Assembly (NCBI GenBank): GCA_020073365.1 | Contig: JAIQFL010000007.1 | Span: 1 to 64,000, forward strand | Length of the DNA stretch: 64,000 bases | Direction: 5' to 3' | Source: Terriglobia bacterium | GTDB taxonomy: Bacteria; Acidobacteriota; Terriglobia; Bryobacterales; Bryobacteraceae | Shown here: one piece after another, positions 1-64,000 of the stretch | Layout of the letters: each line of letters opens with the position of its first letter | Numbering within the stretch: the first letter of the stretch is position 1 | Position numbers and translations under genes: made by a program | Notes under the pieces: model-generated | What the model was told of the DNA's origin: nothing | The model's database searches: none | Seen by the model: only the letters and a program-made list of their open reading frames with translations

Positions 1-693
1 ATCCTGAAAATCCCGACCATGTGGTGGATCATCGCTTCGGGCGCGCTGCTGAACTTCAACATGTATGCCATCGCCACTTTCCTGCCCGCGTTTCTGAGCC
101 GCATTCACGGATTGACCCTGGCCCGGTCGGGCATCGCCACGGGGATCGTATTCGCCGTCGGCGGGGTCGCGGGAGGCCTGCTCGCGGGACGCTGGGGAGA
201 CCGCATCATCCACAAGCGCAAGAATGGGCGGCTCCTCGCCGCGGCGGCCATTGCGGCTATCGGAGCACCGGCCGGGTACCTGGGCATCGGCGCAGGTGGC
301 GTGTTCGCGGCGATCGCGCTGATCGCCGTCGCCTACGCCACGCTGAACGCTTACTACGGCCTGGTCTACTCCGCCATTCAGGATATCGTCGCGCCCTCCA
401 TGCGCGGCACCGCCATGGCGATGTACTTCATGGCGATGTACCTGTGCGGCGCCTCTTTTGGGCCGCTGCTCACCGGCAAGCTCAGCGATCTGATGGCGCG
501 GCGTGCCGCCGATGCGGCGGGCGCCGCGCGGGTCACGGAAGCCTTCAAGGCGATTGGGCTCCAGCAGGCCATGTTTATCATCCCCATCCTGTCCCTGCTG
601 CTTGCGTTCGTGTTGTACTGCGGGTCGCGAACCATCGTCGCGGACATGCGCAAGAGAGAAGCCCCCGCAACGTCGAGCGTGTATGCAGATTGA
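1..693 (+). CDS. MFS transporter, C-terminal part (gene probably starts upstream of window)
   Basis: Hydrophobic multi-TM translation with 'GLLAGRWGDR' loop; open at the left window edge. Confidence 0.75.
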   Translation: MLKIPTMWWIIASGALLNFNMYAIATFLPAFLSRIHGLTLARSGIATGIVFAVGGVAGGLLAGRWGDRIIHKRKNGRLLAAAAIAAIGAPAGYLGIGAGGVFAAIALIAVAYATLNAYYGLVYSAIQDIVAPSMRGTAMAMYFMAMYLCGASFGPLLTGKLSDLMARRAADAAGAARVTEAFKAIGLQQAMFIIPILSLLLAFVLYCGSRTIVADMRKREAPATSSVYAD

Positions 694-1129
694 AGACGTG
701 AAGGCATCCATCGGCCGGGAAGCCGGAGTCAGCGAATGGCTTGAGGTCACGCAGGAGCTCATCGACGAGTTTGCCTCCCTCACCGGCGATCGGCAGTGGA
801 TCCACGTCGATCCTGAACGCGCGCGCCGCGAATCGCCGTTTGGCGCCACGGTCGCCCACGGATTCCTGACGGTGGCGCTGCTGAGCAGGCTCGTGAGCCA
901 GGCGGTCGACCTCCAGATAGAATCCAAGCTGCGCGTGAACTACGGCTTCAACCGGCTGCGCTTCCCCGCGCCCGTTCCCGCAGGGGCCCGGATTCGGGCG
1001 CACGTCACACCAAACGCCGTCCGGGAGGTTGAGGGCGGAGTCGAAATCGCCTGGGGGGTCGTGGTAGAGGTGGAGAACCAGGCGAAGCCCGCGCTCGCAG
1101 CCGAGTGGCTGCTGCGGATCTACTTTTGA
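683..1129 (+). CDS. MaoC-like hotdog dehydratase
   Basis: Translation 'FASLTGDRQWIHVDPERA...SPFGATVAHGFLTVALLS' is the MaoC hydratase signature; ATG at 683. Confidence 0.85.
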   Translation: MQIEDVKASIGREAGVSEWLEVTQELIDEFASLTGDRQWIHVDPERARRESPFGATVAHGFLTVALLSRLVSQAVDLQIESKLRVNYGFNRLRFPAPVPAGARIRAHVTPNAVREVEGGVEIAWGVVVEVENQAKPALAAEWLLRIYF

Positions 1130-1137
1130 GGAGCCCG

Positions 1138-2226
1138 ATGGCAGCGTCTTCCGAAACCATCGAGATGCGGGACGGTGAGAGGATTCCTCTCGATGCCCTC
1201 CGCGACTATCTGCGCGGCAAGATCGACGGGACGGAGCGTGGGGTCGAACTGGAGCAGTTTCCCAACGGGCATTCGAACCTCACGTACCTGTTGCGAGTTG
1301 GCGGACGCGACTACGTGCTGCGCCGCCCTCCCCTGGGACCTGTGGCGCCCAAAGCTCACGACATGGTCCGCGAGTATCACGTTCTACGCGCGGTCGGTCC
1401 GCACTTCCCCCAGGCGCCAAAGGTCTTCCTTTCGTGCCAAGACCCCGCCGTGTTGGGAGCGCCGTTCTTTGTGATGGAACGGCGGCATGGGGCGGTGTTG
1501 CGGAAGGAGATCCCTGCCACGATCGCGGCCATCCCGGAACACCCGCGGCTGATCAGCGAGGCGTTTCTAGATACCATGGTCAGGCTGCACGCCATCGACG
1601 CCTCGGCCGATGACGTGCGCCCGTTGGGAAAGCCCGAAGGCTACGTCGAACGCCAGGTGCGCGGCTGGGCGGACCGCTGGGAGCGCGCCAAAACGGCGGA
1701 CGTTTCCGAGATGGATCAGGTGGTCCGATGGCTTGCCGCGCGGATGCCGCAGCCGCTCGCGCCGTCGCTGATTCACAACGATTACAAGCTGGACAACATC
1801 ATGCTGGCTTCCGGCTCTCCCGGCTGGGACACGGCTGGTACTACCGCTTCGCTGGTGGAGGCGGTGCTCGATTGGGAGATGGCTACCATCGGCGACCCCC
1901 TTTCCGATCTCGGTTTGACCTTGTGTTATTGGACCTGGGCCACGGACCCGGAGGTCCGCGCGGCGGGCATCCCGGCTTTATCGGCAAGGCCCGGATGGTA
2001 CACTCGCGACCAGCTTGTGGCGCGGTATGCCGAACGCACCGGGCGCGACGTGACCCACATCGGCTATTACGAAGTGCTCGGGGTCTTCAAGCTGGCGGTG
2101 ATCATTCAGCAGATTTATTGCCGATTCCACCGCGGGCAGACGCACGATGAACGGTTCGAAAACTTTGGGGCTCGCGCCAGGGGATTGGCGAAACGTGCCG
2201 CCTGGCTCGCGGAGAAATACAGTTAG
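1138..2226 (+). CDS. Phosphotransferase (APH/ACAD10-like) family protein
   Basis: 'LEQFPNGHSNLTYLLRVGGRDYVLRRPP', 'LIHNDYKLDNIML', 'VLDWEMATIGDPLSDLG'. Confidence 0.88.
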   Translation: MAASSETIEMRDGERIPLDALRDYLRGKIDGTERGVELEQFPNGHSNLTYLLRVGGRDYVLRRPPLGPVAPKAHDMVREYHVLRAVGPHFPQAPKVFLSCQDPAVLGAPFFVMERRHGAVLRKEIPATIAAIPEHPRLISEAFLDTMVRLHAIDASADDVRPLGKPEGYVERQVRGWADRWERAKTADVSEMDQVVRWLAARMPQPLAPSLIHNDYKLDNIMLASGSPGWDTAGTTASLVEAVLDWEMATIGDPLSDLGLTLCYWTWATDPEVRAAGIPALSARPGWYTRDQLVARYAERTGRDVTHIGYYEVLGVFKLAVIIQQIYCRFHRGQTHDERFENFGARARGLAKRAAWLAEKYS

Positions 2227-2238
2227 CGGGAATCATCC

Positions 2239-3435
2239 ATGCATTTCGAATTCTCAGAAAGAGTAAGAGACCTTCAGAAGCGATTGACCGCCTTTATGGA
2301 TGAGCACATCTATCCCAATGAGGCGCGCTACCACGAGCACACCAACGGACCGAACCGATGGCAGGCGGTCCCGGTGATCGAAGAGTTGAAGCCCCATGCG
2401 CGGGCGGCCGGGTTATGGAACCTGTTCCTGCCGGAAAGCGACCTCGGCGCCGGGCTCACCAATCTGGAGTACGCTCCGCTGTGCGAGATCATGGGCCGCT
2501 CGACGATGGCGCCCGAGGTTTTCAACTGCTCCGCGCCCGATACCGGCAACATGGAGGTGCTGGAGCGCTATGGCTCTCCGGAATTGAAGGAGCGCTGGCT
2601 CAAGCCGCTGCTCGCCGGTGAGATCCGTTCCTGCTATGCCATGACGGAGCCGCAGGTGGCATCCTCGGACGCCACCAACATCGAGGCCGCGATCCGGCGC
2701 GATGGCGATCATTACGTCCTCAATGGCCGCAAGTGGTGGATCTCGGGCGCCGGCGACCCGCGATGCAAGGTCGCGATCTTCATGGGCAAAACGGACACCG
2801 CCGCGCCCAAGCATAAACAGCAGTCCATGATCGTCGTGCCGATGGATGCTCCGGGCGTGACCGTCAAGCGCATGCTGACCGTCTTCGGGTACGATCACGC
2901 GCCGCACGGGCACGCGGAGGTCTGGTTTGAAAACGTGCGCGTGCCGGCGGCCAACCTGTTGTTGGGAGAAGGACGCGGCTTCGAGATCGCGCAGGGGCGG
3001 CTCGGACCGGGGCGGATTCATCATTGCATGCGCCTGATCGGCGTGGCGGAGCGCGCCCTGGAGGGCATGGGCCGGCGCGTCCGGTCGCGCGTGGCGTTTG
3101 GCAAGACCCTGGCGGAACAGGGGACCATCCGCGCGGACATCGCCAACTCGCGCATGGAAATCGAACAAGCGCGCCTGCTGGTCTTTAAGGCCGCTTACAT
3201 GATGGACACGGCGGGCAACAAGGCCGCGCGAGCGGAGATTGCCATGATCAAGGTGGTGGCGCCCAATCTGGCTCTACGCGTGCTAGACCGGGCCATTCAG
3301 GCGCACGGCGGCGGCGGAATTTCCCAGGACTTCGAATGGGCCGCTGCCTGGGCCAACTCGCGGACTTTGCGGTTTGCCGATGGCCCGGATGAAGTGCATC
3401 GCGAATCCATCGCCAAGCTGGAGCTGAAGAAATAG
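2239..3435 (+). CDS. Acyl-CoA dehydrogenase
   Basis: '[17 protein letters not shown]', '[20 protein letters not shown]', '[13 protein letters not shown]'. Confidence 0.92.
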
Positions 3436-3437
3436 AC

Positions 3438-3470
3438 GTGGGACAGACCATCGTTTTTGGTGGTCTGTCT
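3438..3470 (+). repeat. Stop-proximal palindromic element (GTGGGACAGACCATCG...GGTCTGTC), terminator-like
   Basis: gtgggacagaccatcgtttttggtggtctgtc begins 2 nt after TAG of the 2239-3435 CDS. Confidence 0.75.
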
Positions 3471-3505
3471 TTTTGGACAGACTGTCATTTGATAGGATCA
3501 ACACC

Positions 3506-3901
3506 ATGCGTTACATGACGATGTTGTTCGCGCTACTCATGATCGCGACCGCTGCCGATCGCGATTTGGCGGGCCGTTATGCGGGCGAATGGAAGAGCAG
3601 CAGCGGCAGTGGAGACGGGGCCATTCGCTTGAGCCTGGATTCAGCACCCGACGGCGCCTGGAAACTGGACGTCGTGTTCACCTTCGCCGGTGCCGATGTC
3701 AAGACCATCGTGCGCCAGATCAAGGTCGATCAGTCCAAACTGGACGCCTCCTACGATTTCGACTTGATGGGCAACACGCTACGCTCCAAGATCACGGGCG
3801 AATTGAAGGGAACGGCGTTGGAGGGGCGTTATCAGACGACCACGGTAGATGGTGGCACGGCGGTGGATGAAGGTACGTGGAGCGCGGCGCGGGCGAAGTA
3901 G
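3506..3901 (+). CDS. Small secreted hypothetical protein
   Basis: Signal-peptide-like N-terminus 'MRYMTMLFALLMIATAADRD'; flanked on both sides by oppositely oriented hairpins. Confidence 0.6.
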   Translation: MRYMTMLFALLMIATAADRDLAGRYAGEWKSSSGSGDGAIRLSLDSAPDGAWKLDVVFTFAGADVKTIVRQIKVDQSKLDASYDFDLMGNTLRSKITGELKGTALEGRYQTTTVDGGTAVDEGTWSAARAK

Positions 3902-3914
3902 CTGCAGCCCGGAA

Positions 3915-3948
3915 AGACAGACCACAAAAGGCGATGGTCTGTCCCACA
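3915..3948 (-). repeat. Same palindromic element, minus orientation, after the SDR stop codon
   Basis: gacagaccacaaaaggcgatggtctgtcccac; reverse complement follows the TGA of the minus-strand SDR gene. Confidence 0.75.
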
Positions 3949-3951
3949 GGA

Positions 3952-4725
3952 TCATGGTAGCAATCGGCCCCCATCGACGATCAGGGTCTGCCCGGTGATG
4001 TAGGAGCCGCGCTCGCTGGCCAGCAGCAGCGCCATTTCGGCGATCTCCTCCGGTTGGCCCAAGTGCTTGATAGGCTGCTCTTCCATGATCTTTTCGCGCT
4101 TGGCGTCGTCTTTCCAGTAGTACTCGCTGAGCACCGTCTGAATCATGCCGGGCGCAATGGCATTGACCCGCACGCCGCGGGGGCCAAGTTCCAATGCATA
4201 AGACTGCGTCATCATGATTAAGGCCGCCTTGGTCATGCTGTACAGCATCCCGTGATATTGCGGACGAATACCGGCGATGGACGCGATGTTGACGATCGAG
4301 CCCCAGCCGCGTTCGCACATGCCCGGCGCAATCGCCTGCATCAGGCGGAAAGCACTTTTCAGGTTCACCTCCACCATCTTGTCGAACTTGCCCTCATCGA
4401 TCTGCAGCACGGGCTCCTGCGCGATGTTGGTAGCCGCGTTGTTGACCAGGATATCGATCCTGCCGAATTGCCGGTTGCAGGTTTCCACCAGGCGTTGAAT
4501 CTGGTCGGCGCGGCCAACGTGGCAGGCCAGCGGATAGAACGTGCCAGGGTTCCCTGCCATTTCCGCAGCCACCTGGTCGAGCGTTTCCTGCTTGCGACCG
4601 CAAATCACCACCGTAGCTGCTTCACGCGCGAAGGCCTGCGCAATCGCGCGGCCGATGCCGCGGCTCGCTCCGGTCACCACGGCGACCTTGTCCTTCAGAA
4701 TAGGGCTGGATATCGTCATTTTCAT
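3952..4725 (-). CDS. SDR family oxidoreductase
   Basis: 'VAVVTGASRGIGRAIAQAFA', 'NNAATN', 'YSMTKAAL', 'ITGQTLIVDGG'. Confidence 0.92.
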   Translation of the reverse strand: MKMTISSPILKDKVAVVTGASRGIGRAIAQAFAREAATVVICGRKQETLDQVAAEMAGNPGTFYPLACHVGRADQIQRLVETCNRQFGRIDILVNNAATNIAQEPVLQIDEGKFDKMVEVNLKSAFRLMQAIAPGMCERGWGSIVNIASIAGIRPQYHGMLYSMTKAALIMMTQSYALELGPRGVRVNAIAPGMIQTVLSEYYWKDDAKREKIMEEQPIKHLGQPEEIAEMALLLASERGSYITGQTLIVDGGRLLP

Positions 4726-4738
4726 TTGCGCCTCGACA

Positions 4739-5188
4739 ATGCTAAAATCACCAGACTTGGACCACCCGAAGAGTACGGCCACTAAAACTCGGACCTACCT
4801 GACCCGGCATGCGTTCAATCACCTGGTTGGATTCGAACTGGTTCGCGTGCATCGCGACGGGCTCACTATCCAATGCCGCGTGCGGCCCGAACTCCTCAAC
4901 AGCGCGGGAGCGGTACACGGCGGTGTGACTGCCAGCCTTGCCGACGCGGCAGTCGGCAGCGCGCTCCACCACCATTTTGGCGGGACACGCCGCTTCACCA
5001 CCGTGGAACTGAAGATCAACTACTTCCGCCCAGTCACGGAGGGCCGGCTGCTGGCGCGGTCCCGCCTGGTGCGGATCGGCTCCAAAATATGTGTAGGCCA
5101 GGTTGATCTCTCTGATGAACATCGGCGGAGTGTGGGCCTCGCAATCGTAACTTACATGTTCCTGGACGCTCCCCCAGCAGCCTCTTGA
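4739..5188 (+). CDS. PaaI-family hotdog thioesterase
   Basis: 'LLNSAGAVHGGVTASLADAAVGSAL...TVELKINYFRPV'. Confidence 0.85.
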   Translation: MLKSPDLDHPKSTATKTRTYLTRHAFNHLVGFELVRVHRDGLTIQCRVRPELLNSAGAVHGGVTASLADAAVGSALHHHFGGTRRFTTVELKINYFRPVTEGRLLARSRLVRIGSKICVGQVDLSDEHRRSVGLAIVTYMFLDAPPAAS

Positions 5189-6312
5189 TTGACAGGGGTT
5201 GGCAGGCTGAAGCCTGCCCTACCGTCGACTACCGTCCTGGCGATCCGTTCCCGATGAAAGGCCGCGTCGCCAAAAGCGATCTCGGAAGCCTTGGCGCGCC
5301 GATAGTACAGATGGATGTCGTTCTCCCATGTGAATCCCATACCGCCGTGCACCTGGATTCCGCGATTTCCCACGTCCCGATAGGCCTCGCTGGCATAGGC
5401 TTTGGCCACCGAAACCGCTGTACGCGCATCCGCTGCGCCTTGGTTCAAAGCCCAGGCGGCGTAGTATGCGGCCGAGCGCGAGCTTTCCGTCAGCAGCAGC
5501 ATATCCGCACACTGGTGCTGCACGGATTGAAACTGGCCGATCGCCTTTCCGAACTGCTTCCGCGTCTTGGCGTACTCCACCGAAAGTTCCAGGATCCGCT
5601 GCATCCCGCCTACCATCTCCGCCACCAACGCCACCGTGGCCACATCCATCGCGCGATCCAACGCCGCTTGCGCCTGGTCTCCGCGCGCCAGCACCTCGGC
5701 GGGCGCCTCGTCGAACGCCACCGAGTACAACTGTCGCGTCCGGTCGATTGAGGGCATACGGCGAATCGAGACCCCCCGCGCGGAACTACACACCTGCGCG
5801 ACCACCACCTTGTGGCTGCTGCGCGCCACGCACAGGAGCAAGTCCGCGGTGGCCGCATCCGGCACCAGCAACTTGGTTCCGCTGAGCCGTCCATTCCTCA
5901 GTTCCATCCCGACGCCGCCGGTCTCCCAGCACGCGTTTTCCTCGAGCAGCGCCAGGGTCGCGCGTGCGCGCCCTTCGCAAATCGCCTTCAGCCCGTTGCC
6001 CCCTTGCGGGAGAGCGTTCAGTAATGCGCCGGCAACAAACACGGTCGAGAAATACGGACCCGGCAGCAGCGCTCGGCCCATCTCTTCGGCGGCAACCGCC
6101 ATCTCGACCAGGCCCAATCCCATGCCGCCCGACTCCTCGTCGAAGATGATCCCCGTCCAGCCATGCTCCACGATTTTTCGCCACAGCTCTTCATCGTATG
6201 CGCCGTCGATTTCCATGAGCCGCCGCACCTCCGCGATCGGGCACTCGGATGTGAAGAAGCTGCGCGCCGTATGCTGCAGCATCTGCTCGGTCTCGGTGAG
6301 TCCAAATTGCAT
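5152..6312 (-). CDS. Acyl-CoA dehydrogenase
   Basis: 'GIIFDEESGGMGLGLVEMAVAAEEMGRALLPGPYFSTV', 'RKQFGKAIGQFQSVQHQCADML', 'QVHGGMGFTWENDIHLYYRRAK'. Confidence 0.92.
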   Translation of the reverse strand: MQFGLTETEQMLQHTARSFFTSECPIAEVRRLMEIDGAYDEELWRKIVEHGWTGIIFDEESGGMGLGLVEMAVAAEEMGRALLPGPYFSTVFVAGALLNALPQGGNGLKAICEGRARATLALLEENACWETGGVGMELRNGRLSGTKLLVPDAATADLLLCVARSSHKVVVAQVCSSARGVSIRRMPSIDRTRQLYSVAFDEAPAEVLARGDQAQAALDRAMDVATVALVAEMVGGMQRILELSVEYAKTRKQFGKAIGQFQSVQHQCADMLLLTESSRSAAYYAAWALNQGAADARTAVSVAKAYASEAYRDVGNRGIQVHGGMGFTWENDIHLYYRRAKASEIAFGDAAFHRERIARTVVDGRAGFSLPTPVNQEAAGGASRNM

Positions 6313-6322
6313 GGCGTGTTCC

Positions 6323-7516
6323 CTAGTAGCTCCTCGGCAGGCCCAGCACGAAGTGGCCGATGATGTTGCGTTGGATCTCCGAGGTCCCGGCCTCGATCGT
6401 GTTGCCGCGCGCGCGCAGATACGAATACGCCCACTGGCCCTCGTCGAATGCGAACTCGCTCCCCTTCTCGAGTTGAGCGAATGGGCCCAATACCTCCTGG
6501 GCTACCTGCTGGAAGCGCTGGTTCAACTCGCTCCAGAAGAGTTTTTGAAGGGAGCCCTCCGGCCCCGGCGTCCCATTGTGGTTGACACGGCTGATCGAAC
6601 GAATCTGGTTCAGCCGCATGATCTCGATTTCCGCGTAGATCTGGCCCAGCTTTTGGCGGATGACCGGATCGCGCGACGCCGGCGCGCCATGGCGGTCGAT
6701 CGTGTGGGCCAGATCCACCAGCCGCTCGAACTGCCGTTTGTAGAGAACGTGCAGGCCCGCACCCAGAGTGGCGCGTTCATGCATGAGCGTACCCAGCGCC
6801 ACGTTCCAGCCATCATTCACGGCACCCAGGACGTTCTCGGCCGGCACGCGAACGTCGTGGAAGAACAGTTCGTTGAATTCCGATTCTCCGGTGATCTGAC
6901 GCAGCGGCCGGACTTCCACCCCGGGACTGCGCATATCCACCAGCAGCACCGTCAAACCGTTGTGCTTCGCCGCGGAGGCATCCGTGCGCACCACCAGTTC
7001 GCACCAGTCGGCTGCCCAGCCCAGGCTGGTCCAGACCTTCTGCCCGTTCACCACGAAGTGGTCCTCTTCCAGTCGCGCCTCGGTGGAAAGGGCGGCGAGG
7101 TCCGAACCCGCATTCGGCTCGGAGAAGCCCTGGCACCAGATTTCCTCCGCGCTGAGGATCTTGCTCAAGAAGCGCTGCTTCTGCGCCTCCGTTCCGTGGG
7201 CGATGATGGTCGGCCCGATCAGCGTGAGGCCCAGCACGTTGGCCAGGGGGGGCGCCGCGGCGCGCGCCATTTCCTCGGTGAAGATTACCTGCTCGATCAG
7301 CGCGGCCCCGCGGCCGCCATACTCGCGAGGCCACGATACTCCGGCCCATCCTCCCTCGTGCACTTTCTGCTGCCAGGCGCGGAGCCAGGCGAAGTTCTCC
7401 TCCATGGACTCTCCGGCGGAGTTGCGGTCCTGCCAGTCGCTCGGGATGTTGATCGCTAGCCACGCCCGTAGTTCGTCCCGAAAGGCGCGTTCCGAGTCCG
7501 TGTAGTTGAGGTCCAT
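6323..7516 (-). CDS. Acyl-CoA dehydrogenase
   Basis: Start at 'MDLNYTDSERAFRDELRAWL'; 'GWAGVSWPREYGGRGA', 'GFSEPNAGSDLAAL', 'GTSEIQRNIIGHFVLGLPRSY'. Confidence 0.92.
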   Translation of the reverse strand: MDLNYTDSERAFRDELRAWLAINIPSDWQDRNSAGESMEENFAWLRAWQQKVHEGGWAGVSWPREYGGRGAALIEQVIFTEEMARAAAPPLANVLGLTLIGPTIIAHGTEAQKQRFLSKILSAEEIWCQGFSEPNAGSDLAALSTEARLEEDHFVVNGQKVWTSLGWAADWCELVVRTDASAAKHNGLTVLLVDMRSPGVEVRPLRQITGESEFNELFFHDVRVPAENVLGAVNDGWNVALGTLMHERATLGAGLHVLYKRQFERLVDLAHTIDRHGAPASRDPVIRQKLGQIYAEIEIMRLNQIRSISRVNHNGTPGPEGSLQKLFWSELNQRFQQVAQEVLGPFAQLEKGSEFAFDEGQWAYSYLRARGNTIEAGTSEIQRNIIGHFVLGLPRSY

Positions 7517-7521
7517 TTGGT

Positions 7522-8331
7522 CTACCGCCAGGTCCGCAAAGCGGCGTCCTCGATGAGATGGGGGATGCCATTGAAGGAGTCGAGGGTGAAGCGCTCCCGG
7601 TCGAAGATGAACTCGGTCACCGAACTGTTGCGAACGCGCCAATTCACGTCGAGAAAGCTCCTGACGGGCGCCCGGAGCGCGAAGTGGACGGCGAAGCCGA
7701 TCGGTCCGCCTGAGGTAAAGACGGCGACGCGGCGGCCCGGCGGCCCCTCCATGATCCGGCGGATCGCGCCGGACACGCGGTCGCGGAAGGTAGTCCAAGG
7801 CTCCACGCCGTCAGCCGTGCCGCCCTCCAGCCAACGCAACATCAGCGCTTCAAACATTCGTTGGAATGCGCGATTGGCATTGGGTCCGGAGCGGGCCTGC
7901 GCATACTGAGCGGCCAGCGTCGCCAGGATCTGCTCGCTCCCGGTCGCGGCTGGGTCTGGGTCTAGTGGGACAGGCGGTTCCGCCTGTCTCGCCCGCTGGC
8001 GGGCGATGATTTCTCTCACAGTCGCGGCTCGGCTTGGGTCGGCTGACGCCAAATGCTGCAACATCCCGGGGGCGTCGTATTCGTTCCACGCCGCATCCGC
8101 CTGGGGCTCCGGCCAAGGCTGGCCCGACGCCCGAAAACAGTCCGCGACAACCTGCTCCGTTCGCGTCTGCCGCGGCAGGTCGCCCGAATACACCTCATCG
8201 AAACGAACCTGTTGGCGCAGCCAGAATTGCGCCAGCCTGGCGGCCTGGGTTTCCCCCAGCGATGTAAGGACAGAGCGCTCCCCCTGGAAAGGTTCTGCCT
8301 GGCCGTGTCTCACGAGCGTCAGAGTACTCAC
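7522..8331 (-). CDS. Histidine phosphatase family protein (GTG start)
   Basis: 'VSTLTLVRHGQAEPFQGE...LTSLGETQAARLAQFW' phosphoglycerate-mutase-like RHG motif. Confidence 0.85.
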   Translation of the reverse strand: MSTLTLVRHGQAEPFQGERSVLTSLGETQAARLAQFWLRQQVRFDEVYSGDLPRQTRTEQVVADCFRASGQPWPEPQADAAWNEYDAPGMLQHLASADPSRAATVREIIARQRARQAEPPVPLDPDPAATGSEQILATLAAQYAQARSGPNANRAFQRMFEALMLRWLEGGTADGVEPWTTFRDRVSGAIRRIMEGPPGRRVAVFTSGGPIGFAVHFALRAPVRSFLDVNWRVRNSSVTEFIFDRERFTLDSFNGIPHLIEDAALRTWR

Positions 8332-9524
8332 GTTCCGTGAATCGCTTCGAACAACCCCGCGGCTCCCTGACCGCCGCCGATGCACATCGTCACGATGCCA
8401 TAGCGCGCCTTGGGACGGCGGGCCATCTCGTTGGCGAGCGTGCCGGTCATCCGCGATCCGGTCATGCCGAAGGGATGTCCGATGGAGATCGACCCTCCGT
8501 TCACATTGAGCTTTTCCATGGGGATGCCCAGGCGGTCGCGGCAATATACTACCTGCACCGCGAACGCCTCGTTCAGTTCCCAAAGATCGATGTCGTCAAT
8601 TTTGAGGCCCAGCCGCTGGAGCAGCTTGGGCACCGCGAAAACCGGCCCGATTCCCATTTCGTCCGGTTCGCATCCGGAGACGGCGAAGCCGCGGAAAACC
8701 AGCTTGTAGGGAATACCGAGCCGGTCGGCCCGCTCCCGCGACATCAGCAGCGTGGCGGAAGCGCCGTCGGAAAGCTGCGAGGAGTTGCCCGCCGTCACGG
8801 TGCCTTGCCCGCTGTCGGGATCGAAGTGCGGCTTCAACGCCAGCAGCCCTTCGAGCGTGGTGTCGGGACGATTGCATTCATCGCGGTCGCAGCACACCTC
8901 GCGGGTTCCGATTTTCTCTCCGGTCTTCTTGTCGAGCACCGCCATGGTGACTTTCATGGGCGCAATCTCGTCCTCGAAGAAGCCCTCCTGCTGCGCGCGG
9001 GCGGTGCGCTGCTGGCTGGCGAGCGAATACTCGTCCTGCGCCTCACGGCTGACCTTGTAACGCTTGGCCACGACCTCGGCGGTAACACCCATGACCATGT
9101 AGATACCGGGAAGCTTCTCCTGGAGCACCGGGTTGGGATGGTTATCGCGCGGGGTGAGGGAAATGCTCTCGACGCCGCCCCCGATGGCCGCGTCGACGCC
9201 CTCGTGAATGATTTCGTGGGCGGCTATGGCGATCGCCTGCAGGCCCGACGAACAGAATCGATTCACGGTAGTAGCTCCCGTAGTCACCGGCAGACCCGCA
9301 AGCATGGCGGCGATTCGAGCCACATTCTGGCCCTGCGCGCCGTGCGGCTGGGCGCAGCCCAGGATCACGTCCTCCACTTCCCGGGGATCGAGTTGAGGGA
9401 CACTACGCAGAGTATGGCTGATGCAATGGGCCGCCAGATCGTCCGGCCGGGTCATGTTGAAGGAGCCGCGAAACGATTTAGCGAGCCCCGTTCGTGCGCT
9501 TGCAACAACGGCAGCTTCCCGCAT
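8328..9524 (-). CDS. Acetyl-CoA acetyltransferase (thiolase)
   Basis: 'TVNRFCSSGLQAIAIAAHEI', 'NVNGGSISIGHPFGMTGSRM', 'YGIVTMCIGGGQGAAGLFE'. Confidence 0.95.
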   Translation of the reverse strand: MREAAVVASARTGLAKSFRGSFNMTRPDDLAAHCISHTLRSVPQLDPREVEDVILGCAQPHGAQGQNVARIAAMLAGLPVTTGATTVNRFCSSGLQAIAIAAHEIIHEGVDAAIGGGVESISLTPRDNHPNPVLQEKLPGIYMVMGVTAEVVAKRYKVSREAQDEYSLASQQRTARAQQEGFFEDEIAPMKVTMAVLDKKTGEKIGTREVCCDRDECNRPDTTLEGLLALKPHFDPDSGQGTVTAGNSSQLSDGASATLLMSRERADRLGIPYKLVFRGFAVSGCEPDEMGIGPVFAVPKLLQRLGLKIDDIDLWELNEAFAVQVVYCRDRLGIPMEKLNVNGGSISIGHPFGMTGSRMTGTLANEMARRPKARYGIVTMCIGGGQGAAGLFEAIHGT

Positions 9525-9711
9525 GGTGCTTGAGTGCTCACCAGTATATCTCATCATTGACGGCCTTACCTGCCGGTCGGTAGCCTGCTGGGGAGCGGGG
9601 CCTTCGGGCTGGCCTGAGGTTTGGCCATTCCGGGTGCCGGTGAACGACCGAAGATTGGGAGGTGGCTCCGGGAGCGGCGATCTTTTTTCTTATCAAACGA
9701 AATTCTGAGCC

Positions 9712-10302
9712 TTACAGGCTGGCGTGACAGAGCAGGCACGCGGCTTCCGGATGGTCCGGATTGGAACTCGCCAGGGCGTAGGTCTGGCCCCGAGCCTGCC
9801 ACAGGAGGCTTCCGTGGCCGAAGTCGGCGGACGTGCCCGCTCGCGCGATCAGCAGGGTGGCGGTGTCATCGCCGACGCGGTAGGTCACGGCACCGATGCG
9901 GGCTCCGCCTCTTTGAATCACGCGGGCGCCCACAAGCTGCGCACGGCTTCGCGTGGGGAGAGAGAGCTCCACGCCGGCCTGGCGATTCATCCACTCGTTG
10001 ATGTGGGCCGGGTCACTGGAGCGCAGGTCCAGCGGCTGGGGCTCGCGGAGTTGCTGGATGGCGAGTTGCCGGAGGTCGAGGACCGGCCCCTGGCCTTTCG
10101 CGGCCAGCCAGAGCGTGACGGCCGCGATCATCAGGGTGATGAGGGCGGCAATGGGCCACGACGCCCACGCCCACTTCACGCGCGGCGATTCGCGCCGGGC
10201 CGCGGGTCGAGGATTCAGGTTTCGGATGCGGTTCCACAATTCGTCGGGGGCGGCCACGGGACGCAACTCCTCCGCCAGCTCCAGTTCCAGCCAATCAGGC
10301 AT
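9712..10302 (-). CDS. Membrane-anchored anti-sigma-like protein with C-terminal CxxCH
   Basis: Overlaps and follows the ECF sigma gene; single TM 'WPIAALITLMIAAVTLWLAAKG'; ends '...HPEAACLLCHASL*'. Confidence 0.65.
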   Translation of the reverse strand: MPDWLELELAEELRPVAAPDELWNRIRNLNPRPAARRESPRVKWAWASWPIAALITLMIAAVTLWLAAKGQGPVLDLRQLAIQQLREPQPLDLRSSDPAHINEWMNRQAGVELSLPTRSRAQLVGARVIQRGGARIGAVTYRVGDDTATLLIARAGTSADFGHGSLLWQARGQTYALASSNPDHPEAACLLCHASL

Positions 10303-10864
10303 GGCTGCCTCCCTTCTTGCCGGCCAGATGCGAAAGACGCCGTTCCAGCGCTTTGTGCGCGCGATTCAGGCGGGAAGCCACCGTTCCGGCGGAACAGCCC
10401 AGAACCCCGGCGATTTCGGAGTACGACAAGCCTTCGGTGTATCGCAGGATAATGGCGATTCGCAAATCGGGCGCGAGCCGGTCCACTGCCGCGCGGATAC
10501 GGGCGCAGAATTCGGATCGCAACATCTCGGCCAGACTGTCGGCGGAGGAGCGCAGCGTTGTAAGAAACTCATCGGCCAACGGGATCAGCCGCCAGTATTT
10601 GCGCTTGTGATCCAGGCAACTGTTGACCACCAGCCGGTAGACCCAGGTTTCGAAACTCGCATCGCCCCGGAATTCGCGGATCGAAGAAAAAAGCTTGAGG
10701 AAGGTGTCCTGGGCGATGTCCATGGCAACAGCCGGGTCGCCGGAATATCGCAAGGCGATGGAGTAGACCTTATCTTTATAGGTTTCGAAGAGCTCGCGAA
10801 AGGCTTCGCGTTCCCCGCGTTGGCAGGCTACGACGAGTTCCCTCTCCGACCCTTCCAGCACCAT
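10295..10864 (-). CDS. ECF RNA polymerase sigma factor
   Basis: 'YKDKVYSIALRYSGDPAVAMDIAQDTFLKLF', 'LRYTEGLSYSEIAGVLGCSAGTVASRLNRAHKALERRL'. Confidence 0.93.
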   Translation of the reverse strand: MVLEGSERELVVACQRGEREAFRELFETYKDKVYSIALRYSGDPAVAMDIAQDTFLKLFSSIREFRGDASFETWVYRLVVNSCLDHKRKYWRLIPLADEFLTTLRSSADSLAEMLRSEFCARIRAAVDRLAPDLRIAIILRYTEGLSYSEIAGVLGCSAGTVASRLNRAHKALERRLSHLAGKKGGSHA

Positions 10865-11056
10865 ATCGTTATGCGCTACGACAGGCCAAACGGCCCTCTC
10901 CCACCTTGGGTTCCACCATATGGGGTGAAACTGGTGGGACAGGCGGTTCCGCTTGTCCAGTTCTTTTCGTGGACACTACGCTGCCCTTCTATGACGATTA
11001 TGGCGCAAAATTTCTTCCCGCTTTTTGAGGGAGGACAGGGCAGGGGCGTCAATTTC

Positions 11057-12091
11057 CTAAGGAAGCACTCCCACTCTTGGCCAGCCGTCCTCCCAAACCA
11101 TGGTGGAGATCTGCAGGTAGGACCTCCCGGTGGTCCCCTGGTAGGCATGGAATACCAGGTAATCCGCGTTGCGTTCCTGCAGCACGGCCTCATGCCCTGG
11201 ACCGCGCCAGGCCGGCGTGGTGCCCGCAATCACCAGACTTCCACCACCCTCCGGCATGGGCTTCCCGGTCTTATCGAGAAACCGCCCGGTAACTTTGCGG
11301 GAGCGGCCGACCACGACGTTATAGGTACTGTTGGCGCCGCGGCAGCACCGGTCGAAGGACACGAACAAATAGTAATACCCACCGTGTTTGATCAGGAACG
11401 GAGCTTCCACGGAGCCGCCCACCGGCTGAGCCCGCTCCCGGCTGGACAGCGAGTACATGGTGGTGTCCCCGGTGGAGAGTTTTCCCGTCTGGGGATCGAT
11501 CCGTTTCATCTTGATGCCGCCCCAGAAGCTTCCCCAGTCGAGCCACACGCTGTTTTTCTTGTCGATGAAGAGATTTGGGTCAATGGCGTTCCAGTCGTCC
11601 TTGTCCTGGTAGGAGCGGAGCACCATGCCTTCGTCGACCCACTTGTATCTGGGGCTCTTGGGATCGAGTGTCAGGTTAGTAGCCAGCCCGATTGCCGAAT
11701 TCCTGCTTCCAAAAGTGGACACGGCGTAATAGAGATGGTATTTGCCGTTGTAAAACGAGATGTCGGGAGCCCACGCGCCGCCGGCCCGTGGAATCTCCTG
11801 GGTGGCCCACGCGGGCAGCTTTTCGAAGACGTACCCGGCAAGAGCCCAGGCGCGCAGGTCATTCGAGGTTCGGATCGGGATCACACCGGTGCCGGGCCGG
11901 CCGCCGGTCGAGAACACGTAGTACGTGTCGCCTTCTTTCATGATGACCGGGTCGTGCACCCCTTCGACGGCGCCGGTAAGCTGGAGAACTTCGGGGTCCT
12001 TCGAGGCCGCCGTTCCAGGCGGGGTGAACCCGATTGGCGCAACGGCCAGCAATGCCGCCGACAAAGCCACTAAGGATTTCGCTTGGCTCAT
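11057..12091 (-). CDS. Glycoside hydrolase family 43, arabinan endo-1,5-alpha-L-arabinosidase-like, secreted
   Basis: 'VHDPVIMKEGDTYYVFSTG', 'GGAWAPDISFYNGKYHLYYAVSTFGSRNSAIGLATN', 'DPNLFIDKKNSVWLDWGSFWGGIKM', 'VEAPFLIKHGGYYYLFVSFDRCCRG'. Confidence 0.92.
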   Translation of the reverse strand: MSQAKSLVALSAALLAVAPIGFTPPGTAASKDPEVLQLTGAVEGVHDPVIMKEGDTYYVFSTGGRPGTGVIPIRTSNDLRAWALAGYVFEKLPAWATQEIPRAGGAWAPDISFYNGKYHLYYAVSTFGSRNSAIGLATNLTLDPKSPRYKWVDEGMVLRSYQDKDDWNAIDPNLFIDKKNSVWLDWGSFWGGIKMKRIDPQTGKLSTGDTTMYSLSSRERAQPVGGSVEAPFLIKHGGYYYLFVSFDRCCRGANSTYNVVVGRSRKVTGRFLDKTGKPMPEGGGSLVIAGTTPAWRGPGHEAVLQERNADYLVFHAYQGTTGRSYLQISTMVWEDGWPRVGVLP

Positions 12092-12100
12092 GCTCAGTCC

Positions 12101-12421
12101 TTACGTCATCCACATGGTACTACCGCGTGATAAGAGCCATCGAAGCAATCGTGGCTCAGACTCTCGGTCTGCCACTTCCGGCGGGGAATAACCGGCAGCT
12201 CGAAAAGCATCGCGGATCTGGCGCGGCGAGAGATGCGCCAGCAGTTCTCCCATCCACCTGGTATCGGCGCGAGGCACCTGATGGCCGATCCACTCCAGCC
12301 CCACCCGCCGGACATACTCCTTCGGGTTCACCAGGTAAACATACCTCGGCCGGGCCGGCACGCGGAAGTCAACCCCGCCGTCGGTAACCTGGCGGAGAAA
12401 CAGCGACGACCCGAAGCCCAT
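12101..12421 (-). pseudogene. Possible fragment of a hypothetical protein
   Basis: Plausible coding composition ('LLAHLSPRQIRDAFRAAGYSPPEV') but short, no clear start/RBS, next to a fragment-rich region. Confidence 0.3.
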
Positions 12422-12475
12422 GAGAAGGGCGGAACCCGATCCGTGGAAAGAGTGGACGCTACGGCGGTAGAACGC

Positions 12476-13051
12476 CTATTTCTTCGGAGGGTTGATCATG
12501 ATGTGGGCACCCGCAGTCCCCGGGGACATCAGCCAGGGGGCGCTATCACTCGGCTTGGTGGAGAGTCCGGTGGATTGCGGCGTGGCGAACGGCACATAGA
12601 TTACCCATCGCAGGTAGGAGTCCGTCACTTTCCCTGTGGCGGCATCGAAGCCAGTCCCCGTGAGGACGTAAAGCGTCCGGGGCTCGCGTGGCAGCGAGAG
12701 TTTCCCTTCCGCAACCTCCTTCCAGCGTATGTCGTTGCGCTGCTGCCCCGTAACCTTCTGAGCCAGAAGTTCGCGGCCCCGAGCCATGTACGGCTCCAGT
12801 TCCCGGTGGTAACAGGCAACGCTGAATGAACTCCTGCTTGGGTCGCTGGCAAGACAGATGAGTTCGTTCTTGCCCGCGCGAAGGGTGACCAGATCTCCCT
12901 TAGGGTTGTAGCCAAGGACGGCTGCGCCTTCGCGTAGCTCGACAGGTGCAGCGAGAACGGCGGCAGCGATCTGCGTCTCCCGCGGCGCCACTTCGGCAGC
13001 ACCCAACGTTGAGGCCAAGAGAACCGTGCAATACAGGATGTTAATCTTCAT
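12476..13051 (-). CDS. Secreted hypothetical protein
   Basis: Signal-peptide-like 'MKINILYCTVLLASTLGAAE'; uninterrupted ORF. Confidence 0.65.
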   Translation of the reverse strand: MKINILYCTVLLASTLGAAEVAPRETQIAAAVLAAPVELREGAAVLGYNPKGDLVTLRAGKNELICLASDPSRSSFSVACYHRELEPYMARGRELLAQKVTGQQRNDIRWKEVAEGKLSLPREPRTLYVLTGTGFDAATGKVTDSYLRWVIYVPFATPQSTGLSTKPSDSAPWLMSPGTAGAHIMINPPKK

Positions 13052-13196
13052 GTCTAAACCGTGCGCTCCTAAAGCTGCCGTTCGATTCGCAAACACCGCG
13101 ACGGCCGGCATCCAGTCGTTTTCACATCATGTCTACCTTATCACCACACCAGACCCTGACGTTTAAACCAGTGCGGATGAGCCAATTGGCCGGGAG

Positions 13197-13755
13197 GTGA
13201 ACCTATCGGAGCCGGGATGCGTGCGATCGGATGAAGGCGATGAATGGTTGAAGATCGCCGGCATGAAGCTGATCGTGGATGGAGGATTTGAGGGCGGCCG
13301 GATGCGCGAGCCCTACGAAGAGCCGTACGGAAAGGATGGCACGTTTCGCGGGCTCCAATTGATGCCGCAGGATCGCTATACCGAGATTGTGAAGGAGTTG
13401 AATCGTCTCGGATGGCGCGTTGGCACGCACGCCGTGGGTGATGCTGCGATCGACGAAGTCTTGGCCGGATACGAAGCGGCGAACCGCGAGAGGTCGATCA
13501 CGGGCAGCCGCTGGGCGATCGAGCACGGATTTCTGCCGCGCCAGGAACATTTCGCGCGCATCAATGCTCTCGGCGTCTTCGTTACAGTGCAGGATCATCT
13601 GTATCTCGCCGGACCGAGCCTGGTTCATTACTGGGGAGGGGCACGCGCAGCGTGGGTCACGCCGGTGCGCGCCTATCTCGGCCATCGCGTGGAAGTCGCG
13701 GCAGGAACGGACGCTCCTGTCGTGCCATTTCAGCCTCTCTGGACGATATATCACT
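13197..13755 (+). pseudogene. Amidohydrolase family 3 (YtcJ-like) fragment
   Basis: 'WLKIAGMKLIVDGGFEGGRM...GWRVGTHAVGDAAIDEVLAGYE...IEHGFLPRQEHFARINALGVFVTVQ...AGTDAPVVPFQPLWTIYHFV', then homology stops. Confidence 0.7.
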
Positions 13756-13756
13756 T

Positions 13757-13920
13757 CGTAGGCCTGTTTGCCTATTACAATGGCCAGCTCACCCTCCCAA
13801 TCGACGCGTGGACGTCCGGGCGGAATCAGGTACGCTTCTCCTGGATCGATGATGCAGGAGCGCGGCGACTTCGCAAAAACGATCGGCCCGTCGCGGTCGG
13901 GATCGATGTCGGCCGCGGCG
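13757..13920 (-). pseudogene. Fumarylacetoacetate hydrolase family fragment
   Basis: Minus-strand 'DPDRDGPIVFAKSPRSCIIDPGEAYLIPPGRPRVDWEGELAIVIGKQAY'. Confidence 0.65.
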
Positions 13921-14001
13921 GAGGCATTGAAGCCTCCTCCGGCGCGCCCTCCACCCTGGGCGCTTGGAACGCCCGGTCCGTCCCCACCTCGTGCTGCTCC
14001 C

Positions 14002-14208
14002 AATGCAGCACTTTGTCTTTGGGGGTCCGCCCGTCGATCAGCTTCAGAAACCGAATCCAATCCTTGTGATTGTGGGTGGGCATGCACACGTCAATGACGC
14101 TTCCATCGTGTTCATGGCGGTAAACAGCGTCGTCGTTCCATGTCGTTTGTAGTCGTGCGTCATGGTGCCGCAACGGCCCTTCTTCCAGGGCAGGCCGGGT
14201 TGCGTACG
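14002..14208 (-). mobile_element. IS630-family transposase remnant, frameshifted
   Basis: Minus strand 'RTQPGLPWKKGRCGTMTHDYKRHGTTTLFTAMNTM' then +1 frame 'DGSVIDVCMPTHNHKDWIRFLKLIDGRTPKDKVLH'. Confidence 0.75.
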
Positions 14209-14552
14209 GTCGCGATCCTCCGTGACGCCGTAGCGTTTAGGAGGCCCTGAGTCCAGGGGGATCAGCTCGCCTCCCTCGAACGCCTGAAGCGCCCCGTTTC
14301 GCGTGTCGGCAAAACAACAAAGCGCCCTCGCACCATTGCTACCGATATCAGTTCATAACGCCGCCTACAAACTTGGCTCGTGCACACAGATGGTCATTCG
14401 GCACCAATCTCCGAGTACCCGACTATCCTGGAGCCGTGACGCAAGGTTAGTTCGAAGCCTCCAGTACTACGATCGTCCTGAGTCGGTCCTCGTCGCTCCG
14501 ACACTGATAGAAAAAAGATGCTAAAGTCTCGAATAGATTGGGAGCTATTACC

Positions 14553-17027
14553 ATGCGGGAAACTGCACGGGTTACGTGGGCCTGGCGGTGGCTCGACACG
14601 CTGGCGCTGAATGTGCGCTATGCATCGAGAACCTTGCGCAAAAGTCCGGCCTTCACGTGTGTCGCCGTCTTGACATTGGCGTTAGCATTAGGCGCCAACA
14701 TGGCGCTCTTCACCTTGATCTATCGCGTGGTGCTACGGCCGCTCGGGTATCGCGATGTGGACCGGCTGATGGACGTCCACTTGATCCTGACGGAACAACG
14801 GCGCGGCACAATCCCGATGTCGTGGTCGTATCCGAAATTTGAGGAGCTGATGCGGTGGAACCGGAGCTTCGAAGCGCTGGCGGCGTTTCAAGACCGCAAT
14901 TTCACAATCAGCGGGATCGAGCTTCCGGAAAGGCTGACGGGCGAAATCGTCTCAGCGCAGTATTTCCGTGTGATCGCCCTACAGGCAACACTCGGCCGCG
15001 TATTCGTAGTCGAAGAAGACGCGCCCGGCGGCAAGTCGCCAGTGATCCTGATCTCGGACGGACTCTGGACGCGGGCATTCGGATCGAGTCCGGGTGTGAT
15101 CGGCCACAATGTCCGCGTGGACGGTACTCTCATGACCGTCGTCGGGGTACTTCCACCGGGCTTCAAGGGTGAGAGTGGCCGCGCGGATGTCTGGGCGCCG
15201 ATGGCGGCTTACTTCGTGGGAAACCGGCGGCCCGGCCGTGGGTCGCACAACCTGGAGGCGATCGGGCGTCTCAAGCCGGGTGTCACGGCGGCGCAGGCGA
15301 ACGAAGACGTGCGGGCGCTGGTGGCGCGAATGGAAAAGGAAACCCCGACAGATCCGACGGGCGCGACCCAGTGGTCGGGAGGTGCACGGCAGTTGCTCGA
15401 TGCCCGCGTCGATCCCGTGGTGCGGAAGGCTCTCTGGATTCTGCAAGCGGCGACGGTCTGCGTGCTGCTGATCGGATGCGTCAACCTGGCCAATCTCCTG
15501 CTCAGCCGCGGAATCGCACGGCGCAAGGAAATCGCCATTCGGCTCGCGCTCGGAGCCAGCCGCGGCGGCTTACTCCGCCAGTTCCTGATGGAACCCGTGC
15601 TGCTGGCTCTCGCCGGCGGGGTGGCCGGCTTGTTTCTCGCGCAATGGGGCCTGAAAGCGCTCGCACTTCTGCTGCCTAAGGCGGAGATGAGTTTCTGGTT
15701 CGACTACACGCGCTTGATCGACCCCGAGTCGCTCCGGCTGCAACTGCCGTTGATGGCGTTCGGGGTTGCACTTTCAGTGGCGACCGGCCTCGCGTGCGGC
15801 CTTTGGCCTGCGTGGCGGTCCTCGCGATCCGGTGCTCAGCAGGCATTGCGCGGCGGTTTGGCCGCCGGTATGCCCCATCTGCGGGTAAGGAACGCGTTGG
15901 TCGCGCTGCAAATGGCACTCGCCCTGGTGCTGCTGGCGGGCGCGGGCTTGATGCTGCGCAGCTTCGCCGCACGCTTGGCGACCAGGGTCGGCGCCGAAAC
16001 GCGCCATATCATCACGCTGAGGGTTCAGCCGGCGACGCGCGAACCGGCACAGTTCCGCGCGTTCTACCAGGAGCTCAAGCGCCGCGCAGCCGCCCTGCCC
16101 GGCGCGGAAGTTGCTGCGATCACCACGGGGCTACCGGTGTACGGCCCGGATCTCGGGACCACGGTTCACGTCGAAGGCAAGGATGCTCCTGTTGATACCG
16201 GTGAATACCATGTATCCACGGAATACTTCCGGTTGTTCCGTATTCCACTTCGTGCTGGGCGGTACTTCGACGAACGCGACCGTGCAGGCAGTCCAGCGGT
16301 CGTGGTCATCAGCGAGAGAGCCGCTCGGCAGTTCTTTCCGGGCGTGAACCCTTTGGGCCGGCTGATGGACTATCCCAATAAAACGGACACGCGGGCCGAG
16401 GTCATCGGCGTGGCTGCCGATGTGAAGTATGCTGCTCCCGGCGGCAAAGACCGCGCCGTGACCTACTGCTCGACCCTGCAAAGCGCGACCGGCGGCTTTC
16501 TTGCGGTGCGGACCGCGATCGACCCTGTGGCCTTCGTTGCTGCACTGCGCGAACAGGTGCGGCAGTTGGACCCCGAAGCACCCATTTACGATGTGAGAAC
16601 CATGGAGCAGCAGGTGGCCGCCTCAACCTGGCGCTCACGCTTCACGAGCGTGCTGCTCAGCCTGCTGGCGATGCTGGCTCTGCTGCTCGCGGCGCTGGGT
16701 ATCTACGGCGTGTTTTCCTATATGGTTGCGGCGCGGACACACGATATCGGAGTGCGCATCGCGCTGGGTGCGCGCCGCGGAGCCATTTTGCGCATGGTGC
16801 TGGGCGACGCCGCGTATCTGTGCGCTGCAGCTATCGCCTTGGGTCTGCCCGCCGCATTCGCACTGACGCGCGTGCTCGTGAGCCAATTATACGGAGTCAC
16901 GGCGAGCGATCCGCTAACTTTCCTCACGGTGGCGGCGCTTCTGGCGCTCGTGGCGATGGTTGCATGCTACTTTCCCGCGCATCGGGCCATGCGAATCGAT
17001 CCGATGGAAGCTTTGCGGGAAGAGTGA
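14553..17027 (+). CDS. ABC transporter permease, ADOP/MacB-FtsX type
   Basis: 'LALNVRYASRTLRKSPAFTCVAVLTLALALGANMALFTLIYRVVLRPLGYRD'; two FtsX domains; 'IALGARRGAILRMVLGDA'. Confidence 0.93.
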   Translation: MRETARVTWAWRWLDTLALNVRYASRTLRKSPAFTCVAVLTLALALGANMALFTLIYRVVLRPLGYRDVDRLMDVHLILTEQRRGTIPMSWSYPKFEELMRWNRSFEALAAFQDRNFTISGIELPERLTGEIVSAQYFRVIALQATLGRVFVVEEDAPGGKSPVILISDGLWTRAFGSSPGVIGHNVRVDGTLMTVVGVLPPGFKGESGRADVWAPMAAYFVGNRRPGRGSHNLEAIGRLKPGVTAAQANEDVRALVARMEKETPTDPTGATQWSGGARQLLDARVDPVVRKALWILQAATVCVLLIGCVNLANLLLSRGIARRKEIAIRLALGASRGGLLRQFLMEPVLLALAGGVAGLFLAQWGLKALALLLPKAEMSFWFDYTRLIDPESLRLQLPLMAFGVALSVATGLACGLWPAWRSSRSGAQQALRGGLAAGMPHLRVRNALVALQMALALVLLAGAGLMLRSFAARLATRVGAETRHIITLRVQPATREPAQFRAFYQELKRRAAALPGAEVAAITTGLPVYGPDLGTTVHVEGKDAPVDTGEYHVSTEYFRLFRIPLRAGRYFDERDRAGSPAVVVISERAARQFFPGVNPLGRLMDYPNKTDTRAEVIGVAADVKYAAPGGKDRAVTYCSTLQSATGGFLAVRTAIDPVAFVAALREQVRQLDPEAPIYDVRTMEQQVAASTWRSRFTSVLLSLLAMLALLLAALGIYGVFSYMVAARTHDIGVRIALGARRGAILRMVLGDAAYLCAAAIALGLPAAFALTRVLVSQLYGVTASDPLTFLTVAALLALVAMVACYFPAHRAMRIDPMEALREE

Positions 17028-17356
17028 CCGATTCGGCCAGGAGACTCAAGGGCTCTGTGCGTTGCGGGGCGGGTTCAACGCCCGACAGGTAGCTACCGAT
17101 ATCAGACGATATCAGGCCGCGACTGCCCAAGGGCCCCCGACCCTCCACCAGGTTCGCAGCCTGGCAGCCACTGGGCGCGCTGGGCGGCAGTAAGCGACTG
17201 TGCCCGCCAAAGAGCGCGTAGCGCCCGCTGCAATATGCGCAAACCTCGACGCCGAAGTTTCCAGACAGTAATGGTGCATCCGAATTGCACCGCGGCATCT
17301 CGTTTTGCCCTATCCTAAAAGAGCATCAGGTCTGGAATATGCCACTGTGGTGACTT

Positions 17357-17869
17357 ATGAGAACCCTGAAATCCTTCCTCGTTTTCCTTGCGCTCAATCC
17401 CTTCGCCTTCGGGCAGAACACACAGATCGGCGGGATGATTGGGCGTGGCGGCATCGCCCAGCTTTTTGAGAACTCCGCGTACCATGTTGTGGCAGGCGTT
17501 GAGGGGTGTGTTTTGTGCGGCGGCCGATTCGGGTTATTCATGGAATACCACCATTGGCAGAAGACCGGGGTGGGCACCGACCAACCCGTCTCCCTGGATC
17601 TCGGCAGCGGCGGCCTGAGGATCCAAGGCAAGGGTGCGCGCGTGCGGCCGTTCCTCGATGTCGGTTTTCTGGCCGGCACCGAGAAAAAGGACCGTTTCAC
17701 CCTGCCGATTACCCAGGAATCCCACGGTGTGGCCGGCGGCGTGCTGGGATTTGGGGCTGCGATCTCGATTACGGAACACTGGTACATCCGCCCGTTGGGC
17801 AGGATCGTCGTGCTGTCCACTGCCGAGTTCGGTGGTTTTGCAGGGGCAGCGGTCGGCTACCGCTTCTGA
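17357..17869 (+). CDS. Putative outer-membrane beta-barrel hypothetical protein
   Basis: Signal peptide, glycine/aromatic alternation, C-terminal 'AAVGYRF'. Confidence 0.6.
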   Translation: MRTLKSFLVFLALNPFAFGQNTQIGGMIGRGGIAQLFENSAYHVVAGVEGCVLCGGRFGLFMEYHHWQKTGVGTDQPVSLDLGSGGLRIQGKGARVRPFLDVGFLAGTEKKDRFTLPITQESHGVAGGVLGFGAAISITEHWYIRPLGRIVVLSTAEFGGFAGAAVGYRF

Positions 17870-17982
17870 ACTGCGGTTTTCGCCCGAGTCCGGCGTTCCG
17901 CGCCACATCCAGAACTGGTACCCGTCGCCCCGCACAACTCCCGACGGCTGCGTCCGTCCACCAGTTCTTCACCGGCCTGGCG

Positions 17983-18312
17983 TTATGATCCCAATCTGCG
18001 CCAATCAGTTGCTCTGACAGCGAGCTTCACGGCATTTTCCATCGGGTCTTTGAGGGGCGCCTCGATTCGAAGCAGGCCGTGCTCGTAAGTCGCTTCGGCT
18101 TTGTCAGGTTGCACCGGCCAACCTAAAGCCAGTGCTGCAACATACTCGACGTCCCTTGCTGGCGCTGTCAGGTGAACCCTGTCTTCCAGGATCTTCACAT
18201 CGATGGTATCCGTTGGCGCTCCTGGGATGGCGAACTCCAAGACTAGCTTGTGGTTCTCCGCGTCAGCATACGCTACTGTATCGGGTGCGACCCGAATCCG
18301 ATATTCCGGCAT
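17983..18312 (-). CDS. Hsp20/alpha-crystallin-like domain protein
   Basis: 'LVLEFAIPGAPTDTIDVKILEDRVHLTA...ATYEHGLLRIEAPLKDP'. Confidence 0.6.
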   Translation of the reverse strand: MPEYRIRVAPDTVAYADAENHKLVLEFAIPGAPTDTIDVKILEDRVHLTAPARDVEYVAALALGWPVQPDKAEATYEHGLLRIEAPLKDPMENAVKLAVRATDWRRLGS

Positions 18313-18788
18313 CTGACACCTTCCTTCCCGGCAATTCCTATTTTGGACTTCCGGATCCTAATTAAGTGTACACCAGCAGGCCTACCTTCAATCCTTCCTT
18401 TGCAGTTTTCCCTTCGGGAGCCCACCTGGAGAACTCTCGCAGGATAGGGAATGAGCGACGGGGCACTCGGAAATTGGGCCCGGCGCCCAATGCGGGCGTG
18501 TGGCTGGCTGGATTTGGCCAGCAGCCCAGGAACGCTGTGGGGCTTCGCGCCCGCCAGGACAGCTACCGATATCGCCGTCATCCAGGCATAGAACCTCTAC
18601 GGCTGCGCAGATCTCTCCATGCGCTGATCATGACCGGCTGAAGTCACGATTTCGGCGTTGCTCTGCCGGCGTGTGGCAGAACTCTCGAAACCTGCACACC
18701 CAACGGTTGGCGCAGACCGCGCGCGGCACGACATTCGAGTGTGGGGCATTTCCGGTGCGCAAAGCGAATTGGGGCGACGGCACTGGAT

Positions 18789-20945
18789 CTATCGGACGCC
18801 CGCGGTCCAGTTAATCACCACCGTCACCGGAGCAGATTGCTTTTCTTCGCTCAGCATGTTCATCAAAAAGCGTTGGCCATCAGCACTCACGGAATAGCCG
18901 GTGAGAAGGCCGCGAGTCGCCGGAAAGAGCGGCTTCGGTGGCGCGAATGTGAAAGCCGTCTGATCCGCCAGAGCCGCTGCCATCACTTGTCGATCGGCCG
19001 ATACATAGAATAACTCTTTGCCGTCCCCCTTCCATTCGGGGAAGGAGCCACCTTGGTGCGAGATCTTGCGTTTGCTTCCTGTCAGCGGAAAGGTCTGCAC
19101 GTAGACTTCATCCTGGCCGGATTCATCGGAGGTGTATGCGATCCGATGTCCGTCCGGAGAAAAGCGCGCGGCATACTCATTGGCCGCAGTCTGCAGGATT
19201 GGATAGGGTTTGCCGCCGCCGCTGAGCGGCAGGATCCACAAGTCGCGTCTCGTCTTAGGGTCCTCCTGATCGAATAACAGGAGCTTTCCATCGGTAGACC
19301 AATCGCTGGGGATTTTTCGAAAGCTGTTAGACAGCAGAAGCCGCTCACCAGAAGCGCCGCTCGATGGCTTCACGAACAGGTCGTCCTGGCCGGTCCTGTC
19401 CAGATTAAAGGCGATCTGTTTTCCATCCGGCGACCAAACCGGCCACCGCGAAGGTTCAAACGTAAATCGAGACGGCGTGCCGCTCTTCAGATCGATTAGC
19501 CAAACGCTGTACGATCCCGCGTCGGGATCGAGAACGCCCGCGGCCAATGTGCCGGCATCGGGCGACAGCGCTGGATGTATGTACAGCAGAGGCTGCGTGT
19601 AGAGGCTGCCTGGTTTATCGATCGAGCCGAGGTGTTTCCCCGTGCGATCGCGCCGGACCAACTGCTCCTGTCCGCCTGCTTGACGCGAGTATGCCAGCAC
19701 GCCATTATCGGATACTGAGAAGTCGGCTCGCCTGGACGAAAGGGCGTAACCGATCGGCCCGGCAATCCGAAATGGCTCTCCCAAAGGTTGAAATCGGTCC
19801 GGATCGAAGCGCTGCCCAAGCAGCGATCCTTCGCGAAGAAAGAGAAGGCAGCCCACCTCGCGCGCGAGCGGTCCTCCTGTCTCCAGCCGCGCCCAGGCGG
19901 CACTCGCTGGGGTCGATACCAGGCGAATCCGGGCGCGGGATCCGAGCTTACCGATATAGATCGCGTCGTTCTCCCGTTGCCGGGATTGCGCGGCATAAAG
20001 AAAGTGCTTGCCGTCTGGTAGAAACTGCGGCCAGAGGTGAGCAACTTCCCGGAGGGACGGGTCCAGATCGGTCACCGGCTCAGGAGTCCCGCCAGTCGAC
20101 GAGACATGATACAGCCGGCCGAGGGTCTCCGGAGCAAACACAATCTCGCCCTCGCGGCTCCAGGTGCCTCCCCTTCCACGGGGAACATCGCACAGAGTTT
20201 GCACGGCTCCGCTCGCGATCTCGATCCGCTTCAGTTTGGTTCCGGAGAAGAACCCGAGACTTCGGCTGTCCGGGGACCAAAAAGGAAGTCTGCCGTTTTC
20301 CGTCCCGGGAATGGGCCGTCCTTCCAGGGAATCCAGGCGGCGAATCCAAAGCATCTCCCGCGTCTCGACGGGGGCAACAAAAGCAAGCGTGCGGCCGTCG
20401 GGAGAGATGTTCGCGGGCGGCCCAGCGAACCCCTGGGGCGGCGGCAGGATCGAGAGCATCAATAGCTCGCCCGCCCGATGCGATTGACGCCAAAAGGCAA
20501 TGCCCAGCGCCACGGTTGCCAGGACGAAGAACCCCGCAACGCCGAGGGCCATCTTCTCCCATCCGGAGCGCGACCCGGCGGGAGCCGTTGGAGCAGGAGC
20601 GGGCTTCTCCATGGGCTCAAAAACCGGGACGTATCCCCTTTTCGGGAAGACGATGCGGATGGCGTCCTGTCTTCCCTCGGAGTCGTAGTAGCTGGCCAGC
20701 TTTTGGCGCAAGCGGCTGGCTTCGACCCGGACGATCGGGTCTGTTCGCGGATCGAACGAGTGGCGGCCAAACACCTCCAGGCCGAGGACGGATTCCTTGA
20801 TCTCCTCTTCACGGCCCTCGAGAGCTCGTTCGACGACGAAGCGCAGCATGCGCGCAGCCTGCGTGCCACTGCCGAAGCTCTGGCTCGATAGAATCTTCTC
20901 GAGTTGGGCGGTCACCCCATTGGAAGCTGGGCCATCCGGCGCCAT
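18789..20945 (-). CDS. Winged-helix domain protein fused to TolB-like beta-propeller
   Basis: N-term 'RMLRFVVERALEGREEEIKESVLGLEVFGRHSFDPRTDPIVRVEASRLRQKLASYY'; repeated 'SPDG' propeller blades. Confidence 0.85.
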   Translation of the reverse strand: MAPDGPASNGVTAQLEKILSSQSFGSGTQAARMLRFVVERALEGREEEIKESVLGLEVFGRHSFDPRTDPIVRVEASRLRQKLASYYDSEGRQDAIRIVFPKRGYVPVFEPMEKPAPAPTAPAGSRSGWEKMALGVAGFFVLATVALGIAFWRQSHRAGELLMLSILPPPQGFAGPPANISPDGRTLAFVAPVETREMLWIRRLDSLEGRPIPGTENGRLPFWSPDSRSLGFFSGTKLKRIEIASGAVQTLCDVPRGRGGTWSREGEIVFAPETLGRLYHVSSTGGTPEPVTDLDPSLREVAHLWPQFLPDGKHFLYAAQSRQRENDAIYIGKLGSRARIRLVSTPASAAWARLETGGPLAREVGCLLFLREGSLLGQRFDPDRFQPLGEPFRIAGPIGYALSSRRADFSVSDNGVLAYSRQAGGQEQLVRRDRTGKHLGSIDKPGSLYTQPLLYIHPALSPDAGTLAAGVLDPDAGSYSVWLIDLKSGTPSRFTFEPSRWPVWSPDGKQIAFNLDRTGQDDLFVKPSSGASGERLLLSNSFRKIPSDWSTDGKLLLFDQEDPKTRRDLWILPLSGGGKPYPILQTAANEYAARFSPDGHRIAYTSDESGQDEVYVQTFPLTGSKRKISHQGGSFPEWKGDGKELFYVSADRQVMAAALADQTAFTFAPPKPLFPATRGLLTGYSVSADGQRFLMNMLSEEKQSAPVTVVINWTAGVR

Positions 20946-21108
20946 GTTGAGTGGATATATCTTACAACGAGTGGGCGGCCTGTGTACAAACCGGGATGCC
21001 GTAACTGATTGAACCGGCTAACGTACGTAACGTTAATTAGCGGAAAAGTACTTGCCGGGCTGGCGGTAGCCGGTGCACGCTGGAGCATCAATTCGCTCGG
21101 AGGAGAGA

Positions 21109-24100
21109 ATGCGACTGTCTGTGATTCTGCTTGGAACGTTTGCCCTGTGCGGCGCTCACCTGTCTTGGGCCTCCCCCACGGGAAGCATTATCGGGTTCGT
21201 CAAGGATCCTTCCGGGGCCTTCATCGTTGGGGCAAGGATAACCCTGACCAACGCGGCCACCAGCGCGCGGCTGACGGCGCTGACCGGAACCAGCGGCGCT
21301 TACCTTTTCCCACAGCTTCCTCCGGCCACCTATTCTTTGGCCGCGGAAGCGGCTGGATTCAAGCGAGCCGGTATCACCAACGTCTTGGTGGAGGTCGATC
21401 AAATCACGCGCGCCGACCTTGCGCTGGAAGTCGGCGGCGTCACCGAAACGATCGAGGTGTCCGCCGCCGCTCCCCTGCTTCAGAGCGACAGAAGCACGCT
21501 GAGCAACGTGGTGGACAGCCGTACCATTTCCAGCATGCCCCTGAATACCCGGCAATTCCTCGACCTGGCGCTATTGACCCCGGGCGTCGTTCCCGCGGCC
21601 GTCGGCGCCTTGGGCGGCTTCGCCGTCGCCGGCGCGCGCTCCGAATCGAATGTCGCTCAGATCGACGGCGTCGCCAATATGGATGCGCCCGACAATATAG
21701 TGCTCACGAATTTTCGCATTACCGATGCCGTCCAGGAATTCGCAGTCCAGACGAGCGTAGCTTTGCCGGAGTTTGGCCGCGGCACGGGCGGGCAGGTCAA
21801 CATCGTCACCAGGAGCGGCGGCAACCGATTCCATGGATCGGCGTTCGAGTACTTCCGCAACACGCAAATGGATGCCGCGGACTTCTTTATCAACAAATCG
21901 GCCGGCAGCAAGAGTCCGTTGAACCGCAACCAGTTCGGCAGCACATTGGGCGGACCCATCGTGCGGGATCGGACCTTCTTCTTCCTGTCCTACGAAGGGT
22001 TCCGCCAGGTAGCGCCGCAGGTGAGTTCCACGCGCGTGCCGACGGCCGCCGATCGCGCGATGGTCAGCGACCCGATCTCGCGCCGCTTGCTCCAATTCTG
22101 GCCGGAACCTAACGCGTCGGGCACCACGAACTACATCGGTAACGCGCCGGCACGGAATAGCGACGACACAGGGCTGGCCCGCATCGACCACGCCATCAGC
22201 AGCGCGGATCGCCTCAGCGGCCGTTGCATCGAGTTCCAGGGATCCGGGGTGACGGCAGGCCCCACTCCTCTCACTGGCGGCGACTCAAGCGCTCCCGTGA
22301 CTCGATCGTTGGTCCTCAGTGAGACCCACACCTTCACGCCAAGATTCTCGAACGAGATCCGCTTAGGGTTCTCCCGGAATACGATCTACATGGCCGTTCA
22401 GGACCTGGGCTTCAACGCCGCTACGATTTTCACCGACCCCGCGGGCAACCCGCTACCCGGCGTAATCGACGGCAGCAAAGATCTGGCCCATTCCGGCCTT
22501 CCCCGCATTACCGTGGCGGGCGGATTCGCTGCGCTTGGGGGCTCCAATATGCGGCCCTTTGCCCGCACTGCAAATAGCTACGAGCTGTATGACAACATGT
22601 CGCTGATCAGCCCGTTCGGCCAGTCTCGCCACTCCTGGCGCTGGGGTTTTCACGCGCGGAGGGAGGACCTTCGGCACCGAAACGAATCGTCCTCTCGCGG
22701 ACTCTTCAGCTTTAACAGCTTCCCGGATTTCGCGAAGGGCCTGGTAAACACCGCCAGCTTGCTCACCGGCAGTTCCCTGAACTATTCGCGCCGGTATCCC
22801 TGGGACCTCTTCTGGCAGGACCAGTACAAAGTGAAGGACAACTTCACCCTCAATTACGGCGTCCGTTACGAGTATTTCTCGGTTTCCGAGGAGTCGCGGA
22901 ACAACTGGGCCAACTTCATTCCCGGAGTCGGCCCGATGGTGGCCGGAAGCAACCGGATCCTGGATAGCGATCCTGCCAAGACGGGGCCGGCCTCGATCTT
23001 CTTTCGGCAGGCTCCTTTCACCCTGTCATCCAGCGCTGGGGTCAAGCCGGACAGGAACAACTTCGGCCCGGTGTTGGGCTTTGCTTATTCTCCGCGCTTC
23101 GCGAGATCGGTCTTCGGAGAGAACGCCACCGTGATCCGTGGAGGATTCCGCGTCGGGTATGACGATGACTTTACCCTTCTGTTGACCAACCTGGCCCGGA
23201 ACACGCCGATTACCTTGGCGACGCGTCAAGTGGCCGGCACCACCCAGCCTGTCACATTTCCGTGGGCCATCGGATTCAACCAGGACGTACCGTTGATTTC
23301 GAATTTCGGCAAGCAGGGGCCGGGAAGCGCCACTCTGGGCGTGCTGCCATTTTATGCCGTGGACCCCAATCTGCGCAGCGCGTACCTGTACCAATTTAAC
23401 TTCGGCATCCAACGAAAGCTGAGGCAGAGTTTTTCCATTGAGGCCGATTACCAGGGCAGCGCCGGCCACAAGCTCGACCTCTTAGTCGATCAAAACGAGC
23501 CGAGGGTGATCGTGATGGATGCCACCAAACGCGGGCTGTTGGCGCCCAATGAGCAAATCTTCCCTTACAACCATTTCGCCGGCGTCAGTACTGGCAAGTC
23601 GATCGGCAATTCCAACTACAACGGCTTAATAGCGACCGCGAAATACCAGGGCCGGCAAGGTATATTCCTTCAAGGTTCCTACACGCTCGGCAAATCGATC
23701 GACGATCGTTCTGCTACGCAAACCACCGGACAAGGAGAACCGAATCTGCCGGCAGACAGCTACAACTTGCGGCTCGAGCGCGGACCTTCAGGCTTCGACA
23801 TTCGCCACCGCGCGGTGTTTGTCTATGTAATCGAGCTGCCGGTTGGTCCGGGTCATCGCGTCCTCGGCTGGAACAATGGTTGGAATCGCCAGATTCTCGG
23901 GGGCTGGCAGATATCGGGCAATACTACCTCGCAGACGGGCGCACCGTTTACCGTGACCACGGGCGCGCCCGATTATAGCGGCTTCAATTCGGGCGGCGGA
24001 GCCGTGAACGCGGGCGGCAACTCCGACCGTCCGGATGTGACCCGCCAGGGACCGCTTCCGCAGAATAATCGCAACCCGGACGCGGCGTTCGATGTGAACT

Positions 24101-24435
24101 ATTTCTCGCGAGCGCTCCTGGCCGGACGCGTGGGAACGTCCGGCCGTAATCAATACTACGGGCCAGGAGTGCAAAACTACGATTTCGCGGCAGCCAAGAA
24201 TTTTCCGCTGTGGGCGAAGCTGGGCGAACAGGTCCGTTTGCAATTCCGGGCCGACTTCTTCAATCTCTTCAATCACACCAATTTCGCCAACCCGGTCCGC
24301 ATGATGAGCGACGCCAACTTCGGCAAGATCATACAAACGGCCGCTACCGCTATCCAGGCCGGCACACTCTCTACGACTGCCGGCCCGATGGGCGGCCCAC
24401 GCCTGATCCAACTCTCCCTGCGGTTGCAGTTCTAG
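21109..24435 (+). CDS. TonB-dependent receptor (Oar-like) with N-terminal carboxypeptidase-regulatory domain
   Basis: 'GSIIGFVKDPSGAFIVGARITLTNAATS', 'NVAQIDGVANMD', 'GGQVNIVTRSGGNRFHGSAFEYFRN'. Confidence 0.92.
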   Translation: MRLSVILLGTFALCGAHLSWASPTGSIIGFVKDPSGAFIVGARITLTNAATSARLTALTGTSGAYLFPQLPPATYSLAAEAAGFKRAGITNVLVEVDQITRADLALEVGGVTETIEVSAAAPLLQSDRSTLSNVVDSRTISSMPLNTRQFLDLALLTPGVVPAAVGALGGFAVAGARSESNVAQIDGVANMDAPDNIVLTNFRITDAVQEFAVQTSVALPEFGRGTGGQVNIVTRSGGNRFHGSAFEYFRNTQMDAADFFINKSAGSKSPLNRNQFGSTLGGPIVRDRTFFFLSYEGFRQVAPQVSSTRVPTAADRAMVSDPISRRLLQFWPEPNASGTTNYIGNAPARNSDDTGLARIDHAISSADRLSGRCIEFQGSGVTAGPTPLTGGDSSAPVTRSLVLSETHTFTPRFSNEIRLGFSRNTIYMAVQDLGFNAATIFTDPAGNPLPGVIDGSKDLAHSGLPRITVAGGFAALGGSNMRPFARTANSYELYDNMSLISPFGQSRHSWRWGFHARREDLRHRNESSSRGLFSFNSFPDFAKGLVNTASLLTGSSLNYSRRYPWDLFWQDQYKVKDNFTLNYGVRYEYFSVSEESRNNWANFIPGVGPMVAGSNRILDSDPAKTGPASIFFRQAPFTLSSSAGVKPDRNNFGPVLGFAYSPRFARSVFGENATVIRGGFRVGYDDDFTLLLTNLARNTPITLATRQVAGTTQPVTFPWAIGFNQDVPLISNFGKQGPGSATLGVLPFYAVDPNLRSAYLYQFNFGIQRKLRQSFSIEADYQGSAGHKLDLLVDQNEPRVIVMDATKRGLLAPNEQIFPYNHFAGVSTGKSIGNSNYNGLIATAKYQGRQGIFLQGSYTLGKSIDDRSATQTTGQGEPNLPADSYNLRLERGPSGFDIRHRAVFVYVIELPVGPGHRVLGWNNGWNRQILGGWQISGNTTSQTGAPFTVTTGAPDYSGFNSGGGAVNAGGNSDRPDVTRQGPLPQNNRNPDAAFDVNYFSRALLAGRVGTSGRNQYYGPGVQNYDFAAAKNFPLWAKLGEQVRLQFRADFFNLFNHTNFANPVRMMSDANFGKIIQTAATAIQAGTLSTTAGPMGGPRLIQLSLRLQF

Positions 24436-24444
24436 CGCGAAGCC

Positions 24445-25905
24445 ATGAAGCTGACGACGGTTGCTCTACTGCTGTCCACCGCTGGGCTGGCCGCCGAGGT
24501 CCCCAAAATCTGGGACGATAAGGCGCTGGCCGATTGGGCGACGCCGGTAGCAGGCCTGAACATACGGCCGGGACACTTTTCCGAGCGCGAATATTACGCG
24601 GCCCCGGTAGACAATCTGCGCACGTACCCGGTGTACGACCCGGAGCGCGAGCCCGTTGGATACTGGGAAACGTTGCAGAAGAAGACTCCCGAGCCGCTGG
24701 TTGAGATCGGCAGGCCCCGCTCCGCGGCGGATTGGGTGCGCGATGGCCGGCGCGTGTTCGAAGAACTCGACTTTCAGCGATCGCGTCTATACGATCCGCA
24801 GATCATCGCAATGGCGAGATCCCAGGGGGAGGTGAAGAAGTCGCGAGCCACCGTGCTCGGCGATGGCACTCTGTTCGGCCTTCGCTGGGTGGTGACCGCG
24901 AAGGGAATCGCGCTGAGCCTATCCGCCTGCGCCCTTTGTCATACACGCATTATGCCGGATGGGTCGCTGCTGCGCGGAGCGCCGCGCAATACCGCTGTGC
25001 GAGCCCTGGCTGTGCCGCTCACGGCTCAGGCGACGGCCGTCCTGTTTCCCGGCGATTCGTCGCAGATTGCGGATTACCGATCGTTCGGAGTGCCGTGGAT
25101 CAACCCGGACATTCACGAAGAGCTGAACACCATGCAACCGGCGGATCTCAAGCTGCTCAATTCCAGACCAGCCGGCGTATTCGCGCGGTTCAACGGCAGT
25201 CCTTTTTATCCAAGCAAGGTGCCGGACCTGATCGGCGTTGCAAGCCGCAAGTATTTTGACCACACCGCGACTCACCGGCAGCGTGGTATCGGCGACCTGA
25301 TGCGTTACGCGGCCCTGGTGATGACGGCCGACTCGGCGGATTTCGGACGATTCAAGATGTTCGCGGATCATCAACGCCGCGTGCTCTACCGGTATCCGGA
25401 CGAGTTGCTCTACGCGCTGGCGACGTATCTCTACTCGCTCGAGCCGCCCCCAAATCCGAATCCCTTTGACGAGCGCGCCGCGGCGGGCGAGAAGATCTTC
25501 GCTCGGGAGGGCTGCACGTTGTGCCACACTCCGCCGCTGTACACCAGCAACAAGCTCACACTGGCGCAAGGATTCACGCCGCCCAAAGAGCATTTCAAAA
25601 TACTGGATATCCTAGACGCCTGCGTTGGGACGGATCCGAATCTCGCGCTCAAGACGCGCAAAGGGACGGGATACTACAAGCCGCCATCGCTAAAGGGCGT
25701 GTGGTACCGGGGGCTCTATTTGCATGATGGATCCGTAGCCAGCCTGGAAGAGATGTTCGATCCCGGGCGGCTTAGCGACGACCACGTGCCCGGCGGATTC
25801 AAAGGTTACAAGATCGAGCATCGGGCGATACCAGGGCACGAGTTTGGGCTGAGGCTCTCCCCGGAGGACCGGGCGCGCCTGATCGCGTTTCTGAGGACAC
25901 TCTGA
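24445..25905 (+). CDS. Di-heme c-type cytochrome-like protein, paralog of 46059-47567
   Basis: Two CxxCH motifs (CALCHTR, CTLCHTP); shared blocks 'IGDLMRYAAL', 'GTGYYK.PSL.GVWYRG' with the second copy. Confidence 0.8.
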   Translation: MKLTTVALLLSTAGLAAEVPKIWDDKALADWATPVAGLNIRPGHFSEREYYAAPVDNLRTYPVYDPEREPVGYWETLQKKTPEPLVEIGRPRSAADWVRDGRRVFEELDFQRSRLYDPQIIAMARSQGEVKKSRATVLGDGTLFGLRWVVTAKGIALSLSACALCHTRIMPDGSLLRGAPRNTAVRALAVPLTAQATAVLFPGDSSQIADYRSFGVPWINPDIHEELNTMQPADLKLLNSRPAGVFARFNGSPFYPSKVPDLIGVASRKYFDHTATHRQRGIGDLMRYAALVMTADSADFGRFKMFADHQRRVLYRYPDELLYALATYLYSLEPPPNPNPFDERAAAGEKIFAREGCTLCHTPPLYTSNKLTLAQGFTPPKEHFKILDILDACVGTDPNLALKTRKGTGYYKPPSLKGVWYRGLYLHDGSVASLEEMFDPGRLSDDHVPGGFKGYKIEHRAIPGHEFGLRLSPEDRARLIAFLRTL

Positions 25906-26327
25906 ACTTTTCTGGCGACCAAAATCGAAGGTTTCGTCTCATGGCGTCGCGGCATCTGTGGGATGCTCGATCGGAAGCAGACCTGGAGTCTTCATGCAAT
26001 TCAACTGAATCGGACGGCCTGCACACGCCACATGCTGGCGGCGTAATGAGCAAATGTCGCCCATTCGGAAGTTGTCCCGAAGCGATTCCCTCCTGGTCGC
26101 CAACCGCCTACCAATACCGCCATCAGTGTATCGGCGCCCCCACCCCACAGGCACGCGAAGCGTCCGCCGCCCCGCGGCTTCGTTCAAGCCGGTCTTTCTG
26201 CCCCGATTCCATCGCAGGCACTGCTGTGCAGTGTTGGTAAACGCTTCGCGACAAGGATGTGGATTTAGCGTTGGATAAGGCCTTCGTCTTTATCGCCAAG
26301 GCCCCTACGCGGGGATTGTCGTTCCGC

Positions 26328-26876
26328 TTACCGCTGAATGCTATTCCGAATCGCTCTTTTCCACTCGGCAAATAGCGGGATGTGAACCCTGCGTCGAACC
26401 GGCTGCCCTTCGGCGGCATTTTGCAGCAGGCAAACAATCTCGGCCGCAGGCACACGCCTCACAACCGCGTCCACCGCCGCGTAACGTACCACGTGGCTGG
26501 AGTCTATAATGAAGACGGTTGGCTTGGCGATGCCGCCTTTCTCTCCTGAATTGTAGATGCCCCAGTCCCTAACGACGCGACGTTCCGTATCGCACAAAAT
26601 CGGAAAAGGCAAAGAGAGGTCAACCCGCAGTGCCTCCGATTTGTCGGGTGCATCCACCGAGACAGCTACTACGCTCGCGCCCGCCGACCGGATTTCCAGG
26701 TAGTGCTCTCGGTAGTCCGCCAACTGGCGGAGGCAGAAAGGTCACCAATTACCGCGATAGAAGAGTAGCACCAAGCGACTGTGCGAGATCAGCTCCGACA
26801 GCCGCCGTGGCACTCGTGTCGAGTCTGGCAGTTCGAATTCCTGTGCAAGTTCGCCCGCGATGGGAACCTTTGCCAT
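26328..26876 (-). CDS. Peroxiredoxin-like (AhpC/TSA) protein, probable selenoprotein with in-frame UGA at 26742-26744
   Basis: Minus strand ATG at 26876: MAKVPIAGELAQEFELPDSTRVPRRLSELISHSRLVLLFYRGNW-[UGA]-PFCLRQLADYREHYLEIRSAGASVVAVSVDAPDKSEAL...; frame is continuous across the TGA; hairpin UCCGCC-AGUU-GGCGGA 3' of the UGA. Confidence 0.82.
26715..26744 (-). promoter_or_regulatory. Candidate bacterial SECIS hairpin
   Basis: UGA-CCUUUCUGCC-UCCGCC(AGUU)GGCGGA; 16 nt from UGA to the apical loop; GU in loop. Confidence 0.7.
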
Positions 26877-27262
26877 CGCCCGAGTTTAACACTCCGGCCG
26901 GACGCGCTCGGTTATTTCGACTACACGAGCCTACCCCTCAGCGTGCCCTGGCTTTCTATATAGCACATGGCCGCACCGCCCAGCGGCCTCACACGTAAAT
27001 GCGTACTCCCCGCAGATCGGCGAGGATCGGCTGATCGAGTAGATCGCCAGTAACCCCGTAGTGTTTACCATTTCCCACCCACTTGGCGGAAAGTGGGCTT
27101 ATCTGGAGTGGCCCCAAGGCCTTCTGGGAAGCGACAGGCCGGCCCTGCTCGGACGGGCGGGTACTCGGACAGACAGAGAGACGACGGTCTCACACCCCCC
27201 GAGACGTCCGGTGGCCAATAATCCCGATGGCGAACAAAAAGCGAATATGATAAAATGATCTC

Positions 27263-27574
27263 GTGGCCCTCCGAGACTGCCTGGTCTGTTGCCGTGATCT
27301 CACCGGAACCGACCATTCCGTTGAGGTCACCGCCGAGTCGCTGTACGAAGCGGTCGCCCGAGCGCTGTCGATTCTGCATAAGGACGCCTGGGTGGATCAA
27401 ATCGGCGACGGGCTTACGGAATTGAAGGTGCGCGTGCGCCAGCCCGCCGTCGAGCACCGGGTCCGCATGAAGGATTTTTGGCGTTGGCTGGACACCCATG
27501 GCAAAACGCCGGCAGAGACCGCACTGAAGAGACGGCTATCGGAGATAGTTCGCCCCGGAGGATCCCGAGAATGA
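27263..27574 (+). CDS. Hypothetical protein
   Basis: GTG start, compact ORF 'ALRDCLVCCRDLTGTDHSVEVTAESLYEAVARALSIL', abuts the DUF72 remnant. Confidence 0.55.
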   Translation: MALRDCLVCCRDLTGTDHSVEVTAESLYEAVARALSILHKDAWVDQIGDGLTELKVRVRQPAVEHRVRMKDFWRWLDTHGKTPAETALKRRLSEIVRPGGSRE

Positions 27575-28095
27575 TTCGCGTCGGCCCAGCCGGATGGTCC
27601 TACCAGGATTGGGAGGGGATCGTTTCTCCGAAACCGCCGAAGGGGTTTCACGGTGCCACGTACCTCGCGGGGTTTTTCGGCGCCATCGAGGTGAATTCGT
27701 CTTTTTATCGTCCCCCGACCCGTTCGCGGATGGGCCCAGCGGATCTCGGCGAGTCCGAACTACAGATACACTGCCAAGCTCTGGCGCGGGTTCACCCATG
27801 AACGGAATGCGACTCAGCAGGATGAGCAAGCAGTCAAGGAGGGTTTGGACGTGTTCGCCGGCGTCGGCCACCTCGGCGCCGTGTTGGTGCAGTTTCCGTG
27901 GTCGTTCAAGTTCACGCCACGCCGAAGACACGTACGTCACGACCAATAATCACAACCTGGGTAAGGCTGTCGTGAACGCATTTGAGCTGACGGCTTTCCT
28001 CTCGGGGCAGCCGGTCCGCGCTCCCGAGCATCTAGCCTCACGCTACCCGGTGCTGAAACAACTCGCAATGCACCCAGTGCACCCTGGCCAAACCT
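27571..28095 (+). pseudogene. DUF72 family protein, frameshifted with internal deletion
   Basis: Frame a 'MIRVGPAGWSYQDWEGIVSP...GFFGAIEVNSSFYRPP'; frame b 'NYRYTAKLWRGFTHERNATQQDEQAVKEGLDVFAGVGHLGAVLVQFPWSFK'; then C-terminal 'DTYVTTNNHNLGKAVVNAFEL...'. Confidence 0.7.
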
Positions 28096-28122
28096 CCCGC
28101 GGAGATCTGCCATAATCCCGCC

Positions 28123-28737
28123 ATGGCCATTTCAGCGGCGGCGCGCTCGCAAAACACCTTGTCGGGGTCGGAACAGTCTACCGTCGCGGTCTTGCTCGAT
28201 ATCGTGGAGCGCTGTATGCACGCCTCTCGCTCCGAATGGCTTTTCTTCCGCGAGCTGCGGGTTGGGACGGGGCGCCGGAACGGCAACGTACAGCGCCTGG
28301 ATGCGTTCGCTCTCAACTCCCTCCCGCATACGGCCATGAAGCGGGTCTGCTATGAGGTGAAGACTTCGCGTGCAGATTTTCTGGCGGAACTGAAGCACCC
28401 CCTCAAGCGCCGCATCGGGATGCGCTACTCGAACGAGTTCTATTTCATTACACCCGCCGGGCTCGTGGAGATTGCCGAAATCCCCGCAGAGTGTGGCCTG
28501 GTGGAAGCTGGTCTTGCGATGCCTGAGGACTGGAAACGGCTGATCGGCCGCCAGGCTGGGTTCTTCAGCTTCGATCCCGATACCCGGCAGTACTGTATGA
28601 TCAGGGTTCCGGCGCCGTGGCGCGATACACCGGGCCCCACCTGGCAACTGGTTGCCGCCATGCTACGCCATCAGCGTTGGGAACTTGAGGAGAGGCCACC
28701 CTCACCTCGCGCTCAGCAACGTCTTCCGTTTGAGTGA
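28123..28737 (+). CDS. MmcB-like / PD-(D/E)XK nuclease-fold hypothetical protein
   Basis: 'FALNSLPHTAMKRVCYEVKTSRADFLAELKHPLKRRIGMRYSNEFYFITPAGLV'. Confidence 0.5.
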   Translation: MAISAAARSQNTLSGSEQSTVAVLLDIVERCMHASRSEWLFFRELRVGTGRRNGNVQRLDAFALNSLPHTAMKRVCYEVKTSRADFLAELKHPLKRRIGMRYSNEFYFITPAGLVEIAEIPAECGLVEAGLAMPEDWKRLIGRQAGFFSFDPDTRQYCMIRVPAPWRDTPGPTWQLVAAMLRHQRWELEERPPSPRAQQRLPFE

Positions 28738-29200
28738 TCCCGCGGATCCGGACGGCAGGCAACGTTCGCCCCGACCGCCGCCAGGGCCCCGCCGTACCCA
28801 GATGAGCCAGTCTTTCCGGGCATGAACAGGAGACGGGAGGGGAAGCCATATAGACGGAAGGCAACAATCCTGGAGTGGAACGGTTACACCGCCGCCTTTT
28901 CGGCGGGTGATCATTAAACAAATTGAACAACATCAAGACACTTGAGGACCACAACGTCAGTTTTCATTGCGGTTACACAGGGACTGGATATTCACCTTGC
29001 AGAACCCGAATGCGAATTTGGGGCACAAAGAATAAAATTCCTCTTATTGCGTCGGAGGAACCACACCTGCGTGTGCTCAAAAGAAAGACGATCTGGAGAA
29101 GGCTCTTTTCGGCGTTCCTTTGAACGATCAGGCTGCATCGTTGCTGAAGGAAGTTGAGCAACTCTTCACTACTCGGGTCGAAGAATGGCTTGCCGGCGGC

Positions 29201-29896
29201 TCAGTCGCGTCGCGACTTGTTCCGCGGGGACTTCTGATTGAGAACGGACATCAGTTGCTTGGCGGAGGCGGGTGGACGCGTCGCCTGATGCAACACAATG
29301 TCGGGGGCGCGCAGGTCTTTCTTGTACAGCTTCTTATTGGCATCGTTATCGGGACGCAACGTCGAACCTTCAAGCGAGACTCCGGCGAAGAGGCCACGTG
29401 AGCGCGAGTAGGATAGGATCTCTGCCCTCATGGTAACGTCTGTGGCGGCGGAGGCATCCCGCCCTTTGGGTCCAGCGGCGGCGGACGCGTCGGCGCCGAG
29501 TTTGACCTTGCTGCTGAGGATGCTTTGGGCGCCGCGCGTGTTCATGACCAGCAGCACGAAGTCAGTCGCCTGCCCTCCCAGTTGTAGTCCGAAGCTTCCT
29601 CCTTCCAAGGCAATCATGGAAGGAGCGCTCCAGGATCCGCTGAAATTCGCGCCGCCCCGGCATGTCATCACGCCACGGCCGTAGCTGCCGCCAATCCCGA
29701 CCGCAAACTTCAGCACCGAAGGCAGCACGATCACGCACTCGGCCTTTTGGAGCAGGTCAGCCGGAATGTTATCCGGGATCCGCAGGATCTCGCTCATTAC
29801 GCGGCCAGCGTTGGTTACCCTCTCGTTTTCCTTTTTCTGGGCGCAGACAGGCTGAAAAGCCAGCAGAATGCCTATTACCAGCCATCGATTGACCAT
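29201..29896 (-). CDS. SYLF (Ysc84-like) lipid-binding domain secreted protein
   Basis: 'ECVIVLPSVLKFAVGIGGSYGRGVMTCR', 'GGSFGLQLGGQATDFVLLVMN', 'GRDASAATD'. Confidence 0.9.
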   Translation of the reverse strand: MVNRWLVIGILLAFQPVCAQKKENERVTNAGRVMSEILRIPDNIPADLLQKAECVIVLPSVLKFAVGIGGSYGRGVMTCRGGANFSGSWSAPSMIALEGGSFGLQLGGQATDFVLLVMNTRGAQSILSSKVKLGADASAAAGPKGRDASAATDVTMRAEILSYSRSRGLFAGVSLEGSTLRPDNDANKKLYKKDLRAPDIVLHQATRPPASAKQLMSVLNQKSPRNKSRRD

Positions 29897-30094
29897 GTTC
29901 TCTCCCTATAGTAGCGCGGCATAGCCGCAACCAAATGGCGCCCTGATACGGCACCAACGTGATTGCCGCATCGGCGGAAAGAACTCGCCGCTCGTATGAC
30001 GGGTCCATCTTACGGGGACCACACCGGGGGTACATCCGCGGGAACCGGCCGGAGGCCCGGTCCTGGTCCCCGATCCCGCTGATGATCCCGGTGG

Positions 30095-30575
30095 ATGCGT
30101 CGTATCCTCGTCGCCTTGCTTCTGGCCGCCAGCGCGATTGCTCCGGTCGCGGCCGGCACCAAGCGGGGTAGTGCTCCCCACGGCTCTGTCCGTTCCGAAG
30201 CCCGCAGCGCTCCTCGTACGGCAGCCCGTTCCAGCCGGCCCCGTTCGGCCGGTAGCTACGCCCGCTCCACTTCGTCGCAATGCACGGCTTGGGCAACGCG
30301 ACGCCAATGGCCGAATCAAGCGCGATCCCTCTGCCCGGCGCGTTCCAGCACCAGCACCCGTGCTCCACGACAGGACAGACAACCGGCACCCGTCCCCGGA
30401 TACGTGGTGACCACATTGCTGAGCGCTACTACGACGCGGCCAGCGAAGTCCGGACTCTCGCATTATTGTGTCGAAGCGAGCTGTGCGGACGAGTTGACGA
30501 ACACCCAGTGGCAGACCGTGGCGTATCGGAACGCCAAGGACTGCATCGAGTCAACTCCCGTGGCAGCCTCATCTA
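30095..30575 (+). pseudogene. HNH-endonuclease-like secreted protein, multiply frameshifted
   Basis: Signal peptide 'MRRILVALLLAASAIAPVAAG', then three frames in order: 'RDANGRIKRDPSARR', 'AFQHQHPCSTTGQTTGTRP', 'PGYVVTT...ADELTNTQWQTVAYRNAKDCIE'. Confidence 0.45.
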
Positions 30576-30988
30576 ATCGGTCTTCGTTGCTGGCGGGCTC
30601 CAGGAATTGTATTCATAGCCGCGGCGCAGAAGGGAGTCGGGCTTCCGGGGCTCGTCGGCGGTACCTGGCCAATTGATGGCAAAGAACACTAATATTGACA
30701 GCAGTCCAGTATGCTCTACAACGGGGTGGACCGGGTATTGCTGAAATCGTCATGGGCGCGTTGTAAGAGCGTCGTGCGGCGCTCCCGGATGAGGCGTCGG
30801 CGGTCGAGGAGATATCGGAGTTCCTGCTCCGTGGCGAGGCGCGGCTCAAAGCGGCTGCTGAACTCGCCGGTGCGTACCCACGCTCCTGTCTCCCGTTGAG
30901 GAAGTGCGGCACAAACTCGCTCTCCTGGAATAAGGCTAAGCGCGAGAAAGCACTGGCAGCGGTCTCGTGCCCCGAAGACCCTCGGCAG

Positions 30989-31375
30989 TTAGTTGCCGGT
31001 TGAAGGTTTTACAAGCCGACTTTTCTGGGAGTAATCCGCCGACGATGTCACTTCCGCGGGTTGGGTGAAATAACCGGCCAAATTCTGTTTGATCTCCACT
31101 TCCGCCCACCTTAACTGCACCGCAGTGAGGTTGGGAAATGCATCCGGATTGAACAGGGCGTCGTGTCGCGTCCATAAATCCGTCAAGAAGGTGGGGCTAT
31201 AGGACGGCTCTTTCCAATACACGAGCCAACCCCACTCGCCCCCGATAATGTGCACGAGCGTGTCTCGCACGGAACGAAAGCTGCCGCCCAAATCGCGCGT
31301 GAACTGCTCCGGACTGAGCGCCGAGAGCGCCCGCAAAACCCTGTTGTTCGCCCAGCGGTCGTATTCGTAGAGCAA
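30989..31375 (-). pseudogene. DinB family protein, 3'-truncated
   Basis: 'LLYEYDRWANNRVLRALSALSPEQFTRDLGGSFRSVRDTLVHIIGGEWGW...LRWAEVE' then unrelated tail starting in a repeated 'aaccggccaaat' sequence. Confidence 0.65.
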
Positions 31376-31491
31376 AAGAATGTCATCTCTCGTTACGGTG
31401 ACCCCTTAACCGGAGTGAATCTTGCCTTGCGCCGGCTATTCGGCAAACCCGGGACGTGGGCACTTCCGGCGCCTTGGCGATTTGGCCATCG

Positions 31492-31800
31492 TCAGACGGT
31501 GCTGGCGCGGACTTCGTAGTGCATTGCAAACGGCTCGATTCTGCACAATAGCCGTCTTGCTTCAGGTTCGAAAACCGGAGTTCTGTAGTCCGGACCCGCA
31601 AACCTCTTCACTGCTTCCAGCGAATCAAACAAGTTCACCACTACGAATTCGACCTCCCGCGGTCCGTCATTGCGAAGAATGTACCCACCTCGGTAACCTT
31701 CGATCCCCCTGAGATTTGGGAGCACTTTGTCCTTCAACAGATTCTCATAAGGGTCCGCGTCTGGGACTTCGGTCCAACCTCGCCAATGACGTGCAATCAA
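31492..31800 (-). CDS. Antibiotic biosynthesis monooxygenase (ABM)-like domain protein
   Basis: 'MIARHWRGWTEVPDADPYENLLKDKVLPNLRGIEGYRGGYILRNDGPREVEFVVVNLFDSLEAVKRFAG'. Confidence 0.75.
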   Translation of the reverse strand: MIARHWRGWTEVPDADPYENLLKDKVLPNLRGIEGYRGGYILRNDGPREVEFVVVNLFDSLEAVKRFAGPDYRTPVFEPEARRLLCRIEPFAMHYEVRASTV

Positions 31801-32135
31801 GATTCACTCCACAATCGCGTGCTCAGTGTCGATTCAGATGCGGTCGGGTGCGATGAGCAGAAAGGGCAGGGGTCCATGCCGACAGAATACTATGCAGTGC
31901 AGCGGGAGGGAGGTATGGGCAGTCGAGCTGGGTACTTCCCGCAACGGGACCTCGCGGTCCTGTAGCTGCACTTCAACGGGCGTGATACAGCCAAGTGGAC
32001 CGCCGAGCGGCGGACACGATCGCACCCGCCGCCCATCTTCTCACTCGAGAACACCCGGTTCGACGTGGAAACGAGCGATTCGGGCACGGCGGGCGAGACT
32101 ATTCTGACTGTTGCTGTGACGTTAGGATAGAAGTA

Positions 32136-32894
32136 GTGATCCGAACGCGAAGGCAATGGTTGCAGGCCGCGACGATGTTGCCGGCATGCCTCGCCCTGCG
32201 GGCTGCGCGGAGAGAATTCTGGGACAGTAAGGACCCCTCCAGTTGGAGCAACGACGAGAAGCAGCTTCTGCTCGGCCAATCCCCATGGGCGCAGGAAGGT
32301 CTGGTGCGCATGGAGGATGGACAAGACCGGCGCACAACCCCAGGTTACGGGAACAACGGGAGGTTGGGTGGCGACATGCCGGACATCAGACCGGGGGTCC
32401 CGCCCGGGGGCGTGCGGAGCGTACCGATCGGCGAGGCGCCGCCGAAGCCTCCGAACCCCGATCCGGGCCATCCGGTGCAGTTCCGCGTGCTGGCGCGATG
32501 GGAGACCGCGAAGCCAGTGCGTCTGGCAGGCGGGCCGGAGCTGCCGGAATTGAGCGGGCAGTTTTACGTGATCCGGCTGCGCGGTCTGCCGTTGATGCCA
32601 CCCCCGAAGACCAGGCCGGAAGAGGGTGCGCCGAATCCGAACGAGGTCATGCTGCAGGCGATTCAGCAGGGCAGCCGGCTGGAGCGTAAGAACAAGCCCG
32701 GCATTCCGTGTGCCCACCTGTTCACGGGGTCGGGAGATGCGGCTACCGAGGTGCTCCTCTTTTTCCCGCGCGGAGCGGACCCGATCCAAGTGGCGGATAA
32801 GTTAGTGACACTTGACTGCTGGTTTGCCCTGTTTCATCTGTCGGTCAAATTCCCACTGAAGGACATGATGTACAAGGGCGAGTTGGCACTCTGA
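32136..32894 (+). CDS. Hypothetical protein with 'FWdsKDPSsWSndE' N-terminal motif
   Basis: GTG start, coherent ORF. Confidence 0.6.
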   Translation: MIRTRRQWLQAATMLPACLALRAARREFWDSKDPSSWSNDEKQLLLGQSPWAQEGLVRMEDGQDRRTTPGYGNNGRLGGDMPDIRPGVPPGGVRSVPIGEAPPKPPNPDPGHPVQFRVLARWETAKPVRLAGGPELPELSGQFYVIRLRGLPLMPPPKTRPEEGAPNPNEVMLQAIQQGSRLERKNKPGIPCAHLFTGSGDAATEVLLFFPRGADPIQVADKLVTLDCWFALFHLSVKFPLKDMMYKGELAL

Positions 32895-32969
32895 GCGAGA
32901 CGGCCATTTGAGATCTCCACGTTTTCGCCGGAATCGCCACGGAGCGGCACCCAGTTCAGCGGTTCGGGT

Positions 32970-33047
32970 AAAAAAACCGGCCAAATCTGCTTGAGCGAAA
33001 AGCCTAGCGTAAGTGACTTAGAGTCAAGCAGTTTGGCCGGTTTTTTT
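32970..33047. repeat. 78-bp MITE-like inverted-repeat element / strong hairpin
   Basis: AAAAAAACCGGCCAAATCTGCTTGA ... TCAAGCAGTTTGGCCGGTTTTTTT; ~24-bp near-perfect terminal inverted repeats. Confidence 0.8.
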
Positions 33048-33174
33048 ATGTTTCTCGTCAACTTGACCACTAGAAACTAAGCTTCGTGGCGCAAGCACTC
33101 GTGCGTGCCGCGTCCCCACTCATGGGGAGGCTTGGCGCCCATCCCCCCGTACCTGCACCGCAAGCCCTGTCATC

Positions 33175-33196
33175 GTGGGACAGACGATCGTCTGTC
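33175..33196 (+). repeat. GTGGGACAG-family palindrome
   Basis: gtgggacagacgatcgtctgtc. Confidence 0.7.
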
Positions 33197-33265
33197 ACCG
33201 TCTCCCCATCGCCCTCTCATTCGCGAACCGAAACCGCGCCGCCATAGCCTGTATAATAAGATACC

Positions 33266-35235
33266 TTGCCCGGCGTCTTTCTCAGTTACAGCCACCAGGA
33301 CAAACCCTTCGCCCGCGAACTCCACCGCCGCCTCACCCGCGACGGAGTCACATGCTTCTTCGACGAAGAGTCCATCGAGTGGGGCACCAACTTCGTAGTC
33401 ACTCTCGAGAAGGCCATCGACTCCTGCGACTTCTTCGTCCCCATCCTTTCCCCGATTTCGTCCGCTCCAAGTGGGCACAACTGGAGCGCACCTCCGCCCT
33501 CACCGACGACCCCGAAAGCAATAATCTCATCACCGTGCTCTCCCGCGCCGGGGAGATCGAAGTCGATGGCCGCCTCCCCCAATCCGCCCAACTGGAAACC
33601 ATCTTCGCCGCCCTGGCGCGCCGCCCCGCCATTCTCATGGTGTTCGACAACTTCTCCGAAACCGGATCGCTCTCCGGTTGGCTCCCACCCTCCGGCGACA
33701 TCCACGTCCTGGTCACCACGCGCCGCCGCGATCTCACCCGCTACCCACACCTCACGCTGCCCTTCCTGACACCCGAAGAGGGCCAGCGCCTCCTCAATCG
33801 CTTCGATAACGAAGCCCGCGCGCTCGTGGAAGATGTGGGCGGCCTGCCGCTGGCTCTGGAGTTCCTTCGCGCCTACCTGGACATCAGCCCCGGCCTCAGC
33901 TCCACCGCCCTGCGCCATGAGATGCAGAAGATTGGCGCCATACCGTTACTGGAACGCTTCGCCGCCGAGTACCGAGACGACCTCCCCACGCATCACGAGC
34001 GCAACATCACCGCCACCTTCCAGTTGAGTTGGAACCTGTCCGGCGAGGACGCCCGCGACGTGCTGCGGGTGATGTCGCAGCTTGCCTCTGCCCCCGTCCC
34101 GCAGCGCCTCCTGCGCGCCACTCTGGACTGGCCGGAAACGCCCGCGTTGGACGACCGTTTGGCCACCGCTCTCAAGGATCTCTGGCGGCTGTCGCTGGTG
34201 GAACTCGACGACCGCCAGCAGCCATCGGGACACCGACTGATCCTGGGTTTCGTGCACCATCTCCCGAAGGGCGATGCGCGATGGACCGAAACCGTAGCCG
34301 CGATCGAAAAGGAGATGGACCGCGCCTTCGACGTCCAGGACACGGCATCCTACCAGGAGTTGGACGGCGTGGTCGCGCACGCCGAAGCGATTCTGACGCG
34401 GCCGGATCTGCCGGCTCAACGCGGCATCGAAATCGCCGATGACTTGGGCAAGCATCACAGGACTCTGGGCCGCTTCCAGTTGGCGAAGCCGTTCTATCGG
34501 GACGCGCTGGACCGCGCCGAGCGGACCCATCCGAAGGGCCATCCCAAGATCGCGACGCGGCAATCCAACCTCGCCATGGGGCTGAGAGATCTGGGGGAGT
34601 TGGCCGAAGCACGGGATCTGCTGCGGAAGGCGCTTGAGTCGGACGAACAGACCTTTCAAACGGGCCATCCCACTATCGCCACTCGGCAATCCAACCTCGC
34701 CCTGGTGCTGAAGGATCTAGGAGAGTTGGCCGAAGCGCGGGACCTGCTGCGTAAGGTTCTGGCGTCGGACGAGCAAACCTATCCGGCTGGCCATCCCGAC
34801 TTCGCCATCGATCAATCCAACCTCGCCGTGGCGCTTCAGGATCTGGGGGAGTTCCCCGAAGCGCGCGACCTGCTGCGGAAGGCGCTGGCGTCGGCTGAAC
34901 AGAGCTATCCGGGGGGCCATCCCTACATCGCCATCGGTCAATCCAACCTCGCCGCGGTGCTGAAGGATCTGGGGGAGTTCGCCGAAGCGCGGGACCTGCT
35001 GCGGAAGGCGCTGGCGTCGGACGAACAGAGCTTTCCGGCGGGCCACCCCAGAATCGCCATTCTGCAATCCAACCTCGCCATGGTGCTGAAAGATCTGGGA
35101 GAGTTCTCCGAAGCGCGAGACCTCGCCCAGAAGGCCTACAACTCCTCCCTCGCCCAACTCGGCCCAGACCATCATTACACGCGAGCCTTCAAACGCCAGC
35201 TCGACTCCCTTTCCGACCCCGCCATCCGAAAATGA
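33266..35235 (+). pseudogene. TIR - (truncated) STAND/NB-ARC - TPR protein, frameshifted and lacking the P-loop region
   Basis: Frame a 33266-~33453: TIR 'VFLSYSHQDKPFARELHRRLTRDGVTCFFDEESIEWG...VPILSP'; frame b from ~33454: 'DFVRSKWAQLERTSALTDDP...RPAILMVFDNF...HVLVTTRRRDL' plus TPRs. Confidence 0.75.
34561..35150 (+). repeat. Tandem 126-bp (42-aa) kinesin-light-chain-type TPR repeats
   Basis: 'caatccaacctcgcc' at 34561, 34687, 34813, 34939, 35065: exact 126-bp spacing. Confidence 0.92.
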
Positions 35236-35487
35236 AATTTAGTTCGTTTCGTCATTTTGCCTTCACTCACCCACCCACAGTGGGGCGGACCCCGTGGTCC
35301 GCGGCCAGCCCCCCGGCTGGCCCCCCCTCAGAATTTCCGGAACGATTCCACCGCTTTCTATCCAGCAACTTCTTCTCTTTCAACAAACCGCCCCTCGTTT
35401 TTCCGGAACGATGCTTCCGGAATTCGCCACCGCGCCACAACCCAACCCAACCAAACCTCGCACGCTATCATAAAGTAAGAAAGCACC

Positions 35488-38400
35488 ATGCCCCACCCAT
35501 CCGACCCTGACCTGGGCATCAATAGCTGGCTCGAAGACGAGCTCTACGCCCAATACCTCCGCGACCGCACCACCGTCGACGAATCCTGGAAGCACCTCTT
35601 CGAAGACTCCAACGGCGGCACTCCGGCCCCCGCGCCAGCGAGCGCAGCGAGCCCTTCCCCGGCCCCCAACCCCCAGCCCCCAACCCCCGCTCGCGAAGCG
35701 AGCCCCGCCCTCCAACTGCTCAAAGGCGCCCCCGCCCGCATCGCCGAGAACATGTCCGCCTCCCTCTCCATCCCCCTCGCCACCTCCCAGCGCACCATCG
35801 CCGTCAAGGTCATGGACGAGAACCGGCGCATCATCAACCAGCACCGCACCCTCCTCGGCCACAGCAAGGTCTCCTACACCCACCTCATTGGTTGGGCCGT
35901 AATCAAGGCCCTCGAAGAAATCCCCGCCATCAATCACGCCTACGCCGAAAAAGACGGCCAGCCCTATCGCGTGATCCCCCCCCAAATCAACCTCGGCATC
36001 GCCATCGACGTCGCCGGTAAAGAAGGCTCCCGCAGCCTCATGGTCCCCAACATCCGCAACGCCGGCTCTCTCAATTTCCAGGAGTACGTCAACGCCTTCG
36101 ACGACCTCGTGGCCCGCGCCCGCGCCTCCAGACTCACCCCCGCCGATTTCCAGGGCACCACCATCTCGCTCACCAACCCCGGTACCGTCGGCACCATGTC
36201 CTCCAACCCGCGCCTCATGCCCGGACAGGGTGCTATCATCGCCGTCGGCGCCATCGACTACCCCGCCGAATACCAGGGAGCCGCCGACGGAACCCGCGCC
36301 GTCCTCGGCATCTCCAAGGTGATGACCCTCACCTGCACCTACGACCACCGCATCATCCAGGGCGCCGAATCGGGCGCGTTCCTCGGCAAAGTGCAGTCGC
36401 TGCTCGATGGCACAGACGGCTTCTATGAAGAGGTCTTCAGCCACCTCCGCATGCCGCACATGCCCGTGCGCTGGGAGAAGGACCGGGGCGCCCTCGGAGC
36501 CCCGCGCCACGCCGAAGCCTCCAAGGAAGCCGGCATCATCCAGATGATCAACGCCTACCGCGTGCGCGGCCACCTCATCGCCGATCTCGACCCCCTCGGC
36601 AACGAGCCCAGCTACCATCCCGAGCTCGACCCCGAAACGTATGCCCTCACCATCTGGGACCTCGACCGCGAATTCCTCACCGGCAGCCTGGGCGAGGCCA
36701 TCGGCGAAGGCAGCCCCAAGCCCGTCGCCACCCTGCGTGAAATCCTGGAGACGCTGCGCGACACCTACTGCGGCAAAATCGGCTGCGAGTACATGAACAT
36801 CCAGGTGCCCGAGCAGAAGCGCTGGCTGCAACACCGCATGGAGCCCGGCAAGAATCACTGGCCGCTGGACCGCGAGACGCGCCTGCGCATCCTCCGCAAC
36901 CTCCTGGCCGCCGAGGAGTTCGAACACTTCCTGCATTCCCGCTTCGTGGGCCAGAAGCGCTTCGCCCTGGAAGGCGCCGAAACCGCGCTGGCCGTCATGG
37001 AAGAGATCCTGGAGCGCGCCGCCGCCGGCAACGTCGCCGAGATCGTGATCGGCATGGCCCACCGCGGCCGCCTCAACTTCCTCGCCAACACGGTCGGCAA
37101 AGACGTCAAACAGATCTTCTCCGAATTCGAAGGCGAACTCGATCCCTCGAGCACCCAGGGTTCGGGCGACGTGAAGTACCACCTCGGCGCCACCGGCGTC
37201 CGCAAGACCGAAAACGGCCGCGAGATCGTGGTCTCGGTCTCGCCCAACCCCAGCCACCTGGAGGCCGTCGATCCCGTGGTCGAAGGCATCGTGCGCCCCA
37301 AGCAGGACCGCCTCGGCGACACCCAACGCGAGCGCGTCATCCCCGTGCTGATCCATGGCGACGCCGCCTTCGCCGGCCAGGGCGTGGTAGCCGAGACGCT
37401 GAACCTTTCACAGCTCGATGGCTACTCCACCGGCGGCACCATCCACCTCATCATTAACAACCAGATCGGTTTCACCACCAATCCCGATGAAGCCCGCTCC
37501 ACTCCCTACTCCACCGATGTCGCCCGCGGCGTGCAGGCGCCCATCTTTCACGTGAACGGCGACAGTCCCCAGGCTGCCATCCGTGTGGTGCAGATCGCTT
37601 TCGATTACCGCCAGCAGTTCAAGAAGGACGTGGTGATCGACATGTTCTGCTATCGCCGCCACGGCCACAACGAAGGCGACGACCCCAGCTACACGCAGCC
37701 CATCCTGTACCGCAAGATCAAGGAGCGTCCCTCCGTCGGGACGCTCTACTCCGAACGCCTGGTGCGCGAGGGCGTCCTGACCGCGGAGGAAGCGCAGGCC
37801 ATGCGCAAGGCTGTTTCGCAGCGTCTCTCCGATGCCTACGACGCCGTGCAGAAACAGTCCGAGCGCTACCAGGTCCAGGAACTGAGCGCCGTCTCCACCG
37901 AGGAGATCGGAGCCTTCTGCCCGCGGACGGCCGTGAACCAGGCGGTGCTGGAGCGCATCATCCGCGCCATGACCAGCTTCCCCGCGAACTTCCACCTCCA
38001 TCCCAAGCTGCGCGGGTTCGTCGATCGCCGCAGCGCCGTGATCGCCAATGGCGGCAGCATCGACTGGGCCTTCGGCGAGGCGCTGGCGTTCGGTACGCTG
38101 GCGCTGGAGGGAACCGCCGTGCGGCTCAGCGGCCAGGATTCCGGACGCGGCACCTTCAGCCAGCGCCACTTGGCCTTCTACGATTTCGAGACGGCCCGGC
38201 GCTACGTCCCCCTGCAGCACATCTCGCCCGACCAGGCGCGCTTCGAGGTCTTCGACAGCATGCTCAGCGAGTATGCCGTGCTGGGCTTCGAGTTCGGCTA
38301 CAGCGTGGCCGACCCGCTGAGCCTGGTGATTTGGGAAGCGCAGTTCGGCGACTTCGCCAACGGCGCGCAAATCATGCTCGACCAGTTCATCTCCAGCGCC

Positions 38401-39153
38401 GAATCCAAATGGGGCCAGCCCAGCGGCCTGGTGATGCTCTTGCCGCACGGCTTTGAGGGACAAGGCCCCGAGCATTCCAGCGCGCGCGTCGAACGCTATC
38501 TCACGCTGTGCGCCGAGAACAACATGCTGGTGGTCAACTGCACCACCCCCGCGCAATATTTCCACGTGCTTCGCCGCCAGATGTACGGCGGCTCCGACCG
38601 CCGCGGCATGCGCAAGCCGCTCATCGTCTTCACTCCCAAGAGCCTGGTGCGCCATCCGCGCGCCGTTTCCACCCTGCACGATTTCTCGACCGGGGGTTTC
38701 GCGGAAATCATCTCAGAAGCCGACGGCGCCGATCCCGCCAGCGTCACCCGCGTGGTCTTCTGCTCCGGCAAGATCTACTACGACCTGTTGGCGGCCAAAG
38801 AGGACCGCAAAGCCGATCATGTAGCCTTAGTGCGCGTCGAGCAACTCTATCCCTTCGAGGCCGGTCAGACCACCGACATCCTGGCGCGCTATGCCCCTAC
38901 AACCGAGGTGGTCTGGGCGCAGGAAGAACCGCGCAACATGGGCCCGTGGCGCTTCCTGCGCGAGCAGATCCAGCCGCTGCTGGATGCCACGCGCCGCGAA
39001 TTGCGCTACGTGGGCCGCCCCGAGAGCGCCAGCCCCGCGACGGGCTCGGGCAAGCTCCACCAGCAGGAGCAGGCCGAAATCGTCAATGACGCCCTGACCC
39101 CCGGCGCCATCTCCGAAACCCGCCGCGTCCGCGTAATCGCCCGCCGCAAGTAG
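35488..39153 (+). CDS. kgd: Multifunctional 2-oxoglutarate metabolism enzyme (E2o-catalytic/E1o fusion, Kgd-like)
   Basis: 1221 aa; E2 block 'VSYTHLIGWAVIKALEEIPAINHAY...YDHRIIQGAESGAFL'; E1o block 'IGMAHRGRLNFLANT', 'YRRHGHNEGDDPSYTQP', 'LLPHGFEGQGPEHSSARVERYL'. Confidence 0.93.
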   Translation: MPHPSDPDLGINSWLEDELYAQYLRDRTTVDESWKHLFEDSNGGTPAPAPASAASPSPAPNPQPPTPAREASPALQLLKGAPARIAENMSASLSIPLATSQRTIAVKVMDENRRIINQHRTLLGHSKVSYTHLIGWAVIKALEEIPAINHAYAEKDGQPYRVIPPQINLGIAIDVAGKEGSRSLMVPNIRNAGSLNFQEYVNAFDDLVARARASRLTPADFQGTTISLTNPGTVGTMSSNPRLMPGQGAIIAVGAIDYPAEYQGAADGTRAVLGISKVMTLTCTYDHRIIQGAESGAFLGKVQSLLDGTDGFYEEVFSHLRMPHMPVRWEKDRGALGAPRHAEASKEAGIIQMINAYRVRGHLIADLDPLGNEPSYHPELDPETYALTIWDLDREFLTGSLGEAIGEGSPKPVATLREILETLRDTYCGKIGCEYMNIQVPEQKRWLQHRMEPGKNHWPLDRETRLRILRNLLAAEEFEHFLHSRFVGQKRFALEGAETALAVMEEILERAAAGNVAEIVIGMAHRGRLNFLANTVGKDVKQIFSEFEGELDPSSTQGSGDVKYHLGATGVRKTENGREIVVSVSPNPSHLEAVDPVVEGIVRPKQDRLGDTQRERVIPVLIHGDAAFAGQGVVAETLNLSQLDGYSTGGTIHLIINNQIGFTTNPDEARSTPYSTDVARGVQAPIFHVNGDSPQAAIRVVQIAFDYRQQFKKDVVIDMFCYRRHGHNEGDDPSYTQPILYRKIKERPSVGTLYSERLVREGVLTAEEAQAMRKAVSQRLSDAYDAVQKQSERYQVQELSAVSTEEIGAFCPRTAVNQAVLERIIRAMTSFPANFHLHPKLRGFVDRRSAVIANGGSIDWAFGEALAFGTLALEGTAVRLSGQDSGRGTFSQRHLAFYDFETARRYVPLQHISPDQARFEVFDSMLSEYAVLGFEFGYSVADPLSLVIWEAQFGDFANGAQIMLDQFISSAESKWGQPSGLVMLLPHGFEGQGPEHSSARVERYLTLCAENNMLVVNCTTPAQYFHVLRRQMYGGSDRRGMRKPLIVFTPKSLVRHPRAVSTLHDFSTGGFAEIISEADGADPASVTRVVFCSGKIYYDLLAAKEDRKADHVALVRVEQLYPFEAGQTTDILARYAPTTEVVWAQEEPRNMGPWRFLREQIQPLLDATRRELRYVGRPESASPATGSGKLHQQEQAEIVNDALTPGAISETRRVRVIARRK

Positions 39154-39185
39154 GTGGGACAGACGATCGCCTTTTGTCGTCTGTC
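39154..39185 (+). repeat. Stop-proximal palindromic element
   Basis: TAG immediately followed by gtgggacagacgatcgccttttgtcgtctgtc. Confidence 0.8.
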
Positions 39186-39725
39186 AGCCGGCCTTAGCCG
39201 GACCAATGTGGAAAGCGATCCCCTCCGGTTTCGCCGCACAACAGTACATCCGCTAATACTGGAGGGCAGTTGTAGCGGGAATGCCGGGGCAAGGGCGGTG
39301 GCGTAACCAGCGGGTTGGCGCGACCTGCCTGGGTATAGTCAAAGGGCTGGAAGCCGATCATGCGGGGCGCCGGCGAGTTGCCCTGTAAGTGGAAATCGAA
39401 TGCCGCCGATCCGGCGCAGGGTTTGGCGCCGGGGCACACGAACAGTGGGTCCACGGTGGCGGTCGAGCCGATCTCTTCGGCGGGCGCGGGCGCTGCCTGC
39501 CATTGTGCCAGGTTATAGAGCTCCCACCACTTCAGGCTCCCCGCCGTTTTCGAGATCACTTCCTGCACTTTCATCATCCGCTCCATTTCCGCGGATTGAA
39601 ATCGGTCCCTCGGGTATCACCCTTTCAGGATTTTCGTCCACTTCGAGCGGACATTTCCTATGAAAAAGGCACCACCTTAGCAGCAGCTTGACGCTCAGGA
39701 GGCATTTCGCCTATGATGAACGGCC

Positions 39726-41174
39726 ATGGGCGATGATCGGCGCCAGAACACGGGAACAATCCTTCACTTATCGGATGGAAGCGTTTCCGGTGAACATTCG
39801 GATCCGCCCACTCACCCCTTCCTGGTAGCTCCTCAAACCGCCGACGAGAAGAACACGCTTCGGCCCGGCTTGTTTCCGATTGCGTGCTGGAAACTGGACG
39901 ATATCCGCTTCGATTTCGACTCCTCGTTTATTAAGCCGGATGCCGAATCTGACGTGAAGAAGCTCGGCGAGCTGATCAAAGCGCACCCGAAGGCGCCGGT
40001 CTCGATATTCGGACACGCCGACCCGGTCGGCAAGGAGCCGTACAACAAGAAGCTGAGCGGCCGCAGGGCCAAGACGATTTATGGTCTGCTGACGCGCGAT
40101 CTGGCCATGTGGGAAGGCCTGTATTTGAGTCCCTACCATGGGGATCAATGGGGTCCGCCGCAAGTCCTCGCGATGCTCGGCGCCCTGGGTTATACCCCCG
40201 GCGACAAGGACGGTCTGCTGCAGGGAAAGGCCAGCGACGTCCTGAAAAAGTTTCAATCGGAGCATGGCCTTACGTCGCACGGATTTATCAACGCATCCAC
40301 CCGGAAGGAACTTTTCTCCGCTTACATGGACAAGCTATGCGGGCCCGGTTTCAAGCTGACGAAATCGGACTTCCTCGCGCAGGGCGCCGACGGCGACGGC
40401 CGCGGCGATTACCAGGGGTGCAGCGAGTTCAATCCTCTGCTGATCCTATCGCAGGACGAGGACCGGGAGCTCTCCAAGCCCGCCCGTCACAAGGAACGCA
40501 ACGCCGTAAACGCGCCCAACCGTCGCGTGATGGTCTTCCTGTTCCGCCCCGGCGTGAAGGTGATTCCCGGCAAATGGCCCTGCCCCAAGGCGGACACAGA
40601 GGCCATCCAGGCCTGCAAGGACCGGTTCTGGTCGGACGGCAAAAAACGGCTCCAAAACACGAGCGAGCGCCGCAATTACACCAAGGATGGGGACACCTTC
40701 GGCTGCCGTTTCTATGATCGCCTCAGCAGCCATTCGCCTTGCGAACAGCTCCAGGAGTATTGGGTGGTCCGCATCCTGGTCTCCTACTCCGATCCGTTAC
40801 CGAAGCGGAAACCTCTCGCCAACGAAGCCTTCATATTGATGGGTGTCGGGGAGGCGGGAGTGATCCGCGGCAGAACCGATAACGACGGAATTCTCCGCGC
40901 GGTAGTCAGGGCGGAGACTCCGTCCATGACGCTCCTCATTGCGGGCACGACAATGATCCTGAAGGGCGGCGCGCTTCTAGGCATGCCGCTCGGCGACACG
41001 CCGGCCCGTCAGCGCCTATATAATCTTGGCTATGGAGATCTGGATTTCGATTCCTGGGACGATGACGAATATAAAGCCGCGCTGAAGAAATTTCAGAAGG
41101 ATCACGGCCTGACCGAATCGGGAAGCGCCGACGCCGCCACCAAAGACAAGTTGCGGGAGGTTCACGGCAGTTGA
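39726..41174 (+). CDS. OmpA-like domain protein with two peptidoglycan-binding (PGB_1-like) domains
   Basis: 'DIRFDFDSSFIKPDAESDVKKLGELIKAHPKAPVSIFGHADPVGKEPYNKKLSGRRAKTI'; 'LGYTPGDKDGLLQGKASDVLKKFQSEHGLTSHGFINASTRKEL'; 'LGYGDLDFDSWDDDEYKAALKKFQKDHGL'. Confidence 0.85.
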   Translation: MGDDRRQNTGTILHLSDGSVSGEHSDPPTHPFLVAPQTADEKNTLRPGLFPIACWKLDDIRFDFDSSFIKPDAESDVKKLGELIKAHPKAPVSIFGHADPVGKEPYNKKLSGRRAKTIYGLLTRDLAMWEGLYLSPYHGDQWGPPQVLAMLGALGYTPGDKDGLLQGKASDVLKKFQSEHGLTSHGFINASTRKELFSAYMDKLCGPGFKLTKSDFLAQGADGDGRGDYQGCSEFNPLLILSQDEDRELSKPARHKERNAVNAPNRRVMVFLFRPGVKVIPGKWPCPKADTEAIQACKDRFWSDGKKRLQNTSERRNYTKDGDTFGCRFYDRLSSHSPCEQLQEYWVVRILVSYSDPLPKRKPLANEAFILMGVGEAGVIRGRTDNDGILRAVVRAETPSMTLLIAGTTMILKGGALLGMPLGDTPARQRLYNLGYGDLDFDSWDDDEYKAALKKFQKDHGLTESGSADAATKDKLREVHGS

Positions 41175-41231
41175 CCGCGGTCGCCAGAGGCACGGCGCCA
41201 GCACATACACAAGAGGAGAAACCGCCAAACG

Positions 41232-43061
41232 ATGGGTGTCACCGAAAAGAAGTGGGAGTACGACCGGCCATTTACGCGAATTAATTCCCCGTCCTACAAC
41301 GAGTCCCGCCAACCGCCGGACGGCGTCTCTACGAACCCCGATTTGACCAACACGTTTTGGTGTGGCTGCCGAATACCGGCGGAAGGCCCGCCGGGCACCG
41401 GCCCGTTCGCTAACATCAGAAGAAAGCTGATGGCCACCGTTCCGAGCTGGGTTCCAGTCGATTATGTTGTCAGGGCGCGCGCGCCGGGAGGAGACCGTCA
41501 CAATCGAGCTGAGGACCTTTATGAGGTCGAGGGCACGCTGACCAGGAGCTTTCAGACCTGGACCGACTTTCCACTCTACCAATGGCATCGTTGGTATGAC
41601 TGGAATTTCCACGTCATCCCGGACAAAGGCTATCAGTATCTGGCGGGCCTAGGAAATACGCCGAGCAAGACTCGCGCCGGTTTCAGAGACACCGAGCGCC
41701 GCGTGACCGACGTAACCGCACTCGAGTGCGAGATGGACGCGGGCGCCTTGCTCCAAGGTACCAGGGGTCCCCGGGAAACGCCTCGGCTTCCGTATGGACA
41801 CGGGGTCATGGGTCCGATGTTGATATTGGACTGGGCTTGGCCGATGACCGACGAGCACATCTGGGTGGCGGGCCGATGGGTCTACGATTGCGGGCATCCG
41901 GTGGACGGCCGGAACAGGACCGAACTGCACCCCTGTCTTGCGACGGCCTCGGCCCGCTGGGAAGGGGTGAAATTCGATGAAAATCCCTACTACGTGCCCG
42001 CCATTCAATTCATGTTCTTTTCATCCCGTGTCGGCGGTTATTACAATTTCTCCTCCATCAAACGCGATTACGAGTTCATTGTCGACTTGCCTAAGATCGC
42101 CAGGGACCCCCTCACGGCGCGCGTCGGCCACACCACGACCTTCCCGCTGAATACCATTACCCTCCGTGGAACCTATCTGCTCAAGAAGTTCCAGTACGAC
42201 CTCTTCTCGGTGGCCGGAGCCGAGCAGGTGGTCACTCCCGTGGTCGAGCCCATTCCGATGCCCGACCCTAAGGATCCGCCACAGCAGGTAAAGGTCAAAA
42301 TTCCCCTCGGTTCGGCCTCCGGCGAGCCCGAAGCCTACGGAGTCCTGATTTCCCTGGGCTGGTTCGATCCGGAAGGCGTGGAGGCCCGCAAACTGAAGAA
42401 GTGTGAAATCACCTTCCACGACGCCCACAAGGGCACGGTCGACCACAATACCTTTGCCGAACGGTGGCTGATCAAGGTAGGAGTGAACGGCCGCTGGTTT
42501 TCCCGATTTATGGAAGACGTCCACGACAACACCGTGATCAGCCTTCAGGAGAAAAATTACACCATCTACCTGGCCGAAGGCGCATCCGATGCGGAGAGCG
42601 ACAAGCTCACCATTTCGGCGCATGGCGCGGCGCTGCAGCGTGTGGAAAATGTCATGCAGGTGCAGGCGGAAAGGCCGCCGGGAGTCGACCAGCCGGACCG
42701 GACCCTGCGCATAGCGTTTGCCGATGATCCGGACCATCCCAGGCCGGTCACTTACAGCGGCCACATCGACTCCGGTATTCTGGAGGTGCAAAGGGCCATC
42801 GCCCCGGCAATCTATGACCGTATGTCGGAAACACGCGGCGAGGAGAATGAATCGCTGGGCGTCATCGACCGGGGCCACAGGCAACGCGCGAGCGATTCGG
42901 AGAACCCGGTCTCCATCCGCGGGTTTAAGGGTACGAAGGAACTCGAATATACCGCGCTCTTCACCAGCGAGGTGGACCGGACCGCGGAGCTCAAAGAAGA
43001 TACGGCGCGGATCGATTACCGGCTGCATGCCACCCTGGTAGTGACGCCGCAGATCCCATGA
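41232..43061 (+). CDS. Large hypothetical protein (609 aa), no recognised family
   Basis: Long ORF with coding composition in a same-strand run. Confidence 0.75.
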   Translation: MGVTEKKWEYDRPFTRINSPSYNESRQPPDGVSTNPDLTNTFWCGCRIPAEGPPGTGPFANIRRKLMATVPSWVPVDYVVRARAPGGDRHNRAEDLYEVEGTLTRSFQTWTDFPLYQWHRWYDWNFHVIPDKGYQYLAGLGNTPSKTRAGFRDTERRVTDVTALECEMDAGALLQGTRGPRETPRLPYGHGVMGPMLILDWAWPMTDEHIWVAGRWVYDCGHPVDGRNRTELHPCLATASARWEGVKFDENPYYVPAIQFMFFSSRVGGYYNFSSIKRDYEFIVDLPKIARDPLTARVGHTTTFPLNTITLRGTYLLKKFQYDLFSVAGAEQVVTPVVEPIPMPDPKDPPQQVKVKIPLGSASGEPEAYGVLISLGWFDPEGVEARKLKKCEITFHDAHKGTVDHNTFAERWLIKVGVNGRWFSRFMEDVHDNTVISLQEKNYTIYLAEGASDAESDKLTISAHGAALQRVENVMQVQAERPPGVDQPDRTLRIAFADDPDHPRPVTYSGHIDSGILEVQRAIAPAIYDRMSETRGEENESLGVIDRGHRQRASDSENPVSIRGFKGTKELEYTALFTSEVDRTAELKEDTARIDYRLHATLVVTPQIP

Positions 43062-43095
43062 CAGGGGCCAAACTGTAGCGGCATGAGGAATTGAC

Positions 43096-44379
43096 GTGTT
43101 GGTCATCATCGCACTGACGGCAGGACAACTGGCGTGCCTGGATTTCGGTGTACCACTCGAACCCCGTTCCTTTGAAGGGCGCCTGACGGCGATTCTGTCG
43201 GACTGGGACCAGCGCCGCGACGATTTGTGGGAAATACCGGTCAGCGACAGCAAGCCCATTCTGCGGCGGTGGCTCCGCGAGGCCGGGGACGACGCCAGCC
43301 GGCTCATTCGGCTGATGAGTGCGCTGGGCTGGCTTGCCGCCAGCGAGGAACCGGATCTGATTCGCAAACGGCTGAGCCACCCCGACGAGGCGGTTCGCCT
43401 GGCTGCGATCCGAGCGCTCGGGCAGACCCAGGATCCCGACAATGCGCCGGGCGTCGAACCTTTTCTCGATTCGAAAGACGCGCGTTTCCGCGCGGCCGCC
43501 ATAGCCGCTCTGGCCAAGCTTTGGCCGCGCTCGAACTATCCCCGCTTGCAGGCGGCCGCCGGCAGCGACCCGAACTTGCAGCGACTCGCCGAACAGGCGC
43601 GCCGCCACATGATGGCGATGGCTACGCTCAATCCCGCGCAAATTGCAAATGAGGCGATTGAAACCGGGGAGTATGAGGACCTGGTCCCCTGGATCTCAGA
43701 AGTACGCGAACCGCTCAAAGAAATGCTGAAGTCCGGCGAGCGATCGGCCGTGGTCCGGGGTCGCGCCGCGCGCATTCTCGGGCTGAGGCACCAGGAAGAG
43801 GTGAGCTGGACGCTCCGCACCATCCTGGGGAACGCCGATGAGCCCATGGAGCTGCGCGTGGAGGCGGCCTATGCGCTGGGACGGATCAGAATTCGCAGCT
43901 CCGTGGACGCCCTGATCGAGCTGCTGGACAGCGTCGATCCACGCATGCAGGAAGCCGCGGTTTTCGCCCTGGGTAAGATCGGTGAGCCGCGCGCGCTCCG
44001 TCCGCTTCTGGCCAAATGGAATGTGCGGGGCGGAGCGCTCCGGAACCAGATTCGCCTGGCCGCCGGCCGGCTCTGTTCATCCGATGGCCAAGAGCTGTTG
44101 ACGGGTTTGCTCCGCGCCGATGCCGATCTGACCAGCGAGGGAATCTGGTTCTTGGAAGACCGTCTCGAACTTCATGAATCGTACCAGGAGCGATTCATCG
44201 AACCCTTGGCCGCCAGCCCCAGCCCCCAGGCCCGGCGCGATGCGCTTCTGCTGCGCGTATTCTTTGGACACAAGGCGGAAGCCGCCAAGGCGATCGCCCT
44301 GGCGCGAGCCGACGAGGAGAGGACCAACCGTGAAATTGCGGAGCTCGCCCTGCACTGGCTCGAATCCAGGCGCAACTAG
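43096..44379 (+). CDS. HEAT-repeat protein
   Basis: GTG start; 'RKRLSHPDEAVRLAAIRALGQTQDPDNAPGVEPFLDSKDARFRAAAIAALAKL'; 'VDALIELLDSVDPRMQEAAVFALGKIGEPRALRPLL'. Confidence 0.85.
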   Translation: MLVIIALTAGQLACLDFGVPLEPRSFEGRLTAILSDWDQRRDDLWEIPVSDSKPILRRWLREAGDDASRLIRLMSALGWLAASEEPDLIRKRLSHPDEAVRLAAIRALGQTQDPDNAPGVEPFLDSKDARFRAAAIAALAKLWPRSNYPRLQAAAGSDPNLQRLAEQARRHMMAMATLNPAQIANEAIETGEYEDLVPWISEVREPLKEMLKSGERSAVVRGRAARILGLRHQEEVSWTLRTILGNADEPMELRVEAAYALGRIRIRSSVDALIELLDSVDPRMQEAAVFALGKIGEPRALRPLLAKWNVRGGALRNQIRLAAGRLCSSDGQELLTGLLRADADLTSEGIWFLEDRLELHESYQERFIEPLAASPSPQARRDALLLRVFFGHKAEAAKAIALARADEERTNREIAELALHWLESRRN

Positions 44380-44386
44380 GGCCGGT

Positions 44387-44734
44387 ATGCCGGTTACGCA
44401 CACACCCTTAGGCATCCAGTGGAAGCTGTTGTTTTGCGCTCTGTGGCTGGGGGCCGCTTACTGGAGCCAGGGCTACCGCGCCGCGAGACTCTGCTTTTCT
44501 TTCGTGGGCGGAGTCATCGCGGGCGCACACCTGCTCGCGCTGGCGGGCGTCGGAATCCAATATCTGCTGAAGCCTTCGATGATTCCTTATCTGGGGATAT
44601 GGATCGGCGAGATTTCTGGCGCTGTGCTGGGCGCCGGCGCCGGCCTACTGGCTTGGAAATACTTGCCGGTCTACTGGCTGATACAGATTCTTGCGGTGGT
44701 ACTCTTGGTGGTGGCGCCTCTGATCGACTGGTAA
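44387..44734 (+). CDS. Small integral membrane protein
   Basis: Three or more hydrophobic segments; 8 bp after upstream stop. Confidence 0.65.
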   Translation: MPVTHTPLGIQWKLLFCALWLGAAYWSQGYRAARLCFSFVGGVIAGAHLLALAGVGIQYLLKPSMIPYLGIWIGEISGAVLGAGAGLLAWKYLPVYWLIQILAVVLLVVAPLIDW

Positions 44735-44759
44735 GACGGCCTGAGGCCCGGGACATTAT

Positions 44760-45038
44760 ATGCTGACCATTCGCGACCAACAGATGAGCGCCATGGCGGC
44801 GGCCACTCCAGGGCGAAAGATGATCGTGCCTTGTGAAAAGACCTGGATTGAGGTTCGCCTCATCGACGATAAGCAAAAGCCCGTGCCGGGGGAGGAGTAT
44901 CATATCGTCCTGCCGGATTCCTCGATTGTGGAGGGTTCTCTGGATCGGGACGGCCGAGTGCGAATCGAGGGCATCCTAGCGGGGCAGTGTCAGATCACGT
45001 TTCCACGCCTGCACCGCAAAGAAGTGAAGGCAGTGTGA
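44760..45038 (+). CDS. Small protein with carboxypeptidase-regulatory-like beta-sandwich
   Basis: 'MLTIRDQQMSAMAAATPGRKMIVPCEKTWIEVRLIDDKQKPVPGEEYHIVLPDSSIVEGSLDRDGRVRIEGILAGQCQITFP'. Confidence 0.7.
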   Translation: MLTIRDQQMSAMAAATPGRKMIVPCEKTWIEVRLIDDKQKPVPGEEYHIVLPDSSIVEGSLDRDGRVRIEGILAGQCQITFPRLHRKEVKAV

Positions 45039-45055
45039 GCAACAGGAACGCCTAC

Positions 45056-45871
45056 TCACGTGTGGTACCGCTCCATCGTCCTCGGGTTGTACCCCCAGTG
45101 AAACTCCAACTCGTAACCCATCGATTTCGCCAGGCCGTCCAGATCGGGAAACAGCGTTGCGAAAGTGATGTTCATGCGGTACAGTTCCCGCATCCCCACT
45201 TCCCGCACGGCGTTCGTCAGCACGATTTTCGCCAGAATATTCTCCTGGTCCTTGTCGCTCAGCATCTCCTCGATGGGCACATCCAGCACGCCCGGCACCG
45301 CGAAGGTCCCCGATTGCGCGATGAGCCGCCGGTTCATGGTGTGGGGCTCGCCCATCCAGATGAAGCGGTGGTTGCCCTTCAGGAAATATCGGCGGAAATT
45401 GCCTTTCGGGCGCGGGTCCATGCGGACCGGCTTGGGCGCGCGGCTGCTATCGATGCGCGCGGGGTTCATGGCCCACACCACGCCATCGGCCAGGGTCCGC
45501 TCCAGCGCGAAGAATGCCGCGACGTAGGGGGACCAGGTGAAATCGATCAGCCGCGTGGGGGCACCGTGGTGCTGCATGAGCGCCAGCCACTGGAAATCGT
45601 CATCGGGATCGGGAGGTTTGTCCAGGAACTGGTGTGCCTTGCGCTTGAAGATGCGCAGGATACGGCCTTCCTGCTCCGGCCACGCGGCAGGCGCGACGCC
45701 GAAATTCTGAAGGTAGCGGGAGAGCGAACTGTAGAGCGGCCAGCGCTCGTCGCGCTCGCCGCGAAATGCCCAATGCGAGTAGGGGGGCCTGGTGATGAGG
45801 TTGAGAAACGCCTCCCAGGTTGCCAGCCGGAAGACGCGGTAGGACCGCCGGGCCCGTTTGCGAACTGCCAT
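45056..45871 (-). CDS. FRG domain-containing protein
   Basis: 'WAFRGERDERWPLYSSLSRYL', 'LALMQHHGAPTRLIDFTWSPYVAAFFALE'. Confidence 0.88.
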   Translation of the reverse strand: MAVRKRARRSYRVFRLATWEAFLNLITRPPYSHWAFRGERDERWPLYSSLSRYLQNFGVAPAAWPEQEGRILRIFKRKAHQFLDKPPDPDDDFQWLALMQHHGAPTRLIDFTWSPYVAAFFALERTLADGVVWAMNPARIDSSRAPKPVRMDPRPKGNFRRYFLKGNHRFIWMGEPHTMNRRLIAQSGTFAVPGVLDVPIEEMLSDKDQENILAKIVLTNAVREVGMRELYRMNITFATLFPDLDGLAKSMGYELEFHWGYNPRTMERYHT

Positions 45872-45918
45872 CTATTAACTATCGTAGCGGTACAGTGCGC
45901 CCGATAGGGGGCCGTACG

Positions 45919-46040
45919 CTACGAATCGTACCGGTACAGCGCCTGTTCGATGGAGCCCCGCGGACCTCGATCCGCCTCAGGTCCGTCGTTCCTACAGCGT
46001 GCCCTTCGGCCAGCAGCAACGCGTTGTCGCAGGCTTGATA
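45919..46040 (-). pseudogene. Duplicated 3' fragment of DUF362 gene
   Basis: ctacgaatcgtaccggtacagcgcctgttcgatgga... matches ctacgaatcgtaacggtagagcgcctgctcgatgga... at 47782. Confidence 0.8.
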
Positions 46041-46058
46041 AGGGCGCCGAGCGATCGC

Positions 46059-47567
46059 TCAGAGCGTCTTGAGAAACGCGATGAGAGCGGCCTTGTCGTC
46101 CGCGGAGAGGTTGAGCCCGAAGGGATGCCCCGGCACCGCGCGGTGCTCGACTCCAAAACCTCTGAAGCCCGTCGGCACGTAGTCGCTCCGCAGTCGCTTT
46201 GCGTCAAACCAGTCCTCCAGCGTCGCTACCGATCCGCTATGCTCGAACGGCCCGCGATACCACACCCCGAGCAGCGAAGGAATCTTGTAGTATCCGGTGC
46301 CCCGGCGCGTGCGCATGGTTAAATCCGTATCTGTCCCCACAATCGTCGGTTCGATTTCATAGGTCCGCCGGTGCTCTTCGGGAATTTCGAACCCCCGCGC
46401 GGGCGTGAGCTTGTTGGAGTTGTAGAGGGGCGGCGTATGGCAGCGCGCACAACCTTCGCGCGCGAATACCGCCTCTCCCCTGCGCGAAGGATCGGTTATG
46501 CCATTCGGGTTCGGCGGAGGCGCGAGCGAATAGACATACTTGGCGAGCGCGAACAACTGCGGGTCTGAGTACCGCTCCAGTGCTTCCGGCGGCGGGAGAT
46601 GATCGTCTTTCAAGCCTGCGACTGGCGCAACTCCGGCAACCGGCCTGTACCCGGCGTAGTCGGACAACATGTCCGCGCCCTGGTTCAACGCGGCGTACCG
46701 CATCATGTCCCCGATGTCGCGGTGCCGCATCAGGCCGGTGCGGTCGAGATATCGCCGCTCGCGGACGCCGATGAGATCGGGAATCTGCACGGGCGTGAAA
46801 AGGCTTGTGCCGTGGCGCGCCACGACGCCGAGAGGCATGGCCGCTTTGATGGCGTTGATCTCGTCGATGCTCATCTTCTGAACGCGGTCGATCGGATCGT
46901 TGTCGATCCAGGGCACGCGGAATAACGCCCGTTGAAATGCGCGCGCGATTTGCACGTCCGGTGGGAAGCCGAGCAACAGATCGGGTACCGTGCCCTGCCC
47001 GCCTTCAATGACGGAGCCATCCGGCTGGATGCGCGTGTGGCACGTCGCGCAAGACAGAAATCCAGCCATCACGACGCCCTTCTTGGGCACCACAATGCTG
47101 AGGTGTGGATACGTCCCGTCGCGCGCAACGGGCACGCCGGTGCGTTCCATGATGGTCCGCCAGACTGCCAGCATGTCCACGGGAAACAAACCGATGGGAT
47201 ATCGGAATACCTGCTTGCCGGCACCGATCCAATCCTGCTCCGTGTGAAGTTTTCCGGCGTCGAACACTACCTCGGGCTCGGCGAGAGCCAGCTTCTCCAG
47301 ATAACCCGGCGGCTCGCGCTTGGACGAGTACACGGGGTAGGTTCTGTAGATGACGCGCTCCCTCATCCGATAGTAGTAGTCCGCGGGAATGTGCTTCACT
47401 GGCGCGTGAGCGACTGGCGGCTGGATCACGCCCGTCTCCAGCGCACGCTCATCCCAGGTCTTGGGCACGGCCTGCGCGTACGCCGGCACGAGCGAGAACA
47501 GATCCGCGGCGAACAGTGCTGCAAATACGCCCCTGGCGATTGCGTCGAACAGAACTTTACCCTGCAT
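46059..47567 (-). CDS. Di-heme c-type cytochrome-like protein (paralog of 24445-25905)
   Basis: CATCHTR and CARCHTP motifs; 'RGTGYYKIPSLLGVWYRGPFEHSGSVATLEDWFDAKRLRSDYVPTGF'. Confidence 0.8.
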   Translation of the reverse strand: MQGKVLFDAIARGVFAALFAADLFSLVPAYAQAVPKTWDERALETGVIQPPVAHAPVKHIPADYYYRMRERVIYRTYPVYSSKREPPGYLEKLALAEPEVVFDAGKLHTEQDWIGAGKQVFRYPIGLFPVDMLAVWRTIMERTGVPVARDGTYPHLSIVVPKKGVVMAGFLSCATCHTRIQPDGSVIEGGQGTVPDLLLGFPPDVQIARAFQRALFRVPWIDNDPIDRVQKMSIDEINAIKAAMPLGVVARHGTSLFTPVQIPDLIGVRERRYLDRTGLMRHRDIGDMMRYAALNQGADMLSDYAGYRPVAGVAPVAGLKDDHLPPPEALERYSDPQLFALAKYVYSLAPPPNPNGITDPSRRGEAVFAREGCARCHTPPLYNSNKLTPARGFEIPEEHRRTYEIEPTIVGTDTDLTMRTRRGTGYYKIPSLLGVWYRGPFEHSGSVATLEDWFDAKRLRSDYVPTGFRGFGVEHRAVPGHPFGLNLSADDKAALIAFLKTL

Positions 47568-47781
47568 CTTTCCCCTCCAATCGTTCACCCGGATGCGAGC
47601 GCCGCGAGCTCGGTGATCGTTCCTGAACTCGCCGTACCTTGCGTCCATATCAGTCTCCCCCGGTCACGACCGGCTGCGGAGTGACACCAGGTTCAAGCGC
47701 CTGTTGCGCCGAATGGGATTCCCTCATGAGAAGCAGATCGCTCTGCACCGGGATGGGGCGAACGACAATGCTTGAAAACTC

Positions 47782-48912
47782 CTACGAATCGTAACGGTAG
47801 AGCGCCTGCTCGATGGAAACGCCGCGGACGTCGATGCGCTTCAGGTCCGTCGTACCCACGCCGTGAGCGTCGGCCAGCAGCAGGGTGTTGTCGCAGGTCT
47901 GGAAGGGCCGGGTGCCGCGGGTGGCGCGTGGATTGTAACCCATTACCGCGGTGGAAACAGCGTCCGTGCACACCGGGTTCAGGCCCGCGATCAGCACCCC
48001 GGGCTTTACGATCCGCACGCCGCGAATCCACGGTCCCTCGCCGCCGGCGATGGATTCCACGCCGTCGATGATCGCCAGGTGGATCGGCCGGGCCGCCACC
48101 ACGTCGGCCACGATGTGCGGAACACGGTATCCGGGATCGTGGTTGACGCCGAAGTGCAACTCTTGCGGCGCGGATTTGGATGGCTGGCGCCTCCCCTGGT
48201 GCCCCACTGCCACCCGGCCATTGGGAGGATTCTCGTTGGGCTCATCCACCCCGGCGCTGTCGCCGTAGATGGAGGCCGGGATGATGCCGAAGCAGTTCTT
48301 CAGCGAGAGCGTGACCCCGCAGGTTTCGTGGTTCTTGAGCTTCGCCATGCTCACAAAGACATCCGTGTCTTCGTAAGAATGGTTCAGATCGTAGGCCGGG
48401 TACATGTACGGGTTGTCCGGCACCTTGAATCGCGAGTAGCGCTTCCCCTTCCCCAGTGCGTTGGTATTTTCGAACTCCACGCCGCTGGCGGCCGATTGCA
48501 GGGTGCGCACGTTCCATCCCGAATCCAGCATGGTGTCTTCGAGCGGTCCGGCGGTGGCCCAGGAACTCTCCACGAAGCGGATGCGCCTGGCCCCGGCCTT
48601 CCCCATCAGGTAGGCGGTGGCGCCTACCAGTTTGGGATGCGTGTAGTGCGTGAGCGCCGGCGCCAGGCCCTTGACGCGCTGCCCCGGACTGCCCGTCATG
48701 TTGAGCTTGACGGTCACGGTCTTGTTCCGCACCAGGCGTTCGAGGCCGCCCAGTTGGTCGAACATGGTTGCCAGTTTCGCCTGAACGTCTTCGTCGTAGG
48801 AAGCGCATTTGGCGATCGAAACGGGGGCGGTGGGTGCAGGGGCGCCCTCGGGGTCGGCGGCCTTCAGCAGGGGCGCGGCGGCCATCATCGCAAGCCATTC
48901 TCTGCGAGTCAT
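47782..48912 (-). CDS. DUF362 domain protein
   Basis: 'MTRREWLAMMAAAPLLKAA' signal; 'NKTVTVKLNMTGSPGQR', 'VSMAKLKNHETCGVTLSLKNCFGIIP'. Confidence 0.85.
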   Translation of the reverse strand: MTRREWLAMMAAAPLLKAADPEGAPAPTAPVSIAKCASYDEDVQAKLATMFDQLGGLERLVRNKTVTVKLNMTGSPGQRVKGLAPALTHYTHPKLVGATAYLMGKAGARRIRFVESSWATAGPLEDTMLDSGWNVRTLQSAASGVEFENTNALGKGKRYSRFKVPDNPYMYPAYDLNHSYEDTDVFVSMAKLKNHETCGVTLSLKNCFGIIPASIYGDSAGVDEPNENPPNGRVAVGHQGRRQPSKSAPQELHFGVNHDPGYRVPHIVADVVAARPIHLAIIDGVESIAGGEGPWIRGVRIVKPGVLIAGLNPVCTDAVSTAVMGYNPRATRGTRPFQTCDNTLLLADAHGVGTTDLKRIDVRGVSIEQALYRYDS

Positions 48913-48947
48913 TTGATTGCTCCGTAACAGTCAAAAAAAGAAAAACA

Positions 48948-48969
48948 ACACAGGCAAGAATGCCCGTGT
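48948..48969 (-). repeat. ACACGGGCAT-type palindrome at stop codon
   Basis: acacaggcaagaatgcccgtgt; 21/22 match to reverse complement of 62774-62795. Confidence 0.75.
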
Positions 48970-50399
48970 TACCACAGTCTGATGGTAGCGCAGACCGAAA
49001 CCTTGTCGATGTCCACGCCTCCACCATCTTCGGTCGGGTAAATTTCGAGTTGTTTTTCGGTTCCTTCCGGCGCAGTGAGGGCTGCGTGCCGGTAGTTGCC
49101 TATGAAATGCACGGCGACGTTTTCCACCGGATAATCCGTGTAGTTCACCAGGTGCAGGACCGCCGTCTTCCCGTCTCCGGAGATCAACAGGTTCGAAAGC
49201 ATGGAGGAGACGTTGAACAGCCGCACCCCCAGGTTGCGGCGCCCCACCATGGAATTCACGTCGCGCCAGATGTCGTTGAGGCGCTCTAGCTCGGCCTTCT
49301 CCAGCGTGATCTTGCCGTTGGGGGTGGGGTCCTTCCAGCCGGGCGGTCCGGTGAGCAGCGTGCCGCCGGAGCGCGCGAAGGCGCGCAGCACTTCCTTCTG
49401 CTCGGGAGTGAGGGAATCGGCATCCACGTTGACCGCCATGGTGACGCCGGTGAGCGCTTCGGACGTCAGGTGCTGCCGCGGAATGGGCCGCACGGGCGTG
49501 TGTTTCACCGCGATCATGTCCAGAATGCCGCCGGAAAGGAGGCCCCCCTTGGCCGGGTCCTGCACCACGGCCAGTTGTCCGTATTCGCGCATGGAGCGCC
49601 ATTCGGGGTGCTGCTCGAAGTAGCGGAGCAGCGTGGCGATGCGCCCCCAGTCGCTTATGGCGTCGGCCTCGCGGCCGTGCAGTCGCGCGGCGAAGCCGCT
49701 GTCAAAGGCCAGCACCCAGCGGGCTCCGGAGATCGCGGCGTCGGCGATCGCCTGCAGGTATCGCGCGCCCGTCACAACGGTCTTGGCAGGCGGCTCATTG
49801 GCGATCCAAAGCGCGGCGTCGCCCCAGGCCCGCACGGCGCGGATGAACCCGGTGTTGGTGTCGATCCAAACCGAACCGGTTGGTCCGGCCTTTTTCCCGC
49901 CATCGTCGAGTGCGGAGATGCCGGGCCAGACGCCCTGGTACGTGCCAAGAATTGAAACGCCGGGGGCGCCGGAAGGGCCGGAGCCCAGCCTGATGTGGTT
50001 GCGCGCGACCAGTTCGATGACCGGCGCTCCCCCCGCCGCCTCCCGCACACCGGCCGCCACGCCCTCCGCGAAGTCGCCTTCCAGCACGATGCCGTTGACT
50101 TTTCCCGCCAGCGCCTTGCGCGTTGCAGCAATGGCATCTCCACCCGGAGAGATCACCGCCAGCGTTACCAGCCCCTGGCTTGCGGCCGCCGACACCAGGT
50201 CCGCCGGATACCCTTTCACCAGCAGGCAGTTGACGGGACTGCCCGCCAGCAGTTCGAGAGACCTGGCGTCCGCCCACGGCCAACGGACCGGTACCCAGTC
50301 GGCGGGCTGGGGTACCGAGGCGCACAACAGCGGCAGGCAACTCAGGAAGGCCATCCACCTTAAACACTGCCCCGCGGGGCGGACCGCTCGCATCCACAT
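48969..50399 (-). CDS. Hypothetical secreted protein
   Basis: Signal peptide 'CLRWMAFLSCLPLLCASVPQPA'; long ORF. Confidence 0.65.
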   Translation of the reverse strand: MWMRAVRPAGQCLRWMAFLSCLPLLCASVPQPADWVPVRWPWADARSLELLAGSPVNCLLVKGYPADLVSAAASQGLVTLAVISPGGDAIAATRKALAGKVNGIVLEGDFAEGVAAGVREAAGGAPVIELVARNHIRLGSGPSGAPGVSILGTYQGVWPGISALDDGGKKAGPTGSVWIDTNTGFIRAVRAWGDAALWIANEPPAKTVVTGARYLQAIADAAISGARWVLAFDSGFAARLHGREADAISDWGRIATLLRYFEQHPEWRSMREYGQLAVVQDPAKGGLLSGGILDMIAVKHTPVRPIPRQHLTSEALTGVTMAVNVDADSLTPEQKEVLRAFARSGGTLLTGPPGWKDPTPNGKITLEKAELERLNDIWRDVNSMVGRRNLGVRLFNVSSMLSNLLISGDGKTAVLHLVNYTDYPVENVAVHFIGNYRHAALTAPEGTEKQLEIYPTEDGGGVDIDKVSVCATIRLW

Positions 50400-50626
50400 A
50401 TACCTACTAATCTACGACAGGCGTAACTTTTATGTTCGGCCATGCGAATCCACTTCTCAAGGGCAGGGCGTTCACAGAGCCGCGACCGTAAGGGAGCGTT
50501 CACGTGGCCGGACTGTTCGGGCGGGCCCGCCGGGCCGCATGTTGGGCGGGCTGGTCGGCTGGCCTCGGGTGGCCCCGCCGGGTGGCGTGTCGTGTTGAGG
50601 CATAATTGGGAGAGCGAGTTTCCCCC

Positions 50627-51187
50627 ATGTGCCCGCACGGCAACCTGGAAGGACTGATGGCCGGCTATCAACGGGGCGATCCCGACTCCGCCGCGGCTCT
50701 GATCGAGTACGTGAGCCCGATGCTGCACCGGTATTTCATGGTCCAGGTGGTCAGCCGCCGCTACGCCGACGATCTGCTGCAGGAGACCTGGCTGCGGATC
50801 CACGAAGGCCGGCATACCTATCGGCCCGGCGCACCGCTGCTTCCCTGGCTGTACGCCATTGCGCGGCACGTCCGCGTGGATCAGTACCGGAAGGTGCGCC
50901 GCGTAGAAACGCGGGAACAACAGGTGGAGGCCATGCCGGAAGCCTCGGCCGAATCCTTTGCCGGGCCGGGACAGGGACCGGACCTGCAGGCCATCCTGGC
51001 TACCCTGCCGGAGAGCCAGCGCGAAGTGGTCGTCATGTTGAAGGTTTCCGGCATGTCGCTGGAGGAGGTCGCGCGCGCTACTTCATCGAGTGTCGGATCG
51101 GTCAAACAGAAGGCCCATCGCGCTTATGACAAATTGCGGGAACTGCTGCAGGGGTTCAGCAAGCCGAGTGCCGGGAGGGCGACATGA
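50627..51187 (+). CDS. ECF RNA polymerase sigma factor
   Basis: 'VVSRRYADDLLQETWLRIHEGRHTYRPGAPLLPWLYAIARHVRVDQYRK', 'LPESQREVVVMLKVSGMSLEEVARATSSSVGSVKQKAHRAYDKL'; start codon uncertain. Confidence 0.9.
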   Translation: MCPHGNLEGLMAGYQRGDPDSAAALIEYVSPMLHRYFMVQVVSRRYADDLLQETWLRIHEGRHTYRPGAPLLPWLYAIARHVRVDQYRKVRRVETREQQVEAMPEASAESFAGPGQGPDLQAILATLPESQREVVVMLKVSGMSLEEVARATSSSVGSVKQKAHRAYDKLRELLQGFSKPSAGRAT

Positions 51188-51876
51188 CTGAGAAAGAGCT
51201 GGACGCCATCCTCAAACAGGCGGCGGCCGAGCCGCATGAAGTGGACCGGGCGGTGGTCGAACGCGTATCCGGTATCGTGCTGCCCTCGCTCCAGCCTGTT
51301 CGTCCGTTGCCGCCGGTGTGGGTCATCGCTGTGGTCCTCCAATTGATCTTCGTGGCAGTGGCCATATTGGGGGCTACCCTCCGGGGCCTCAACGGCATTC
51401 GCGTGCTGAACAGCGCACAGAGTTCGCTGATCTTCTGGGTGTTGGGTTCGCTCGGGCTCATGGCAGCCTCGGCCAGCGCTGCCGGTATGGCGCCGGGAAG
51501 CAAGAGCTGGTTCGACGCGCGTATTCTGTTGGCAACCTGTACCGCAGCGTTCGTCGCCGTGTTTGCAGTAATGTTTCACGACTACCGGATGGATCGCTTC
51601 CTGACGGAAGGCATCGCCTGCCTGGGAATCGGGTTGCTCCATGCTGTCGCGGCGGGGCTTCTCCTCTGGCTCGTGTTGCGCCGGGGGATGATTCTCAATC
51701 CGATGTCCGTGGGAGTGGCCGCGGGTACCCTGGCGGGGTTGGCTGGGTTTGGAATGCTGGAATTGCACTGCCCCATTCTGAAGGCGATGCACCTGATGGT
51801 CTGGCACATCGCCGTCATTCCGTTGAGCGGGCTGGCGGGATACCTGGTGGGCCGGTTGGTCAGGACTTGGGAGTGA
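51184..51876 (+). CDS. NrsF-like membrane anti-sigma factor
   Basis: 4-bp overlap with sigma gene; 6 TM-like segments; '[46 protein letters not shown]'. Confidence 0.85.
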
Positions 51877-52447
51877 ACCGCAGGCTGGCGGAGTTCATGC
51901 AATAACGCAGGCCCGTAGGTTGGGGCCCGTCGTCGAAGACGTGGCCGAGATGGGCGTCGCACTTGGCGCATAGCACTTCGACGCGCTGCATGAACAGGCT
52001 GTTGTCGGTCTCGGTCCGGATGTTTTCATCGGCCGCGGGTGCCCAGAAACTAGGCCATCCCGTACCGGATTCGAACTTTTCGTCGGACCGGAACAGGACG
52101 TTGCCGCAGCAGACACACTGGTAGGTTCCCGCCGCGTGGTTATTCCAGTACCGGCCGCTAAACGCACGCTCGGTGCCCTTCTTGCGGGCCACCGCGAATT
52201 CCTCCGCGGACAGTTCCTTTTGCCATTCGGCGTCGGACTTCACGATTTTGTTCACTTCGACAATCTCCCTGTGTTTCCCGTCACCCGAGAAAACCACGAT
52301 TCTGACCTTGGGTCCGGCACCGCCGTTCCGGGGGTCCGGCAGGGTCCGTTCCTTGCGTTGCGAAAATGCGATCAGCCCGGCAGACGCGAACGGTATGAAC
52401 ATCCACACTCGCCGAGACAGCCTGTGCGATTCAATTGGTGAGAACAT
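51860..52447 (-). CDS. msrB: Peptide-methionine (R)-S-oxide reductase
   Basis: '[29 protein letters not shown]', '[34 protein letters not shown]'. Confidence 0.95.
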
Positions 52448-52701
52448 CGATACTTCCCTCCCGAGACCCACGAGATGGCGGGGCCGCTGGGGCCCGGTTC
52501 CGCCCGGACCAACGGGCAGATGGACGCGCTTCCCCCATCATAGCGCGGGTGTCGAGCGCCACCATCCCGAAGCCTCTGCGAACCTCTGCGATCGGTATGA
52601 ATCCCCGCAGGCGAGCGTTTGGCCGATGCCCATCTCCGCGGTTGCCCATGTCCGCGGTGGGACTGCGGTCCCTTCGGTCCTTGGAAGGCCACACACACGA
52701 A

Positions 52702-52728
52702 TGCGGCGCCATTCAGATGGCGCCGCAT
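52702..52728. terminator. Perfect-stem hairpin downstream of 52782-53213 gene
   Basis: gcggcgccattcagatggcgccgc. Confidence 0.7.
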
Positions 52729-52781
52729 ATCGGCATCGCAGTGCTACAGTGTGAACCGCCTTCCCGGAGTCATCGCAGGAG

Positions 52782-53213
52782 CTATTCACCCTTGTCGTGC
52801 TGCATCACGACCACTGCGGCGCGGGTAGGCTCGTCCCGGCCCAGTTTGGGACGTGGGAACGCGTAGGCCGGTCTGTCGGGCCCGGTCCAGAGTTCCGTCA
52901 GGGCGCAGGGGGCAGTACCGCATTCGAAGTTCAACACCGCCTTGCCGGCCGCCTCCCACGCTTTATTCGGATCGTGCGGCGCCGTTCCCACCAACAGGAT
53001 CGACCGCCCCGCCTCCGCGCTCCTGATCTGGAAGAACGGAACCCCACTCTGTTGGATGTTGATTTTCACCTGATACGTTCCCGGCTGCATCACCACGCCA
53101 GCAGCGCGAAACGTGAACGGGATCTCCGCCTTCAGTATCTGTGCCGAAGCACTGCCAGCCGCGACCACTAGGGTGGCCGCCGCGATCATCATTCTCGTCG
53201 TGAAATTCGTCAT
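52782..53213 (-). CDS. Secreted hypothetical protein, copy 1 of tandem pair
   Basis: 'MTNFTTRMMIAAATLVVAAGSASAQILKAEIPFTFRAAGVVMQPGTYQV'. Confidence 0.8.
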   Translation of the reverse strand: MTNFTTRMMIAAATLVVAAGSASAQILKAEIPFTFRAAGVVMQPGTYQVKINIQQSGVPFFQIRSAEAGRSILLVGTAPHDPNKAWEAAGKAVLNFECGTAPCALTELWTGPDRPAYAFPRPKLGRDEPTRAAVVVMQHDKGE

Positions 53214-53388
53214 TGTCGCACCCTCCGTCGGGCTCGCTTGATCACGTCCCGATTCGCATGGATAGAAAGCATCTGGCGGGCCATCGCTCTTGGATCCGTG
53301 CCGAGATGCCGCCGCGATTCGTAAATCTATGAAAATCCATGTAACCGCATTTACGTTTCGCCGTATTCAACCGCCTTTCAGCGGTTTT

Positions 53389-53429
53389 GTGAACCCAATG
53401 GTTCACCGGCGTGAACCACCTGGTTCACC
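53389..53429. promoter_or_regulatory. Iterated GTGAACC/GGTTCAC inverted half-sites (copy 1)
   Basis: gtgaacccaatggttcaccggcgtgaaccacctggttcacc. Confidence 0.6.
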
Positions 53430-53656
53430 AGCCTCCCGCGGAGCATGCTCAGCGGGGCCACCGCATAGCATTGCATGGAAGGAAGGACGCGAGGCATGAG
53501 CAAGCGCGGGAGGCTCGGGGCGGAGGGTCGCGTCTCCAGGCGTTCCGAGAAAGAGCCGGCGGCTACCCTGCCAGCCGGGCGACCACATTTGGAAAACGGA
53601 GTACTTACGGAGGACTTGGAGCGGATCGGGTTTAGGCGGCTGGAGTCAGCAGCGGC

Positions 53657-53725
53657 CACACACACGAATGCGGCGCCATCCAAAGCTGGGACAGGCCTCC
53701 TGGCGTGTCCAGCGGATGGCGCCGC
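53657..53725. terminator. Copy 2 of the hairpin with a ~34-bp insertion in the loop
   Basis: gcggcgccatcc-aaagctgggacaggcctcctggcgtgtccagcg-gatggcgccgc. Confidence 0.7.
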
Positions 53726-53803
53726 ATGTTGGCATCGCAGTTGCGAACCGCCTCTTCTGGCTCGTTCGACGCGCTGGTGCTTTCCTGGTGCTGATTCCTG
53801 GTT

Positions 53804-54238
53804 CTAGTCGCCCTTGTCGGGCCGCATCACGACCAACGCTGTGCGGGTTGGCTCATCTCGACCGGCTTTGGGGCGTGGGAACGTGTAGGCAGGCATTGCA
53901 TTACCGGTCCAGATTCCCGCCAGCGCGCAGTGGCTATCCGCGCACTCGAAGGACAATACCGGATTGCCACTCGCCGTCCACGCCTTATCCGGGTCGCGGG
54001 AAGCCCCTGACAGCAATATGACCGATCGATGGTCGTTCGCACTCCACAGCCGGAACATCGGGCGGCCGGTCAGTTTGTCGACGTTCACGCGATACGTTCC
54101 CGCTTGCATCACCACGCCACTAGCGCGAAATGTGAAGGGGATCTCCGCCTTCAGTGTCTGTGCCGAAGCACCGCCAGCCGCGACCACCAGGGTGGCCGCC
54201 GCGATCATCACTCTCGTCGTCAAGTTCGTCATTGTCGC
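53804..54238 (-). CDS. Secreted hypothetical protein, copy 2 of tandem pair
   Basis: 'MTNLTTRVMIAAATLVVAAGGASAQTLKAEIPFTFRASGVVMQAGTYRV'; internal ATG preferred by comparison with copy 1. Confidence 0.8.
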   Translation of the reverse strand, partial: ATMTNLTTRVMIAAATLVVAAGGASAQTLKAEIPFTFRASGVVMQAGTYRVNVDKLTGRPMFRLWSANDHRSVILLSGASRDPDKAWTASGNPVLSFECADSHCALAGIWTGNAMPAYTFPRPKAGRDEPTRTALVVMRPDKGD

Positions 54239-54410
54239 ACCCTCTGTCGGGCTCGCTTCGTTCACGTTCCCGATTCGCATGGATAGAAAGCATCTGGCGG
54301 GCCACAGGGTCTGGAGCGGTACCCAACCGCCGCCGCGATTCGTAAATCTATGAAAATTCATGTAACCGGTATTTACGTTTCGCCGTATGCGACCGCTTTT
54401 CAGCGGTTTT

Positions 54411-54452
54411 GTGAACCCAACGGTTCACCGGCGTGAACCATCCGGTTCACCA
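54411..54452. promoter_or_regulatory. Iterated GTGAACC/GGTTCAC inverted half-sites (copy 2), upstream of FHA-sigma54 regulator
   Basis: gtgaacccaacggttcaccggcgtgaaccatccggttcacc. Confidence 0.6.
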
Positions 54453-54488
54453 GGGCTCTTGCGGGGCTTGCTACACTGCCTACCGGAT

Positions 54489-56216
<1,728 letters not shown>

Positions 56217-56244
56217 GTCGGAATCGCCCCGAAATAGAGAAGAC

Positions 56245-56721
56245 ATGTCCATCGTAGGCCTGATCTCCGACACCCACGGATTGATTCGGGAAGAGGCCTT
56301 GCACGCTCTCCGCGGGTCCGACCTGATCATCCATGCCGGCGATGTGGGTAAGCCCGAAATCATCGAAGCCCTGCGCGCCATTGCGCCGGTGGTGGTTGTG
56401 AAAGGGAACATCGACCGGGGGGCTTGGGCCGAAGCGTTGCCCGCAACCGCGGTGGCCGAAGCCGGGCCCGCGATCTTGTACGTGCTTCACGATGTCCACG
56501 AGCTGGACCTGGACCCGGTTGCCGCCGGGTTCCACGTGGTGGTCAGCGGGCACTCGCACCAGCCCGGCTGCACGGAGCGTTCCGGCATCCTGTATATCAA
56601 TCCCGGCAGTGCCGGCCCCCGCCGCTTTCGCTTGCCCGTGACCGTCGCCCGCCTGGATTTGCGCCCCGTGCCTTGGAAAATCGATTTCATCGATCTGCTG
56701 CGCGCCCAAATCGCGATATAG
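56245..56721 (+). CDS. YfcE-type metallophosphoesterase
   Basis: 'IVGLISDTHGLIREE...IIHAGDVGKPEIIEAL...VVKGNID...VVSGHSHQP'. Confidence 0.92.
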   Translation: MSIVGLISDTHGLIREEALHALRGSDLIIHAGDVGKPEIIEALRAIAPVVVVKGNIDRGAWAEALPATAVAEAGPAILYVLHDVHELDLDPVAAGFHVVVSGHSHQPGCTERSGILYINPGSAGPRRFRLPVTVARLDLRPVPWKIDFIDLLRAQIAI

Positions 56722-56790
56722 TGATGCCTTACGTGGGGAGGTCCTCGACCTGCCCAAGGGTCGCGCCAAGCGCGCCGTTGCTGACCGACC

Positions 56791-58284
56791 ATGCCGCTCC
56801 TCGAAGCCGCCGCCATCACCAAGTCCTTCGCCGGAGTCCAGGCCCTGAAGGGCGTCTCCTTCGAGCTCCGCGAAGGGGAAGTCCATGCGCTGATCGGCGA
56901 GAATGGCGCGGGAAAGTCCACCCTCATCAAAGTCATGACCGGGGCCCTGACGCCGGATTCCGGCACCCTGACGGTCTCCGGCCACGTGGTCACCCATCAC
57001 AGCCCTGCCGTCGCGCGGTCGCTCGGAATTGCGGCGGTCTACCAGCAACCCGCGCTCTTCGCCCACCTGACCGTGGCCGAGAACATCGCGATTTCGCTGG
57101 AGAGCGCCGGGCTGTGGCGGAGGGTGGACTGGAAGAGTCGCGGCGCGCGGGCTCGGGAACTTCTCCAGCGCGCCGGTTCCACCATCCGTCCGGAACGCCT
57201 GGTGGCCACCCTCAGCATGCCCGAGCAGCAGATCGTGGAGATCGCCAAGGCCATCGGAGCCAACGCCCGGATCCTCATCCTGGACGAACCCACCGCTTCG
57301 CTCGAAAGCCACGAAGTGGAAAGCCTGTTCCAGGTCATCGCCACACTGCGCGGCAAAGGCGTCGGCATCATCTATATTTCCCACCGGCTGGAGGAAATCT
57401 CCGCCATCGCCGACCGCGTGACCGTCCTGCGGGATGGGCAGAGCGTTGATACCCGCAGCCGCGGCGAAGTGGATCGTGCGGAACTCATCCGCATGATGGT
57501 GGGGCGCGAAGTCTCGGCCATCTTTCCCAAACGAGAGGTGCCCATCGGCTATGTGGTTCTGGAAACCCGCGGGCTGGGGAGCTGGGCGGCCGGCGTCCGC
57601 GATGTCTCGATTCTCGTGAGAAGTGGAGAGATCCTGGGCCTCGCCGGGCTGGTGGGCTCGGGCCGCACGCAACTGGCGGAAACTCTGTTCGGACTGACGC
57701 CCGCCGACTCGGGTGAGATTCTTCTCCGCGGCGCGGCGGTGCGGATTCTCTCGCCGGCGAATGCCATCGCGCTCCGCGTCGGCTACGTTCCCGAGGACCG
57801 GCGGCAACATGGCGTGGTGCTGGAACTGGCGATCGCGCACAACACCAGCCTGGCCAGTCTACAAGCGGTCTCCCGGCGTGGCATGATCGATCCCGCCTTG
57901 GAGTGTCAACTCGCCCGCAGCTACGTAGAGAGGTTGCGGATCAAGACGACGTCCCTCTATGCGGAGACCGGTTCGCTCTCCGGGGGAAATCAACAAAAGG
58001 TGGCGTTGTCCCGGTGGCTGGCCATTCGTCCTGCCGTTCTGATTCTGGATGAGCCGACCCAGGGAGTGGACGTCGGCTCGAAAGCCGAGATCCACCGCAT
58101 CATGGTCGATTTGGCGGAACAGGGCGTTGCGATTATCATGATCTCTTCGGAGCTGCCGGAGATTCTGGGAATGAGCGATCGGATCGCCGTGATGCATGCC
58201 GGCAAAGTGGCGGGCGTGCTGTCTCGCGAGGAGGCCACGCAGCAGAGGATTCTTTCACTGGCTTTGGGATCGGTGGCGGCATGA
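56791..58284 (+). CDS. Sugar (CUT2) ABC transporter, tandem ATP-binding protein
   Basis: 'LIGENGAGKSTLIKVMTGALTPDSG', 'LSGGNQQKVALSRWLAIRPAVLILDEPTQGVDVGSKAEIH'. Confidence 0.95.
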   Translation: MPLLEAAAITKSFAGVQALKGVSFELREGEVHALIGENGAGKSTLIKVMTGALTPDSGTLTVSGHVVTHHSPAVARSLGIAAVYQQPALFAHLTVAENIAISLESAGLWRRVDWKSRGARARELLQRAGSTIRPERLVATLSMPEQQIVEIAKAIGANARILILDEPTASLESHEVESLFQVIATLRGKGVGIIYISHRLEEISAIADRVTVLRDGQSVDTRSRGEVDRAELIRMMVGREVSAIFPKREVPIGYVVLETRGLGSWAAGVRDVSILVRSGEILGLAGLVGSGRTQLAETLFGLTPADSGEILLRGAAVRILSPANAIALRVGYVPEDRRQHGVVLELAIAHNTSLASLQAVSRRGMIDPALECQLARSYVERLRIKTTSLYAETGSLSGGNQQKVALSRWLAIRPAVLILDEPTQGVDVGSKAEIHRIMVDLAEQGVAIIMISSELPEILGMSDRIAVMHAGKVAGVLSREEATQQRILSLALGSVAA

Positions 58285-59264
58285 CCGACGGAACACGCCA
58301 GATGCTCCATCACTACCGCCGGGAGATCTCGCTGGTCATCGCGATTCTGGCGATCGCCGCCGTTCTGGCCGTGGTCGCGCCAGGCTTTTTCACCTTCGGC
58401 AATCAGCGTGACCTGGTGATGGCCAACATGCCGGTGCTCATCGTCGCGGTGGGTATGACCCTGGTCATCCTCACCGGGCAGATCGACATTTCGGTCGGTT
58501 CCCTGTTTGCCATTTGCAGCGTGGCTGCCGGCGTCTTCGCGAAGATGGGGCTGCCGACGCCTATAGCCGGTCTGGCCGCTTGCCTGGTGGGCGCCCTCTT
58601 CGGCGCTTTGAACGGCGTTCTGGTGGCCTATGTCCGGATTCCGTCGATCGTGGTAACTCTGGCCGTGATGGTGGCGCTGCGCGACGGTCTCCGCTGGGTG
58701 ACCCAGGGCGCCTGGGTGCAGGATCTGCCGCCGGCGTTCCAGTGGTTCGGAGCGTCGCAAGCCTCAAGCGAGCGGATCACTATCGGGTGCGCGATCCTGC
58801 TGCTGATTTCGGCCGCCTGGGGACTGCGGAACCTGGCCGGCGGCCGAGCCGTGTACGCCACCGGATCGAACCAGACTGCCGCACGCCTGGCGGGTATCGA
58901 TCCGAGACGCGTGATCTTCTCCGTTTTTACGCTTACCGGCGTCCTCACAGGATTGTCGGCCCTGTTCAATTCCGTCCGCTTCAATCAGATTCCGAGCAAT
59001 GCGGGCGTGGGGATGGAGATGCAGGTGATTGCCGCGGTCATCGTGGGGGGCACCTCGGTCTCAGGTGGCCGGGGCACGGTCGCCGGCACACTGCTGGGCG
59101 TCATTCTACTGGGCATCATCGGACCCGGTTTGACCTTTCTGGGAATCAGCGCCTACTGGGAGCTCGCCATCCAGGGCGGGGTCATTCTGGCGGCGGTGGC
59201 GATGGATGCCGCCGGCGTCCATTCGGGGAAATATGCAGGCAACCTTGCCGCTGAGCGAGCGTAG
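58281..59264 (+). CDS. CUT2 ABC transporter permease
   Basis: 'ILTGQIDISVGSLFAICSVAAG', 'NAGVGMEMQVIAAVIVGGTSVSGGRGTVAGTLLGVILLGII'. Confidence 0.93.
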   Translation: MTDGTRQMLHHYRREISLVIAILAIAAVLAVVAPGFFTFGNQRDLVMANMPVLIVAVGMTLVILTGQIDISVGSLFAICSVAAGVFAKMGLPTPIAGLAACLVGALFGALNGVLVAYVRIPSIVVTLAVMVALRDGLRWVTQGAWVQDLPPAFQWFGASQASSERITIGCAILLLISAAWGLRNLAGGRAVYATGSNQTAARLAGIDPRRVIFSVFTLTGVLTGLSALFNSVRFNQIPSNAGVGMEMQVIAAVIVGGTSVSGGRGTVAGTLLGVILLGIIGPGLTFLGISAYWELAIQGGVILAAVAMDAAGVHSGKYAGNLAAERA

Positions 59265-61299
59265 ATCCTGGCGGGAGCGCTGGTTTCCCAACAGCGAGTG
59301 GGTGCTCCTGCTGGCCCTGGCGGTGGAGACGGCCGCCTTCTCCGTGCTCGGCGAGAACTTCTTCTCCTGGGGCAATTTCTTCGAAGTCATCCGGCTCAGC
59401 GTGGAGCTGGGGCTGCTGGCCCTGGCGCTGACGCCTGTCGTGATCACCGGAGGAATCGACTTGTCGGTGGGCTCCATGATGGGGCTCGCTGCCGTGGTCT
59501 TCGGCGCGGCCTGGCGCGACTGGGGATTCCCAATCGCGGCAGCCGTTTTCTTGGCGCTCCTCCTGGGCGCGGCGGGCGGAGCGCTGAACGCGGTCCTCAT
59601 AACCCGCCTGAACATCCCGCCGATCATCGTTACGCTCGGGTCCTTTTCGATGTTCCGGGGGATCGCCGAAGGTCTCACCCACGGCGCCGTCAATTACAGC
59701 GGTTTCCCAAGCTCGTTTTTGGGGCTCGGCCAAGGCTATCTGTGGGGAGTGGTTCCGGTGCAGTTCCCCATTTTCGTGCTGGTGTTCATGGGGTACGCCG
59801 TTCTGCTGCACCGTTCGGCGATCGGCCGTACTCTGTACGTAATCGGCTTCAACGCCGCGGGCGCCCGCTATGCCGGTATCCGCGTGGAGCGCCGCACCGC
59901 GCTGGCCTATCTTCTCTCCGGCCTGGTCTCGAGCGTGGCCGCGATCATCTACGTGGCCCATCTGGGGCAGGCCAAGTCCAATGCGGGAACGGGCTACGAG
60001 CTCGCGGCGATCACCGCCGTGGTTCTCGGGGGAACGTCCGTATTCGGAGGCCGGGGAACGGTCTGGGGTACGCTGTTTGGTCTGTTCTCCATATCGGTCC
60101 TGCAGAATGGCCTGCGCCTGGCCGCGCTGCCCTCGGAGTTGACCGGCGTGCTCACCGGCACAGTCCTGATCCTGACCATCGCCATCAGCCGCCTTCGAAC
60201 CGGCTGGCAAAATCCGCGGCCCACCGCCCATGCCACAACCACCATCGAGGAAGAACCTCCCATGAGGAACACCCAACTTACCGTGCTCTGCGCCGTAGTT
60301 CTCGCCGGCTCCCTGATCGTTGCCGGGACCAACATCTGGCTGGTCCGTTCGCTTCGTCCCGCCGGCTCGGTGACAGGGGCGCCTGCCGCCGGCGGTCAAC
60401 GTCCGGTGATCGCCGTGATGCCCAAAGCCAAGGGCGACCCGTATTTCGTGAGCTGCCGCGCCGGCGCCGAAGAGGCCGCCCGCGAGACCGGCGTGGAGCT
60501 GATCTGGGACGGCCCCACGGGCCTCGACCCGGCCAAACAGAACGAAGTGGTGGAGGGCTGGATCACCCGCCACGTGGACGCCATTGCGGTCAGCGTGGAG
60601 AATCAGGCCGGCATTTCGACGGTGCTGCGCAAAGCCCGCGAACGCGGCATTCGCGTCTTGACATGGGACGCCGACGCTGCCCCGGACGCGCGCGATTTCT
60701 TCATCAACCAGGCCACCCCGGAGGGAATCGGGAACACCCTGACGGATGAAGCCGCGCGGCTGCTGGGCTCGAAGGGCGAGTTTGTGATCGTCACGGGCGC
60801 GCTGAGCGCGGCCAACCAGAACCTATGGATCGAGGCCATCAAGAAGCGGCTGGCCAAGTATCCGGAGATGAAACTGGTGACCATCCGGCCCAGCGACGAC
60901 GACCGCGACAAGGCTTTTTCGGAGACGCAGACGGTGCTCAAGGTTTACCCCGCGGTTCGGCTGATCATGGCCATCTCGGCGCCGGCGCTTCCCGGCTCGG
61001 GGGAAGCCGTGAAGCAATCCGGCCGTCAGGACGTGGACGTGATCGGGCTCTCGCTTCCGAATCTGAACAAGCGTTATGTGCACGACGGCAACGTGCAGGC
61101 TGTGGTTCTGTGGAACACGCGGGACCTCGGCTACCTGACGGTGTATACGGCGGCGATGTTGGCGCGGAATCGTATTTCCTCAGGAGCCACCACTTTCCAG
61201 GCCGGCCGCCTGGGGACCATCGAGATCCGCGGCGACCAGGTAATTTTGGGCAATCCGATCATCTTCAACAAGGCGAATATCGACCAGTTCGACTTCTGA
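59206..61299 (+). CDS. Fused CUT2 permease (N-term) and RhaS/LsrB-like sugar-binding protein (C-term)
   Basis: Permease 'ITGGIDLSVGSMMGLAAV...GTGYELAAITAVVLGGTSVFGGRGTVWGTL' continues in frame into 'PVIAVMPKAKGDPYFVSCRAGAEEAARETGVELIWDGPT...'; internal ATG at 60262. True start may be downstream of 59206 (e.g. MQATL at 59233). Confidence 0.88.
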   Translation: MPPASIRGNMQATLPLSERRSWRERWFPNSEWVLLLALAVETAAFSVLGENFFSWGNFFEVIRLSVELGLLALALTPVVITGGIDLSVGSMMGLAAVVFGAAWRDWGFPIAAAVFLALLLGAAGGALNAVLITRLNIPPIIVTLGSFSMFRGIAEGLTHGAVNYSGFPSSFLGLGQGYLWGVVPVQFPIFVLVFMGYAVLLHRSAIGRTLYVIGFNAAGARYAGIRVERRTALAYLLSGLVSSVAAIIYVAHLGQAKSNAGTGYELAAITAVVLGGTSVFGGRGTVWGTLFGLFSISVLQNGLRLAALPSELTGVLTGTVLILTIAISRLRTGWQNPRPTAHATTTIEEEPPMRNTQLTVLCAVVLAGSLIVAGTNIWLVRSLRPAGSVTGAPAAGGQRPVIAVMPKAKGDPYFVSCRAGAEEAARETGVELIWDGPTGLDPAKQNEVVEGWITRHVDAIAVSVENQAGISTVLRKARERGIRVLTWDADAAPDARDFFINQATPEGIGNTLTDEAARLLGSKGEFVIVTGALSAANQNLWIEAIKKRLAKYPEMKLVTIRPSDDDRDKAFSETQTVLKVYPAVRLIMAISAPALPGSGEAVKQSGRQDVDVIGLSLPNLNKRYVHDGNVQAVVLWNTRDLGYLTVYTAAMLARNRISSGATTFQAGRLGTIEIRGDQVILGNPIIFNKANIDQFDF

Positions 61300-61933
61300 G
61301 GGTAGGGCGCAGGTCTCAGTAGTCGGCGACTTTGGAGGTTTTGACGCTTTTAGACCTGTAAACTGGCGAACGGCGATTCGACCGCGTAAAACGACCCAAC
61401 CGCGCAGAATATACACACGCCTATGTCCAGCTCTTTTGGTGTATTGCTGAGAACAAACGCCCGTGAGTACTGAATCCCACTGCGGCAATCAAATTGCTTG
61501 AGAACCCGCACCGCTTTCTTGCACTCTGTAAAGTTACCGAAGCGGGGCAACCATGTCGAATTTTGGTACGACTCACATTCGGGCGGCATCGGTCAGGGAA
61601 ATCCACGGATCGGTCTCGCACATCGCCGCGTTTGCCGGTGAAGTCGAACAACGAGAGGCAGCCCATCGGCAGGTTCTTACCCCCGAACGCGATTCAGCAC
61701 ATATCGCACCTGAAACTCCTGGTGGTCGCGTGCGTCCGGCGAGAGGTGCTTTGATCGGTATTCTCTTAAGGCGCCGGTTTATGGGCCGTGATCCTCGGGC
61801 TGTTCTTTCTTCTCAAGCGCTAACTCATTAATTCTCCCCATTTCCGTGGAGCGGGCCTCCTGGCCTGCCATGCCTGCATGCTTCGAGGCATGTTCCTGGT
61901 TGAGCTTTCCGCGCCAACGGCCCCTCTCAATCC

Positions 61934-61949
61934 GCAACTTTCCAGTTGC
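61934..61949. promoter_or_regulatory. Palindrome upstream of SRPBCC-ArsR operon
   Basis: gcaactttccagttgc. Confidence 0.5.
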
Positions 61950-61972
61950 ATTTCCCCTCCCGTTCGTTTAAC

Positions 61973-61992
61973 ATGCAACTAGAAGGTTGCAT
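61973..61992. promoter_or_regulatory. Palindrome just upstream of SRPBCC start, related to previous site
   Basis: atgcaactagaaggttgcat. Confidence 0.55.
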
Positions 61993-61993
61993 A

Positions 61994-62458
61994 ATGATTC
62001 CCTCCGAACTATCCAAAATCGAAAAACAAATTCTGCTTCGCGCACCCCGCGAGCGCGTCTGGCGCGCCATCACGAATATCGGGGAATTCTCGAAATGGTT
62101 CGGCGTCGACACCGCCGGTGTCTTCGAGCCCGGCGCGCGTCTGCAGATGACCTCCACCCACGAAGGTCACAAGGGCATCGAATTCTTCGTGATTATCGAG
62201 CAGATGGAGCCCATGCGCCTGTTCTCCTGGCGTTGGCACCCCGGAGCCCCACAACCGGGCGTCGACTACTCCACCGAACCCACCACCCTGGTGCAGTTTC
62301 AACTGGAGGACGCGGAGCATGGTACCTTGCTCACGGTGATCGAGAGCGGGTTCGACCGGCTGTCGCTCGGCCGTCGCGCCAAAGTCTTCGCGGAAAACGA
62401 GGCAGGCTGGGAATTCGAGCTGAAGTCGCTCGATCGGTATGTCGGCCCATCGGCTTAG
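61994..62458 (+). CDS. SRPBCC/AHSA1-family protein
   Basis: 'IEKQILLRAPRERVWRAITNIGEFSKWFGVDTAGVFEPGA'. Confidence 0.9.
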   Translation: MIPSELSKIEKQILLRAPRERVWRAITNIGEFSKWFGVDTAGVFEPGARLQMTSTHEGHKGIEFFVIIEQMEPMRLFSWRWHPGAPQPGVDYSTEPTTLVQFQLEDAEHGTLLTVIESGFDRLSLGRRAKVFAENEAGWEFELKSLDRYVGPSA

Positions 62459-62774
62459 CTCCGAGTTGAGAAACTCGGCCCCAGTGTTTGCGGCTCTGGG
62501 GGATCGGACCCGTTTGCGGCTGGTGGCTCGCCTGGGTGCCGGCGAGCCCCTGTCCATCACGCAACTGGCATCCGGGTCGCACGTCACGCGGCAGGCCATT
62601 ACCAAGCACCTGCACGTCCTGGCCGGTGCCGGCCTCGTGCGGGGATTCCGCCACGGCCGCGAGCAGCTTTGGGAATTAACCCCTCAACAGTTGCTGGCCG
62701 CCCGCCGGTGCCTGGACCTGATCTCCCATCAGTGGGACGATGCCCTTGCCCGCCTGAAGGCCGCAGTGGAGTGA
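62439..62774 (+). CDS. ArsR-family helix-turn-helix regulator
   Basis: 'VFAALGDRTRLRLVARLGAGEPLSITQLASGSHVTRQAITKHLHVLAGAGLVRGFRHGREQLWEL'; overlaps SRPBCC gene. Confidence 0.93.
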   Translation: MSAHRLSSELRNSAPVFAALGDRTRLRLVARLGAGEPLSITQLASGSHVTRQAITKHLHVLAGAGLVRGFRHGREQLWELTPQQLLAARRCLDLISHQWDDALARLKAAVE

Positions 62775-62795
62775 CACGGGCATCCTTGCCTGTGT
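62774..62795 (+). repeat. ACACGGGCAT-type palindrome directly after ArsR stop
   Basis: acacgggcatccttgcctgtgt. Confidence 0.75.
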
Positions 62796-62879
62796 GGTTC
62801 TTCCCGGCCCATGCCCCGGCTACAGATTTCCGGCAACCTGCATTGAACCCCTCACCCTGTCCGCCTTATACTGAACCAC

Positions 62880-63500
62880 GTGGGTTCCTGCCGAAAACTC
62901 GCTTTCCCTGGATTGGCGGCTTTAGTGTGCCTGCCGGGAATGCTGCATGCACGGACGCCCCGGGATGCCTTCCCGGATCGCGCCGGCCGGATCTACTCCA
63001 TCCACATTCCTGCCCCCGGACCGCAGTCGACGTTCGAGTGGTCTGTTACCTATTCATCTACTGACGTGGGTCTCCTTCATGCCGTGCCGGCCAGCGTGTT
63101 CCCTGTAAGCACCCGTCTGGGCGATTGGGAAGTGACGGTCGCCGTGGACCTCGCTCGATGCGAGATTTACTGCGCCTATCGACGAATCCCGGACGCGCTG
63201 GGTCGAACACGCCTGACAGGTCTCTTACTGCCGCCCATCACGGCAATTCGGTTCTACACGGACTCCGCATCGAATCCCACCACCTTGATCGTGGATCCGG
63301 CCGGGCTCCGCTACCCGGCCGCGACGAGTACGGTTCCCGTATCCCAGGAAAAGCTCTACATACCCGGAAGAAGGGCGTTCGCGATCGTTCTCGTTGCGGA
63401 GGGCGATGATCGCGCCCCCGCCTCACTTCGGGCGCATTCCTTCTCTTCCACCAACAACCCGGAAACCACTGCACGCCCAGCTCTACCCCTGCGTATTTAG
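62880..63500 (+). CDS. Secreted hypothetical protein
   Basis: Signal-like 'LAFPGLAALVCLPGMLHAR'; coherent ORF. Confidence 0.55.
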   Translation: MGSCRKLAFPGLAALVCLPGMLHARTPRDAFPDRAGRIYSIHIPAPGPQSTFEWSVTYSSTDVGLLHAVPASVFPVSTRLGDWEVTVAVDLARCEIYCAYRRIPDALGRTRLTGLLLPPITAIRFYTDSASNPTTLIVDPAGLRYPAATSTVPVSQEKLYIPGRRAFAIVLVAEGDDRAPASLRAHSFSSTNNPETTARPALPLRI

Positions 63501-63623
63501 AGAATCCCTCTCCAACCAAAGTGAACGCCGGCGGACCCAGGTAGGCGCCGCAGCACGTTTGATGGCTGCCGCTTGGACGCGCCGGAGGCTGTGACTCAGT
63601 TAGCTGCCCAAGAGGGAGGGGCC

Positions 63624-63848
63624 ATGAATATACAGATGACCGGTCGAGATCGCGTGCTGTGCCTGCATGCCGCGGCAAGGCGACTGCGTATTCCAGAACG
63701 TACGCTGCGCTATCAAGCCAGTCGAGGGCGGGTTCAAGGCGCATTCAAGCAAGGCAAGCTGTGGAAGTTTTCACTCTGCGCCCTCGAAAGCGCACAGCGT
63801 AGGCAACGCCCTATGCGGGAAACAACGGAGGTGAATCATGTCGCATAG
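63624..63848 (+). CDS. Small helix-turn-helix (excisionase/MerR-like) protein
   Basis: 'LHAAARRLRIPERTLRYQASRGRVQGAFKQGKLWKFSL'. Confidence 0.6.
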   Translation: MNIQMTGRDRVLCLHAAARRLRIPERTLRYQASRGRVQGAFKQGKLWKFSLCALESAQRRQRPMRETTEVNHVA

Positions 63849-64000
63849 AAACCGAAACCGGCTCGCTTGGGGAATCGCGCTGTTGTCCGTGTGCCTGGTG
63901 ACGCCCGGTAGAACGCCCGCCGCGGTCATCGCCACCAATCTGCGGAAGGCCGCTCCGGACTTCACCCTGAAGGACTCCAAGGGCGCCTCTTTCCGATTGT
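63838..64000 (+). CDS. Redoxin/TlpA-like protein, N-terminal part (cut by window edge)
   Basis: 'MSHRNRNRLAWGIALLSVCLVTPG...LRKAAPDFTLKDSKGASFRL'. Confidence 0.65.
   Translation, partial: MSHRNRNRLAWGIALLSVCLVTPGRTPAAVIATNLRKAAPDFTLKDSKGASFRL

Follow-up and report, generated by a model that had tools for sequence, protein, structure and literature searches.

GTRG-footed REP elements stand behind stop codons in a Bryobacteraceae genome, and the stops may often be older than the elements

Several hairpins in a 64,000-nucleotide stretch of DNA from a Terriglobia bacterium (the window) stand directly behind stop codons and point in one direction. Does a mobile repeat settle on gene ends, does it bring the stop codon with it, or is the hairpin kept there for a function? 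REPs are among the commonest bacterial repeats, and their manner and sites of insertion are poorly understood. A sequence-only reading of the window had described three near-identical hairpins in one orientation by stops, with further variants at 33175, 7965 and 10934. Reading the sequence directly, we confirmed the three hairpins at distances of 2, 4 and 0 nt from the stop, and in each the GTGG foot faces the stop. The variants also exist: one is a loop-deleted member of the same family (family A) and two belong to a shorter sister family (family B), and none of them adjoins a stop. A copy at 5201-5222 on the minus strand was absent from the earlier list. The elements of the window are as follows.

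3438..3469, plus strand: family A REP GTGGGACAGACCATCGTTTTTGGTGGTCTGTC with GTGG foot, arranged TAG-ac-element, 2 nt past the TAG of an acyl-CoA dehydrogenase gene (Pfam) ending at 3435
3916..3947, minus strand: family A REP GTGGGACAGACCATCGCCTTTTGTGGTCTGTC with GTGG foot, arranged TGA-tcct-element, 4 nt past the TGA of an SDR gene ending at 3952
5201..5222, minus strand: family B-like REP, GTAG-footed (GTAG-GGCAGGCTTCAGCCTGCC), close to where the acyl-CoA dehydrogenase ORF 5152-6312 (-) ends
7965..7988, plus strand: family B REP (GTGG-GACAGGCG-GTTC-CGCCTGTC), within and antisense to a histidine-phosphatase gene
10934..10957, plus strand: family B REP in the space separating two minus-strand genes; the start of an ECF-sigma-like gene lies 69 nt away
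33175..33196, plus strand: loop-deleted family A REP (GTGG-GACAGACGATCGTCTGTC), nearest same-strand stop 280 nt off
39154..39185, plus strand: family A REP with GTGG foot, directly abutting the TAG of a Kgd-like 2-oxoglutarate dehydrogenase gene ending at 39153

An Rfam search of the window gave no family match at gathering scores. Gene content, with a CarboxypepD_reg/OMP_b-brl_4 protein, and the genome size point to Acidobacteriota as the probable host group. The 3' side of the 39154 element lies 8 nt from a small convergent ORF call (39194-39574), which is uncharacterised and has no Pfam match. The 5201-5222 copy apparently lies within the reading frame of its ORF. The Pfam match of the histidine-phosphatase gene (7522-8331, minus strand), which holds the REP at 7965-7988, is broken into two stretches, so that the REP region may be translated as a protein insert.

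Family A proved to be a repeat of the whole genome. The element is 32 nt long, GTRG-GACAGACS-ATCG-N8-SGTCTGTC. In the 12.09 Mb assembly of the window's genome (G000, 705 contigs), the degenerate 32-mer GTRGGACAGACSATCGNNNTTNGTSGTCTGTC has 169 exact copies and the reversed pattern has 0, and GTGGGACAGRC has 469 exact matches versus 12 for its reversed control. Furthermore, family A words top the most frequent 12-mers in a 1.32 Mb sample. The stem, GACAGACG-A / T-CGTCTGTC, has 8-9 bp, the loop is variable and pyrimidine-rich, and the predicted RNA fold of the hairpin has -14.1 kcal/mol. Over 176 contexts, compensatory changes were found at three stem pairs; pair 12-25 is G-C in 134 and C-G in 39, and pairs 6-31 and 10-27 change from A-T to G-C. 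A GTGG or GTAG foot is present in 36 of the 37 hairpin bodies of the sample. Families A and B together form 12 close pairs (7 with feet outside, 3 with feet inside, 2 tandem). The GTRG foot, compensatory stem changes, inverted pairs and copy number all support the REP-like nature proposed for the hairpins: the element belongs to the REPs with a GTAG/GTGG foot, as a new family within a known superfamily.

The likeness to that superfamily is close. In the survey by Di Nocera et al. (2013, PMC3733652), GTAG REPs are short palindromes in many copies, mostly intergenic and near ORF 3' ends, with inverted dimers and a GTGG variant of the foot, which is also that of Opitutus terrae GTAG-20. The foot is often the TAG stop of the gene, and the REPs were remarked to provide stops. 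Family A differs in its stem, GACAGACS, and in its loop, which has 12 nt between 8-bp arms versus 2-3 nt in many families; it may equal a consensus that the survey lists. As in REPINs and BIMEs (Bertels and Rainey 2011, PMC3116915; Nunvar et al. 2010, PMC2817692), there are inverted pairs with feet outside, but singletons dominate here (69 versus the 12 close pairs).

The exact 32-mer occurs in 4 of the 61 searched genomes, namely G000 and three relatives, G001 of the same genus and G021 and G031 of the same family, with 88-101 copies in each relative; the search gave no copy in 57 of the 60 relatives. The foot depends on the species, and the upstream flank moves with it from CA to CC. GTGG is the foot of 31 of the 37 bodies in G000. 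GTAG is the foot of 46 of the 51 copies read in G001, where most regions were picked by a GTAG-pattern search, although the unselected 32-mer search likewise lists mainly GTAG feet. CA precedes GTAG in 22/51 copies of G001 and CC precedes GTGG in 15/38 copies of G000. If this flank is the cleavage dinucleotide, it would agree only loosely with the published guide rule (PMC8266576).

Which enzyme could move such an element? Proteins with PF01797 are encoded in all four element-bearing genomes. G021 has two RAYT genes in tandem (contig C159, 30604-32262; loci L141 and L144) that are flanked by family A copies, and another copy lies inside each reading frame; the first protein scores above the NCBIfam cut-off for REP_Tyr_transpos (NF047646). 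The RAYT gene was duplicated in tandem along with its REPs, whose sequence is translated both inside the protein and at its end (TDDKNRSSVP). Other RAYTs of G021 have their own sister REPs, one being flanked by a form of family B and a third by GTAGGACAGGCCTCCTGGCCTGTC. This resembles the REPtron (Quentin et al. 2018, PMC6006769; PMC8266576), in which a RAYT is flanked by its own REP, each RAYT has its own REP type, and GTAG or GTGG lies 0-2 nt from the stem. Family A departs from it in a loop that exceeds the 2-5 nt of the published search rule, in REPs within the RAYT reading frame, and in a genome, G000, in which only RAYT fragments were found. In G000 the closest RAYT relative, on contig C259, is a broken gene; about 50 nt separate its 3' end from a family A copy. 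On contigs C68 (218-391) and C334 (near 2842), only the 5' part of a RAYT gene is found, enclosed by a pair of family A copies in inverted orientation, as if this pair had taken along a piece of its own transposase gene. BIMEs enclosing the rayt 3' end were reported in 2010 (PMC2817692), and the two family A pairs enclose the RAYT 5' end in much the same way. The suggested link to TnpA_REP/RAYT is supported by the relative in which the exact element flanks the gene; in G000 itself, an assembly of 705 contigs, only fragments of the cognate RAYT were found, next to or between copies.

The position relative to stop codons was measured in the 1.32 Mb sample of G000. Genes were called with a home-made hexamer model, which leaves gene starts approximate, and the sample contigs were partly chosen as known repeat carriers, which affects density and not position relative to stops. 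The sample has 38 full family A copies, 32 outside called genes and 6 inside. In 16 of the 32 intergenic copies the foot lies -5 to +6 nt from a same-strand stop, compared with 0.69 expected from random intergenic placement (p about 1e-18), and the other side lies near a stop in only 2. Random placement is rejected on this sample, and the conserved orientation and stop-abutting position reported from the window hold for the family. In G001, 25 of 40 intergenic copies lie within -4 to +6 nt of a same-strand stop; 15 copies, out of 46 GTAG feet, lie at -4, where the TAG of the foot is itself the stop. In G000, 15 of 33 GTAGGACAGAC words supply the stop of a called gene, although some of these words occur by chance and have no hairpin; the population as a whole has mostly GTGG feet 0-6 nt past stops. 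Family B (GTGG-GRCAGGCS-N4-SGCCTGYC) is about equally abundant, but only 3 of its 37 intergenic copies lie by stops and the others are in gaps without stop preference. Stop preference as a trait of every GTGG repeat is ruled out. Since family B does not share the preference, the stop rule is specific to one family and does not extend to variants of the kind at 7965 and 10934.

We consider it fairly probable that family A is a GTRG-footed REP copied by a RAYT and inserted in one orientation next to GTRG-like tetranucleotides, with old GTAG stops as a frequent landing place. The RAYT would recognise the footed hairpin as single-stranded DNA and copy it elsewhere, and we infer from filled and element-free orthologous sites that it would insert in one orientation beside such a tetranucleotide. 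A host GTAG at a gene end (G plus the TAG stop) would often be hit, since the tetranucleotide is present there and an insertion just past a stop is harmless, while insertions within genes would mostly be lost. The stop would then protect the GTAG foot from decay, and the G000 population would have shifted largely to GTGG feet just past stops. Mobilisation by a RAYT would explain the abundance, the foot, the hairpin, the pairs and the transposase association, and insertion 3' of a host GTAG would explain why the foot falls exactly on old stops. In the transcript of such a copy, a hairpin of about -14 kcal/mol would come directly after the stop codon and there, as in E. coli, might delay ribosomes at termination or shield the 3' end of the mRNA; it is plausible that family A has such an effect.

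This effect might itself be the cause of the position, if the hairpin were a regulatory 3'-UTR signal, a ribosome staller or mRNA stabiliser, selected behind stops, and mobility were secondary. The strong oriented clustering at 0-6 nt fits this, and so does the presence, at several loci of the sister species, of other REP-like repeats at these 3' ends. Stalling of ribosomes has been reported for E. coli REPs that lie within 15 nt of a stop (cited in PMC12306157); family A shares with them a hairpin a few nt past the stop, has an unrelated stem, and was tested here for strict orientation. Selection for a signal sits less well with copies that are rarely shared between species, with the many orthologous genes that lack the element, with the six copies inside genes, and with the indifference of family B to stops. 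We regard regulation as the primary cause as rather unlikely.

Another explanation is that the foot belongs to the element, that REPs supply new TAG stops to their host genes, and that the gene-end position reflects only selection against insertion within genes. Almost all copies have indeed conserved GTAG, which serves in vitro as a guide (PMC8266576), and family B shows that a related repeat is found in gaps with no stop preference. Insertion at a host GTAG and delivery of the stop by the element differ in which of the two, stop or element, is older. At loci where the GTAG foot is the present stop, orthologous sites of G000 and G001 were aligned in both directions. At 12 of 17 loci the element-free orthologue in the sister species has its stop at that very codon, in the contexts GTAG (5), GTAA (4), GTGA (1), ATAG (1) and CTAG (1). 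The C-terminal 70 residues of these twelve genes were then searched in five other genera, and the stop offset was 0 in 21 of 30 comparisons, and in 12 of 18 with genomes that have no exact copy of the element. Random landing of an element with its own stop would have moved most stops. In addition, no copy of the original stop was found 3' of the hairpin in the filled sites examined. The gene end has moved by 1-3 codons at some stop-overlapping copies (L211, L222, L221, L290, L299), and L211, L222, L290 and L299 speak for a stop brought by the element. As a general rule, stops brought by the element are disfavoured by the identical codons, and we judge this explanation unlikely. Where the GTAG foot is the stop, these comparisons suggest that the stop is usually older than the element, and this favours insertion at a host GTAG over delivery of the stop.

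The same pattern would arise if shared ancestral insertions had decayed or been lost in the sister species and left the stop behind, mimicking a stop that came first. Decayed remnants that retain GTAGGACA and the stop are present at two loci (L276, L306), yet the same stop codon is used in other genera, three genomes without an exact element copy among them, and such loss is quite improbable as the explanation. The sequence-only reading had also considered a terminator, but intrinsic termination is highly improbable and is rejected for most copies, because these hairpins past stop codons mostly lack a T-tract (TTTT within 10 nt in 2/38 copies, 4 or more T among the 8 nt that follow in 4/38), the TTTTT directly 3' of the 3438 element being among the few exceptions.

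We propose, though only tentatively, that for at least part of the copies the GTAG foot may be the host target tetranucleotide and not cargo, the hairpin being joined 3' of it, with G+TAG stops as safe landing sites. IS200/IS605 elements insert beside their target tetranucleotide, and the proposed joining 3' of an existing GTAG resembles this. In vitro work, in contrast, treats GTAG as a guide owned by the REP that selects CT/CA/CC cleavage and not as a target (PMC8266576); this role sits uneasily with the target reading, unless guide and target share their sequence. Ten GTGG sites compared with the sister species had no clear GTGG at the aligned place, where alignments behind stops are unreliable. 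Because the element-free sites of GTGG copies show no GTGG, support for the target rule is limited to GTAG feet.

That REPs lie near stops, and that a GTAG foot can serve as the TAG stop, was already known; the evidence that the stop came first is the less expected part. It distinguishes family A from the GTAG superfamily as the 2013 survey presents it, and would extend and partly reverse the remark there that REPs provide stops (PMC3733652). If target insertion is true, the opposite of this remark holds for many copies, the REP having been drawn by the stop. The family amounts to a natural experiment: its RAYT is identified, three relatives hold about 100 copies each, and filled and element-free sites are many. 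The outcome indicates that pre-existing stops are where the repeat settles, in one orientation, and that its foot can change between GTAG and GTGG from species to species. Both the target choice of a REP and what it does to translation termination in the gene upstream become directly testable.

The 3438 element is common to G000 and G001; the foot of the G001 orthologue is GTAG and is itself the stop, and the G000 gene ends in AAATAG, followed by AC and then GTGG. At this and two other shared loci (L279, L295) the G000 copy lies 6-10 nt farther from the stop than the G001 copy, which would be compatible with renewed insertion or small indels. The 39154 element is absent at the orthologous site of G001. 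The SDR orthologue in G001 has another repeat, GTAGGGTATGCTTTAGC, on its GTAG stop, and likewise the partner of L054 in the comparison of G001 and G000 has a different repeat on the same GTAG stop. G000 holds several more abundant palindromic repeats, such as GTGGGGCATGCTTTAGCATGCC and CACAGGCAAGAATGCC, some of which are at family A sites of G001. Different repeat families were observed at the 3' end of the same gene in the two species at L054/L258, at window 3916-3947 versus L251, and at L075/L362, and further pairs are L301/L319, L047/L361 and L110/L363. It looks as if these gene ends were recurrent landing sites.
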